A DNA stretch of 45,218 bases from Draconibacterium sp. Its GTDB lineage: Bacteria > Bacteroidota > Bacteroidia > Bacteroidales > Prolixibacteraceae. A model generated the notes under the pieces. The model searched no databases and was not told the origin of the DNA. It saw nothing but the letters and a program-made list of their open reading frames with translations. The position numbers were made by a program, and so were the translations under genes. This document shows, piece after piece, positions 1 to 45,218 of this stretch; the first letter of the stretch is position 1; each line of letters opens with the position of its first letter. Where the stretch lies: NCBI GenBank assembly GCA_011620585.1, contig WOYV01000034.1:1-45218 (forward strand). Reading direction: 5' to 3'.

Positions 1-68
1 GTTTCATAATGGTATTATTTTAATTGTTTAGGGAAAGGTAGAAACAGAATCTAAAGAGATTTTGAAGT

Positions 69-1316
69 TTAATTTTCAGATGAAATCTCGAAACAATGCT
101 GTCCCTCTGCAAAGTGATAGTGAATTTGGATATGGTACAAATCACAGATTTTCTTTACGATAGCCAGTCCTAATCCCACCGATTGGCTAGCTGGGTCTGC
201 TTTATAAAATCGATTAAAAAGTTTCTTGGGGTCGGCAATTTCTTCAGCTCCCGTGTTGCAAAACTGTATTTGTTTGCCATATTTTCTTATACTTATTCTT
301 CCTCCTTCGGAAGTATGATTAATACTGTTCGAAAGCAAGTTGTTGATCAGAATTTCGGATAGTGCTTCTGGAACTGGAACGATAAAATCAGTATTAAAAT
401 CGAGTTTAAGTTTAAGATTTTTTAGGGCGATGAGTTCAGAAAATTCTTCCAGTTTTTGGTTTACTATTATTTTCAGATTGGTCTGTTCTACAGATGCGAA
501 TTGGTTGTTTTCAATTTTGCTCAAAAGGATCATTGCTTTGTTGAGTTTCGAAAGCCGGCGAACTGAAGTATAAATGCTGTTTAAAGTTTCGGTGTGTTCG
601 TTTAAACCAAGATTGCCCAGAAGGTTCTCTAAGCGTGAGCTGATAATTGCCAGTGGCGTTTGCAACTCGTGTGAAACATCTTCAGAAAATTGTTTTTGGT
701 TCTGGAAATCAGTGACGATGTGCCGGGTTAATTGATTAACGGTTTCATTGAGCTGATCAAATTCAAAAATCCCGGTTTCGGAAAATTGAAGCGCTTGCCG
801 GTCATTCGCCGAGAATTGTTCGATACGTTTAAGATTGGTAAAAAAGGGATTCCAAAGCGATTTGGCCAGACTTCGGGTTACCAGGAATAGAATTAGCCAA
901 AGTAAAAACATGCCAAGGATGGTAACAAGCGCCAAAGTAGTCAGAAAATCTTCCGATTCAATTTTCGATCGTCGAAGTACTATTTTGTACGAATCTTCCC
1001 CGATATATTTCACTGCTCTGATTTGCCGGTAATCCTCTAATTCCCGTTCATTTTCATTATAAATTAGAGTGTCGGAAAAAACAATACTTTCGGGGGTTCT
1101 CCCGGTTTTTTCAACTTTGGCAACCGGTTCAACAAAAACCGTCCCCGGTTCCTGCGCCAATTGCAACTCAACTGTTTGAAGGTTTTGTGTCAGCCGCTCG
1201 TCCATTTGGCGGTTAATGATTACCGACAGCGTGAAATAAATGACAACGCCCAGAAACACCATCACTAAAAGTGACCAGCCTAAGTAGCGGTTTGTTAATT
1301 TACTCAGTAGTTTCAT
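69..1316 (-). CDS. Sensor histidine kinase
   Basis: Membrane-bound histidine kinase of 415 residues that should autophosphorylate and pass phosphate to the response regulator encoded just upstream. The sequence shows a first membrane segment at about residues 12-35, a periplasmic loop to about 125, a second membrane segment at about 127-147, and a HisKA box with SHELQTPL in which H216 is the likely phosphoacceptor. N-box asparagines follow at 325, 326 and 330, and a GLGLAIV ATP-lid motif at 381-387. The start codon overlaps the regulator stop (ATGA), so the two are translationally coupled. The periplasmic loop has no cysteine or His/Met cluster, so nothing in it marks the kinase as a metal sensor despite the copper genes nearby. 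The stimulus is unknown. Confidence 0.93.
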   Translation of the reverse strand: MKLLSKLTNRYLGWSLLVMVFLGVVIYFTLSVIINRQMDERLTQNLQTVELQLAQEPGTVFVEPVAKVEKTGRTPESIVFSDTLIYNENERELEDYRQIRAVKYIGEDSYKIVLRRSKIESEDFLTTLALVTILGMFLLWLILFLVTRSLAKSLWNPFFTNLKRIEQFSANDRQALQFSETGIFEFDQLNETVNQLTRHIVTDFQNQKQFSEDVSHELQTPLAIISSRLENLLGNLGLNEHTETLNSIYTSVRRLSKLNKAMILLSKIENNQFASVEQTNLKIIVNQKLEEFSELIALKNLKLKLDFNTDFIVPVPEALSEILINNLLSNSINHTSEGGRISIRKYGKQIQFCNTGAEEIADPKKLFNRFYKADPASQSVGLGLAIVKKICDLYHIQIHYHFAEGQHCFEISSEN

Positions 1317-1990
1317 TCGTCCGAAAATTTGTAGCCAATTCCGTAAACCGTTTTTATATAGTCGTTCCCGCCGTTTTTCAAAATCTTCTTTCGCAGGTTA
1401 TTAATGTGTGTGTAAATAAAATCGAAATTATCGGCCAGGTCGATGTTATCGCCCCAAAGATGTTCTGCAATCGATTCGCGGGTGAGCAACCGGTTCTTAT
1501 TCGAAATAAAAAACAAGAGCAATTCAAACTCTTTACGGGTTAGTACCAAATTTTTATCGTGGATCTTAACCTTCCCATGATCCGAGAGCAGTTCTATTTC
1601 GTTGTAAATTATTGAAGTGGCTCCTTCGAATTTCCGGCGTCGCAAAACAGCTTTAACGCGGGCATTTAATTCTGAAAGATGAAAAGGTTTGGTCATGTAG
1701 TCGTCGGCGCCCAGATCGAGCCCGGCCAATTTATCATCGAGCGAGTTGCGTGCCGAAATAATTATAATTCCAGTGTCATTGTTGTTGTTTTTCAGATTTT
1801 CGATGAGCTGCAAACCTGTTCCTCCGGGCAGAGTAATGTCGATTAGAGCAAGATCGTAATGATAAACTTGCAGCTTTTCATCTGCCTCGCTGAAAGTACC
1901 CGCCGTTTCGCAGACATAATTCTCCTTATCAAGAAAATTTTTGATCTCGGCCCGCAATTCAGGCTCATCTTCCACAATAAGAATTTTCAT
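1313..1990 (-). CDS. OmpR/PhoB-family response regulator
   Basis: Two-domain regulator of 225 residues. The receiver domain opens with MKILIVEDEP (acidic pocket E7/D8), has the phosphoacceptor D51 in LIDITLPGG, S79 and the conserved K101 in YMTKPF. The C-terminal half is a winged-helix OmpR-type DNA-binding domain (ELLLFF..., RESIAEHLWG, YGIGYKF). I chose the internal ATG at 1990, not the frame opening at 2008, because the receiver beta-1 strand begins right there. The gene overlaps the kinase start by the ATGA arrangement, so both are made from one message. Targets cannot be read from the sequence. The secreted protein upstream (2079-3251) points the same way but is separated by 88 bases that include a hairpin. 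Confidence 0.93.
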   Translation of the reverse strand: MKILIVEDEPELRAEIKNFLDKENYVCETAGTFSEADEKLQVYHYDLALIDITLPGGTGLQLIENLKNNNNDTGIIIISARNSLDDKLAGLDLGADDYMTKPFHLSELNARVKAVLRRRKFEGATSIIYNEIELLSDHGKVKIHDKNLVLTRKEFELLLFFISNKNRLLTRESIAEHLWGDNIDLADNFDFIYTHINNLRKKILKNGGNDYIKTVYGIGYKFSDE

Positions 1991-2032
1991 GCGGAACAAG
2001 TTACCCAAACTTTCTGAAGAGAATTTAAAGTT

Positions 2033-2058
2033 GGCCGGTTTTAATAAAAAAAGCCGGC
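2033..2058. other. GC-rich hairpin between genes
   Basis: GGCCGG (2033-2038) and GCCGGC (2053-2058) can pair around an A/T-only loop, upstream of the response regulator and downstream of the secreted protein stop. The T/A run lies in the loop, not after the stem, so it is not a textbook intrinsic terminator. It may still attenuate or stabilise the message. Confidence 0.35.
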
Positions 2059-2078
2059 AAGATTAAGGTCTCCGAAAC

Positions 2079-3251
2079 TTAAATCCCACTGAATTTCATT
2101 ATCCAGCCATCGGTGTAAGAGTTAATTTTTTCGTGCAGGCCCGGGCCGATTACCACAAAACCTCCGTCGGAACAATTGATGACTTTGGTGGCCTGGTCAA
2201 GTCGCATGTTTAGCAGAAGTTCGTCCACTATGTTCCCCTGGTTATCCACTTCGAGCAGCCAGGGACCTATTTTCCCTGAGAAGGAAGTAAGTTTTGTTCC
2301 GGCTACCAGGAATCTTCCGTCAGGACGGATAGTGACCGCATTCCCTCCTTCCGAACCTTCGCCGTCAATACTTTTCGACCAAAGAACTTTCCCATCGCAG
2401 TTTATTTTTTTGATCATCAGGTCGTAATCAAAAATCGGATTCTCGTCGCTGATATCGTTAAGGCACTTGCCTGCCCAACCAACCAGGACAAAACAGCTGT
2501 CGGGCGAGCAGCAAACACATTCGGGCCATTCTTTACTCTTGGGCGCTTTTATCCGGTTGTTCCAGATTTCCTTTCCTTCGCTGTTGGTACGAATGACCAC
2601 GATATCGCAATCGTTTTCAACCGCGCCGGTTAGCTGGCCGCTTAAAATAAAGTCGCTGGTTGGAAGCTGCTTTACGGAAGCCAAACAACCTTTTGTGTCT
2701 TCAATAAATGTGTGTTCCCAAGCTATATTTCCGTTTTCATCCATTTTGGCCATCCAAAGATGCGGTGTTAAAGGGTCGCTGCTTTTTGCTCCTGCAACCA
2801 TAAAACCATTGTCGGGCAAGGGCGAAATATCGTCCGCTTTATAAAAAGCACCATCATTCAGGGTTTGTCTCCAAAGTTCGTTGCCTGTTTCATCCGATTT
2901 TATCAGCAGCACTTTTTCGTTGTCGCCGCTACCGGTTTTCCCCATCATTAAAATGTGCCGGTTGTTGAGGCAAATTATTTTTTCGGGCTGATCAATGGTT
3001 TCGGTGCCCAGTCGGCGGGTCCAAAGCGTGTCTCCGTTTTCATTGAGCCGCAGCAACCAAAAGTCGGTGTATTTCCCTGCACCGATGGCTCCCAGGACAA
3101 CGAACCCTCCGTCCAGGGTTTCGCTCACATCCGTATAATAATCTTGTTTTTGATACGATGAATGTTTTTCCCATTCGATATTCCAATTCTGAGAAAGAGA
3201 AATGAACGGGAAAAATCCCAACAAAGTCAAGGTCAGTAAAAGAGATTTCAT
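2079..3251 (-). CDS. Secreted beta-propeller-like repeat protein
   Basis: Protein of 390 residues with an N-terminal signal peptide (hydrophobic residues 3-20, ending FISLSQ) and no other membrane segment. The mature part is built of repeats of about 50 residues. Each pairs a DGGFVVLG-type strand with a segment like DFWLLRLNENGDTLW; further copies read NGFMVAGAKS, RFLVAGTK and DGGFVVIG. This is the pattern of Bacteroidota extracellular beta-propeller or delta-60-like proteins, in which a GD-x-LW turn closes each blade. A Cys cluster (ECVCCSPDSC, then GKC) near the middle is unusual and could form disulfides or bind a metal. No catalytic motif is visible and no sorting domain was recognised. 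Function unknown. Confidence 0.8.
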   Translation of the reverse strand: MKSLLLTLTLLGFFPFISLSQNWNIEWEKHSSYQKQDYYTDVSETLDGGFVVLGAIGAGKYTDFWLLRLNENGDTLWTRRLGTETIDQPEKIICLNNRHILMMGKTGSGDNEKVLLIKSDETGNELWRQTLNDGAFYKADDISPLPDNGFMVAGAKSSDPLTPHLWMAKMDENGNIAWEHTFIEDTKGCLASVKQLPTSDFILSGQLTGAVENDCDIVVIRTNSEGKEIWNNRIKAPKSKEWPECVCCSPDSCFVLVGWAGKCLNDISDENPIFDYDLMIKKINCDGKVLWSKSIDGEGSEGGNAVTIRPDGRFLVAGTKLTSFSGKIGPWLLEVDNQGNIVDELLLNMRLDQATKVINCSDGGFVVIGPGLHEKINSYTDGWIMKFSGI

Positions 3252-3347
3252 AGCTATAGGTTAGATTTCGTGATTTTGAATTTATATACGGAATTTTTGT
3301 GGGTTGGTTCACTAGGAAACAAAAAGAAAAGTCAAATTTTAAATGCT

Positions 3348-3370
3348 CAATGTGTTAAATACACGCATTG
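3348..3370. repeat. Inverted repeat in intergenic region
   Basis: CAATGTGT at 3348-3355 faces ACACGCATTG at 3361-3370, a stem with a two-base bulge. It lies in the 298-base gap between the divergent genes at 3251 and 3550. A looser pair, TTGAAA...TTTCAA, follows at about 3390-3412. Either could be an operator for one of the divergent genes. No clean TAnnTTTG promoter was found in this gap. Confidence 0.3.
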
Positions 3371-3549
3371 TGTGGTCCGGAAGCTTGAAATATTAAATGT
3401 TTCAATACATTTGAAGCACAGAATGCCTTTATTAAAGTATAGAAAACGAACTTTTTTGTATCTTGTGACACCAATTAACTAAACCGGAATTGTTCCATTA
3501 GTTTATTCGAAATCAATAAATATTAATCATAGTATTAAAAACTTAACGT

Positions 3550-4953
3550 ATGACTAAAGAATCAAATCAATTGAATCGAAGGAAATTCTTAGGTCTGTCT
3601 GCACTGGGTTTAACCAGTTTGACCATCCTTCCGAGTTGGACCATCGACGGGGTTAAGATTGCTCCGAGCGACAGAGTAGTAATGGGTTTTATTGGCCTTG
3701 GACAGCAAGGTATGAACGACTTTCTGAGTTTCTCATCAGTACCGGGCGTGCAGGTAGTTGCCGGTTGCGATGTGGATTCGATGAAAACAGAACGTTTTAA
3801 AAGACGTGTTGAAGAGTGGCAAAAATCATTGGGACTTGCCCCCCGTTGCGATAAATACGAACGCTACGAAGATATTTTGGAGCGGACAGATATTGACGCT
3901 GTAGAAGTAGTAACTCCTGATCACTGGCATGCTTTGCAAACCATACATGCCTGCCAGGCAGGGAAAGATGTTTATGTACAAAAGCCGCTTTCATTCACTA
4001 TCACTGAAGCACAGAAAATGGTGCGAGTTGCCAACGATAACAAACGTATCGTTCAGGTAGGAAGCCAGCAACGCTCAAGTAAAGAATTCCAAAAAGCAAT
4101 CGAATTGGTTCAGTCGGGTGCAATCGGGCATATCGATAAGATTTACGCCAAAGTTGGTGATCCGCCAAAACCACTTGATCTTCCTGAAGAACCAATCCCG
4201 GGCAACCTGAATTTTAACTTGTGGATGGGACCACTGAATGATCCGAAAATCCATTATCATCCTGATCTGTGTCCTCCCATTTCGGTTGATCCGCCTGAAA
4301 GAGAAAAACTGTGGGGCGCATGGCGTTGGTACTGCGAAACCGGAAACGGATTCACTGCCGACTGGGGTGCGCACATGTTTGATATTGCACAAGCTGCCAT
4401 TGGTATGGACGGATCGGGTCCGGCCGAAATTATCCCAAAAGGATATAATGGGGCTGAATATATGACTTATAAATATTTGAACGGTATTGAAATGACCGAG
4501 CAACCTTACCTGGAAGATATGCCGGGCGCACAGGGTATTAAGTTTATTGGCGACGATGGTTGGATTGAAGTTGCCCGCGGCTACCTGGCCTGCTCAAAAT
4601 CGGAATTAATTCCGGATGAACTGCGCGGCCGTCGTCCTCAAAACCTGACCCCGGAGGAACGCAGGAAAATGTTTGAGGAAATGCAAAAAGCACAGAAAGA
4701 AGGAAAAGGAAGTTTTGAAATCAGCTCACCACACATGCAAGACTTTATTGATTGTGTACGTTCAAGAAAAAAACCAATTGCCCCGATTGAAGTGGGAGCA
4801 AGTACAGCGATTACCTGCTGCTTGGGAAACATGGCGACCGAACTTGGCCGTTCTGTTAAATGGAATCCGGCAACCCAAAGTTTTGGTGATGATATGGAAG
4901 CGTGGCACCACCGTTTGTATCACTACAATTACAGGGGATCTTATAAATTATAA
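3550..4953 (+). CDS. Tat-exported Gfo/Idh/MocA-family oxidoreductase
   Basis: NAD(P)-dependent sugar oxidoreductase of 467 residues. A twin-arginine signal (RRKFLG at residues 10-15 followed by a hydrophobic stretch) indicates folded export to the periplasm. The Rossmann motif reads GFIGLGQQG at about 46-54. The usual EKP catalytic motif is VQKP, a variant also found among Tat-signal members of this family. A TADWGAHMFD segment carries the conserved His and Asp of the sugar pocket. The downstream sugar isomerase/epimerase begins 20 bases later, so the pair is probably an operon acting on one oxidised sugar or glycoside. Such pairs occur in pathways that go through 3-keto-glycosides (family knowledge). 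The substrate is unknown here. Confidence 0.9.
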   Translation: MTKESNQLNRRKFLGLSALGLTSLTILPSWTIDGVKIAPSDRVVMGFIGLGQQGMNDFLSFSSVPGVQVVAGCDVDSMKTERFKRRVEEWQKSLGLAPRCDKYERYEDILERTDIDAVEVVTPDHWHALQTIHACQAGKDVYVQKPLSFTITEAQKMVRVANDNKRIVQVGSQQRSSKEFQKAIELVQSGAIGHIDKIYAKVGDPPKPLDLPEEPIPGNLNFNLWMGPLNDPKIHYHPDLCPPISVDPPEREKLWGAWRWYCETGNGFTADWGAHMFDIAQAAIGMDGSGPAEIIPKGYNGAEYMTYKYLNGIEMTEQPYLEDMPGAQGIKFIGDDGWIEVARGYLACSKSELIPDELRGRRPQNLTPEERRKMFEEMQKAQKEGKGSFEISSPHMQDFIDCVRSRKKPIAPIEVGASTAITCCLGNMATELGRSVKWNPATQSFGDDMEAWHHRLYHYNYRGSYKL

Positions 4954-4973
4954 ATCAACCAACCTTAAACCTT

Positions 4974-5912
4974 ATGGATAAAAGAGAATTTTTAAAAAGG
5001 GCCGGACTTCTAACTGCAGGAGGAGTGGTAGCAGGCTCTATGAGTCCGCTAACTGCTTCGAATATGGTGGGTAGTTTAGCAGCCAAAAAACAAGTCGGCC
5101 TGCAAATTTATTCTGTAATGCGCGAACTTAATGCGGATGTACCTGCCGGATTGAAGAAAATTGCCGACATCGGTTATACCAATATCGAGTTAGCCGGTTA
5201 CGGAAACCGTAAAATGGGTGAATATTCAGTTGAAGATTATCGTAAATTGGCTGATGATGCAGGACTGAAAATTACGAGTTCGCACGTAAATCCACCCACC
5301 CGGAATATTACAAAAGATAAACTGGGCGAGATTGCCGATTTCTGGAAGCAAACTGTGGAAGACCATTTAAAGTTTGGCGTAAAAACACTGGTACAACCCA
5401 TGATGCCGCAAATGGAAACGCATGATGACGTAGCCGTTGTTTGTGAATCGTTCAATAAAGCTGGCGAAATTGCCAAAGCTGCCGGAATTAAATTTGGGTA
5501 TCACAACCACAACATGGAATTTGGCCGCATTGTTAAACCGGAAGACAAAGACAAGCCACGCAACCCGTGGATGCCGGTTGGAGATGTTATTTATGATATG
5601 TTTCTGGAACAAACCGACCCAAGTCTCGTTTTCTTCGAAATGGATGTTTACTGGACTGTGATGGGACAGGCCGATCCGCTGGAATATTTCAGCAAATATG
5701 CCGGGCGTTTCCCTGTTCTTCATATCAAAGACCGCAAAGTTTTGGGTCAGTCAGGTATGATGAACTTCAAAAACATATTCAACGCTGCCTACAAAAATGG
5801 CCTCGAAGGATACTATGTTGAATTGGAAGGTTTAAATGAAGGCGACAAAACGCAATTCCAGGGCGTAAAAGAATGTTTCGATTATTTAAACAAAGCTCCT
5901 TTTGTAAAATAG
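4974..5912 (+). CDS. Secreted TIM-barrel sugar isomerase/epimerase (xylose isomerase-like)
   Basis: Protein of 312 residues in the AP-endonuclease-2/xylose-isomerase-like TIM-barrel family. The N-terminus (MDKREFLKRAGLLTAGG) is an export signal of Tat-like layout with KR in place of RR. Barrel motifs are visible: QVGLQIYSV near the start, IELAGYG, KFGYHNHNMEF with the paired His, FFEMDVYW and PVLHIKDR. YYVELEGL probably supplies a further metal-ligand Glu. The product would bind a divalent metal and act on a keto- or aldo-sugar. It follows the Gfo/Idh/MocA gene by 20 bases, and a terminator follows, so these two genes form a complete unit. Exact reaction unknown; isomerase, epimerase, dehydratase and lyase activities all occur in this fold. 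Confidence 0.87.
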   Translation: MDKREFLKRAGLLTAGGVVAGSMSPLTASNMVGSLAAKKQVGLQIYSVMRELNADVPAGLKKIADIGYTNIELAGYGNRKMGEYSVEDYRKLADDAGLKITSSHVNPPTRNITKDKLGEIADFWKQTVEDHLKFGVKTLVQPMMPQMETHDDVAVVCESFNKAGEIAKAAGIKFGYHNHNMEFGRIVKPEDKDKPRNPWMPVGDVIYDMFLEQTDPSLVFFEMDVYWTVMGQADPLEYFSKYAGRFPVLHIKDRKVLGQSGMMNFKNIFNAAYKNGLEGYYVELEGLNEGDKTQFQGVKECFDYLNKAPFVK

Positions 5913-5933
5913 GAATTGCTGATCAAGAAAATA

Positions 5934-5963
5934 AAAGGGTGTACATTGGGTATGCCCTTTTTT
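5934..5963 (+). terminator. Intrinsic terminator of the oxidoreductase-isomerase unit
   Basis: AAAGGG and CCCTTT pair across a short partly paired loop, with six T residues at the end of the 3' arm. It lies 22 bases after the isomerase stop codon. Confidence 0.65.
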
Positions 5964-6001
5964 CGTATCGACAACTACTTTTCCCTTTTATTGTAAGACT
6001 C

Positions 6002-6337
6002 TTACATCCCGGGTATCCGCGGGATTCGTTTCATTTTCGAATTCTTGTAATAAAAACCCCAGCCTTTTTTTAGCCAGTGACCAATGACGGGCAGCATGAT
6101 CATTCTTTCTTTTTTTGTATTTCGTGATATGTAGGCAGCGCCATTTCCCGAATCCATTACACAGATTATACTGATTTTATCGATGTAACTTTTAGTTTTG
6201 CCTGAACCTATTAATTCCTGATGCACATTGTATGCGGCCACATCAGCCATAATTTCGGCCATATGTCCTTGTTTTGCTCCCCAGTCCTGGCCAAGCAATT
6301 CGGCGGAACCGCCAATGGCATAAATTTCGGGGAAGCC
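6002..6337 (-). pseudogene. sqr: Truncated sulfide:quinone oxidoreductase (C-terminal remnant)
   Basis: The open frame gives only the last 111 or so residues of an SQR-type FAD flavoprotein. It starts with GFPEIYAIGG and goes on through WGAKQGHMAEIMADVAAYNV, the usual FAD-contacting helix of this family, then ICVMDSGNGAAY, LPVIGHWLKKGW and a final RIPRIPGM. A TAA at 6338-6340 directly precedes the homologous part, and no ATG fits the fold. The N-terminal Rossmann domain and the redox cysteines are absent from the flanking sequence. The GD that normally binds FAD reads GG. The intact enzyme would oxidise sulfide at the membrane. Here it is a relic at the distal end of the copper island. Confidence 0.82.
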
Positions 6338-6609
6338 TTATCCCTACTCCACCCGGTTTAATATTATCCGTTTTCTTCTTGTAAGAATACTTAATCAACC
6401 CTTAACCCAAACAAAGCAGAAGTTATCATTTTGTAATGAAACACCTGCCCTGTCTGATGTTAGGAAAATAATCAATCACAACACTTTTGATTTTCAACTG
6501 TGCTTGTAATTGCAAAAATTGAAGCCTGCTCCCAGTAGATTTGAAAAAATTTAATTGTTTTCATAGCCATTCAAATCCTTGATATATAATATTAGGGATC
6601 AGAAGCTCT

Positions 6610-6948
6610 TTATTCCTCTCTTTCGTACTTGCAGCATTCAGGAAGCGCGTCGTATGCTTTTTCAGGTGCTTTGTACTTTGGAGTGTCGTTGCCTCCTTGT
6701 GCAATAAACATTTGTACTTTGTCGAGTGTAACAACAGCGTCGTCAAAAACCACTGTTAACACTTTTGTTTCCACATTCCATTTTGCCGAAGTAACTCCAT
6801 CTACCCCGGTAACCACAGTTTCAATGTGTTCCTTACATTCATCACAAGCACCACCTTTTACATTAATAGTTTCGGTTTTTTCTTCAGCAAAAACTGAGAA
6901 AACCCCTAACAAAAAAACGACCATCAAGCTTAAAACTTTTGTTTTCAT
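6610..6948 (-). CDS. Periplasmic heavy-metal-associated (HMA) domain protein
   Basis: Protein of 112 residues with a signal peptide (MKTKVLSL...FSVFA, cleavage near residue 21) followed by an HMA-like ferredoxin fold. The metal motif is GACDECKEHIE. A C-terminal LPECCKYER adds a Cys pair. It is a tandem paralogue of the protein encoded at 7154-7537, with the same first eight residues and the same closing LPxCCKY motif, so the pair arose by duplication. Its position at the end of the copper island suggests capture of Cu(I) in the periplasm. The CDEC motif, acidic between the cysteines, differs from the CGMC of its twin and may tune affinity. No terminator is evident after it. Confidence 0.85.
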   Translation of the reverse strand: MKTKVLSLMVVFLLGVFSVFAEEKTETINVKGGACDECKEHIETVVTGVDGVTSAKWNVETKVLTVVFDDAVVTLDKVQMFIAQGGNDTPKYKAPEKAYDALPECCKYEREE

Positions 6949-7153
6949 GACTTTAAAAATTTAGATTAATAAAACTAATTCCGAATTAATAGTCTTTATT
7001 TCAAAGTCGATGCCAATTTATGCTCAAATTATTAAGGGACTGATTACATGACATTTGAGTTTTATCCATTAAAAAAGAGCCTATCAAATTGATAATATTC
7101 TTTCAAAATGATAAACTCTTTTTCAATCGAGCGCGGAATTATCCTGGGTTCAA

Positions 7154-7537
7154 TTAATGTTTGTGTCCTTCGTGCATATTTTTCATATCCCCAGTCCCTT
7201 CCGCTGAACGATCATATTTGCAGCACGAAGGCAGGTTGTTGTATACATCATCCGGCGCTTTGTGCATATCCGTATCGTGGCCAACTGCGGCAACCGCCAT
7301 GTGAACTTTGTGGATGTCGGTTTTGGCATCATCTAAAGTTACTTCCAGAATTTTTGTATCCTTGTTCCAATCTGCTTTTGAAACTCCGTCGATTGCATTT
7401 ACTGCTTTCTCTATGCGTGTTTCGCACATACCGCAGTTTCCATACACCTTAATTTTTTCGGTTTTATTTCCTGCAAAAACCGAAACAGCGCCCAATACAA
7501 AAAGGGCTGCCAAACTCAAAACTTTTGTTTTCATCAT
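7154..7537 (-). CDS. Periplasmic HMA-domain protein with His/Met tail
   Basis: Protein of 127 residues counted from the MMKTK start. I prefer this to the frame opening at 7576 because the signal peptide (MKTKVLSLAALFVLGAVSVFA) starts here, as in the twin gene at 6610-6948. The HMA domain has GNCGMCETRIE as its Cu(I)-type CxxC site. A second Cys pair lies in LPSCCKYDR, and the chain ends with a His/Met-rich tail (MKNMHEGHKH). The product is probably a periplasmic copper-binding protein or shuttle feeding the Cus-type pump. The 191 bases upstream to copA hold only a doubtful short frame. Confidence 0.86.
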   Translation of the reverse strand: MMKTKVLSLAALFVLGAVSVFAGNKTEKIKVYGNCGMCETRIEKAVNAIDGVSKADWNKDTKILEVTLDDAKTDIHKVHMAVAAVGHDTDMHKAPDDVYNNLPSCCKYDRSAEGTGDMKNMHEGHKH

Positions 7538-7601
7538 GTTAATTTTTAAATGGTTAATAAATTCATTTATTGTCATTTTTATTTTTCAAATCTTTCCTTT
7601 T

Positions 7602-7715
7602 TCAGGGAATAAAAGGGCTGAGCTTAGTTGTGAACAACTTTTCATCCTCCAACCCCTTCAAAAGCGGGAATCTAAAAACTGAACCCGAAGGAATTATTTT
7701 ATCATCCGTAGTCAT
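7602..7715 (-). CDS. Doubtful 37-residue open frame between copA and the HMA gene
   Basis: An ATG at 7715, 13 bases after the copA stop, opens a frame of 37 codons (MTTDDKIIPSGSVFRF... ending LSPFIP). It has no recognisable motif, signal or membrane segment. Spacing and strand fit a small operon member, but chance cannot be excluded. Confidence 0.2.
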   Translation of the reverse strand: MTTDDKIIPSGSVFRFPLLKGLEDEKLFTTKLSPFIP

Positions 7716-7728
7716 AAAATATAGTTCT

Positions 7729-10140
7729 CTATTTCTTTCTCAATCGTAATGCATTTGAAATCACTGAAACAGAGCTAAAACTCATGGCCGTTGCAGCAAT
7801 CAAAGGGCTCAGCAGAACGCCGAAAAACGGGAACAGTATTCCTGCGGCAACGGGCACACCCAGTGAGTTGTATACAAAAGCAAAAAACAGGTTTTGTTTA
7901 ATGTTAATCATCACTTTATGACTTAATTCACGGGCCCTGACAATACCGTTCAGGTCGCCTTTTACCAGCGTAATTTCGGCGCTTTGCATAGCAATATCAG
8001 TTCCTGTCCCCATGGCAATCCCGATGTTGGCCTGGGTAAGCGCAGGGGCATCGTTAATTCCGTCGCCGGCCATGGCCACAACATGACCCTGTTCCTGCAG
8101 TTCCTTTACTTTTTTGTATTTATCGTCGGGCAGGCAATCGGCTACAAATCCGTCGAGGTGCAACTCGTCGGCCACCGCTTTGGCGGTAAACTTATTATCA
8201 CCGGTAAGCATGTGTACTTTTATACCCAACCTTTGGAGTTCTTTAATGGCTTTTGCTGATGTTGGTTTGATGGTGTCGGCCACGCTAACTATTCCTTCCA
8301 CTGTATTCCCTGAAACCAGGTACATTACTGTTTGTCCGGTAGACTGCCAGTCCTGCGCTTCTTTTTGTGCTTCCCCGTTAATGCTGGCTCCAAAATCTTC
8401 CAACAAACGGTGGTTTCCCAGTCCTGTTTTTTGTTTCCGGTAAACTGCCTGTACGCCTTTCCCCGTTACCGACTCAAAACTTTCCAATTTTTCAAGTTGA
8501 ATATTTTTTTCTTTGGCGCCTTTCACAATGGCGTCGGCAATGGGGTGTTCGCTGTTGGCATCGATGGAAGCTGCCAGTTTCAGCACCTCTTCATCGCTCA
8601 TTTTGCCAAACGATTTGTAGTTTTTCAGCGAAGGTTTTCCCTCGGTAATGGTGCCGGTTTTATCAATGATCAGTGTGTCCACCTTGTTCATTTCCTCAAT
8701 GGCGCGGGCATCTTTTACCAACACACCCGACTGTGCCATTCTTCCAGAGCCCACCATAATCGACATGGGCGTAGCCAGTCCGAGTGCACACGGACAAGCA
8801 ACAATCAGCACGGCAATAGCATTTACAAAAGCATAAACATAAGCCGGTTCAGGCCCCCAAATTGCCCAGACGATAAATGTAAGAATGGAAATACTTACCA
8901 CAATCTGGACAAAATATTTGGCCACCACATCGGCCATCTTCTGAATGGGCGCTCGTGAGCGACTGGCTTCATTTACCATTTCCACAATTTGTGACAGCAA
9001 GGTGTCAGACCCCACTTTCTCAGCCTTCATTTCGAAAGCGGTTTTGCCGTTAATCGTTCCTCCTGTTACTTTATCGTCCACTGCTTTATCTGCCGGAATG
9101 GGTTCCCCGGTAATCATGCTTTCATCGATCACTGCATTTCCTTCGGTTATCACCCCGTCGACCGGTATTTTTTCGCCCGGTTTTACTTTCAGGATGTCGC
9201 CTTCGGTTACTTCTTCCAGCGGAATTTCCACCTCTTCCCCGTTGCGGATTACCCTTGCAATTGGAGGGACAAGCCCAAGCAAGGCTTTTATGGCGGAGTT
9301 GGTTTTGCTGTGTGCGCGCAACTCGAGTACCTGTCCGAGCAGTACCAGTGTTAATATTACGGCTGCTGCTTCAAAATACACATGTACATTTCCCTGATTA
9401 TCTTTAAACTGTGCCGGGAAAACATCTGGTATCAGCATGGCCAACACACTAAAAATGTAAGCCGCCCCCACGCCGATGGAAATAAGTGTCCACATATTTG
9501 GGCTGCGGCGCCGGACGGAACTCCATCCGCGTTTGAAAAAGTCCAGGCCTGCGTAAAATACAACCGGCGAAGCCAAAGCAAATTCAATCCAGCCCCATAC
9601 TTTTTTTGAAGCAAGGTTCTCAAGGTTTAATCCAAACACATCAGACATGGCGATGATAAACACAGGGACGCTTAAAGCCACTGCCAGCCAGAATTTCCGA
9701 AGCATTTTTTTATAGGCTTTTTCTTCTTCGCTTAAAACTTCACCCTTTTCAGGTACAAGATCCATCCCGCACTTGGGACAGCTTCCCGGGTGGTCTTGTT
9801 TGATTTCAGGATGCATCGGGCAGGTGTAAATGGTTTTGCTTTTTGCTGCCGTGCTTTCTTCTTTATTCAGGTGCATGCCACACACCGGGCAATCGCCGGG
9901 TTCGCCATACATCTTGTCGCCTTCGCAACGCATGGGACAGAAATATTTTCCCTTGCTTCCGGAACTGGTAGTTTCTTTATGTTGATGGTGTCCGTGATGG
10001 TGGTGATGCCCGTTGGTTTTTTGAATTTCTTCATCCACAGGAATCAAATGCATGTTACACACCGGGCAGTCGCCGGGTTCATCGTATGTTTTTTCGCCCT
10101 CACATTTCATGGGGCAGTAGTATTTTTTTTCTGTAGTCAT
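7729..10140 (-). CDS. copA: Copper-exporting P1B-type ATPase with three N-terminal heavy-metal-binding motifs
   Basis: P1B-1 ATPase of 803 residues that pumps Cu(I)/Ag(I) from the cytosol to the periplasm. Instead of CxxC HMA domains the N-terminus carries three short CPM...GDCPxCxM-type modules: residues 7-32 (C9, C13, C25, C28), 66-90 (C68, C72, C84, C87) and 105-130 (C107, C121, C124). A His stretch (HHHHHGHHQH) lies between the first two. The pump core is complete: TGEP at 344-347, the transmembrane CPC at 449-451, the phosphorylation site DKTGT with D493, SEHP at 530-533, and GDGINDAP. It follows the SHOCT gene by 24 bases, and the two probably share the promoter at 10454-10490. Copper/silver is assigned from CPC and context; substrate preference is otherwise inferred. 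Confidence 0.96.
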   Translation of the reverse strand: MTTEKKYYCPMKCEGEKTYDEPGDCPVCNMHLIPVDEEIQKTNGHHHHHGHHQHKETTSSGSKGKYFCPMRCEGDKMYGEPGDCPVCGMHLNKEESTAAKSKTIYTCPMHPEIKQDHPGSCPKCGMDLVPEKGEVLSEEEKAYKKMLRKFWLAVALSVPVFIIAMSDVFGLNLENLASKKVWGWIEFALASPVVFYAGLDFFKRGWSSVRRRSPNMWTLISIGVGAAYIFSVLAMLIPDVFPAQFKDNQGNVHVYFEAAAVILTLVLLGQVLELRAHSKTNSAIKALLGLVPPIARVIRNGEEVEIPLEEVTEGDILKVKPGEKIPVDGVITEGNAVIDESMITGEPIPADKAVDDKVTGGTINGKTAFEMKAEKVGSDTLLSQIVEMVNEASRSRAPIQKMADVVAKYFVQIVVSISILTFIVWAIWGPEPAYVYAFVNAIAVLIVACPCALGLATPMSIMVGSGRMAQSGVLVKDARAIEEMNKVDTLIIDKTGTITEGKPSLKNYKSFGKMSDEEVLKLAASIDANSEHPIADAIVKGAKEKNIQLEKLESFESVTGKGVQAVYRKQKTGLGNHRLLEDFGASINGEAQKEAQDWQSTGQTVMYLVSGNTVEGIVSVADTIKPTSAKAIKELQRLGIKVHMLTGDNKFTAKAVADELHLDGFVADCLPDDKYKKVKELQEQGHVVAMAGDGINDAPALTQANIGIAMGTGTDIAMQSAEITLVKGDLNGIVRARELSHKVMINIKQNLFFAFVYNSLGVPVAAGILFPFFGVLLSPLIAATAMSFSSVSVISNALRLRKK

Positions 10141-10164
10141 ATCGTAGTTTTTTTACTGTTCCCG

Positions 10165-10419
10165 TTAAAACAAGGAGAGAACGTGTTTTTTTTCTTCAAA
10201 CTCTTCTTTGTTAATCTCACCCCGGGCATATCGTTCTTTCAATATGTCGAGAGCGGATTTTTTTTCTGTTGGAGTGGCGTTTTGGCCGGTATTAATTCCT
10301 CTGGTAACTGCCCAGATAATAACTATCAAAACTACAATTCCGAGTATCCAGGCAAGGCCCATTCCCCAGCCCATTCCGTGTATTCCATTCATTCCAGATC
10401 CATATAATCCGTACATCAT
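10165..10419 (-). CDS. SHOCT-domain small membrane protein
   Basis: Protein of 84 residues with a Gly/Met-rich N-terminus ([21 protein letters not shown]), one membrane segment at about 22-43, and a C-terminal SHOCT helix pair ([23 protein letters not shown]). SHOCT domains are short oligomerisation or tethering modules; a copy next to a copper ATPase is common in Bacteroidota. The Met/His/Gly head could bind Cu(I) on the periplasmic side. Unusually for this phylum, a perfect AAAGGAGG lies six bases before the first of two consecutive ATG codons. copA starts 24 bases downstream, so the two genes are almost certainly co-transcribed. Confidence 0.82.
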
Positions 10420-10425
10420 GATGTG

Positions 10426-10433
10426 CCTCCTTT
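10426..10433 (-). promoter_or_regulatory. Strong Shine-Dalgarno sequence before the SHOCT gene
   Basis: AAAGGAGG on the minus strand, six bases from the ATG at 10419. Most genes in this window have no such site, so this gene probably has atypically strong initiation or a recent foreign origin. Confidence 0.6.
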
Positions 10434-10453
10434 CATTCTTTAAATTAATACTG

Positions 10454-10490
10454 TAAAGGTAATTGTTACTGCTACTGAAAGTGTTACACT
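10454..10490 (-). promoter_or_regulatory. Candidate promoter and operator of the SHOCT-copA unit
   Basis: On the minus strand a palindrome AGTGTAACACT (10480-10490) lies 18 bases upstream of TACCTTTA (10454-10461), which matches seven of eight positions of the Bacteroidota TAnnTTTG element. The palindrome thus occupies the -33 position, where an activator would bind. Its AGTGT...AC core resembles the repeats before the second HMA-AraC gene (20893-20919) and before the CoA-disulfide reductase (23180-23200). Confidence 0.5.
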
Positions 10491-10522
10491 ATTTTTAGAT
10501 TGATTTATATGATTTTAATGTA

Positions 10523-11083
10523 TTACACATCGTTTAACGATTTGCGCTTTTCTTCTCCGAGTTTCTTGAAATAGGAAGGCGTAAATCCGGTCACTTTTTT
10601 AAACTGGCCTGATAAATGGGCCACGCTGCTGTAACCCAGTTCCCAGGCGATTTCGCTTAATGTTTTTTCGTCGTACACCAGCAATTCTTTTACACGTTCG
10701 ATTTTCAGGTTAATCAGGTGTTTCTCAATGGTGGTGCCTTCAACCGATGAAAAAAGTGAACTCAGGTAGGGATAATCCAGGTTCAGTTTGTTGGTGAGGT
10801 AGTCTGAAAAGTTCATTTCATTTTCCCCGTTGTGCTGATAAATATAATCGATAGAAATGGTCTTGATCTCTTCAATAATCCTGCTCTTTGAACCGTGAAT
10901 GATTTCAAAACCCACTTTTTTTAACTTCTCGCTGATATGCTCCAGTTTTTCCGGTTCAATTTCTTTCGAAGTTTTCACCTTGCCTAACTGAATATGTTCG
11001 ACTTTAATTCCTTCGTTATCGAATATTTGCGAAACCGCCATGATACAACGGTTACAAACCATATTTTTGATGTTGATATCCAT
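10523..11083 (-). CDS. HMA-AraC fusion transcriptional regulator (copy 1)
   Basis: Protein of 186 residues. The first 68 or so form an HMA-like metal-binding domain opening with KNMVCNRC (C10, C13). The C-terminal half is an AraC/XylS double helix-turn-helix with LSEIAWELGYSSVAHLSGQF and FKKVTGFTPSYFKK. The likely role is a Cu(I)- or thiol-responsive activator of the flanking efflux genes, the metal being bound by the N-terminal CxxC as in CopZ. It starts 16 bases after the PII-like gene and is probably co-transcribed with it. It is a clear paralogue of the protein at 20292-20870, from the KNMVC.RC motif to the helix-turn-helix. No effector is known from the sequence; zinc or a redox signal is also possible. 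Confidence 0.85.
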   Translation of the reverse strand: MDINIKNMVCNRCIMAVSQIFDNEGIKVEHIQLGKVKTSKEIEPEKLEHISEKLKKVGFEIIHGSKSRIIEEIKTISIDYIYQHNGENEMNFSDYLTNKLNLDYPYLSSLFSSVEGTTIEKHLINLKIERVKELLVYDEKTLSEIAWELGYSSVAHLSGQFKKVTGFTPSYFKKLGEEKRKSLNDV

Positions 11084-11098
11084 GGTTTCTGTTTTAAA

Positions 11099-11440
11099 TT
11101 ATACTACCATTATCCCTTGTTCATCGGTGCGTACTTTATACACTTCATCCACCGGCGAAACGATGATCATTCCGTCACCCCGGTACCCGGTGCGGCCGTG
11201 CTGACGGATGAGTTTTACCACCGGTTCCACATGTTCTTCGGCTACCAGTATTTCGAGTTTAACTACCCGGTAAGCATCTGCAAAAGGATACTTGTTACTG
11301 ATGTGTTCTTTTTCGTGATCGGAATACTGCCCTGTACCTTCACACTCCACAAAAGTCATGCAGCAGTAACCCTCTTTTTTCAGGGCGTTGTGTACATCTT
11401 CTGTCATCCGGTGTCGTATGTAAGCTTTTATTAGTTTCAT
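11099..11440 (-). CDS. PII-like signalling protein linked to metal efflux
   Basis: Protein of 113 residues with the GlnB/PII fold. The N-terminal strand MKLIKAYIRHRMTEDVHNALKK, the strand VVKLEILVAEEHVEPVVKLI, and the C-terminal signature TGYRGDGMIIVSPVDEVYKVRT (the TGxxGDG nucleotide loop) are all visible. The T-loop region (about 36-58) differs from nitrogen-type PII: it is rich in His, Asp and Glu and has no obvious counterpart of the uridylylated Tyr51. A PII subgroup (PII-NG) has been described as linked to CusABC-type efflux genes, and this copy fits it by context. It may bind a nucleotide and possibly a metal to modulate the pump. It lies between a terminator hairpin and the HMA-AraC gene. 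Confidence 0.83.
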   Translation of the reverse strand: MKLIKAYIRHRMTEDVHNALKKEGYCCMTFVECEGTGQYSDHEKEHISNKYPFADAYRVVKLEILVAEEHVEPVVKLIRQHGRTGYRGDGMIIVSPVDEVYKVRTDEQGIMVV

Positions 11441-11476
11441 GATTTATTCTTTTAAAATTTTAATTACAAGAGAATT

Positions 11477-11525
11477 AAAGACCGAAGTTTCCCCCCAACC
11501 ATCCACTTCCTGCTTCGGTCTTTTT
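11477..11525. terminator. Perfect 11-bp intrinsic terminator hairpin
   Basis: AAAGACCGAAG (11477-11487) pairs perfectly with CTTCGGTCTTT (11513-11523) across a 25-base loop; T residues follow on the plus strand and a shorter T run on the minus strand. On the minus strand it would end the transcript coming from the Cus operon through the small Cys-rich gene. The PII-like gene downstream would then be a separate or partly attenuated unit. Confidence 0.7.
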
Positions 11526-11535
11526 ACCTTCCCCC

Positions 11536-11736
11536 TTAGTTTTCTTTTTCCGGACAATTTGCAACATCTTTTATTCCACAGCTTGTACAGCCCGAATTTG
11601 AATCTGAAATGCCATCATCGGGAGCACAAGAATGGTGTGTAAATGTTGCATCCTTATCAAAAAGCAATTTTACCCCAAGCGCCAGCATCGTGAAGGCCAC
11701 CAGGATAAGTGTCATTATGAAAATTTTTAAATACAT
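11536..11736 (-). CDS. Small membrane-anchored Cys-rich protein
   Basis: Protein of 66 residues with one membrane segment (about 4-26) and a hydrophilic tail with His-His-Ser-Cys, then GCTSCG and NCPEKEN: four cysteines and two histidines in about 30 residues. The layout, a membrane anchor then a Cys motif, recalls the short Cys-rich proteins of the NqrM type, but homology is not certain. A GGAG lies seven bases before the ATG, again unusual for the phylum. Placed between a Met/His-rich lipoprotein and the PII-like gene, it may bind copper at the membrane. Function not established. Confidence 0.65.
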   Translation of the reverse strand: MYLKIFIMTLILVAFTMLALGVKLLFDKDATFTHHSCAPDDGISDSNSGCTSCGIKDVANCPEKEN

Positions 11737-11844
11737 AAGGCGCTCCTTTCTTTATTCATTTTTCACCTTTTCTCTTTTAAATTTACTAAATTATTGACTG
11801 TCAGCCGTTATGTAATTTTTGAAAAGATTTATACAATTTTGCTT

Positions 11845-12375
11845 TTATCGACTTTTTTCTCCTTGAAAGTCAAGCATGTATTGGTTGTCTCCATCTGTCG
11901 TTTGAAAGCGGTAACCAAACGTATGGTTCATCATATCGAATCCTCCAAAGTGTTCATCTTCCAGCTGGTGTTCGTCACTAAGGTGATGCTGCCAGGGGGT
12001 TTCCCCGTTTTGAATGTCACCCATCATGCCGCCGCCCATGTGACCCTGGCCCATCATATGCCCGTACATTTCCTCAAAGGCGTTGCCGGTTAAGCAGACC
12101 ATCACACTGTCGTTGTTGTTGTAGTAATTGAGCATGAAAGTGGTATCCAGTTCATCGCCGTAACAGTGGACTTCAATCAATCCATCGCTGGTTTTTGAAA
12201 TATCGGCAGTAGCATTGCTGGTGCCGATAATTGTACCGGTGGCACTTTTATTTGTCAAAATACCGGAGTAAGTTCCTTCGATTGAATTATCAATTGGTTC
12301 ATCTGTTTTATTACAAGCAGCCAATCCAATTATTATGGCCACTACTAGAAATAACTTTGTTCTTGTTTTCATCAT
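11845..12375 (-). CDS. Met/His-rich periplasmic lipoprotein
   Basis: Protein of 176 residues from the MMKTRTK start. This start gives a proper lipoprotein signal with an LAAC lipobox (Cys at residue 21), unlike the frame opening at 12405. After the signal comes a beta-rich region (EGTYSGILTNKSATGT, TADISKTSDGLIEVHCYG, TFMLNYY), then a Met/His/Gly cluster (YGHMMGQGHMGGGMMGD) and another His-rich stretch. Clusters of this kind bind Cu(I) and Cu(II). The gene follows cusB by 60 bases on the same strand and is likely part of the operon. It could be a periplasmic copper sponge or a donor to CusB. The fold is not recognised beyond this. Confidence 0.75.
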   Translation of the reverse strand: MMKTRTKLFLVVAIIIGLAACNKTDEPIDNSIEGTYSGILTNKSATGTIIGTSNATADISKTSDGLIEVHCYGDELDTTFMLNYYNNNDSVMVCLTGNAFEEMYGHMMGQGHMGGGMMGDIQNGETPWQHHLSDEHQLEDEHFGGFDMMNHTFGYRFQTTDGDNQYMLDFQGEKSR

Positions 12376-12435
12376 TTTATGATTTAAAATTTTAAATAAC
12401 CTCAAGGTGTCGAAGCTCTTTTTTACAAGTCTCTT

Positions 12436-14229
12436 TTATTTTATCGAATCTTTGTTTTCCCCACAATTCAGCATCATATCTCCGAAATAAGGATTCCGGA
12501 TTTCCTCTGTTTCACTGATCCAGTAAGCGCCCTTATTATCAAAAGCCATCGGGCAGAACTGGTAATACGCCGTCTCATTTTCTAAACCAAACATTTTCAG
12601 ACTTTTGTAAAAAGCATTATTAAATTTTGAAAATGCTTCCCGTTGTTTTTCAATATCGCTTTCAGAACGAATTGCCTTTATTGAACTGTTCAGGGTTTTT
12701 AGCTGGTTCATCCAGGCCATATGAGCGTCGTCCTTCAGCAATTCCATATCAACTGCCTGGATAGCTGATTCAACTTTCTTTGCCTCCTCGTTCACTTTTC
12801 CAGGATCGGATTCCACAAAAGCATCTTTCATTTTGATGTAAGTATCGTAAACGCTTGTTAGCTGGGCTTTAAACTTCGGATTAGTTTCAACGGGTTCTGC
12901 TTTTGCTTCCGAACTTGTTGTTGTTTCGCCACTCATATCCATTCCGGGCATACTTCCCGAAGATAATTTTTCGCCGGACTGGTTCATCATACTTGTTTTT
13001 CCTGCCAACTGGGCAGCTGCATCCACACTAAAAGTTCCGTTCGTCACAATTTCTTCACCTTCCTTTAGTCCTTCAACTACAACATAAGTATCTTTCGTGG
13101 AGGCACCCAGCGTAATTTCACGCATTTTAAACGAAGGCTTTTCTGCCCCCGGAATTTTCACATAAACTACCGATCGTGTTCCGGTCCATAAAACAGCCGT
13201 TTGTGGAATAGTCAGTTGTTCGCCACCGGCTTTTAACACCGAATGAACCGTTCCGTTGATAAACATTTCAGGTTTCAATTCCAGGCCCGGATTTGGCAAT
13301 TCTATCCTCACTTTAACAACCCTTGTGTTGGGATCAACAAGCGGGTCGATAAATGAAATTTTCCCTTTAAATGTTTTTCCGGGAATTGCCTGAGTTGTAA
13401 ATTCTACCTGCTGATTTAATGAAATCCATGCCAGGTCTGATTCGTAAGCATCAAAAACGCCCCAAACTTTTGATAAATCGGTTACATCGAACAAAACCGC
13501 ACCTTTTGAAATATAATCTCCTTTGTTTACTTTCAGGTTCACAACAATTCCTGAAGTGTTGGCATAAATGTCGAAGGTTGAAGTTACGTTCCCCGATTTT
13601 TCAAGTGCATTGATTTGTTCGTCAGAAAGTTTCCAGTTGCGCAGTTTTTCGCGGGCGGCTTCCACTAATGCCGGGTATTTATCTTTTAACGAAAGCGCTT
13701 CAAGCAGTTCTTTTTGTGCAGTTACCAGCTCGGGCGAATAGATTCTGGCAATCAGTTGTCCTTTTTTAACCTGTTGGCCGGTAACATTAACCATCAGTTC
13801 CTCAAGACGGCCTGGAACATGCGCCGTTTGCGATTGTTTCAGCCGTTCATCAACCTGTATTTTCCCGTATAAAAGAATGTTTTTTGATGATGAACCTTTA
13901 GCAACCACTGCGGTTTGTACCTCCGCCAGTTTCATGGCCGACTCACTAATCTGAATTGCCTGGTCGTCAATTTCAACATCCGAATTTTTAAGCGGAATTA
14001 AATCCATTCCGCAAATCGGGCAATCACCCGGTTCGTCCATTCTTATTTGCGGATGCATCGAACAGGTCCAGATGGTATGTTCTTCTTCTGAATGTTCATG
14101 AACTTCGGGTTCTGTTGTTTTTACTGTTGTTTCTGAATGGTGAAAAACCAACCAACCGAGAAATAGTCCCGCGATAACCAGTAATGCGGCTTTTACATAT
14201 GTATTTGATAATAAATCTTTTGCTTTCAT
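12436..14229 (-). CDS. cusB: CusB-type periplasmic adaptor with N-terminal metal-binding motif and C-terminal DUF3347
   Basis: Membrane-fusion protein of 597 residues linking the CusA-type pump to its outer-membrane channel. Order: membrane anchor (about 12-30), heavy-metal-binding module WTCSMHPQIRMDEPGDCPIC (C56, C70, C73), the adaptor core with its lipoyl/hairpin/beta-barrel parts (about 90-400, e.g. YANTSGIVVNLKVNKGDYI), a Met-rich linker (about 413-433, SMPGMDM), and a C-terminal DUF3347 domain (about 452-590) with FCPMAFDNKGAYW and GDMMLNCG (C559, C589). E. coli CusB is much shorter (about 400 residues), so both ends add metal sites. The start lies one base after the TolC-type stop, so the genes are tightly coupled. 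Confidence 0.94.
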   Translation of the reverse strand: MKAKDLLSNTYVKAALLVIAGLFLGWLVFHHSETTVKTTEPEVHEHSEEEHTIWTCSMHPQIRMDEPGDCPICGMDLIPLKNSDVEIDDQAIQISESAMKLAEVQTAVVAKGSSSKNILLYGKIQVDERLKQSQTAHVPGRLEELMVNVTGQQVKKGQLIARIYSPELVTAQKELLEALSLKDKYPALVEAAREKLRNWKLSDEQINALEKSGNVTSTFDIYANTSGIVVNLKVNKGDYISKGAVLFDVTDLSKVWGVFDAYESDLAWISLNQQVEFTTQAIPGKTFKGKISFIDPLVDPNTRVVKVRIELPNPGLELKPEMFINGTVHSVLKAGGEQLTIPQTAVLWTGTRSVVYVKIPGAEKPSFKMREITLGASTKDTYVVVEGLKEGEEIVTNGTFSVDAAAQLAGKTSMMNQSGEKLSSGSMPGMDMSGETTTSSEAKAEPVETNPKFKAQLTSVYDTYIKMKDAFVESDPGKVNEEAKKVESAIQAVDMELLKDDAHMAWMNQLKTLNSSIKAIRSESDIEKQREAFSKFNNAFYKSLKMFGLENETAYYQFCPMAFDNKGAYWISETEEIRNPYFGDMMLNCGENKDSIK

Positions 14230-14230
14230 T

Positions 14231-15664
14231 TTAATTGATTTTTACTGAGTTCATTAATTTTTCAGCCAATGCAACCGAAGTATTATAATCGGTAATTGCC
14301 TCAACGTGTTTAAATCCGTAATCGAGGACTTTGTATTGCATCCGAACCACTTCTTCAAAACCGGCTCCTGTGTTGGCAAAATCAGAGAGGATTAAGTCGC
14401 GTGTTTTTTGGGCCAGCTCTTCCTGCTCTTTGTACAAGCCAATTCGTCTTTCAGCATCGTCAAGATTTTGAATAAAACTGCGGTACTGTACCTTCAGGTT
14501 ATTTTGTAAACTTATGGTTTGCTGTTTTGCGGCTTCCTGCATCAATTGTGCTTCTTTTTGCATGGCATCATATTTTTTGCGGTAAATCGGGATGGTAACT
14601 GAAACCATCGGCATTATCATGTCATTTCCATTCATCATGAATGTATTTCCTTCACGTTTTTGGTTAACCATATAATTCAGTCCCACACCAAGCATCGGAA
14701 GCCCCATTCGCTGAGCTTTTTGTTCCATCATTTCGTATGAAGAAACCTCGCTATTAAGCATCATCAGCATCGGATTGTTGGTGAGAATACTATCGGCAAT
14801 GGCCAGTTTTTTGGAAGGTAAGGGCTCAATTGCAAGCGAATCGCCGATTGTTACCGAAATATTCTGGTCGCGGTTGAGCAGCGAATTGAAAGCTATCTCC
14901 GTTGTTAAGCGCTGGTCTTTTAACAGCTCCAGTTTGTTTTGCTGTTCCAGTATCTCCATTTTAATGCGGAGAACATCCTGTAGCCCGGTTGCCGTATTTC
15001 CCATTCCTGTTGGCATTGAATTGGCTGGCATATTTGCCGTTGATGAAGTTGGTGTATTTTGTGAAGATGCCATTCCATTCATTTCACCTCCCGAAGCATT
15101 CATATTTCCGCTTGAAGCAGTACTCATGGCGCCGGAATTAGTTGAACTTGCCCCGGTTGTCGGCGACTGAAATTTTACCAGCGCAAGTTTTTCCAGCGAT
15201 TCAAGTAATTCTATGTTTTCTTTTACAAGAATGATTTCACGGTCGAGCTTCATTAACTGGTACCAGTTGGTTTTTACCTGGTAAAAGAGGTCAGCTTTGG
15301 CTGCATTAAAAACTTCATATTTGGCTTTTGCCATTTCAGATGCTTCATCTTTTGCTAATTGAAGTGTTCCAAACCATGGAAACATTTGCATCACCTGAAT
15401 ATTCCCGACCTGGTTGCCGCCCATGATTGCCATTGGTTTGATAAAAAAACCAAACGAGGCCTGCGGGTCGGGCAGCGTTCCAACCTGTGGAACTTTTTCG
15501 AGCGAAGCCAGGTATTGATTGAATGATGCTTTTAACCCGGGATTGTTTTTGGCCGCAAATACCAGCGCCGAATCAAGTGCAAATGTGCCAGCTTGCTGTG
15601 CAAAACCCCTTACGAAAGCCAGTATCAGGATGAGCGTTACAATATATATTTTTATATTCTTCAT
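14231..15664 (-). CDS. TolC-family outer-membrane channel with Met-rich insertion
   Basis: Outer-membrane efflux protein of 477 residues. The start at 15664 (MKNIKIYIVTL) gives a clean signal peptide ending FAQQ and lies just after the cusA stop; the upstream ATG at 15679 would overlap cusA. TolC-type coiled-coil repeats are visible (SALVFAAKNNPGLKASFNQY in the first half, DDAERRIGLYKEQEELAQ in the second). Between them, at about residues 175-230, is a low-complexity insertion rich in Ser, Asn, Gly and Met (MSTASSGNMNASGGEMNGM and on). It lies where the helices of the first half turn, so it may face the periplasmic adaptor and bind copper. It completes a tripartite CusCBA-like pump. Confidence 0.92.
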   Translation of the reverse strand: MKNIKIYIVTLILILAFVRGFAQQAGTFALDSALVFAAKNNPGLKASFNQYLASLEKVPQVGTLPDPQASFGFFIKPMAIMGGNQVGNIQVMQMFPWFGTLQLAKDEASEMAKAKYEVFNAAKADLFYQVKTNWYQLMKLDREIILVKENIELLESLEKLALVKFQSPTTGASSTNSGAMSTASSGNMNASGGEMNGMASSQNTPTSSTANMPANSMPTGMGNTATGLQDVLRIKMEILEQQNKLELLKDQRLTTEIAFNSLLNRDQNISVTIGDSLAIEPLPSKKLAIADSILTNNPMLMMLNSEVSSYEMMEQKAQRMGLPMLGVGLNYMVNQKREGNTFMMNGNDMIMPMVSVTIPIYRKKYDAMQKEAQLMQEAAKQQTISLQNNLKVQYRSFIQNLDDAERRIGLYKEQEELAQKTRDLILSDFANTGAGFEEVVRMQYKVLDYGFKHVEAITDYNTSVALAEKLMNSVKIN

Positions 15665-15668
15665 GACA

Positions 15669-18600
15669 TTAATTTTCAAGGATTACTGCTTTTGCCTGTT
15701 TCTTTACTTCGCCTTCGCGCCAGAAACATTGGAGAATCGGAACCACGAACATGGTCATAATCTGAATTACCATTCCCCCGAAAGTCGGAATGGCCATCGG
15801 GACCATAATATCGGAACCTTTTCCGGTGGAAGAAAGAACTGGCAGCAGCGCAATGATTGCCACTGCGGCAGTCATCATCGCCGGGCGAACCCGTTTTTTC
15901 CCGGCGATGATTACGGCTTCGCGAACTTCCTTAACCGTAGCGGGTTTCCGTTCTTCAAAAACCTGGTGGATGTAGGTTCCCATAATCACCCCGTCGTCGG
16001 TGGCAATACCAAAAAGCGCGATGAAGCCGACCCAAACTGCCACACTCAGGTTAATGGTATGAATCTGGAACAGGTGCCGCATATCGACTCCCGCTACTGA
16101 GAAGTTTAAAAACCAGGGCTGGCTGTATAACCACAGCATGATAAAACCCCCGGCAAATGCCACAAACACTCCGGAAAAGTGGATAGATGAGGCAGTAAAA
16201 GTTTTAAACTGAAAATAGAGAAGGAGGAAAACCAGCATCAGGCTAATTGGAATAACAATCGCCAAGCGTTTGGTGGCGCGCATTTGCTGTTCGTAGTTTC
16301 CTGCAAAAGCAAAACTTACTCCGGCAGGTAAAACCAGTTCTCCAGAGTCGATTTTGTCTTTCAGAAATTTCTGGGCTTCTTCTACCACATCCACTTCAGC
16401 TTTTCCGGCTATTTTATCAAAAATCACATAACCGTTCAGGTAGGTGTTTTCACTCCGGATCATTTGCGGCCCTTTTGTATATTCGATGTCCACAAGTTCG
16501 CCCAAAGGCACCTGCACACCGGTCATCGATGGCACCAGTATTTTTTTGATTTCTTCGGGCGTATTGCGCAGTTCGCGGGCGTAACGTACCCGAACAGGGA
16601 AACGTTCGCGACCTTCAACTGTGTTTGTAAGCGCCATTCCTCCAACTGCAACCTGTAGTATTTCCTGAACATCCTGCACTGTCATTCCGTAGCGGGCAAT
16701 CGCTTTCCTGTTTATTTTTATTTCGATATACGGAGCACCAACGGCGCGGTCGTAAAATACCGACGACGATTGAACCGATGGGATTTCCTTTAAAACCGAT
16801 TCGAGTTCAATCCCGGCTTTTTCGATGGTTTCCAAATCGGGGCCGTACACTTTTAATCCCATTGGCGCGCGCATTCCGGTAGATAACATTACCAACCTTG
16901 TTTCAATAGGCTGTAATTTTGGCGCCGAAGTTAACCCGGGAATATTGGTTACTTTAACAATTTCGTTCCAGATATCGTCGGGTGATTTTATTTCAGGCCG
17001 CCACTGCCGAAGGTTATCTCCATTTTTATCAGGAATCAATTCGTCCTGACTGATTTTCCGGAATCCGTCTTTTTCGGGATTGTATGTGGTTCCGTCTTTC
17101 AGTAAAAAACTTCCGTGTTTATCTACTTTAAACCCCATCCGGTGACCGTCTTCATCCAGAATATATTCGGGAACATAATTGATAGTGTTTTCGAACATTT
17201 GCACCGGCGCCGGGTCGAGAGCAGAATTGATGCGCCCCCATTTTCCGACAGCCAGTTCTACCTCGGGAATGGTTGACAAGCGTTTGTCGAGCAGTTCTAC
17301 ATATTGCTGGTTCATTTCTATCCCGGCATGCGGCATGCTGGTGGGCATCAGCAAAAACGAACCTTCGTCGAGTGCCGGCATAAATTCTTTACCAATTCCG
17401 GGGAATGTATTGTCGAATGTTTGCCAAACAGCTGTCTTTTTAATCGTTTCGGGCATAAAGCCAAAAAGGCGGTTGGTTCCCTGCCAGGCCAGAATGCCAA
17501 AAACAATTGTTGCAAGGGGCAAAGCCATAAAAGTCCATTTATTTTTTAAAGCCCATTTCAGAATTGGAACGTAAAAATGAACAATCAGTAAAAGAGCTCC
17601 CAATACCAATGCAATCAGAACGGCAACAAACAAATAATTGGAAACATTACTGTTTCGCGCCCCGAGCGGCAACCATTCAACAGTAAGATACCAAACTGCT
17701 ACCAGCAAAGTAATGGCGATGTTGATGTAGTTGGTCATTTCTTTTCGTTTTTCGGGCCAGCGCTTTTCAAACAGGTTGTTGAGCCCGATCAACACCAAAG
17801 CCAACGCAGGTATTTGTCCCCAGAAAATGGTAAACAGTATTCCTGCAGCTATTAAAATAGTATTGAAAATCCGGCTGACTCTTTTTTTGTCGAATTTGAT
17901 GGAAAAGATAATGTTGGCCAGTGTGGGCAATACAATGATTCCCAGCACAAAAGAGGCCAGCAGCGCAAATGTTTTTGTAAATGCCAGCGGACGGAACAGT
18001 TTTCCTTCGGCGGCCTGCATGGCAAAAACCGGAAGGAAACTTACAATAGTGGTTCCCAGTGCAGTGGTTATTGCCGACGATACTTCTACTGTGGCAGTAT
18101 ATATAACTGAAACAAGGTGTTTCCCTTTTGCGTTTTCATTTTCAGGCATTTCGAGATGCCGGATAATATTTTCGACAAACACAATCCCAACATCAACCAT
18201 TACACCAATGGCGATGGCAATCCCCGACAACGCTACAATATTCGCTTCTACACCCACCCATTTCATCATGATAAATGTCATGAGCACTGCAATAGGCAAT
18301 AACGAAGAAATCAGTACCGAAGCCCGAAGGTTCAAAACCAGGAAGATAATTACAATTATTGCGATGAGGATTTCGTGCGACAAAGCGGATTCAAGTGTTC
18401 CAATGGTTTCCTTTATTAAGCCGGTGCGGTCGTAAAAGGGCACAATGGTTACTTTTGAAACTGTTCCGTCGGCCAGGGTTTTTTGGGGTAAGCCGGGAGC
18501 AATTTCAGCAATTTTCTTTTTGACGTTGTTGATGACTTCCATTGGATTTGAACCGTAGCGTGCAACCACGGCAGCTCCTACCGCTTCAACACCGTCTTTG

Positions 18601-19484
18601 TCGAGTCCGCCACGACGGGGTGCCGGGCCAAAACTTACATGAGCCACATCGCTGATTCGAACCGGCACATTGTTGCGGACGCTTACAACGGCTTCCTTTA
18701 AATCATCGAGGTTTTTGATATAACCCAATCCGCGGATAACGTACTCTACTTTGTTTAGTTCGATGGTTTCAGCGCCAATATCGAGGTTGCTCTTTTTCAC
18801 GGCCTGCATAATGTCCATTACCGAAACGCCAAAAGCTTTCATGGCATTTGGGTCGATATCCACCTGGTATTCCTTTACAAAACCTCCGATGGTTGCCACT
18901 TCCGAAACCCCGTCGGATGCCGAAAGCGAATACTTGACATAGTAATCCTGAACGGTTCGCAATTCCTGCGGGTCCCAGCCGCCAGTTGGCTTTCCGGTTT
19001 TTGGGTCGCGACCTTCCAGCGTGTACCAGTAAATCTGTCCAAGCGCTGTGGCATCCGGGCCAAGTGTTGGTTGCACTCCCTGCGGCAAAGTACCGGAAGG
19101 CAGCGAGTTCAGTTTTTCGAGAATCCGCGAGCGGCTCCAGTAAAATTCGATGTTGTCTTCGAAAATGATGTAAATAAACGACATCCCAAACATGGAAGTG
19201 CTGCGGATGGTTTTTACCCCCGGAATTCCAAGCAGAGATGTGGTTAGCGGATAGGTAACCTGGTCTTCAATATCTTTGGGTGACCGGCCCATCCATTCGG
19301 TTGCCACAATTTGCTGGTTATCGCCAATGTCGGGAATGGCATCCACCGGAACGGGGTCACGCGGGAGCAGTCCGGTATGCCAGCTAAACGGCGCATAAAC
19401 AGTTCCGAGTAAAATGAAAACGACTAATAACAACATGGTTATTATCTTGTTTTCAAGGAAAAAACGAATGACTTTATTCAGCAT
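15669..19484 (-). CDS. cusA: CusA-type Cu(I)/Ag(I) RND efflux permease
   Basis: Inner-membrane proton-driven pump of 1271 residues that exports monovalent metal from cytosol or periplasm through the tripartite complex. The TM4 motif AIGVMVDVGIVFVEN (about 425-439, with D431 and E438) is the HME4 (Cu/Ag) type. Three methionines, M713 (LLMPTSMP), M763 (VQMFENTI) and M866 (VMLSTGM), fall in the same contexts as M573, M623 and M672 of E. coli CusA; the first two are 50 residues apart in both. It is about 220 residues longer than E. coli CusA. The extra is a block of about 140 residues near 530-690 with three or four more hydrophobic helices, and periplasmic loops around 775-830. It starts the core cusA-channel-cusB unit. 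Confidence 0.96.
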   Translation of the reverse strand: MLNKVIRFFLENKIITMLLLVVFILLGTVYAPFSWHTGLLPRDPVPVDAIPDIGDNQQIVATEWMGRSPKDIEDQVTYPLTTSLLGIPGVKTIRSTSMFGMSFIYIIFEDNIEFYWSRSRILEKLNSLPSGTLPQGVQPTLGPDATALGQIYWYTLEGRDPKTGKPTGGWDPQELRTVQDYYVKYSLSASDGVSEVATIGGFVKEYQVDIDPNAMKAFGVSVMDIMQAVKKSNLDIGAETIELNKVEYVIRGLGYIKNLDDLKEAVVSVRNNVPVRISDVAHVSFGPAPRRGGLDKDGVEAVGAAVVARYGSNPMEVINNVKKKIAEIAPGLPQKTLADGTVSKVTIVPFYDRTGLIKETIGTLESALSHEILIAIIVIIFLVLNLRASVLISSLLPIAVLMTFIMMKWVGVEANIVALSGIAIAIGVMVDVGIVFVENIIRHLEMPENENAKGKHLVSVIYTATVEVSSAITTALGTTIVSFLPVFAMQAAEGKLFRPLAFTKTFALLASFVLGIIVLPTLANIIFSIKFDKKRVSRIFNTILIAAGILFTIFWGQIPALALVLIGLNNLFEKRWPEKRKEMTNYINIAITLLVAVWYLTVEWLPLGARNSNVSNYLFVAVLIALVLGALLLIVHFYVPILKWALKNKWTFMALPLATIVFGILAWQGTNRLFGFMPETIKKTAVWQTFDNTFPGIGKEFMPALDEGSFLLMPTSMPHAGIEMNQQYVELLDKRLSTIPEVELAVGKWGRINSALDPAPVQMFENTINYVPEYILDEDGHRMGFKVDKHGSFLLKDGTTYNPEKDGFRKISQDELIPDKNGDNLRQWRPEIKSPDDIWNEIVKVTNIPGLTSAPKLQPIETRLVMLSTGMRAPMGLKVYGPDLETIEKAGIELESVLKEIPSVQSSSVFYDRAVGAPYIEIKINRKAIARYGMTVQDVQEILQVAVGGMALTNTVEGRERFPVRVRYARELRNTPEEIKKILVPSMTGVQVPLGELVDIEYTKGPQMIRSENTYLNGYVIFDKIAGKAEVDVVEEAQKFLKDKIDSGELVLPAGVSFAFAGNYEQQMRATKRLAIVIPISLMLVFLLLYFQFKTFTASSIHFSGVFVAFAGGFIMLWLYSQPWFLNFSVAGVDMRHLFQIHTINLSVAVWVGFIALFGIATDDGVIMGTYIHQVFEERKPATVKEVREAVIIAGKKRVRPAMMTAAVAIIALLPVLSSTGKGSDIMVPMAIPTFGGMVIQIMTMFVVPILQCFWREGEVKKQAKAVILEN

Positions 19485-19575
19485 ATCATTGGAATTATGA
19501 TTTTTAAAATGATAAAATATTACAGCAGATTTCCTTTTGTGTCAAAAGAAACCTCAAATGTTTATCATAATAAAA

Positions 19576-19953
19576 TCATAAAAGATATACCTGTTTCAGG
19601 GAAAGTACAGTTTGAATATTTTTGGGCGGGGGAGAATAATCAATAAAAGAAGTTGTATTTTCTGATTCAGGTTCAGTCAGCAAACTTTCAATAGCAAGCA
19701 AATCATGACCTAAAACATCCAATTCTGCCAGAACCGGAACAGTAGTGATAACCGGCGAGGAAAAATCTTCTTTTACCTGGAAAAAATGATTTTCATTCTC
19801 ACAACAACCGGGCATGTCGCAACACGGATCGGCTTCGTGAAAAATCGATACAGACACAAACTCTCCCTGGCAATAATGTTTTGACACAGCCAAACCCATA
19901 CTCGATACGAGCAGCAAAATTGCAAAAATAATATGGCTGATTTTTCTTAACAT
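19576..19953 (-). CDS. HYC_CC_PP family small exported protein
   Basis: Protein of 125 residues with a signal peptide (about 1-22) and the three marks that give the family its name: KHYC at 25-28, two Cys pairs (PCCDMPGCCEN, C44/C45 and C50/C51), and a downstream SPPPKN. The six clustered cysteines and a nearby His suggest a periplasmic Cu(I) ligand. Proteins of this family are recurrent neighbours of Bacteroidota copper-efflux genes; function is not established. Here it is between the CopZ-like chaperone and cusA, all on one strand. Confidence 0.82.
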   Translation of the reverse strand: MLRKISHIIFAILLLVSSMGLAVSKHYCQGEFVSVSIFHEADPCCDMPGCCENENHFFQVKEDFSSPVITTVPVLAELDVLGHDLLAIESLLTEPESENTTSFIDYSPPPKNIQTVLSLKQVYLL

Positions 19954-19986
19954 CTTATATCAAAACAGTTGTACCCTGTGAAAAGT

Positions 19987-20202
19987 TTAACAAATTACCG
20001 CGGCTGTATAACCAACTTTTTTAAAGCCTTGTATTAGCCGATCAATGTTAGCCCCGTCCGATTCAATAGTAACCGTTTTATCCGGACTTTCCAAATCGAT
20101 GGAATAGGAAACAATTCCTTTTTCTGCTTTCAGAACCGGCTCCACTTTCATTACACAATGCCGGCAGCTTAAATCAGTTTTCAATTTAATCTTCTCCATC
20201 AT
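19987..20202 (-). CDS. CopZ-like HMA copper chaperone
   Basis: Protein of 71 residues made of a single HMA domain without a signal peptide, thus cytosolic. The metal site is LSCRHCVMKVE (C13, C16 counting from the first Met). The beta-alpha-beta-beta-alpha-beta pattern is complete to IQGFKKVGYTAAVI. The motif lacks the usual Met before the first Cys (GMTCxxC), which may alter metal affinity. It would pass Cu(I) to CopA, to CusA, or to the HMA part of the upstream regulator. A TATTTTTG element ends 15 bases before the start, so it may have its own promoter in addition to read-through from the regulator gene. Confidence 0.85.
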   Translation of the reverse strand: MMEKIKLKTDLSCRHCVMKVEPVLKAEKGIVSYSIDLESPDKTVTIESDGANIDRLIQGFKKVGYTAAVIC

Positions 20203-20216
20203 ACGATTTTATATTG

Positions 20217-20224
20217 CAAAAATA
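20217..20224 (-). promoter_or_regulatory. Candidate -7 element before the CopZ-like gene
   Basis: TATTTTTG on the minus strand matches TAnnTTTG exactly, 14 bases before the ATG at 20202; this implies a very short leader. No convincing TTG element is seen at the expected distance, so support is partial. Confidence 0.35.
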
Positions 20225-20291
20225 AGCCTTAAACAGGGAACGATTTTATAAAATTCGGGAAAAGAGTTATAATATTTGTGAAGTATGAAGC

Positions 20292-20870
20292 TTATTTTCC
20301 AATGCTGTCAAGCGGTTTTCGTTCCTGGACTTTCAGCTTTTTAAATTGTCCGGGAGTCATTCCGGTTTCCTTTTTAAACTGAGAAGACAGATATGCCGAA
20401 CTGCTGTAACCCATTTGAATTGCGATTTCGCTCGCGGTAAGTTCATCGTACGAAAGCAGTTCTTTTACCCTCTCGATTTTTTGTTGAATAGTGTATTTTT
20501 CAATAGTCAGGCCAACCCGGGAAGAGAAAACATGGCTCAGGGCAGAGTAATCGATCCCCAGTTTTCTTGCCAGATGATCGGATAAATTTACGGTTGGATT
20601 TTCAAGTTCCTGATTTTGATGAATCCATAAGATAATCTCGGCTTTTGCCTGCTCCACAACCTGACTTTTTTTGTCGTGTAAAAGCTCAAATCCTCTGTTT
20701 TTGAGTTCAGCAGAAATAAGATCCAGTTGCGAATCGGATAGCGACTGGTCGATCTTGACCGTTCCAAGCATGATGGATTCAACCTGAAATCCATTATTTT
20801 CCATAATGGATTGTACCGTTTCGATACAACGCGGACAAACCATGTTTTTTATATGCAGAACAGTTGGCAC
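20292..20870 (-). CDS. HMA-AraC fusion transcriptional regulator (copy 2)
   Basis: Protein of 192 residues, paralogue of the one at 10523-11083. The N-terminal HMA-like domain has IKNMVCPRC (C12, C15) and the C-terminal AraC domain has ASEIAIQMGYSSSAYLSSQF and KKETGMTPGQFKK. The middle keeps a shared stretch (IERVKELLSYDE here, IERVKELLVYDE there). It heads the chaperone-HYC_CC_PP-cusA series, 89 bases before the next gene. Perfect direct repeats at its own promoter (20893-20919) suggest autoregulation. The likely role is sensing cytosolic Cu(I) by the CxxC pair and activating efflux. The exact metal is not shown by the sequence. Confidence 0.86.
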   Translation of the reverse strand: MPTVLHIKNMVCPRCIETVQSIMENNGFQVESIMLGTVKIDQSLSDSQLDLISAELKNRGFELLHDKKSQVVEQAKAEIILWIHQNQELENPTVNLSDHLARKLGIDYSALSHVFSSRVGLTIEKYTIQQKIERVKELLSYDELTASEIAIQMGYSSSAYLSSQFKKETGMTPGQFKKLKVQERKPLDSIGK

Positions 20871-20887
20871 CTGACTTTATTTTGTCT

Positions 20888-20919
20888 CAAAAGTAAACAC
20901 TTTATAACGTAAACACTTT
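20888..20919 (-). promoter_or_regulatory. Promoter with 11-bp direct repeats before the second HMA-AraC gene
   Basis: On the minus strand AAAGTGTTTAC occurs twice (20909-20919 and 20893-20903), 16 bases apart start to start and identical. TACTTTTG, an exact TAnnTTTG element, occupies 20888-20895 and overlaps the proximal repeat by three bases. Direct repeats at the promoter are the usual binding pattern of AraC-type proteins. The start codon lies 17 bases downstream. Confidence 0.6.
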
Positions 20920-20984
20920 AAAAGTAAAATTGATTTAGGGTTTTAACATAATTGGAATATGTAAATGGTTCGGGCAAAAACATG

Positions 20985-21050
20985 AAGTGACGCAGGGAAC
21001 GCAAGGGTTGGCGAGCTTGGCGTAATCCTCAGCGCACTTTGCGTGAAATG
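20985..21050. repeat. Imperfect cgcaaagacgc-type intergenic repeat
   Basis: A degenerate copy of the GC-rich repeat class also found at 42548-42597, 44487-44545, 44939-44989 and 45139-45172; here it runs from aagtgacgcagg to cactttgcgtgaaa. It lies in the gap between the copper island and the CoA-disulfide reductase. Confidence 0.5.
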
Positions 21051-21064
21051 GTCGGGGCATATAA

Positions 21065-21101
21065 AAGGCCGGTACATCAGGTAAACGACCGGCCTTTTTT
21101 T
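21065..21101. terminator. Bidirectional intrinsic terminator
   Basis: AAGGCCGGT (21065-21073) and ACCGGCCTT (21088-21096) form a perfect 9-bp stem with a 14-base loop, then seven T residues on the plus strand and four on the minus strand. On the minus strand it ends the CoA-disulfide reductase transcript 24 bases after its stop. Confidence 0.8.
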
Positions 21102-21124
21102 GAACTATATATTCTTGAATTGGA

Positions 21125-23128
21125 TCAATATCCCGACATCATGGAAGATATGCCACCTCCGTCGGTCACATTCGAAAATCCATGTCGACGTAAAACCTGT
21201 TGAGCGTAGGCTGAGCGTGCACCGGTTGCACAGTAAACAACGATTTCTCGATCCGTGTCTTCGCCCAAATCAATTTTCCCTGACATGATTTCATCCAGCG
21301 GAATGTTAATGGCATCGGGAAAGGCCCCACTCCTGAATTCGCCGGGTGTACGCACGTCAATAACCAAGCGCTTTAGTTCTTTTGCATTAACATTTTTGTT
21401 TGTTTCAGTTTCTTCCATCTCTTTTTCGCCTATCATTTTTTTCTCGATGGGCAGCGGAATCATCTGAATATTCCGGAATCCGTTCGTAATTGCAAAACGT
21501 TGCAGCGAGATGTTTCCTCCCGAAATGTTCATCACCTCTTTACAACCGGCCCCCATCAAAATACGGACAGCCTGATGGCCTTTTTTACCGGTTTCGTCGT
21601 AAACAAGTATTGGGATATCTTTTGGAATGCTCTCCAAGTTTGGTTGCAACTGTTCAAGAGGCAAGTGGTAGGCGCCGTTCATTTTGCTTTTTTGGTTGGC
21701 GAATAAATCGCGGATATCAAGAACGATAAGCTGTCCCTGTTCTTCGATGTAGCCGTCCAGCTCTGAAACCAGAATCGATGGGCCGTAACCCGACATTTTG
21801 TTTTCAGCAACGTAGGCAGCCATATTCATGGCATCGTTGGCAGTACCGATTGGCGGAGAATAAGCAAAATCGATGTCCGCAATTTCGCTAACAGTTAGTT
21901 TTGCAGCACAAGCTGTGGCAATAACATCTAAACGTTTATCGGCCCCTTTATAACCCGCTGTTTGTCCACCCAGAACAACGCCTGTTTGTTTATCGAATAC
22001 CAACATAACACTTACGTTTTCAGCTCCGGGATAGTACGACGTAAAAGCTTCTTTATGAACCACAACAGCATCGGCATCGATCCCCGCAGCACGGGCTTGT
22101 TTAAGCGAAAGCCCGGTTGTTCCGGCAACGGCATCAAAAACACGGACCACCGAAGTCCCAATCGAACCCTTGTAACGGTGATTTCCACCTAATGCATTTT
22201 CTGCGGCAATTCTTCCCTGTCGGTTGGCGGGCCCTGCCAATGGAATACGTACTTTTTTATCGCTTACACGGTGTTCTATTTCAACCATGTCGCCGGCAGC
22301 AAAAATGTCTGGGTCGGAGGTTTGCAAACGATCGTTAACCAGCAAGCCACCGGCTTCACCAATCTCAAGGCCTGCATTTATAGCCAGTTGCAAAGTCGGA
22401 CGAACACCTATCGAAAGCAGCACCATATCAGCATTTAATGTCTTCCCATTATCGAGGACAACTGAATCGGAACTGATTCGCACGACAGCAGTATTGGTAT
22501 GAACTCCAACTCCAAAAGCTTTTAATTCGCGGGTAATGAATCCGGCAGTTTCTGCTTCGAGGATGGCCATTACATGTTGCATTTTTTCTACTACATGAAC
22601 TTGAAGACCTCTTTTTACAAGCGCTTCTACCATTTCGAGGCCAATAAATCCGCCCCCAACAACTACTGCTGTTTTAGGCTTTTTGTTTTTCAGGTGGGCA
22701 TCAATTTTGTCCATATCTTCCAATGTCCACAAGCTAAAAACGTGGTCGGTATCTGCACCTGGCAATTCAGGGACAATCGGTCTTCCACCCTGAGCCAGAA
22801 TGAGTTTGGTGTATTCGAAAGATTTCTCTGCCCCACTGCGGGTATCGGTGGCGTGAACCGTTTTTTGTGCACGATCGATTGATTTTACCTGGGTGTGGAT
22901 ATGTACCGCTACCTGGTATTGTTCGTAAAAACTTTCAGGACTTTGAAGGATCAGTTTCGAACGGCTGTCGATATCACCGGCAATATAATAGGGCAGGCCG
23001 CAGTTGGCAAAAGAAATATCGGGACCGGCTTCCAGCATAGTAATTTGTGCACCGGGGGATAAGCGACGGGCTTTGGCTGCAGCAGTGGCTCCTGCTGCAA
23101 CACCACCAATTATTAAGATTTTTTCCAT
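21125..23128 (-). CDS. CoA-disulfide-reductase-like flavoprotein with two rhodanese domains
   Basis: FAD/NAD(P)H-dependent disulfide reductase of 667 residues. The FAD motif is GGVAAGATAA near the start. The single active-site Cys is C43 in SFANCGLPYY, as in CoA-disulfide reductase. A second nucleotide motif is VVVGGGFIGLE, and FAAGDMVE binds FAD. Two rhodanese domains follow. The first (about 455-555) has VYDETGKKG, with Asp where the catalytic Cys should be. The second (about 585-667) has VVYCATGARS with C633. Family members reduce CoA-disulfide, CoA-persulfide or polysulfide; one rhodanese domain is usual. The promoter has direct repeats, and the gene lies between two metal-efflux regions, so a role in thiol or persulfide homeostasis under metal stress is a reasonable inference. 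Confidence 0.9.
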   Translation of the reverse strand: MEKILIIGGVAAGATAAAKARRLSPGAQITMLEAGPDISFANCGLPYYIAGDIDSRSKLILQSPESFYEQYQVAVHIHTQVKSIDRAQKTVHATDTRSGAEKSFEYTKLILAQGGRPIVPELPGADTDHVFSLWTLEDMDKIDAHLKNKKPKTAVVVGGGFIGLEMVEALVKRGLQVHVVEKMQHVMAILEAETAGFITRELKAFGVGVHTNTAVVRISSDSVVLDNGKTLNADMVLLSIGVRPTLQLAINAGLEIGEAGGLLVNDRLQTSDPDIFAAGDMVEIEHRVSDKKVRIPLAGPANRQGRIAAENALGGNHRYKGSIGTSVVRVFDAVAGTTGLSLKQARAAGIDADAVVVHKEAFTSYYPGAENVSVMLVFDKQTGVVLGGQTAGYKGADKRLDVIATACAAKLTVSEIADIDFAYSPPIGTANDAMNMAAYVAENKMSGYGPSILVSELDGYIEEQGQLIVLDIRDLFANQKSKMNGAYHLPLEQLQPNLESIPKDIPILVYDETGKKGHQAVRILMGAGCKEVMNISGGNISLQRFAITNGFRNIQMIPLPIEKKMIGEKEMEETETNKNVNAKELKRLVIDVRTPGEFRSGAFPDAINIPLDEIMSGKIDLGEDTDREIVVYCATGARSAYAQQVLRRHGFSNVTDGGGISSMMSGY

Positions 23129-23161
23129 TTTCTTTGTATTTTTTGTTTTAAATATCCAAAC

Positions 23162-23219
23162 ATCTATATATATAGATAGTAGTGTACAAAAATAGTGTAC
23201 TTCTTATAAATCGTATCAA
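23162..23219 (-). promoter_or_regulatory. Promoter of the CoA-disulfide reductase with direct repeats and a palindrome
   Basis: Minus-strand TATTTTTG (23187-23194) is an exact TAnnTTTG element with a TTG (23217-23219) 22 bases upstream. GTACACTA occurs twice, at 23193-23200 and 23180-23187, one copy touching each edge of the -7 element. A perfect 16-bp palindrome, ATCTATATATATAGAT, lies at 23162-23177 in the leader. A regulator bound there would cover the polymerase site, so repression is more likely than activation. Confidence 0.55.
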
Positions 23220-23246
23220 CGAAATCCTAATGTTAAGTAAATGTTT

Positions 23247-23281
23247 TTTGCAGCAAGAGTTTGGTTTAATTACTATATTTG
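23247..23281 (+). promoter_or_regulatory. Weak candidate promoter of the czc-like operon
   Basis: TATATTTG at 23274-23281 fits TAnnTTTG exactly, with TTTG at 23247-23250 some 23 bases upstream. The leader to the first start would be about 215 bases. A second partial element, TAACTTTA at 23473-23480, is much closer to the gene but lacks a partner. The rest of the 376-base gap 23129-23504 holds no gene. Confidence 0.3.
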
Positions 23282-23504
23282 AATAAGCCCTATTTAGCTA
23301 CATTGCCTGTAATTACAAGTAACCCGGAAGAAAAAATAAATCGATGCAGGGCGCAGGTTGAAGAAAATAGATGTGCCTAATATTCAATAGCCTGAAAAAT
23401 GATAGTAAAAATGCTGAAATATGGCAGTTAATAGTATCGAACATATGACTAAGTACGAAGGTTAATTATCCATAACTTTAATTCACAAAAAAAACACAAG
23501 AACA

Positions 23505-24746
23505 ATGAACAAATACGCAGGCATATTAATTGGATTAATGTTTCTGTGGACACAGGTTTTGGGTCAGGACTCGCTGTTAACTATACAACAGGCAGTAGAG
23601 TCGGCTTACTTGGGTAATGCGGAACTGCAACAACTGCACGCGCAACTCAGGCAAAAAGAAAACATGTGGAAAACAGTAACGGGAATTTCAGCACCCGAGA
23701 TCAGTTATTTTAAGGAAGGAGTTTCTACCGGGCCCGGCGATCCTTTTGCCGAGCAGCGGTTCACCATCTCGCAGGAATTCGATTTTCCACTAACAACCGC
23801 ATACCGTTTAAAAGGACTTTCTCAAGAGTTGGAAGCCTTGCGGCACAAATTAAAAGCTCGCGAAAACGAAATCAAAGTCGATGTGAAAAGCCGCTATGTG
23901 GAAGTGGTTTATGCGTTACATCTTCAACAATCGCGGCAGCATCAGCTAGAATTGGCGCAAGAACTTTACAAGGCAGTTTATACCAAATTTGAAACCGGAA
24001 TGGGAAACGGGATCGATTTGGCCAATGCCGAACTCCGGCTCGACCAGGCAAAAAATGATCTCGATCAAACTGAATGGATCCTGCACCAGGCACGCTACGG
24101 ATTGTTTTTTTCGATGGGGCTACCCGTCGAAGACCAGAAATACAGCATCCAGTTTTCGGATACCCTCTATGCTACCGACATTGAAATCTCACAAATTATG
24201 ACCCTTGCCGTGCAGGAACGACAACCAGAGTTTCTGGCTACCAAAAATGAAATGATGGCTACCGATTATTTTTTAAAAGAAGCCAGAAGTAATATTTTGC
24301 CCGACATCCGGCTGAATCTTTACACCCAGGATTACGGAACCGGTTTCGATTATCGCGGTTTCGAGGTGGGGCTCCGAATTCCAATCTGGTATCCTTTTGA
24401 TCAGCGTGGAAAAATAAACATCGCGTTGGCAAAACAGGAAGAGGTCCAGTGGAAACAACAGGAGGTTAAACTCAGTATGAAAAAGCAGGTTGAATATGCC
24501 TGGCACAATTACTCAGTGAGCCGGTCGGTTATCGAACGTTACAATACCAATATGAAAGAAAAGGCAGACCATTTGCGAAGCCTTTCGATGCGTGCCTATC
24601 AATTGGGAGAAATTGATCTGCTAAACCTTTTGAATGCACAACAGACCTACTTAACCAGTGAAGAGAGATACCTGGCAGCTCTTCGCGATTATTTTCTTCA
24701 ACTGGTTACGCTTGAGAAATACCTCGAAGAAGATTTAGTATATTAA
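23505..24746 (+). CDS. czcC: TolC-family channel of a Czc-type efflux system
   Basis: Outer-membrane efflux protein of 413 residues with a signal peptide ending near VLGQDS and two TolC-type coiled-coil halves. Motifs include LTIQQAVESAYLGNAELQQL in the first half, AELRLDQAKNDLDQTE as the repeated helix, and LSMRAYQLGEIDLLNLLNAQ near the end. There is no Met-rich insertion, unlike the channel of the Cus-type system at 14231-15664. It heads a three-gene unit with the adaptor and permease that follow, separated by 28 and 19 bases. The name czcC rests on operon order and on the divalent-type permease; the actual ion could be zinc, cobalt, cadmium or nickel. Confidence 0.9.
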   Translation: MNKYAGILIGLMFLWTQVLGQDSLLTIQQAVESAYLGNAELQQLHAQLRQKENMWKTVTGISAPEISYFKEGVSTGPGDPFAEQRFTISQEFDFPLTTAYRLKGLSQELEALRHKLKARENEIKVDVKSRYVEVVYALHLQQSRQHQLELAQELYKAVYTKFETGMGNGIDLANAELRLDQAKNDLDQTEWILHQARYGLFFSMGLPVEDQKYSIQFSDTLYATDIEISQIMTLAVQERQPEFLATKNEMMATDYFLKEARSNILPDIRLNLYTQDYGTGFDYRGFEVGLRIPIWYPFDQRGKINIALAKQEEVQWKQQEVKLSMKKQVEYAWHNYSVSRSVIERYNTNMKEKADHLRSLSMRAYQLGEIDLLNLLNAQQTYLTSEERYLAALRDYFLQLVTLEKYLEEDLVY

Positions 24747-24774
24747 AAACCAGCTACCAAAAAAACATATTCCA

Positions 24775-25971
24775 ATGCAAAAAATAATTACAATACTCAT
24801 TTTCGCAGGATTTACCGGACTGTTACTTTCCTGTGGACCGAAAAAACAACAGCAACCTGAAAAGGCACAGGAACAAAGGGGGCTTCCTCCATCGCTGCAA
24901 GCAACTGATGCAGAAATAAAACTGGTACAACTTTCTGAAAAAGAACAGAAAGAGCTGTCAATCAAGACCATGATTGTTACCAATAATTTTATTGATTATT
25001 CGGTGTCGGCTCCCGGAGTGGTTTTTCCGGCGCCCAATCACGGAAGTATCATTAGTACACCAATAAACGGACGTATTAGTAGAGTAAACAGTTTTGAAGG
25101 ACATTGGGTGAAGAAAGGCGAGTTGCTTTTCGAAATCCAAAGCCTCGAATTTGGAACCCTGGTTTCGGATTATTTACAGGCTTATGCCGAAGAAAAATAC
25201 CAAACCAATCGATTAAACAGGATCAAACAGCTGGTGGAAGAAACCATCACATCAACCAGCGAACTGGAAAAAGCCACCGCCGAGTACGATCGGGCATCCA
25301 CGGCACTGCGTGCCGCGTATTCAAAACTAAGGGCTGTCGGTGTTCCTGACAAAGAGATTAAAGCCTTTTCAGAAACAGAGAACATCGACCCGGTACTTAA
25401 AATCTATTCCACTATCGATGGGGTAATCGAAAAGAACTTTGTGGAATTAGGGCAGTCGGTAAATGCCCTCGAAAATCTTTCACGAATTCTCGATACCAGG
25501 GACGTGCTGATCCGTGCCTATCTTTCACCCGATGATGCCCGTTTGATCAATGTCGGCGATTCGGTTTCCATCTTCAAACGCGAAAAACAGGAAAACCTTT
25601 TGAATGCAACAGTGACATCAATAAATCCGGGGCTCGATGAAAACAGCCGCTCGGTTATTGCGAACATCATTATTTCAACCCGCGACGGGTGGCCAAAGCC
25701 AGGAGAGAATTTGCGACTGGCAATTTCAACTTCTTCACAACAGGAAATTATCGCCATTCCGGTTACAACGCTTACTTACGACGGAAACGACCCGGTAGTA
25801 TTTGTGAAAAAAGGGAACGGCATTTTTGAAAAACGATTTATCCAGGTTTCCGAAATCCGTGATCAATACGTTTTTGTGACAGGCGGACTAAACAAGGATG
25901 AGGAAGTCGCTACTTCCAATGTCTTTAGTTTGAAAGCGCTTTCGCGTTTCGATATCATTGCCGAAGAATAA
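24775..25971 (+). CDS. czcB: RND periplasmic adaptor lipoprotein (CzcB type)
   Basis: Membrane-fusion protein of 398 residues with a lipoprotein signal (LLLSC, Cys at about 20), so it is anchored by lipid and not by a helix. The core shows the biotinyl-lipoyl part (PINGRISRVNSFEGHWVKKGE), a helical hairpin (AYAEEKYQTNRLNRIKQLVE), the second lipoyl half (STIDGVIEKNFVELGQSV) and the C-terminal beta-barrel and proximal domain. It lacks the metal-binding modules at the two ends that mark the CusB-type protein at 12436-14229. It should couple the permease CzcA to the outer-membrane channel. Confidence 0.92.
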   Translation: MQKIITILIFAGFTGLLLSCGPKKQQQPEKAQEQRGLPPSLQATDAEIKLVQLSEKEQKELSIKTMIVTNNFIDYSVSAPGVVFPAPNHGSIISTPINGRISRVNSFEGHWVKKGELLFEIQSLEFGTLVSDYLQAYAEEKYQTNRLNRIKQLVEETITSTSELEKATAEYDRASTALRAAYSKLRAVGVPDKEIKAFSETENIDPVLKIYSTIDGVIEKNFVELGQSVNALENLSRILDTRDVLIRAYLSPDDARLINVGDSVSIFKREKQENLLNATVTSINPGLDENSRSVIANIIISTRDGWPKPGENLRLAISTSSQQEIIAIPVTTLTYDGNDPVVFVKKGNGIFEKRFIQVSEIRDQYVFVTGGLNKDEEVATSNVFSLKALSRFDIIAEE

Positions 25972-25990
25972 ACCCTCAAAGAAAAACAGC

Positions 25991-28900
25991 ATGTTAAATC
26001 AAATTATAACATTTAGTGTTCGGCAAAAATTTGTGGCGCTTTCGCTGGTAATTCTGATGGCGGTAGCAGGATATTTCTCGCTGATACAATTGCCGATTAA
26101 CTCCTTGCCCGATGTAACTCCGGTACAGGTACTGGTAATTACCAAAGCCGGAAGATATTCGCCTTACGACGTGGAAAAACTCGTGAGCTACCCGATCGAA
26201 ACTGCCATGAACGGCTTGCCCGACGTGGCTGAAGTAAGGTCGATTTCTCAGTTTGGCTTATCAGCCGTTACTGTTGAGTTCGAAGAAAAAACCGACATTT
26301 ATTTTGCCCGGCAAATGGTGAGCCAACGCCTGCAATCGATCTCGGACGAACTGCCCCCCGATGTTTCGAGCCCGCAGCTGGGCCCGATAACTACAGCCTT
26401 GGGAGAAATCTATCAATATGCTGTGCATGGCGAAAACTACTCGCTAACCGAATTGCGCGAAATCCAGGACTGGTTAATTGCTCCGCAACTTAAAGTGGTT
26501 AAGGGAGTGACAGAGATCAACTCGTTCGGAGGTTTTGTAAAACAATACAATGTTATAGTACAACCCGGGCGCTTGCGTATGTTTGGGATCGGTATTTCTG
26601 AAGTGATCGATGCGATCTCGAATAACAACAGTGTTTCGGGCGGAAACTACCTCGAACACAACGGCGAGCAGTTTATCATCCGCGGTGTTGGACAAATTAA
26701 TAAAGTGGATGATCTCGAAAATATCGTGATAACCAACATCAATAACAAACCTGTTTTTATAAAAGATGTGGCTACGGTTGAAATCGGGACGCAGATTCGA
26801 CAAGGCGGGGTTACGCAAGACGGGAAAGGCGAAATTGTTACCGGGATTGTAATGATGTTACGTGGCGGAAACGGGAGGAACGTGATCGCTGCTATCGAAG
26901 AAAAAATCGACAACATCAATCAAAACCTGCCCGAAGGAGTGAGCATCGAAAAATTTTACGACCAATCGGATTTGATTAGCCGAACAACTTCCACTATTTC
27001 AACCAACCTTTTGGAAGGTGGTTTCCTGGTAATCGTGGTGCTCTTGTTGCTCCTCGGAGAAATTTCGGGAGCCTTGATTGTGGCCATGGTAATCCCGTTT
27101 TCGATGTTATTTGCGTTTATCGGAATGCGCGAATTCGGGCTGGCTGCCAACCTGATGAGTTTAGGTGCTATCGACTTTGGAATGGTAGTCGACGGCTCGG
27201 TGGTTATGGTGGAGAACATTGTTCACGGGCTTCAAACCGAAAAAGGGAAAGACAAAGACGAAATCATCCGGAGATCTGCCATTCAGGTGGTCCGCCCGAT
27301 CTTTTTTGGGGTACTTATTATCCTGATGGTGTACGTACCAATCATGACTTTTAGCGGCATGGAAGGTATTTTGTTCCGGCCAATGGCAATTACTGTGGCG
27401 GCGGCTGTTTTGGGTTCCCTCCTTTTAGCGTTGGTGTTTGTTCCGGCAATCGCTTCCATTGTTTTCCGAAAAGGAGTGAAGGTCAGGAAAAATTATCTGA
27501 TCGACTTTTTGAAGCCTTTGTATAAATCACAACTGGCCCTTTACATGAACCGAAAATGGTTTGTAGCCCTTTGGGCAGGTGCGCTGTTTGTAGCATCGAT
27601 GTTTGTAATGACGCGTTTGGGGACCGAATTTATTCCTGAATTAGACGAAGGTTCAATCCTGATCGAACAGGTAAGAATGCCTTCCGTAACGCTCGATGAA
27701 TCGATTGAAAATGCCAACTGGCTGGGCGGAAAATTAATGCAGAATATTCCTGAAATTAAATCGGTGGTGCCCAAAACCGGACGGTCCGACCTGGCAAACG
27801 ACTGGATGGGTGTGCATCAAACCGACGTGTGGGTAATCCTGAAACCGACTGAAGAATGGCGAAAAGGAATCACAAAAGAAGATATTATAGCGCAAATTGA
27901 ACCCTATTTGCAAACCGAACCAGGCTTGGTTTACAACTTTACTCAACCAATTGCAATGCGTGTCGACGAGCTCACCAGCGGTGTAAAATCAGACCTTGCG
28001 GTAAAGATTTATGGCGAGGATCTTGATGTGCTGAGCAGTATTGGCGAGCGCATCTCGGTGATGTTGCCGCAATTGGACGGGACTGATAATTTTTACGTGG
28101 AACAAACTGTAGGTCAACCGTATCTTACCATCGAGATCGACCGCGAAGCAGTGGCTTCATTTGGTTTGAATGTGGATGATGTTCAGCAGGTCATCGAAGC
28201 CGGAATTGGAGGACAGGAAGTAGGGCAGTTGTACGAAGGGCAGCGCCGTTTTGGAATTGCGGTTCGTTATCCTGCCGATATCCGCGATCAGCTCGTTAAA
28301 ATTCAGGATGTGCCGGTGCACTTACCTAATGGCGATTATGTGCCTTTAAAACGTGTAGCGAAAATAATATTACAGGAAGGCCCGCGCGAGATACAACGCG
28401 AGAATGGTTGGCGCCGGTTGATCGTCGGAATCAATATTAAGGACATTGACCTGGGTACTTATGTAGCCAACCTGCAACACGAGATTCTGCAAAATGCAGA
28501 TATTCCGGCCGGATATTTTGTCGAATACGGAGGAACATTCGAGAACCAGCGCCGTGCGATGAGGCATCTCCTGTTGGTAGTTCCGCTTTCCATTTTCATC
28601 ATTATAGGCTTGCTGTACCTCAACTTTGGTAAAATGAAATATGCAATACTTATTCTGCTGAACCTGCCGTTCGCGCTTTCCGGGGGTGTTTTCCTTTTAT
28701 GGTTCAGGGGAATGTACCTTTCAATTTCGGCAAGTATTGGATTTGTTGCTTTATTTGGGGTCGCGGTGCTAAACGGAATTGTTTTGATCGATCATATTAA
28801 CGAAGTCAGGAAAAACAAAAAAGGCTCGCTCGACGAACTGATTGTGGAAGGCTCGGCCGACCGGCTGCGACCGGTATTGATGACTGCCCTGGTTGCCAGT

Positions 28901-29068
28901 CTTGGTTTTATCCCGATGGCGTTTAACACGGGCCCGGGTTCCGAAGTGCAACGGCCCCTGGCAACGGTTGTAATTGGTGGTTTGATCACTTCAACCTTGC
29001 TGACTTTGATGGTTCTGCCGATTGTTTACCACTGGCTCGAGAACCGAAAACCAAAAAAGGCGAAATAG
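25991..29068 (+). CDS. czcA: CzcA-type divalent-cation RND efflux permease
   Basis: RND permease of 1025 residues counted from the MLNQIITFSV start at 25991; the frame opening at 25958 overlaps the adaptor gene. The TM4 motif DFGMVVDGSVVMVEN (D395, D401 and E408) is the HME1 pattern typical of CzcA-type zinc/cobalt/cadmium pumps, unlike the Cu/Ag motif of cusA in this window. The twelve-helix layout with two large periplasmic loops is complete and of normal length. Because the two pumps differ at this motif, the neighbourhood appears to cover both monovalent and divalent metals. A terminator follows the stop codon at once. Confidence 0.94.
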   Translation: MLNQIITFSVRQKFVALSLVILMAVAGYFSLIQLPINSLPDVTPVQVLVITKAGRYSPYDVEKLVSYPIETAMNGLPDVAEVRSISQFGLSAVTVEFEEKTDIYFARQMVSQRLQSISDELPPDVSSPQLGPITTALGEIYQYAVHGENYSLTELREIQDWLIAPQLKVVKGVTEINSFGGFVKQYNVIVQPGRLRMFGIGISEVIDAISNNNSVSGGNYLEHNGEQFIIRGVGQINKVDDLENIVITNINNKPVFIKDVATVEIGTQIRQGGVTQDGKGEIVTGIVMMLRGGNGRNVIAAIEEKIDNINQNLPEGVSIEKFYDQSDLISRTTSTISTNLLEGGFLVIVVLLLLLGEISGALIVAMVIPFSMLFAFIGMREFGLAANLMSLGAIDFGMVVDGSVVMVENIVHGLQTEKGKDKDEIIRRSAIQVVRPIFFGVLIILMVYVPIMTFSGMEGILFRPMAITVAAAVLGSLLLALVFVPAIASIVFRKGVKVRKNYLIDFLKPLYKSQLALYMNRKWFVALWAGALFVASMFVMTRLGTEFIPELDEGSILIEQVRMPSVTLDESIENANWLGGKLMQNIPEIKSVVPKTGRSDLANDWMGVHQTDVWVILKPTEEWRKGITKEDIIAQIEPYLQTEPGLVYNFTQPIAMRVDELTSGVKSDLAVKIYGEDLDVLSSIGERISVMLPQLDGTDNFYVEQTVGQPYLTIEIDREAVASFGLNVDDVQQVIEAGIGGQEVGQLYEGQRRFGIAVRYPADIRDQLVKIQDVPVHLPNGDYVPLKRVAKIILQEGPREIQRENGWRRLIVGINIKDIDLGTYVANLQHEILQNADIPAGYFVEYGGTFENQRRAMRHLLLVVPLSIFIIIGLLYLNFGKMKYAILILLNLPFALSGGVFLLWFRGMYLSISASIGFVALFGVAVLNGIVLIDHINEVRKNKKGSLDELIVEGSADRLRPVLMTALVASLGFIPMAFNTGPGSEVQRPLATVVIGGLITSTLLTLMVLPIVYHWLENRKPKKAK

Positions 29069-29077
29069 ATATCAATA

Positions 29078-29111
29078 AAGAACGGGTGCCGCTGACTGTA
29101 CCCGTTTTTTT
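29078..29111. terminator. Terminator between convergent czcA and MFS genes
   Basis: AACGGGT (29081-29087) and ACCCGTT (29100-29106) form the stem, with a run of T residues behind on the plus strand and A residues ahead (AATAAAG). It probably serves both converging genes, whose stops lie 29068 and 29110. Confidence 0.72.
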
Positions 29112-30414
29112 ATTTCTTACCCATTCCAAAATTCTTTTCCAATTTAATAAGTTTGGCCATTATAAACCCTGGGATGGTACACAGCATCACCCAGATAAAA
29201 AAGTGCTGGTACCCTAATAATTCCTGTAGCCAGCCCGAAATCATACCGGGTAACATCATTCCAAGCGCCATAATTCCCGTGCTAAAAGCAAAGTGCGCTG
29301 TTTTGTATTTTCCCGCCGAAACGTACAACATGTAAAGTGTGTAAGCGGTAAACCCAAAACCGTAACCGAGTTGTTCGACAGCTACCGAGGCGATGATAAT
29401 CCAATAATCAGTTGGTTGAACATATGAAAGGTACACATAAACCAGGTTGGGAAGGTTCATCGAAAAAACAAAAATCCAGAGTAAACGCTTCAAACCCAAT
29501 TGTGACGCCAGCCAGCCTCCCGAAATTCCTCCAACGGTAAGTGCAATTATTCCGATTGTCCCGTATGCAAGGCCAACTTGCGCGGTCGAAAGGCCAAGAC
29601 CTCCGGCATCCACACTATCAAGTAAAAAGGGAGAGGCCATTTTTACCAGTTGCGATTCTCCCAGCCTGAATAACAAGAGAAACCCAAGTATTGTCCAGAT
29701 TTCTTTTTTTACAAAATAGGCCCGGATGGTTTCACCAAAACCATTTAACACCGTTTTCAGACTTACCGAAGCACTTTCAATATCTTCCGACGGATGAGGC
29801 AGGAAAAATTTATGGTAGAGAGCAAACAACACAAAAGCAATGGCAAGCAAAACAAAAGTAAAAGCCCAGGCCAGTGGGATGTTGTGGCCGTTGGCAGGAT
29901 CGCCGAGTAGTTTCGATTCCTCAAGAAAGCCAGCCAGAATCACCAGGATCCCTTGCCCCGTGACCATGGCAATCCGGTAAAAAGTATTTCGGATACCTAC
30001 AAAAAAAGCCTGCTGACTTTCGCTCAAGCCCATCATATAAAAACCATCGATAGCAATATCCTGTGTGGCTGAACTAAAGGCGAGCAGCCAGAAAAAAGCC
30101 AATGTAGCTTTAAAAAAGAAAGTGGTTGGCAGCGTGAATGCGACTCCTGCCAGTCCGGCGCCAATAAAAAGCTGCATGGTAACAATCCACCAACGTTTGG
30201 TTTTCACCAACTCAACTATCGGGCTCCAGAAAGGTTTGATTACCCAGGGCAGGTAAAGCCAGCTGGTGTAAAAGGCAATATCGGTATTCGAAATTCCCAG
30301 TCGTTTGTACATAATCACCGACACGGTCATTACCACGATATAAGGCATTCCTTCGGCAAAATAAACGGTGGGGATCCATGTCCAGGGATTTTGAGTTTTT
30401 CCTGTTTTTTGCAT
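29110..30414 (-). CDS. AmpG-like MFS transporter
   Basis: Inner-membrane permease of 434 residues with about twelve hydrophobic helices, of the PAT/AmpG type: WTWIPTVYFAEGMPYIVVMT at the start, then WLYLPWVIKPFWSPIVELV, which holds the conserved loop between helices 2 and 3. AmpG proteins carry anhydromuropeptides into the cytosol for cell-wall recycling; the Bacteroidota members are usually annotated only as MFS. No neighbour in the window is a cell-wall recycling gene, so the substrate is uncertain. The downstream side is closed by the convergent terminator. The GNAT gene upstream (30428-30925) is 13 bases away, so they are co-transcribed. Confidence 0.85.
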   Translation of the reverse strand: MQKTGKTQNPWTWIPTVYFAEGMPYIVVMTVSVIMYKRLGISNTDIAFYTSWLYLPWVIKPFWSPIVELVKTKRWWIVTMQLFIGAGLAGVAFTLPTTFFFKATLAFFWLLAFSSATQDIAIDGFYMMGLSESQQAFFVGIRNTFYRIAMVTGQGILVILAGFLEESKLLGDPANGHNIPLAWAFTFVLLAIAFVLFALYHKFFLPHPSEDIESASVSLKTVLNGFGETIRAYFVKKEIWTILGFLLLFRLGESQLVKMASPFLLDSVDAGGLGLSTAQVGLAYGTIGIIALTVGGISGGWLASQLGLKRLLWIFVFSMNLPNLVYVYLSYVQPTDYWIIIASVAVEQLGYGFGFTAYTLYMLYVSAGKYKTAHFAFSTGIMALGMMLPGMISGWLQELLGYQHFFIWVMLCTIPGFIMAKLIKLEKNFGMGKK

Positions 30415-30427
30415 ACCGGCTTAGGTT

Positions 30428-30925
30428 TTAGTCAATAATTCGCTCAAGATAGGGATAATGGGGTTCAGAAAAATGATATTTCCGGTAAAGTTTCTCACCG
30501 TCTTTCGAGGTGTGCAGGGCTACTTTAGTCATTCCCATTGCTTTTGCTTCGTTTAGCAGGCTCTCCAAAATCATCGACGAAATCCCTTTCCGGCGGGCTT
30601 CCGGAATGGTGTACATGTTCAGGATATCGCCTTCAAGGTAGGTGCTGCGATTTGCATCGCCCGGAATCTCTTTGATCACCATTCCGCCAAAACTCACGAT
30701 CTTTCCGTTTTCTTCTGCCAGAACGGCCATAAACCGGCCATCGTTTAGTGTACGTTCAAAATAGCGGGTTAAGTCGCTTCGAAGTTTTTCACGGTAAGTG
30801 TCTTCCATTTTCCCCTGCAATTCGGAAAGGTAAAGAAGCCGATATTCTACCAATACCGAAATGTCTTTAACCCCAATTTTTCTGAGTTGAATATTTTTTG
30901 ATCCTGAAGCCCGGTCTGTTGTCAT
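30428..30925 (-). CDS. GNAT-family N-acetyltransferase
   Basis: Protein of 165 residues from the MTTDRASG start at 30925; the longer frame beginning at 31072 adds an N-terminus unlike the family. The GNAT fold is visible: IQLRKIGVKDISVLVEYR at the start, a central strand GKIVSFGGMVIK, then the acetyl-CoA loop NMYTIPEARRKGISSMILESL (the RRKGIS pyrophosphate-binding turn), and KVALHTSKDGEKLYRKYHF, the usual closing motif. The acceptor is unknown; GNAT proteins modify small amines, peptides or protein N-termini. It is the upstream member of a two-gene unit with the AmpG-like permease. Confidence 0.88.
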   Translation of the reverse strand: MTTDRASGSKNIQLRKIGVKDISVLVEYRLLYLSELQGKMEDTYREKLRSDLTRYFERTLNDGRFMAVLAEENGKIVSFGGMVIKEIPGDANRSTYLEGDILNMYTIPEARRKGISSMILESLLNEAKAMGMTKVALHTSKDGEKLYRKYHFSEPHYPYLERIID

Positions 30926-31229
30926 GAGAACTAAAATTACGAATGAATAAAAGTAGCAATCTGTTTCGAATTTTAACAAGCGGTTTTGTTGGAAGAAAGT
31001 CAGAGGAATAAAGAATTTCAAGACTGTATTTTTTCCTGCCGATCTGTTTATGTCGACTCCGGCAATCGTCAAGGATTATATCGTGTTTAAAACCGCACAC
31101 CGGGTCATCGCTGTTTTCAAGGTTAAAAAATAGTTTTTAAAGCCGGGAGACAAGCCACTGCCAGATTGATTCATTTTTATTAATCCGAGAAAATATCGTA
31201 CTTTCGTCGGGTTAATCAGATTTTAAGAA
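30926..31229. other. Intergenic region between divergent genes
   Basis: This 304-base gap holds no recognisable gene. The plus strand has TACTTTCG at 31199-31206, one mismatch from TAnnTTTG, 23 bases before the MMPL start; the same octamer is the -7 candidate of comB. No TTG is found at the usual distance. Short frames that cross the gap lack motifs. Confidence 0.45.
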
Positions 31230-33632
31230 ATGTGGGTTAAAGTATCCCGTATTATACTTCGTAACAGGATTCTTTTGCTATCAATTTTGGCAATTATTAC
31301 CATCTTTTTGGGTTACCATGCCCGGAAGGTGGAAATGTCGTATGAATACGCTTCGCTGCTACCCAAAAAAGATCAGGCTTATAAAGACTATCAAAAATTT
31401 GTGGAAGTTTTTGGGGAAGAAGGAAACCTGATTATCGTTGGAATTCAGGATCCCGATTTTTTTCAACTCGATCATTTTAAGCGCTGGCAGGGGCTCGCAA
31501 ACGATCTTTCGAAAGTAGAAGGAGTGGAGAACCTGCTTTCGGTGAACAATACCTACAACCTGGTTAAAAATACCGACGAGAAGAAATTTGAAGTCGTACC
31601 CGTTTTCCCTGATTCTATTTCAACACAGGACGAGCTCGATGGTTATGTTGAAAAGTTCAGGCAACTTCCGTTTTACCGCAACCTGGTTTACAACGACGAA
31701 ACCAATTCGTATGTCCTCGCCATTACCGTGAACAAGGACAAAATGAAGAGCAAGGACCGCGAAACGATGGTGGCCGGAATACAGAAGGTTTGCCAACGCT
31801 TTGAAGAGGAAGAGCAGGTAAAACTGCATTACTCGGGGTTGCCTTATATCCGGGTGGTTAACTCGGTAAAAATCAAGCGTGAACTATACCTGTTTAGCGC
31901 ACTGGCACTAGCGATTTGCATCGTGGTGCTTTTTATCTTTTTCCGTTCGTTCAAAGCAGTTTTTGTTCCGGTACTCATCGTGATTATCGGGGTTATTTGG
32001 TCGCTCGGAATGCTTTCGCTATTTGGGTACAAAATCACTATTCTTTCAGGAATGATACCGCCGCTGCTGATCGTAATCGGAATACCGAACAGCATTTACA
32101 TGCTGAACAAGTTTCATCACGAATATGTAAGTCACGGAAACAAGGTAAAAGCGCTCCAGCGGGTGATCATCAAAATCGGGAATGCAACGTTTCTGACCAA
32201 CCTGACGACGGCATCGGGGTTTGCCACTTTTATCATTGTAAAAAGCGATATTTTACGACAGTTCGGTATAATTGCATCGCTAAATATCCTGGGTCTTTTC
32301 ATTCTGTCGCTACTGCTTATCCCCATTATTTTTAGTTTGATCGGGCCACCATCGTCGCGCCATTTGAACCATCTTGAAGGGAAATTTATTAACGGGGTGA
32401 TCGACCGCCTGATGTACATTACGCAGCATTACCGCAAAACGGTTTATATCGTAACCATTGGAATTGTTGGAGTTGGAATATATGGAATTACACTTATGAA
32501 AAGCTCGGGTTACATGGTGGATGATCTTCCGAAAAGCGATCCCGTGTATATCGACCTCAAGTTTTTTGAAGAGAATTTTCATGGCTTGATGCCGCTCGAA
32601 ATTATGGTGGATACCCGCAAACCTCAGGGAGTAATGCAACTTGCCACTTTTCAGAAAATCGATCAGCTCGAGAAAAAATTAAAACAATACTCCGAGTTAT
32701 CGACCCCAACATCCTTGCTCGACCTGCTGAAGTTTTCGAAACAGGCATTTTACAACGGCAGCGAAAAATATTACAGCATCCCGAATAACCGTGAAAAGAA
32801 TTTTATCCTGCAGTATGCTTCCACGGGCGAAAAAAATGCTGAAATGCTCCATTCCTTTCTCGACAGTACGCGACAAACTACCCGTATCAGTATTCGGGTG
32901 AAAGATGTGGGTACCAAGCGGATGGAACAATTGTATGAAGATTTCTATGTCGATATCGATTCTATTTTCACACCGGATAAGTACGATGTGTTGGTTACAG
33001 GTTCCAGCGTTACAGCTTTTAAAGGCACACAATATTTATTAAAGAACCTGTTTACCAGTTTGGGCCTTGCTATTTTGCTGATTTCGGCATTTATGGCGAT
33101 CATGTTCTCATCGCCACGTATGGTGGTCATGTCGCTCACCCCCAATGTTATACCACTTATTTTCACGGCAGCGCTGATGGGTTTTACCGGAATCCCGATT
33201 AAAGCTTCCACAATATTGGTGTTTAGCATTGCCTTTGGAATTTCGGTGGATAACACCATCCATTTTCTCGCCAAATACAGGCAGGAACTTAACCTGACCA
33301 ATTGGGATATTCGCAAATCGGTGGTAATGGCCTTGCGCGAAACCGGGATGAGTATGGTTTATACATCAGTAGTACTGTTTTTTGGATTTGGCATTTTTAG
33401 TATTTCAAGTTTTGGGGGTACACAGGCAATGGGTATTCTGGTTTCGATTACATTGCTGGTTGCTGTTACTTCAAACCTTCTTTTATTGCCGTCGTTACTT
33501 ACCGGATTGGAACGACTAACTACAACAGAAGCTTTTAAAGAACCGCTCCTACATATCTACGACGAGGAGGAAGACATTGAACTCGACGATCTGGAGATAG
33601 TTTCAGACGATGAACTTAAATCAGAAAATTGA
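31230..33632 (+). CDS. MMPL/RND-superfamily lipid or hydrophobe exporter
   Basis: Membrane protein of 800 residues with the RND-like pattern 1+5 and 1+5 helices: a first helix at about 10-28, a periplasmic domain to about 210, a helix block from about 215 to 390, a second periplasmic domain (about 420-610) and a last helix block (about 620-765). TM motifs such as FSIAFGISVDNTIHFLAKY carry the Asp of the proton relay. The C-terminus is a strongly acidic tail (DEEEDIELDDLE). No adaptor or channel gene is linked. MMPL proteins move lipids, hopanoids or polyketides. Its stop overlaps the start of the polyprenyl synthase, so the two are translationally coupled and may act on an isoprenoid lipid. 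Confidence 0.9.
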   Translation: MWVKVSRIILRNRILLLSILAIITIFLGYHARKVEMSYEYASLLPKKDQAYKDYQKFVEVFGEEGNLIIVGIQDPDFFQLDHFKRWQGLANDLSKVEGVENLLSVNNTYNLVKNTDEKKFEVVPVFPDSISTQDELDGYVEKFRQLPFYRNLVYNDETNSYVLAITVNKDKMKSKDRETMVAGIQKVCQRFEEEEQVKLHYSGLPYIRVVNSVKIKRELYLFSALALAICIVVLFIFFRSFKAVFVPVLIVIIGVIWSLGMLSLFGYKITILSGMIPPLLIVIGIPNSIYMLNKFHHEYVSHGNKVKALQRVIIKIGNATFLTNLTTASGFATFIIVKSDILRQFGIIASLNILGLFILSLLLIPIIFSLIGPPSSRHLNHLEGKFINGVIDRLMYITQHYRKTVYIVTIGIVGVGIYGITLMKSSGYMVDDLPKSDPVYIDLKFFEENFHGLMPLEIMVDTRKPQGVMQLATFQKIDQLEKKLKQYSELSTPTSLLDLLKFSKQAFYNGSEKYYSIPNNREKNFILQYASTGEKNAEMLHSFLDSTRQTTRISIRVKDVGTKRMEQLYEDFYVDIDSIFTPDKYDVLVTGSSVTAFKGTQYLLKNLFTSLGLAILLISAFMAIMFSSPRMVVMSLTPNVIPLIFTAALMGFTGIPIKASTILVFSIAFGISVDNTIHFLAKYRQELNLTNWDIRKSVVMALRETGMSMVYTSVVLFFGFGIFSISSFGGTQAMGILVSITLLVAVTSNLLLLPSLLTGLERLTTTEAFKEPLLHIYDEEEDIELDDLEIVSDDELKSEN

Positions 33633-34615
33633 TGTATTCAGTCGAACAACTGCAAAACATAATTGAAAAAGAAATTACTGTCCGTTCGGAAGCGATGTTG
33701 AAAAACACGCCAGTCGAATTGTATCAACCCATTCAATATTCGCTCGAAATGGGAGGCAAACGTTTGCGTCCGGTTTTGTTGTTGCTGGCTTATAATCTTT
33801 TTTCAGATGAAGTGAAGAACGCACTTCCGGCTGCCATTGCAGTTGAGGTTTTCCATAATTTTACCCTGCTCCACGACGATATCATGGACAAGGCTGTAGT
33901 GCGGCGGAACCGGCCAACGGTGCACCATCAGTTTAGCGAAAACGGCGCCATACTTTCGGGCGATGCCATGGCTTTTCAATCCTACAAATACCTTTTAGAA
34001 TGTCAATCTGCGCGTATCGTAGATACAATTTCCTTGTTTACCGAAACTGCCATCGAGGTTTGCGAAGGCCAGCAATTCGATATGGATTTTGAATCGCGGA
34101 TGGATGTGAAAGCGGAAGAGTATCTCGAAATGATCCGGTTAAAAACCGCAGTTTTGCTGGCAGGAAGTTTAAAAGCCGGCGCACTGCTGGCCGAAGCTGA
34201 TGATGAGTCGATTACACAACTTTACGATTTTGGAATTCAGTGGGGTTTGGCTTTTCAGTTACAAGACGATTTGCTCGATACATTTGGCGACCAGCTTACT
34301 TTTGGGAAAAAAATCGGTGGGGATATTTTGGCCAATAAAAAAACCTATCTGCTGATAAAAGCGCTTGAAAATGCGGGCCCTGAACAAAGGTCTAATTTGC
34401 TCGGCTGGATTGAGCAAACGAAATTTGAACCGGAACAGAAAATAAGAGCTGTGACCCAAATCTACCGGGAAGTGGGTGCTAAGAAATTGGCTGAAGAGCT
34501 GGTCGATTTGTATTTCGAAAATGCCATGCAAATTCTCGAAAAACTAAAAGTACAGGATGACCGGAAAAGAGCACTACGTGAACTTGCCCAAAAAATGCTG
34601 ACCCGAAAGCATTAA
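33632..34615 (+). CDS. Polyprenyl diphosphate synthase
   Basis: Trans-isoprenyl diphosphate synthase of 327 residues. It has the GGKRLRP motif at 41-47, the first Asp-rich motif DDIMD at 82-86 and the second DDLLD at 212-216, with the RRNRPTVHH and KKTYL segments in place. It adds isopentenyl diphosphate to an allylic primer, probably making the C30-C40 chain of menaquinone or a related lipid (family knowledge; chain length is not fixed by these motifs). The ATG at 33632 shares a base with the TGA of the MMPL gene. A promoter for atpD follows about 50 bases after the stop. Confidence 0.93.
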   Translation: MYSVEQLQNIIEKEITVRSEAMLKNTPVELYQPIQYSLEMGGKRLRPVLLLLAYNLFSDEVKNALPAAIAVEVFHNFTLLHDDIMDKAVVRRNRPTVHHQFSENGAILSGDAMAFQSYKYLLECQSARIVDTISLFTETAIEVCEGQQFDMDFESRMDVKAEEYLEMIRLKTAVLLAGSLKAGALLAEADDESITQLYDFGIQWGLAFQLQDDLLDTFGDQLTFGKKIGGDILANKKTYLLIKALENAGPEQRSNLLGWIEQTKFEPEQKIRAVTQIYREVGAKKLAEELVDLYFENAMQILEKLKVQDDRKRALRELAQKMLTRKH

Positions 34616-34663
34616 AACAAAGATTTTCAAGGTTAAATTTCTGGCAAAATCCCAAATGTGGCG

Positions 34664-34693
34664 TTGGTTAAAAGCAAAACAATGTTAAATTTG
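34664..34693 (+). promoter_or_regulatory. Promoter of atpD-atpC
   Basis: TTG at 34664-34666, a 19-base spacer, then TAAATTTG at 34686-34693: an exact match to the Bacteroidota TTTG-N19-21-TAnnTTTG pattern except for the first base of the upstream element. The leader would be about 52 bases. Confidence 0.65.
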
Positions 34694-34745
34694 TTAGCTG
34701 TTTGAATTAATTGGAAAAACCACAATAAAACGATATTAAATCTAA

Positions 34746-36257
<1,512 letters not shown>

Positions 36258-36267
36258 AAGCTGAACC

Positions 36268-36510
36268 ATGTACCTTGAAATAATTACACCCGACAAAAAG
36301 GTTTTCGAAGGCGAGGTCAAGCTCGTTCAACTTCCAGGAAGTAAAGGAGCATTTGAGATCCTGAATAACCACGCACCCATCATCTCGACACTTGAGAAGG
36401 GTACGATCAAGGTTCAGGACATGAACAACAACGAAAAACTGTTCGAAGTGGACGGAGGTGTAATCGAAAACAAGGCCAATAAAATTATCGTTCTGGTTGA
36501 ATCAGCTTAA
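36268..36510 (+). CDS. atpC: F1Fo ATP synthase epsilon subunit (short form)
   Basis: Epsilon subunit of 80 residues. It consists only of the N-terminal beta-sandwich (MYLEIITPDKKVFEGEVKLVQLPGSKGAFEILNNHAPI is the start of the fold). The C-terminal helix hairpin, which inhibits ATP hydrolysis in E. coli and makes that protein about 138 residues, is absent. This short form is seen in other Bacteroidota, so it is not a truncation, and the regulation of hydrolysis must differ. A terminator lies 22 bases downstream. Confidence 0.95.
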   Translation: MYLEIITPDKKVFEGEVKLVQLPGSKGAFEILNNHAPIISTLEKGTIKVQDMNNNEKLFEVDGGVIENKANKIIVLVESA

Positions 36511-36531
36511 TAACAATATGGACTCAACAAA

Positions 36532-36565
36532 GCCCCGTGGATGTTATCTGCGGGGATTTTTGTTT
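36532..36565 (+). terminator. Terminator of atpD-atpC
   Basis: CCCCG (36533-36537) pairs with CGGGG (36551-36555), followed by a T-rich tail (ATTTTTGTTTT). Confidence 0.7.
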
Positions 36566-36621
36566 TAATACACACAATTGGTTAAAACCAGGGAATATTG
36601 TAAATTGTCCGGCAAGTATCT

Positions 36622-37626
36622 ATGAAAATAAAGTTTTTGGTCATACGGTTTAGTTCCATTGGCGACATTGTTCTTACAAGTCCGGTGGTGCGTGGCATTA
36701 AACAGCAGGTCGAAAACGCCGAGGTGCATTTTGTTACGAAACGAAAACATGCCGGGCTTGTAACATCAAATCCGTACATCGATAAAGTTTTCCTGCTCGA
36801 CGAAAGCGTTGCCGAACTGGTGGATGAACTCGAAAAGGAACAATACGATTATGTGATCGACCTTCACCAGAATATCCGTAGCAATCGGATTAAACGAAGC
36901 CTGAAATGTCCTTCGTTTTCATTCAATAAACTAAACTGGCAGAAATGGCTGATGGTGCAATTCAAAATCAATAAACTACCATCGCATCACATTGTCGACC
37001 GTTATCTTGCAACTGTTTCGGTATTCGATGTTCAGGACGACAAAAAAGGGCTCGATTATTTTATTCCTGAAGATGAAGCATTCAAAAAGGAAGATCTGCC
37101 GGCTCCTTTTCAATCGGGTTACGTGGCTTTTGTAATTGCCGGAACTTATTTCACCAAAAAATTGCCTGCCGAAAAGGTATCCGCTATTTGCCAGGATATT
37201 CCGTACCCGGTTATTTTGCTTGGCGGAAAAGAAGAAAACGAGGTTGGCGAACTGGTGCTTTCGCAATCAAAGGGGAATGTATTGAATTATGCGGGTAAAA
37301 TTTCTCTTAACCAATCAGCTTCGCTTGTACGCGATGCCCGCATTGTTCTTACCAACGACACCGGGTTAATGCACATTGCTGCTGCCTTCAGAAAGAAGAT
37401 CCTTTCGTTTTGGGGAAACACTATCCCCGAGTTTGGCATGGTTCCTTATAGGGCAGATAAAGCTTCTGAAAGATTGGAAGTCAAGGGTTTAAAGTGCCGT
37501 CCGTGTTCGAAACTTGGGCATCAGAAATGCCCGAAAAAGCATTTCCGCTGTATGCAGGAAATCGATGAAAAAAGAGCGGTGGAATGGGTTCTGGAAAATT
37601 ATAGTTCAGGCAAAGGCTTGCTTTAA
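36622..37626 (+). CDS. Glycosyltransferase family 9 (heptosyltransferase-like)
   Basis: Protein of 334 residues with the GT-B fold of family 9. The N-terminal FLVIRFSSIGDIVLTSPVVRGIKQ is the characteristic Gly-Asp loop, and TNDTGLMHIAAAF is the C-terminal sugar-nucleotide-binding motif. The final part holds Cys-rich sequence (CRPCSKLGHQKCPKKHFRC) typical of Bacteroidota members. It would add a heptose or related sugar to lipopolysaccharide core at the inner face of the cytoplasmic membrane. Its last 21 bases overlap the end of the convergent aminotransferase gene. Confidence 0.9.
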   Translation: MKIKFLVIRFSSIGDIVLTSPVVRGIKQQVENAEVHFVTKRKHAGLVTSNPYIDKVFLLDESVAELVDELEKEQYDYVIDLHQNIRSNRIKRSLKCPSFSFNKLNWQKWLMVQFKINKLPSHHIVDRYLATVSVFDVQDDKKGLDYFIPEDEAFKKEDLPAPFQSGYVAFVIAGTYFTKKLPAEKVSAICQDIPYPVILLGGKEENEVGELVLSQSKGNVLNYAGKISLNQSASLVRDARIVLTNDTGLMHIAAAFRKKILSFWGNTIPEFGMVPYRADKASERLEVKGLKCRPCSKLGHQKCPKKHFRCMQEIDEKRAVEWVLENYSSGKGLL

Positions 37627-38775
37627 TTTTTCAAGCCCTTCTTCCAGCACGCTGCGCGGACAGCCAATATTCAGCCGCAGCCAGCCATCGCCGCCTTTTC
37701 CAAATCGTCCGCCATCATTCAATGCAACTTTAGCCTGGTCGGTAGTGAATTTCGAGAGTTCCTGATTTCCCATCCCGTAATCGCTAAAATTGAGCCAAAC
37801 CAGGTAAGTCGCCTCGGGTTTCATCACTTTTACACGAGGGAGGTTTTCGGCAATAAATTTCTCGGCCAGTAAATAATTGTCCCACAGGTAAACAAGTATT
37901 TGCGACAGCCATTCATCGCCATGGGCGTAGGCAGCTTCCAGCGCCACTGATCCAAAGATATTTCCCATTCCAAGATGCGCAATTCCCAGTGTTCGTTCGT
38001 ATGCTGCAAATTTTCTTTTATTTGGAATAATAACCAGCGACGAAGCCAACCCAGCCACGTTAAATGTTTTACTGGGCGCCATACAAACCATGCAATTTTG
38101 TGCCACTTCCTCTGATATACTTGCAATCGGGATATGTTTGTGTCCGTTAAAAATAAAATCAGAATGAATTTCGTCGGAAATAATCATAATGTTATTTTCC
38201 AGACAGATATTGGTTAACGCCGTCAACTCTTCAAGGGTCCAGACCATTCCTCCCGGGTTTTGCGGATTACACAGGAGCAATAATTTAGTTGTTTCTGTAA
38301 TTTTAGATTTTAAATCTTCGAGATCGAAAGTATACCGGCCATTCTCCATCCTCAATGGGTTTTCGATCATCGTCCGGTTGTTGCCTTTCACACAGTCGAA
38401 AAAGGGAAAATATACCGGTGGCTGAACGATTACCCCGTCGCCGGGCTTCGAAAAGCTTTCGATCGCAAGGCTTAATCCCGCCACAACCCCCGGGCTGGAA
38501 GATATCCATTCCTTTTGAATCTCCCAGTCGTGACGCCGTTTCATCCAGTTAATTATTGCATCAAAATACGAATCGGGTTTAAATGTGTATCCATAAATTT
38601 CATGTTCAGCTCTCTTTTTTATCGCATCCACAATAAAATCAGGTGTTTTAAAATCCATGTCGGCCACCCAAAGTGGCAGAAGATCGGCTGAACCGAATAT
38701 TTTATCGAGCGCGTCGTATTTGATTGAGTTCGTTCCTTTTCGGGGAACAATTTCATCGAAGTCGTATTTTTTCAT
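37606..38775 (-). CDS. MalY/PatB-type PLP aminotransferase or C-S lyase
   Basis: PLP enzyme of fold type I, 389 residues. The Schiff-base lysine is K236 in APSKTFNVAG, the Asp that holds the pyridine nitrogen is D201 in SDEIHSD, and NPQNPGG (about 170-176) and VADMDFKTP (about 37-45) are MalY/PatB marks. The family includes cystathionine beta-lyases that cleave C-S bonds and aminotransferases; which applies here is not clear. It lies 34 bases downstream of comB on the same strand and probably shares its promoter. Its C-terminus overlaps that of the GT9 gene by 21 bases. Confidence 0.92.
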   Translation of the reverse strand: MKKYDFDEIVPRKGTNSIKYDALDKIFGSADLLPLWVADMDFKTPDFIVDAIKKRAEHEIYGYTFKPDSYFDAIINWMKRRHDWEIQKEWISSSPGVVAGLSLAIESFSKPGDGVIVQPPVYFPFFDCVKGNNRTMIENPLRMENGRYTFDLEDLKSKITETTKLLLLCNPQNPGGMVWTLEELTALTNICLENNIMIISDEIHSDFIFNGHKHIPIASISEEVAQNCMVCMAPSKTFNVAGLASSLVIIPNKRKFAAYERTLGIAHLGMGNIFGSVALEAAYAHGDEWLSQILVYLWDNYLLAEKFIAENLPRVKVMKPEATYLVWLNFSDYGMGNQELSKFTTDQAKVALNDGGRFGKGGDGWLRLNIGCPRSVLEEGLEKLKQAFA

Positions 38776-38809
38776 ACTATTATCAGGAAACGGGAGAATA
38801 CCCGGTTAA

Positions 38810-39499
38810 TTAAATTTCAATTTTCCGAAGATAATTTAAATCACCTTCCTTTTCAACTCTCAAAACAAAATTAAAACGATTCAGGTCGAGACATAAGTCG
38901 AAGTCGCTTTTGGGCGACCAGCCTTGTTTATCCGGATCAAAAAAACGAGCTCCGTCACCATTCTTTATTTTTTTGGCCATAGCATCAAAATCAGAGAGTA
39001 CACCTTCCAACTCATTTTTAATGTATTCGGCACACAAGGTGTCTTCGTTGGTGGGGTATTCGCAGGCATAACCCATGCAAACCAGCGAAACCTGTTTGGG
39101 TTGTTGCCGGCGGATGTAACGAATAATGGCTCCTGCATTTACAAAACTTCCGGTCAGAATCTCATCGGCATGTGTTGCATTTGCAATGCCCTGCGTGCCC
39201 GAACTGGTGGTGTGCACCATTGTTTTAGCGTTAATCGGGCTGTTTGTTAAATGGGTGGGCGAATTACCAAAATCAAAGCCTTCGGGTTTTTGTTCGTTGC
39301 GTTCACCCACAAAAAGGTATTCGGGATGATCTTTTTTAAACGAAAGTGCCAGATCAAGGTCTCCTACCGGATAGATTTTCTCGATACCACTTTCGAAAGC
39401 ATAACATACCGTTGAAAAAGCCCTGAACACATCTATAATAATCGTAAGTCCCTGTGCTTGCCGGGCACCATCAAGTAGTTGAAGAATTTGGATATCCAT
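38810..39499 (-). CDS. comB: 2-phosphosulfolactate phosphatase family (ComB-like)
   Basis: Protein of 229 residues from the MDIQILQLLDGARQ start at 39499. The ATG at 39562 would lengthen it with a hydrophobic segment unlike the family. Family motifs are IIIDVFRAFST near the N-terminus, VGERNEQKPEGFDFGNSP, TTSSGTQGI and CMGYACEYPTNEDTLCAEYI. The enzyme named for this family removes phosphate from 2-phosphosulfolactate in coenzyme M synthesis. Bacteroidota do not make coenzyme M, so the substrate is probably another sulfonate or phosphate ester. It is first in a two-gene unit with the MalY-like gene. Confidence 0.85.
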   Translation of the reverse strand: MDIQILQLLDGARQAQGLTIIIDVFRAFSTVCYAFESGIEKIYPVGDLDLALSFKKDHPEYLFVGERNEQKPEGFDFGNSPTHLTNSPINAKTMVHTTSSGTQGIANATHADEILTGSFVNAGAIIRYIRRQQPKQVSLVCMGYACEYPTNEDTLCAEYIKNELEGVLSDFDAMAKKIKNGDGARFFDPDKQGWSPKSDFDLCLDLNRFNFVLRVEKEGDLNYLRKIEI

Positions 39500-39517
39500 A
39501 CAAAAATTGAATTTCAG

Positions 39518-39549
39518 CGAAAGTATAAAAATTATTTTACATACAACAA
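39518..39549 (-). promoter_or_regulatory. Promoter of the comB-malY unit
   Basis: Minus-strand TACTTTCG at 39518-39525 (one mismatch to TAnnTTTG) with TTG at 39544-39546 and again at 39547-39549, giving spacers of 18 or 21 bases. The start codon follows 18 bases after the -7 element. Confidence 0.55.
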
Positions 39550-39682
39550 TAATAAATGGCACGATAATTGATAAAACTAATAGTTAAAATTACAATAAGC
39601 CTGTAAATAAAGGATTCAGTTTAATCTCAGGAAATCAATTTCACCATCATTGTTAAATTTACGTTTTGTTGATGTAGAATTA

Positions 39683-39725
39683 ATATATGTTTTACAGCAT
39701 TTGTGCTGAATAACATATATGTTTG
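39683..39725 (+). promoter_or_regulatory. Hairpin-embedded promoter of the secreted protein gene
   Basis: ATATATGTT (39683-39691) pairs with AACATATAT (39712-39720), and inside it CAGCA (39695-39699) pairs with TGCTG (39704-39708) around TTTG. An exact -7 element, TATGTTTG, occupies 39718-39725 and overlaps the right arm. No -33 element has ideal spacing. The leader to the start would be about 30 bases. The symmetry suggests an operator or a DNA cruciform. Confidence 0.5.
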
Positions 39726-39761
39726 CAATGTCATTCATGTTAAACTTAAAATTGAATGGTT

Positions 39762-40346
39762 ATGAAAACAATTAAATTTTTATCTACAGTAATGGCGGTT
39801 GCAGTTGTAGCAATTGCAAGCGCGGTTGAAAAACCAAAAATGAATGTGGTTCCCTTAACGCCAGACAAAGCCGTTGTTTCTATTTTTAACGACAACGCTG
39901 CCTTGTTTGAGTTAAGTATTGTTGCAGAAAATGGTGACCTGGTATATTATAAGCAGAGTACCAAGCCATTGAATAGTTACCAAAAAGTATTTGATTTTAC
40001 TCAATTACAAAACGGTAACTATACTTTGAATCTGAAAATTAACGACACCAGCTTGTCAAAAGATTTTCAGGTGGCATCTAAAGGCATTTACGTTGGCGAA
40101 TCAAAACTTCGTTTCGACCCTTATTTTGATTACTCTAACGATGTACTGAAACTGTCTTATCTGAATTTCGACGAAGAAAATTTCTCGCTGAACATTTACG
40201 ATGAGAATGGTCTGATTTACAATTCGAAACTGGGAAAAAACTTTAACATGGTATCTGGTTATGACCTTTCAGGTTTATCTGCCGGAAATTACAATGTAGT
40301 TTTGAGTTCGATGAATAAAGAATATACTTATTCGTTGAAAAAATAG
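39762..40346 (+). CDS. Small secreted protein with two beta-sandwich repeats
   Basis: Protein of 194 residues from the MKTIKFLS start (the ATG at 39756 is two codons upstream). It has a signal peptide ending near ASAVEK and two similar halves. Each ends with a strand-turn-strand pattern: FDFTQLQNGNYTLNLKI in the first, YDLSGLSAGNYNVVLSS in the second, which resemble the last strands of type IX secretion sorting domains. It may be a stand-alone beta-sandwich protein. Function unknown. It has its own hairpin promoter and a terminator and is thus a single-gene unit. Confidence 0.72.
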   Translation: MKTIKFLSTVMAVAVVAIASAVEKPKMNVVPLTPDKAVVSIFNDNAALFELSIVAENGDLVYYKQSTKPLNSYQKVFDFTQLQNGNYTLNLKINDTSLSKDFQVASKGIYVGESKLRFDPYFDYSNDVLKLSYLNFDEENFSLNIYDENGLIYNSKLGKNFNMVSGYDLSGLSAGNYNVVLSSMNKEYTYSLKK

Positions 40347-40370
40347 ATTAGAAAATGTTATTGGTTTAGA

Positions 40371-40407
40371 GAAGCCGGTTCGTCAGTTGACGGATCGGCT
40401 TTTTTTA
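40371..40407 (+). terminator. Terminator of the secreted protein gene
   Basis: AGCCGGTTCGTCA and TGACGGATCGGCT form a stem of about 13 bp with G-T pairs and a two-base loop, then seven T residues. It lies within the tail of the decayed transposase frame on the other strand. Confidence 0.75.
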
Positions 40408-41274
40408 TAAAATAAAACTCCAACTGGCATAAAAAGAAAAGGGAACAGATGATATAAGCAATGGTTAAATATAATGTCGCATTTACAGCCAAAGTTATTT
40501 AAAACGTACGACAAACGTTCTTTGAGGTTCTGAAAACAGAGATCTTCAAAAGGCAACCATTGATATTTGATTCTTCGCCACAGGATTTCTATCAGGTTTA
40601 GTTCCGGGGAATATGGTGGCAGAAAGTAAACCAACAAATCATTTTCTTTCCATTCTTCCATTTTTGTCATGAACTTTTTCGATTTATGAATTGGTGAATT
40701 ATCAAGTATAACAACAGTCCTTTTGACTATCTGATTTGAAAACTTATCCATAAAGAGGATGAACTTGTCGGTATTGAATGTTGTTTCGCTTACTTCAAAA
40801 AACAGTTTGTTTTGCGGTTCATCAAGCCCACAACATTTAGGAACTTTCCTTTGGGAGCGGGCAATAATATCGGGTTTTCTTTTGTCTGCCATGTGTATGG
40901 CACATTTAGGGTAAGTCCAAAATGGCTTTCATCATCAAAATAAAGGCCTATGTAACCGCTATCTTCCAATTCTTTAAGGCTTTCTATTTGTTGCTGTTTA
41001 AGTTCAAAGTCATTGGGGTTGCGTTTGCTTTTTTGGCGACAGCCGGGCCCTCTTCCAGATATAGCCCAGTATCTTTTAAAAAATTCTGTAAAGTCTTTTT
41101 GCAGATTATGATATTGTGCTGTTCCTCAAGATAGGCCAATACATTTTTTAAGTTACGGTTGTGTTCTTTTAATTGCTTCTCAACCACTGACTCAAGGCCT
41201 CGCGGCCTCTTTATCGCCGGCCTCTCAACAAAAGCCAGTGTACACACCATCCTTGTGGTATGTGAGCAGGGCAT
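40383..41274 (-). pseudogene. Decayed IS630-family transposase
   Basis: Three frames make up one IS630/Tc1-type transposase. Frame one (from 41274) has the N-terminal helix-turn-helix part, as in LEEQHNIIICKKTLQNFLKD. A second frame near 40830-41045 carries SLKELEDSGYIGLYFDDESHF, VPYTWQTKE and LLPAPKG, the first catalytic Asp region. A third (40383-40892) carries VVILDNSPIHKSKKF and YFLPPYSPELNLIEILWRRIK, the last catalytic residues of the DDE set. Frames change near 41045 and 40830, the second at an A run that looks one base short. The element is inactive. Terminal inverted repeats were not found. Confidence 0.85.
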
Positions 41275-41470
41275 GTTAAAATTTAAACAATAGAAACAGA
41301 TGCTTAAAGGGCCTCCCTGATGTTTTGGATTTTAACGCAAGTGCAAATTATGAAAAAGGGGAAAGATTGTCAATATGTTGTTGAACAATAAAACAGGATA
41401 TTAAGTGTTGTTACAGAAATGTCTGCCTTTATAATCAATCCCGCATAAAAAATTTCACCTCTTACAATAA

Positions 41471-41626
41471 AGAAAATTCTTAAAGCTGACATCTCCCCCC
41501 GCCAGAAAAAGCATCGGGGTTTATAGTAAAAGTATAGTTGGCGAAGGGCTTGGACGCGACGGTTGCGATACCGATCTGTCCTGGTATACTTACATGTTTT
41601 CACTGACGCGCAGCTTTGGGTACTAA
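41471..41626 (+). pseudogene. Possible 3' remnant of an outer-membrane beta-barrel protein
   Basis: A plus-strand frame of 51 codons open from 41471 ends TDLSWYTYMFSLTRSFGY then stop. The alternating aromatic-hydrophobic pattern with an aromatic last residue is typical of a closing beta-strand in outer-membrane proteins. It contains no start that fits and follows the decayed transposase, so it may be what is left of a gene broken at this junction. The family is not identified. The remainder of 41275-41622 has no other recognisable content. Confidence 0.35.
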
Positions 41627-42534
41627 AGTTTCAACTCTGTTTTTTCAGTCTTACGGATTTGCTCTGTCACCTCAATACTCTCCCGCGCATCTTCCACCCC
41701 AAATCCATTCCCGGCTAAAATCTGACGATAGGTTTCGGTGTGTAGTTTGGTAAACCCTTCGCTGAACTCCAATTCGCTTTTGTCTATATTAATGGACCGA
41801 AATGTTCTTTTTCCCATACGAATAATTTCTTCCGGTAAGTCTTTCGTATCAATACTTAAAAACCAGTTTACCTTCGCTTTTTTCAGAAATAATGTCCCTC
41901 TTGCATTTATCGGTGTCAAAACAAGCACCTCATTCTTCACGATGTCGCCAAATAGCCAGATCAGCAAATCAAATAAATGGATCCCAATATTGGTGGCAAT
42001 TCCACCTGATTTTTGTATGTCGCCTTTCCAGCTTTTCATATACCAGCGCCCTCTTGTGGTGATATACCTCAGGTCAACCTCATGATATTTTTGCGTGTTT
42101 AAGCCAAGTTCTTCCCTCAGTTTTACAATTACGGGATGGTACCGAAGCTGCAAAACCGTATTTACCGAACACCCGGTTTCTGATTCCAATTTCGCTATCC
42201 TGTCCAGATGTTCTGTGTCAATAACCAGCGGTTTTTCACAGATTACATTACAATGATTTTCAAGCGCAAGCTTGATATGCTGAAAATGAAGGTGATTGGG
42301 AGAACAGATGCTGATAAAATCAACGGGTTTTCCAAGCTTCCCGGATTCATGCAAAAAAGCGATGAGTTCGCTTTCCGACTGAAAATATTCAGCTTCGGGG
42401 AAATAACTGTCCATGCGTCCCATCACATCAAAGGGATCCATGGCTGCTACCACCTCGTTACCGGTTTCCTTTATGGCCCGGATGTGTCGTTCGGCCACAA
42501 ACCCCGCTGCTCCTATAATTGCAAATCGTTTCAT
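41623..42534 (-). CDS. wbpB: WbpB-type UDP-sugar 3-oxidase (Gfo/Idh/MocA)
   Basis: NAD-dependent dehydrogenase of 303 residues that oxidises C3 of a UDP-N-acetylglucuronic acid in the path to UDP-2,3-diacetamido sugars. The Rossmann start is MKRFAIIGAAGFVAERHIRA. The catalytic motif is VICEKPLVI. RYITTRGRWYMKSWKG and GGIATNIGIHLFDLL are the marks of WbpB/WlbA, which set it apart from the Tat-signal relative at 3550-4953. It is cytosolic. The next gene upstream, WbpA, supplies its substrate. The two are separated by a repeat at 42548-42597. Confidence 0.88.
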   Translation of the reverse strand: MKRFAIIGAAGFVAERHIRAIKETGNEVVAAMDPFDVMGRMDSYFPEAEYFQSESELIAFLHESGKLGKPVDFISICSPNHLHFQHIKLALENHCNVICEKPLVIDTEHLDRIAKLESETGCSVNTVLQLRYHPVIVKLREELGLNTQKYHEVDLRYITTRGRWYMKSWKGDIQKSGGIATNIGIHLFDLLIWLFGDIVKNEVLVLTPINARGTLFLKKAKVNWFLSIDTKDLPEEIIRMGKRTFRSINIDKSELEFSEGFTKLHTETYRQILAGNGFGVEDARESIEVTEQIRKTEKTELKL

Positions 42535-42547
42535 TTATTTCTTTTTT

Positions 42548-42597
42548 ACCGCTAAGGCGCTGGGTTTTTCTTTGCGTCTCCGCGTCACTGCGGTTTA
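42548..42597. repeat. GC-rich intergenic repeat between wbpB and wbpA
   Basis: ACCGCTAAGGCGC (42548-42560) and GCGTCACTGCGGT (42582-42594) pair at nine of thirteen positions around a T-rich loop with CTTTGCGTCTCC. It belongs to the same repeat class as the copies at 44487, 44939 and 45139. Confidence 0.6.
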
Positions 42598-42601
42598 ATA
42601 A

Positions 42602-43912
42602 TTACAATTTATAAACCTTATCCGAAGCCTCCCTAATCAAGTTTCTAAGATCCACAATCAACTTCGAGTGCTGTTCGATAAACCCGGCATCAAACACCGA
42701 ATGGTTCGTGGTAATAACCACACAATCTGCTCCTTCCAACGTATCGGCATTTAACTCAACCGACTGTACCTTATTCCCGTTTCCAGTTTTTATGGAAGGA
42801 ATAAAAGGATCGTGATAACTCACTCCTCCGCCTTTTTTCACTACTTCGTCTATTATTTTTAGCGCAGGCGATTCACGGTCGTCAGATATATCGGGTTTGT
42901 AAGCCACTCCCAAAAACAGAATTTTGCTTCCATTGATAGATTTGTGTTGCCGGTTTAAAGCAGACGTAATTTTCAGTGTCATGCGATGCGCCATCAACAA
43001 ATCGATGTGGCCCGCAGTGTGTATCATCGACAATTCGAAATTAAACTTGCGCGCTATACTTTCGAGGTAAAAAGGATCGAGTGGAATACAGTGGCCGCCA
43101 ATTCCGGGGCCGGGATAAAAGGCATGAAACCCGAAAGGCTTGGTTTTAGCGGCATCGATTACCTCCCAGATATTTATGTCCATTTTGCCTGCCAGCAACG
43201 CCAGTTCGTTCACCAGGCTAATGTTTACCAGCCGGTAGGTATTCTCCAGTATCTTTACCATTTCGGCTACCCGGGGCGAACTAACCGTATAAACCTCATC
43301 AACCGCCAGTTTGTATATCGCTTCTCCTATTTCCAATCCGTCTTCATTTAAGGCACCCAACACTTTTGGGGTATTCCCTGTATGAAAGACCTTGTTGCCC
43401 GGATCAACACGTTCGGGCGAATAGGCCAGCCAAAAATCTTCGCCCTCCTTCATCCCTGATTTTTCTTTCAGAATGGGTAAAACAAAATCTTCGGTAGTGG
43501 TTGGGTATGTTGTACTTTCAAGACTAATAAAAGTTCCCGGCTTCATGTTGCTCCCTATTTTTTCACAGGCATCTTTGATAAACGACATGTCGGGCTTTCT
43601 AAACTCATCGAGAGGTGTTGGCACACAAATAAAAATGGCCTCGCAGCTTTTGATCAGCGAAAAATCGGTGGTCGGAACGAGTTTTTTTCCTGACAGCAAG
43701 TCGCCTGCCAACTGATCATCCACATCCGAAATATAGTTCTTCCCGGCAATCAGCTTCGAAACACGTTCTTCAGAAGTATCGAATCCGATTACAGCCACAC
43801 CGGCCGAAGCAAAATTTACGGCCAGCGGAAACCCTACATAACCCAGACCGATCACCCCAACGGTGACCTGTCGGTTCTGAATTTTTCCGAGAAGTATGAT
43901 CTTATTCTCCAT
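42602..43912 (-). CDS. wbpA: WbpA-type UDP-N-acetylglucosamine 6-dehydrogenase
   Basis: UDP-HexNAc dehydrogenase of 436 residues. It oxidises C6 of UDP-GlcNAc to the uronic acid with NAD. The motif [20 protein letters not shown] binds NAD, and [19 protein letters not shown], then [18 protein letters not shown], are the WbpA marks. The catalytic Cys lies in [16 protein letters not shown]. The start at 43912 (MENKII) overlaps the end of wbpD by 11 bases; a longer start at 43939 lies deeper within wbpD. The overlap argues for a single transcript with wbpD. Confidence 0.93.
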
Positions 43913-44483
43913 TGGTAAATAATTTGAGTTGGTCACCATTCAATTTATACTTTTCCCCGGTTTCCGGACAAATCAGATCCTCACCCAGGATCGCTCCGCT
44001 CCGGCTAACCCAGCCCTTTTGTCGTGCAGGGACACCAACCATAAGCGCAAATGGCTTTACATCTTTTGTTACAAGGGCGCCAGCCCCAACAAAACAATAT
44101 TCGCCCAGTGTAACCCCACAAATAATTGTTGCATTGGCGCCTATTGTAGTACCGCGTTTTACAATAGTTTGTTTAAAGTTATGCTTTTGTTCGATGGCGC
44201 TGCGCGGGTTGATTACATTGGTAAACACCATCGAAGGCCCCAGGAAAACATCATCTTCACAAACAACGCCTTCGTACAACGAAACATTGTTCTGAACCTT
44301 GACATTGCTTCCCAGCCTGACTTTGTTCCCCACAAACACATTTTGCCCCAGAATGCAGTTTTCTCCCAATTCAGCGGTTCCCATCACATGCGAAAAATGC
44401 CAGATTTTTGTGCCGGCACCAATTCTGGCCCCTTTATCGATCACTGCTGTTTCGTGTGTGTAATATTCATTATTCATTTCCAT
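43902..44483 (-). CDS. wbpD: WbpD-type UDP-amino-sugar N-acetyltransferase
   Basis: Left-handed beta-helix acetyltransferase of 193 residues. The hexapeptide coils are clear, from [20 protein letters not shown] through [20 protein letters not shown] to [18 protein letters not shown]. It should acetylate the C3 amino group to complete UDP-2,3-diacetamido-2,3-dideoxyglucuronic acid, as WbpD/WlbB does. It sits between the GxxExxY gene and wbpA and overlaps wbpA by 11 bases. The start may also be the Met two codons downstream (MNNEYY). Confidence 0.92.
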
Positions 44484-44486
44484 TTT

Positions 44487-44545
44487 TTCTTTGTGCCTTT
44501 GCGGCTTAGCGAGAGTTTTTCACGCCAAGGCGCCACGACGCGAAG
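44487..44545. repeat. GC-rich inverted intergenic repeat before wbpD
   Basis: Two imperfectly complementary halves (CTTTGTGCCTTTGCGGCTTA on the left, CACGCCAAGGCGCCACGACG on the right) flank a short T-rich loop. It fills the gap between the GxxExxY stop and the wbpD start almost exactly. Confidence 0.65.
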
Positions 44546-44546
44546 T

Positions 44547-44933
44547 TTATAATCTATTTACAATACGCGTAATTCCGTCTTTAATTAATTTTTCGTTGAA
44601 ATTAATGAGTAACCCTAATTTCAACCCGGTAATTCTCAGATAGGTTAATAATTGCTTCGGATGCACAGGAGATATTGCTTCAACCGACTTCAATTCAATA
44701 ATCACTTTTCCTTCCACAATAAGATCTGCCCTGAAACCAATCTCCATTTTCCTGTCTCCCCAAATCACTGGTATTGCCTTTTGTCGTTCAACCGAAAGTC
44801 CTTTCACCGTCAGTTCGTAAAATAAAATCTCCTCATAAACCGACTCCAATAAACCAGGGCCTAAGGCTACATGAACATCATAGCAAGTATTAACAATTAT
44901 CTTTGCAATCTCATTTTCATTCATGTTTTTCAT
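44547..44933 (-). CDS. GxxExxY protein
   Basis: Protein of 128 residues with the motif that gives the family its name, GPGLLESVYEEIL (about 24-36), followed by FRADLIVEGKVIIELKS, a strand pair with Asp, Glu and Lys that recalls the PD-(D/E)XK nuclease core. The family is widespread in Bacteroidota; its function is not known. It lies inside a nucleotide-sugar operon with which it has no obvious link, and a GC-rich repeat abuts each end. The start may also be the Met at codon 4. Confidence 0.88.
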   Translation of the reverse strand: MKNMNENEIAKIIVNTCYDVHVALGPGLLESVYEEILFYELTVKGLSVERQKAIPVIWGDRKMEIGFRADLIVEGKVIIELKSVEAISPVHPKQLLTYLRITGLKLGLLINFNEKLIKDGITRIVNRL

Positions 44934-44938
44934 TTTAA

Positions 44939-44989
44939 CTTAGCGTCTCAGCGGAAAAATTATCCCGCAAAGACGCCAGGACGCGAAGC
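44939..44989. repeat. GC-rich inverted intergenic repeat after the GxxExxY start
   Basis: GCGTCTCAGCGG on the left pairs with CCGCAAAGACGC on the right at ten of twelve positions; CAGGACGCGAAGC follows. The last 22 bases resemble the right half of the copy at 44487-44545. The AT-rich stretch 44990-45138 beyond it holds a tandem CAATTGA but no gene. Confidence 0.62.
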
Positions 44990-45138
44990 TATCTCTATAA
45001 TATGGTTACAATTGACAATTGATTTTATCTCTTTTCAATAAGTTTCTTTTACTTCAATACTTCGATTTTAATTCGATCAATATGAATATCAAATTACGTT
45101 TTTACAATTACATCTGCAATTTCAATATTCCTCGCCAT

Positions 45139-45172
45139 TCTCTCTTTGCGTCTTAGCGCCTTTGCGAGAGAT
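45139..45172. repeat. Repeat copy overlapping the 3' end of the upstream gene
   Basis: Reads TCTCTTTGCGTCTTAGCGCC then TTTGCGAGAGA. It supplies the last codons and the stop of the partial gene at 45153-45218. Confidence 0.6.
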
Positions 45173-45218
45173 TAAAGAATTCTTTAATATTTTCTACTAT
45201 ATACTCCAACTGCTCCTC
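45153..45218 (-). CDS. 3' end of a probable DegT/DnrJ/EryC1-type aminotransferase (partial)
   Basis: Minus-strand frame that enters from the right edge and reads EEQLEYIVENIKEFF, then NLSQRR and stop at 45153-45155. A terminal helix of the form EEQxxYIVxxIKEFF is usual for sugar-nucleotide aminotransferases of the DegT/WbpE type, and such an enzyme is the missing step between WbpB and WbpD in this cluster. Only 21 residues are visible, so the assignment depends on context. The last five residues come from the intergenic repeat. Confidence 0.5.
   Translation of the reverse strand, partial: EEQLEYIVENIKEFFNLSQRR

Follow-up and report, generated by a model that had tools for sequence, protein, structure and literature searches.

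Bacteria and archaea possess several described copper sensors and metal-binding domains with which the protein reported here, the HMA-AraC regulator, can be compared. It resembles CueR (of the MerR family), CsoR and CopY in being a presumed one-component cytosolic copper sensor encoded beside export genes, but the folds of those proteins are unrelated to its own. Archaeal TRASH-domain copper regulators are likewise fusions of a small metal-binding domain with a helix-turn-helix (HTH), but HMA-AraC has a different metal domain, a different HTH and a bacterial host. With CopZ, Atx1 and the HMA domains of copper ATPases (PF00403) it shares the fold, the position of the CxxC and a profile relation, but it is fused to a DNA-binding domain, lies beyond the reach of the Pfam HMA model and carries the motif NMVCxRC where the usual HMA motif is GMxCxxC. 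Compared with AraC/XylS regulators (AraT, YesN, MarA, SoxS and Rns), it has an HMA-like N-terminus of about 65 residues where the longer proteins carry sensor domains. The preliminary description of this locus had named the cupin domain as the usual sensor of AraC proteins, which holds for only part of that family.

Searches of Bacteroidota with the standard copper-sensor models yield little. In a 2023 survey of marine bacteria, which used the same three sensor models as this study, only two-component and ECF-sigma homologues are reported for its few Bacteroidota (PMC10141476). For the flavobacterium Bizionia argentinensis, a genome study of 2024 describes homologues of MerR and CopY that lack copper sites and copA genes that, unlike those of other Gram-negatives, are not beside a chaperone and a regulator; it proposes instead two proteins of the ArsR type and a CusR-like pair, and the word AraC is absent from its text (PMC11213822). 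Searches of the open-licence PMC literature brought up no paper in which a description of an HMA-AraC regulator was recognised. The parts are known; as a candidate copper sensor of a whole phylum, their combination appears to be undescribed in the literature searched.

The window, that is the whole stretch of 45 218 nucleotides from Draconibacterium sp. that was analysed, contains an HMA-AraC gene and a set of copper-efflux genes on the same strand (Table 1). The domain make-up of the protein, the copper-efflux context of CxxC members of its family and the gene order in the same genus were established by computation, and we put at roughly three in four the probability that HMA-AraC is a one-component Cu(I) sensor and regulator of copper efflux acting through C12 and C15.

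Table 1. Positions of the HMA-AraC gene, its parts and the neighbouring genes in the window
Feature	Position	Strand	Basis or remark
CopA-type P1B ATPase	7729..10140	-	TIGR01511 above cut-off
SHOCT-domain protein between second HMA-AraC and CopA	10165..10419	-	Pfam SHOCT 3.2e-11
Second HMA-AraC copy, ahead of copA	10523..11083	-	51 % identical
P-II-like protein	11099..11440	-	Pfam P-II 2.9e-18
ORF without family name, between CusB-like and P-II-like genes	11845-12405	-	
RND periplasmic adaptor, CusB-like	12436..14229	-	TIGR01730 above cut-off
TolC-like outer-membrane channel (CusC position)	14231..15679	-	ORF; position
CusA/CzcA-type RND pump	15669..19484	-	TIGR00914 above cut-off
HYC_CC_PP family protein	19576..19953	-	NF047658 1.6e-15, above cut-off
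CopZ-like HMA protein, 71 aa	19987..20202	-	Pfam HMA 3.7e-9
HMA-AraC regulator	20292..20870	-	192 aa; ORF, Pfam, AlphaFold2, family profile
AraC-type DNA-binding region, residues 67-183	20322..20672	-	
HMA-like ferredoxin-fold domain, residues 1-65	20676..20870	-	AlphaFold2, family profile, Foldseek, VIA
CPRC, residues 12-15	20826..20837	-	ORF and member alignment
Direct repeat AAAGTGTTTAC-N5-AAAGTGTTTAC, 11 bp, candidate operator	20893..20919	-	copies 20893-20903 and 20909-20919, 16 bp apart

Read along the minus strand, the genes run in the order HMA-AraC, CopZ-like, HYC_CC_PP, CusA-type, TolC-like, CusB-like, ORF, P-II-like, second HMA-AraC, SHOCT and CopA, where the product of the TolC-like gene is tentatively named from its position and its apparent similarity. 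Seven relatives of the same genus, chosen for holding an HMA-AraC orthologue of 61–65 % identity, were compared with this arrangement. HMA-AraC headed HYC-CusA-CusC-CusB on one strand in all seven, and a second HMA-AraC stood before SHOCT and CopA in four of the seven, within the stretch fetched. CopZ was detected in five relatives, two of which (L212 and L216) had it more than 1 kb from HMA-AraC, and was not detected in the clusters of L213 and L214. The SHOCT protein was kept between the second HMA-AraC and CopA in those four relatives, and the P-II-like gene, which in the window lies just ahead of the second HMA-AraC and copA, was also found in L213 and L214 (two of seven). From 23505 onward on the plus strand (the region to 29068), the window presumably contains a second RND set.

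The HMA-AraC gene starts with GTG, and C12 and C15 lie inside NMVCPRC. An HTH_18 match at residues 100–178 (E 1.4e-17, above the Pfam cut-off) demonstrates the C-terminal AraC-type DNA-binding domain of the AraC/XylS family. Both cysteines were invariant across 80 aligned members, every one of which had been chosen as CxxC. The ORF, the HTH_18 match and the HMA profile agree with the preliminary description, which had placed a CxxC at the N-terminus and an AraC HTH at the C-terminus of one chain of 192 residues. The Pfam HMA model, however, was not matched by this protein at E≤0.1 or E≤1, nor by the second copy of the window at E≤0.1. The assignment therefore required further tests, since the earlier call had been an unproven reading of the motif. 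The curated cut-off of PF00403 is a detection rule and not a defining feature of the HMA domain.

A family profile built from 81 N-terminal domains of the CxxC type was searched against PDB sequences and gave 42 matches at E≤10, of which 41 were HMA-type by molecule name. The best were to ATP7B (8.9e-11), the copper ATPase 1p6t (5.6e-6) and CopZ 2qif (9e-5), and the HMA-type matches spanned copper ATPases, chaperones, ZntA and mercuric reductase; the only other match was to an aldo-keto reductase (E 0.25). Individually, 32 of 80 members matched Pfam HMA at E≤1, with a best value of 1.7e-6. An hhalign comparison, superseded by the search against the PDB, had aligned the N-terminal CxxC family with 41 CopZ-like sequences at a probability of 84 % (E 7e-6), as against 0.7 % for the 30 non-CxxC members.

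The AlphaFold2 model, computed from an 80-row alignment, had a mean pLDDT of 91.2 and a pTM of 0.81. The predicted order of elements was strand 3–8, helix 13–25, strands 30–34 and 37–40, helix 46–58 and a two-residue strand 62–63, which is a ferredoxin-like b-a-b-b-a-b fold, followed by helix 67–84, which opens the AraC fold. The CxxC is placed between strand 3–8 and helix 13–25, in the loop after the first strand. The structure prediction for which the preliminary description had called thus yielded a confident ferredoxin-like, HMA-like model of the N-terminal part and, together with the profile, upheld its view that this domain occupies the place of the sensor domain of longer AraC proteins. 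Judged by titles, the first non-AraC matches in Foldseek were CopZ (6ff2 and 2qif), then ATP7B, CsoZ, HAH1, Atx1 and GolB, with weak E-values (0.009 to 0.07) because the AraC part dominates the model. VIA-align gave scores of 8.5 for GolB, 8.3 for Atx1 and 7.8 for CopZ but also 8.5 for prephenate dehydratase, presumably through its ACT domain, and 8.1 for AcuB. These ties with non-HMA folds indicate that the fold alone says ferredoxin-like only, and the predicted HMA identity of the domain rests on the profile and the CxxC.

For the family, 153 distinct members were collected, with CxxC in 123, SxxC in 27 and another sequence in three. Copper genes were identified by BLAST with CopA, CusA, CusB, CopZ and HYC_CC_PP of the window, and one CxxC and one SxxC member with short flanks were left out of the flank-based counts. 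Of the 122 CxxC members with enough flank, 95 had a copper-export gene within 3 kb, whereas none of 26 SxxC members and none of the three others did; over all members, the proportions were 95 of 123 with CxxC versus 0 of 30 without. Within 6 kb, they were 92 of 114 for CxxC versus two of 26 for SxxC (both CopA-like) and none of three for the others. No copper gene of the BLAST set was found within 3 kb of 28 of the 123 CxxC members, which include a copy on contig C75 of the window's own genome. Since 80 named loci had been picked by similarity to a protein of the window, members from genome stretches were counted separately. In this sample (67 members on 60 stretches, taken roughly down the ranking of the phylum search with some rows skipped), a copper gene was near 32 of 39 CxxC members versus 0 of 28 without CxxC. 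For the window and the named loci, the next gene downstream of CxxC members matched Pfam HMA in 48 of 78 cases and E1-E2 ATPase in 31 of 78, one of 79 being left out as a family member. With a crude gene caller, 102 of 120 downstream genes shared the strand of the member that they follow, and 86 lay within 150 bp.

The genomic context of the family points to Cu(I). P-type ATPases within 3 kb carried MxxS, which we take as the signature of Cu(I)-type pumps, in 72 of 76 member–ATPase pairs (an ATPase beside two members being counted twice). DxG, taken in the same way as the Zn-type signature, was present in two pairs, and two frames of 499 and 521 residues had neither. These proportions argue against a protein that senses some other thiophilic metal (Zn, Cd, Hg or Ag), an explanation that draws on the occurrence of CxxC HMA domains in ZntA and mercuric reductase, both weak matches of the profile, and on the call of the window's RND pump, which is CusA/CzcA and not copper alone. 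A response to redox state through the CxxC is a variant of the same explanation, but copper-efflux genes would not be expected beside a disulfide switch, and we regard both forms as improbable. Copper-sensing systems often respond to silver, so silver is a possible signal alongside copper.

Members with SxxC mostly read KYMVSxRC where the others read NMVCxRC, and the second cysteine was invariant in the 27 aligned (for example, L010 10965–11519). Their neighbours on both sides included a response regulator in eight of 50 and a histidine kinase in seven of 50 (Pfam; 50 of 52 neighbours counted, two being left out as family members), and HMA was absent among the 25 of 35 Pfam families listed. 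The SxxC profile gave six matches in the PDB at E≤10, two of them to HMA proteins (E 0.17 and 0.41), and the probable HMA ancestry of SxxC members rests on their homology to CxxC members.

A quick phylogenetic tree was reconstructed for the 153 members, with SH-aLRT support only, the CxxC columns kept and a few long branches flagged. One branch of 119 rows (support 95) held the 95 copper-associated members and zero SxxC members, while a group of 33 rows (support 91) encompassed 29 of the 30 non-CxxC members together with four CxxC members and showed no copper context. A copy on contig C74 of the window's own genome, in which Ser replaces the first cysteine, fell between the two, and L009, L123 and L147 were placed near the base of the SxxC group. 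The state of the cysteine requires three changes on the tree. Two independent pairs were available on well-supported branches and no such pair differed in context, so that independence of the association between cysteine and copper was unsupported on this tree. Cysteine state and copper context shift together at one deep split, and the association is therefore not a set of many independent tests. A fair statement is that the copper-associated branch keeps CxxC throughout and that CxxC was lost once or a few times in its sister group, which has no copper context within 3 kb. L009 (7039–7599, the C75 copy of the own genome) has an intact CIRC and no copper gene of the BLAST set nearby, and by eye it adjoins an apparent radical SAM protein and a fatty-acid desaturase.

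The own genome has four members: the two copies of the window, the C75 copy and the C74 copy. Across the phylum of the window, the family was found in at least 71 of 148 genomes (80-member profile, E≤1e-25), a lower bound that pools CxxC and SxxC types, with at most 22 candidates scored per genome. A first phylum search (228 of 296, E≤1e-3) was dropped, as its matches include ordinary AraC proteins and no more than 11 candidates were scored for most genomes. In a scan of named contigs, the best 80 of 584 loci carried titles from many Bacteroidota groups and one from Rhodohalobacter. Among plasmids, 29 of 576 matching records covered at least 80 % of the query; of the 25 plasmid matches listed, which we take to be from Bacteroidota genera, 22 were annotated as AraC family or helix-turn-helix.

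None of the 148 genomes reached the cut-off of the CueR or CopY model. For the HMA-AraC protein itself, none of the 25 NCBIfam matches (E≤0.01) was to TIGR02044 (CueR), and no Pfam match at E≤0.1 was to PF02583 (CsoR). The own genome had no CsoR-family match and no CueR or CopY match above the cut-off; its best TIGR02044 score was 24.5 bits (cut-off 147.4), three CopY/BlaI-type matches fell below the cut-off (best 51.5 bits versus 121.95), and it also had MerR-type proteins below the cut-off. Another regulator is therefore possible, and the operon might answer to such a CopY- or MerR-type protein, with an HMA-like domain that no longer senses but aids folding or dimer formation. This could be read from the sister group with Ser for the first Cys as well, which keeps the domain with a copper gene within 3 kb in none of 26 cases, so that the fold can be of use even where the site is incomplete. 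However, no member of the 119-row copper branch has lost the CxxC, although the picking of loci favours CxxC, and we hold a non-sensing domain to be very improbable.

CsoR-family matches were present in 44 of 148 genomes and strong (E≤1e-15) in 37. The HMA-AraC family was found in one of the 37 and in six of the 44, a pattern that is confounded by ancestry because 30 of the 37 share one family code, f18. Fisher values for such overlaps, which take no account of ancestry, were set aside. Matches below the cut-off were of the CopY type in 77 and of the MerR type in 96 of 148 genomes. MerR matches of at least 99 bits occurred in 17 genomes, nine of which had the HMA-AraC family, which suggests that a CueR-like MerR protein may serve some lineages, and 33 of 148 genomes were without all three of the HMA-AraC family, strong CsoR and MerR of at least 99 bits. 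We see an even chance that Bacteroidota sense cytosolic Cu(I) mainly through HMA-AraC proteins, an undescribed class replacing CueR, CsoR and CopY in much of the phylum, and that the sister branch lost the first Cys and turned to other signals. If so, the way in which a major phylum of gut, soil and sea handles copper would become directly testable, and genes now named 'AraC family transcriptional regulator' could gain a function.

For the protein of the window, we infer Cu(I) binding, allostery, an operator and a sign of regulation as follows. When cytosolic Cu(I) rises, the HMA-like domain would bind it through C12 and C15. In the model, this domain runs straight into helix 67–84, the first helix of the AraC region, and through this continuity metal binding could alter how the AraC region is seated on its own promoter, which would stand ahead of the copper-efflux genes. 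In this way the regulator would control CopZ and the Cus-type tripartite pump, and the second copy would control CopA. Copper-induced expression, by activation or derepression, is favoured. By analogy with Cu-bridged chaperone dimers, which are known to exist, a bold extension is that Cu(I) bridging two HMA domains might drive dimer formation on DNA.

Alternatively, in line with the delivery by a CopZ-like partner that the preliminary description had suggested, the HMA-like domain may be a docking site that takes Cu(I) from holo-CopZ or from the metal domains of pumps by ligand exchange and so reads the loading of the chaperone instead of the buffered pool. It belongs to the same domain family as CopZ and the metal domains of copper ATPases, and in the window the gene that follows encodes CopZ. 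By BLAST with the window CopZ, which is weak for proteins of 70 residues, 42 of 122 CxxC members had a CopZ-like gene within 3 kb and most members had none; no CopZ was detected in the clusters of L213 and L214 either, and we hold docking to be unlikely. Under the favoured reading of a one-component Cu(I) sensor, CopZ is a possible but not a necessary Cu(I) donor, and direct binding from the buffered pool is as possible as delivery by CopZ.

The preliminary description had pointed to 20888–20919 as the DNA site. The direct repeat in this region is real: as good a repeat arose in one of 1000 shuffles of the upstream region, and the AAAGTGTTTAC pair is unique in the genome within three mismatches. 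The copy nearer the gene overlaps TACTTTTG (20888–20895), a putative core promoter that in our view resembles the Bacteroidota -7 element, the consensus of which is TAnnTTTG. Conservation, by contrast, did not hold. By eye, the AAAGTGTTTAC repeat was not seen in the seven same-genus promoters, and no common operator emerged when four groups of upstream regions were aligned. A scan for repeated 11-mers at spacings of 13–24 upstream of the 123 CxxC members found 11 of 11 identity in the window only, and such a repeat was also present upstream of one of 27 SxxC members. The AAAGTGTTTAC repeat remains a candidate operator. Several of the same-genus promoters share, again by eye, a GTTACTTT-like element in the corresponding position, which we likewise take to resemble the -7 element. 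On the other side of this promoter region, a large gene at 21125–23128(-), which is presumably FAD/rhodanese-like, adjoins HMA-AraC in six of the seven relatives.
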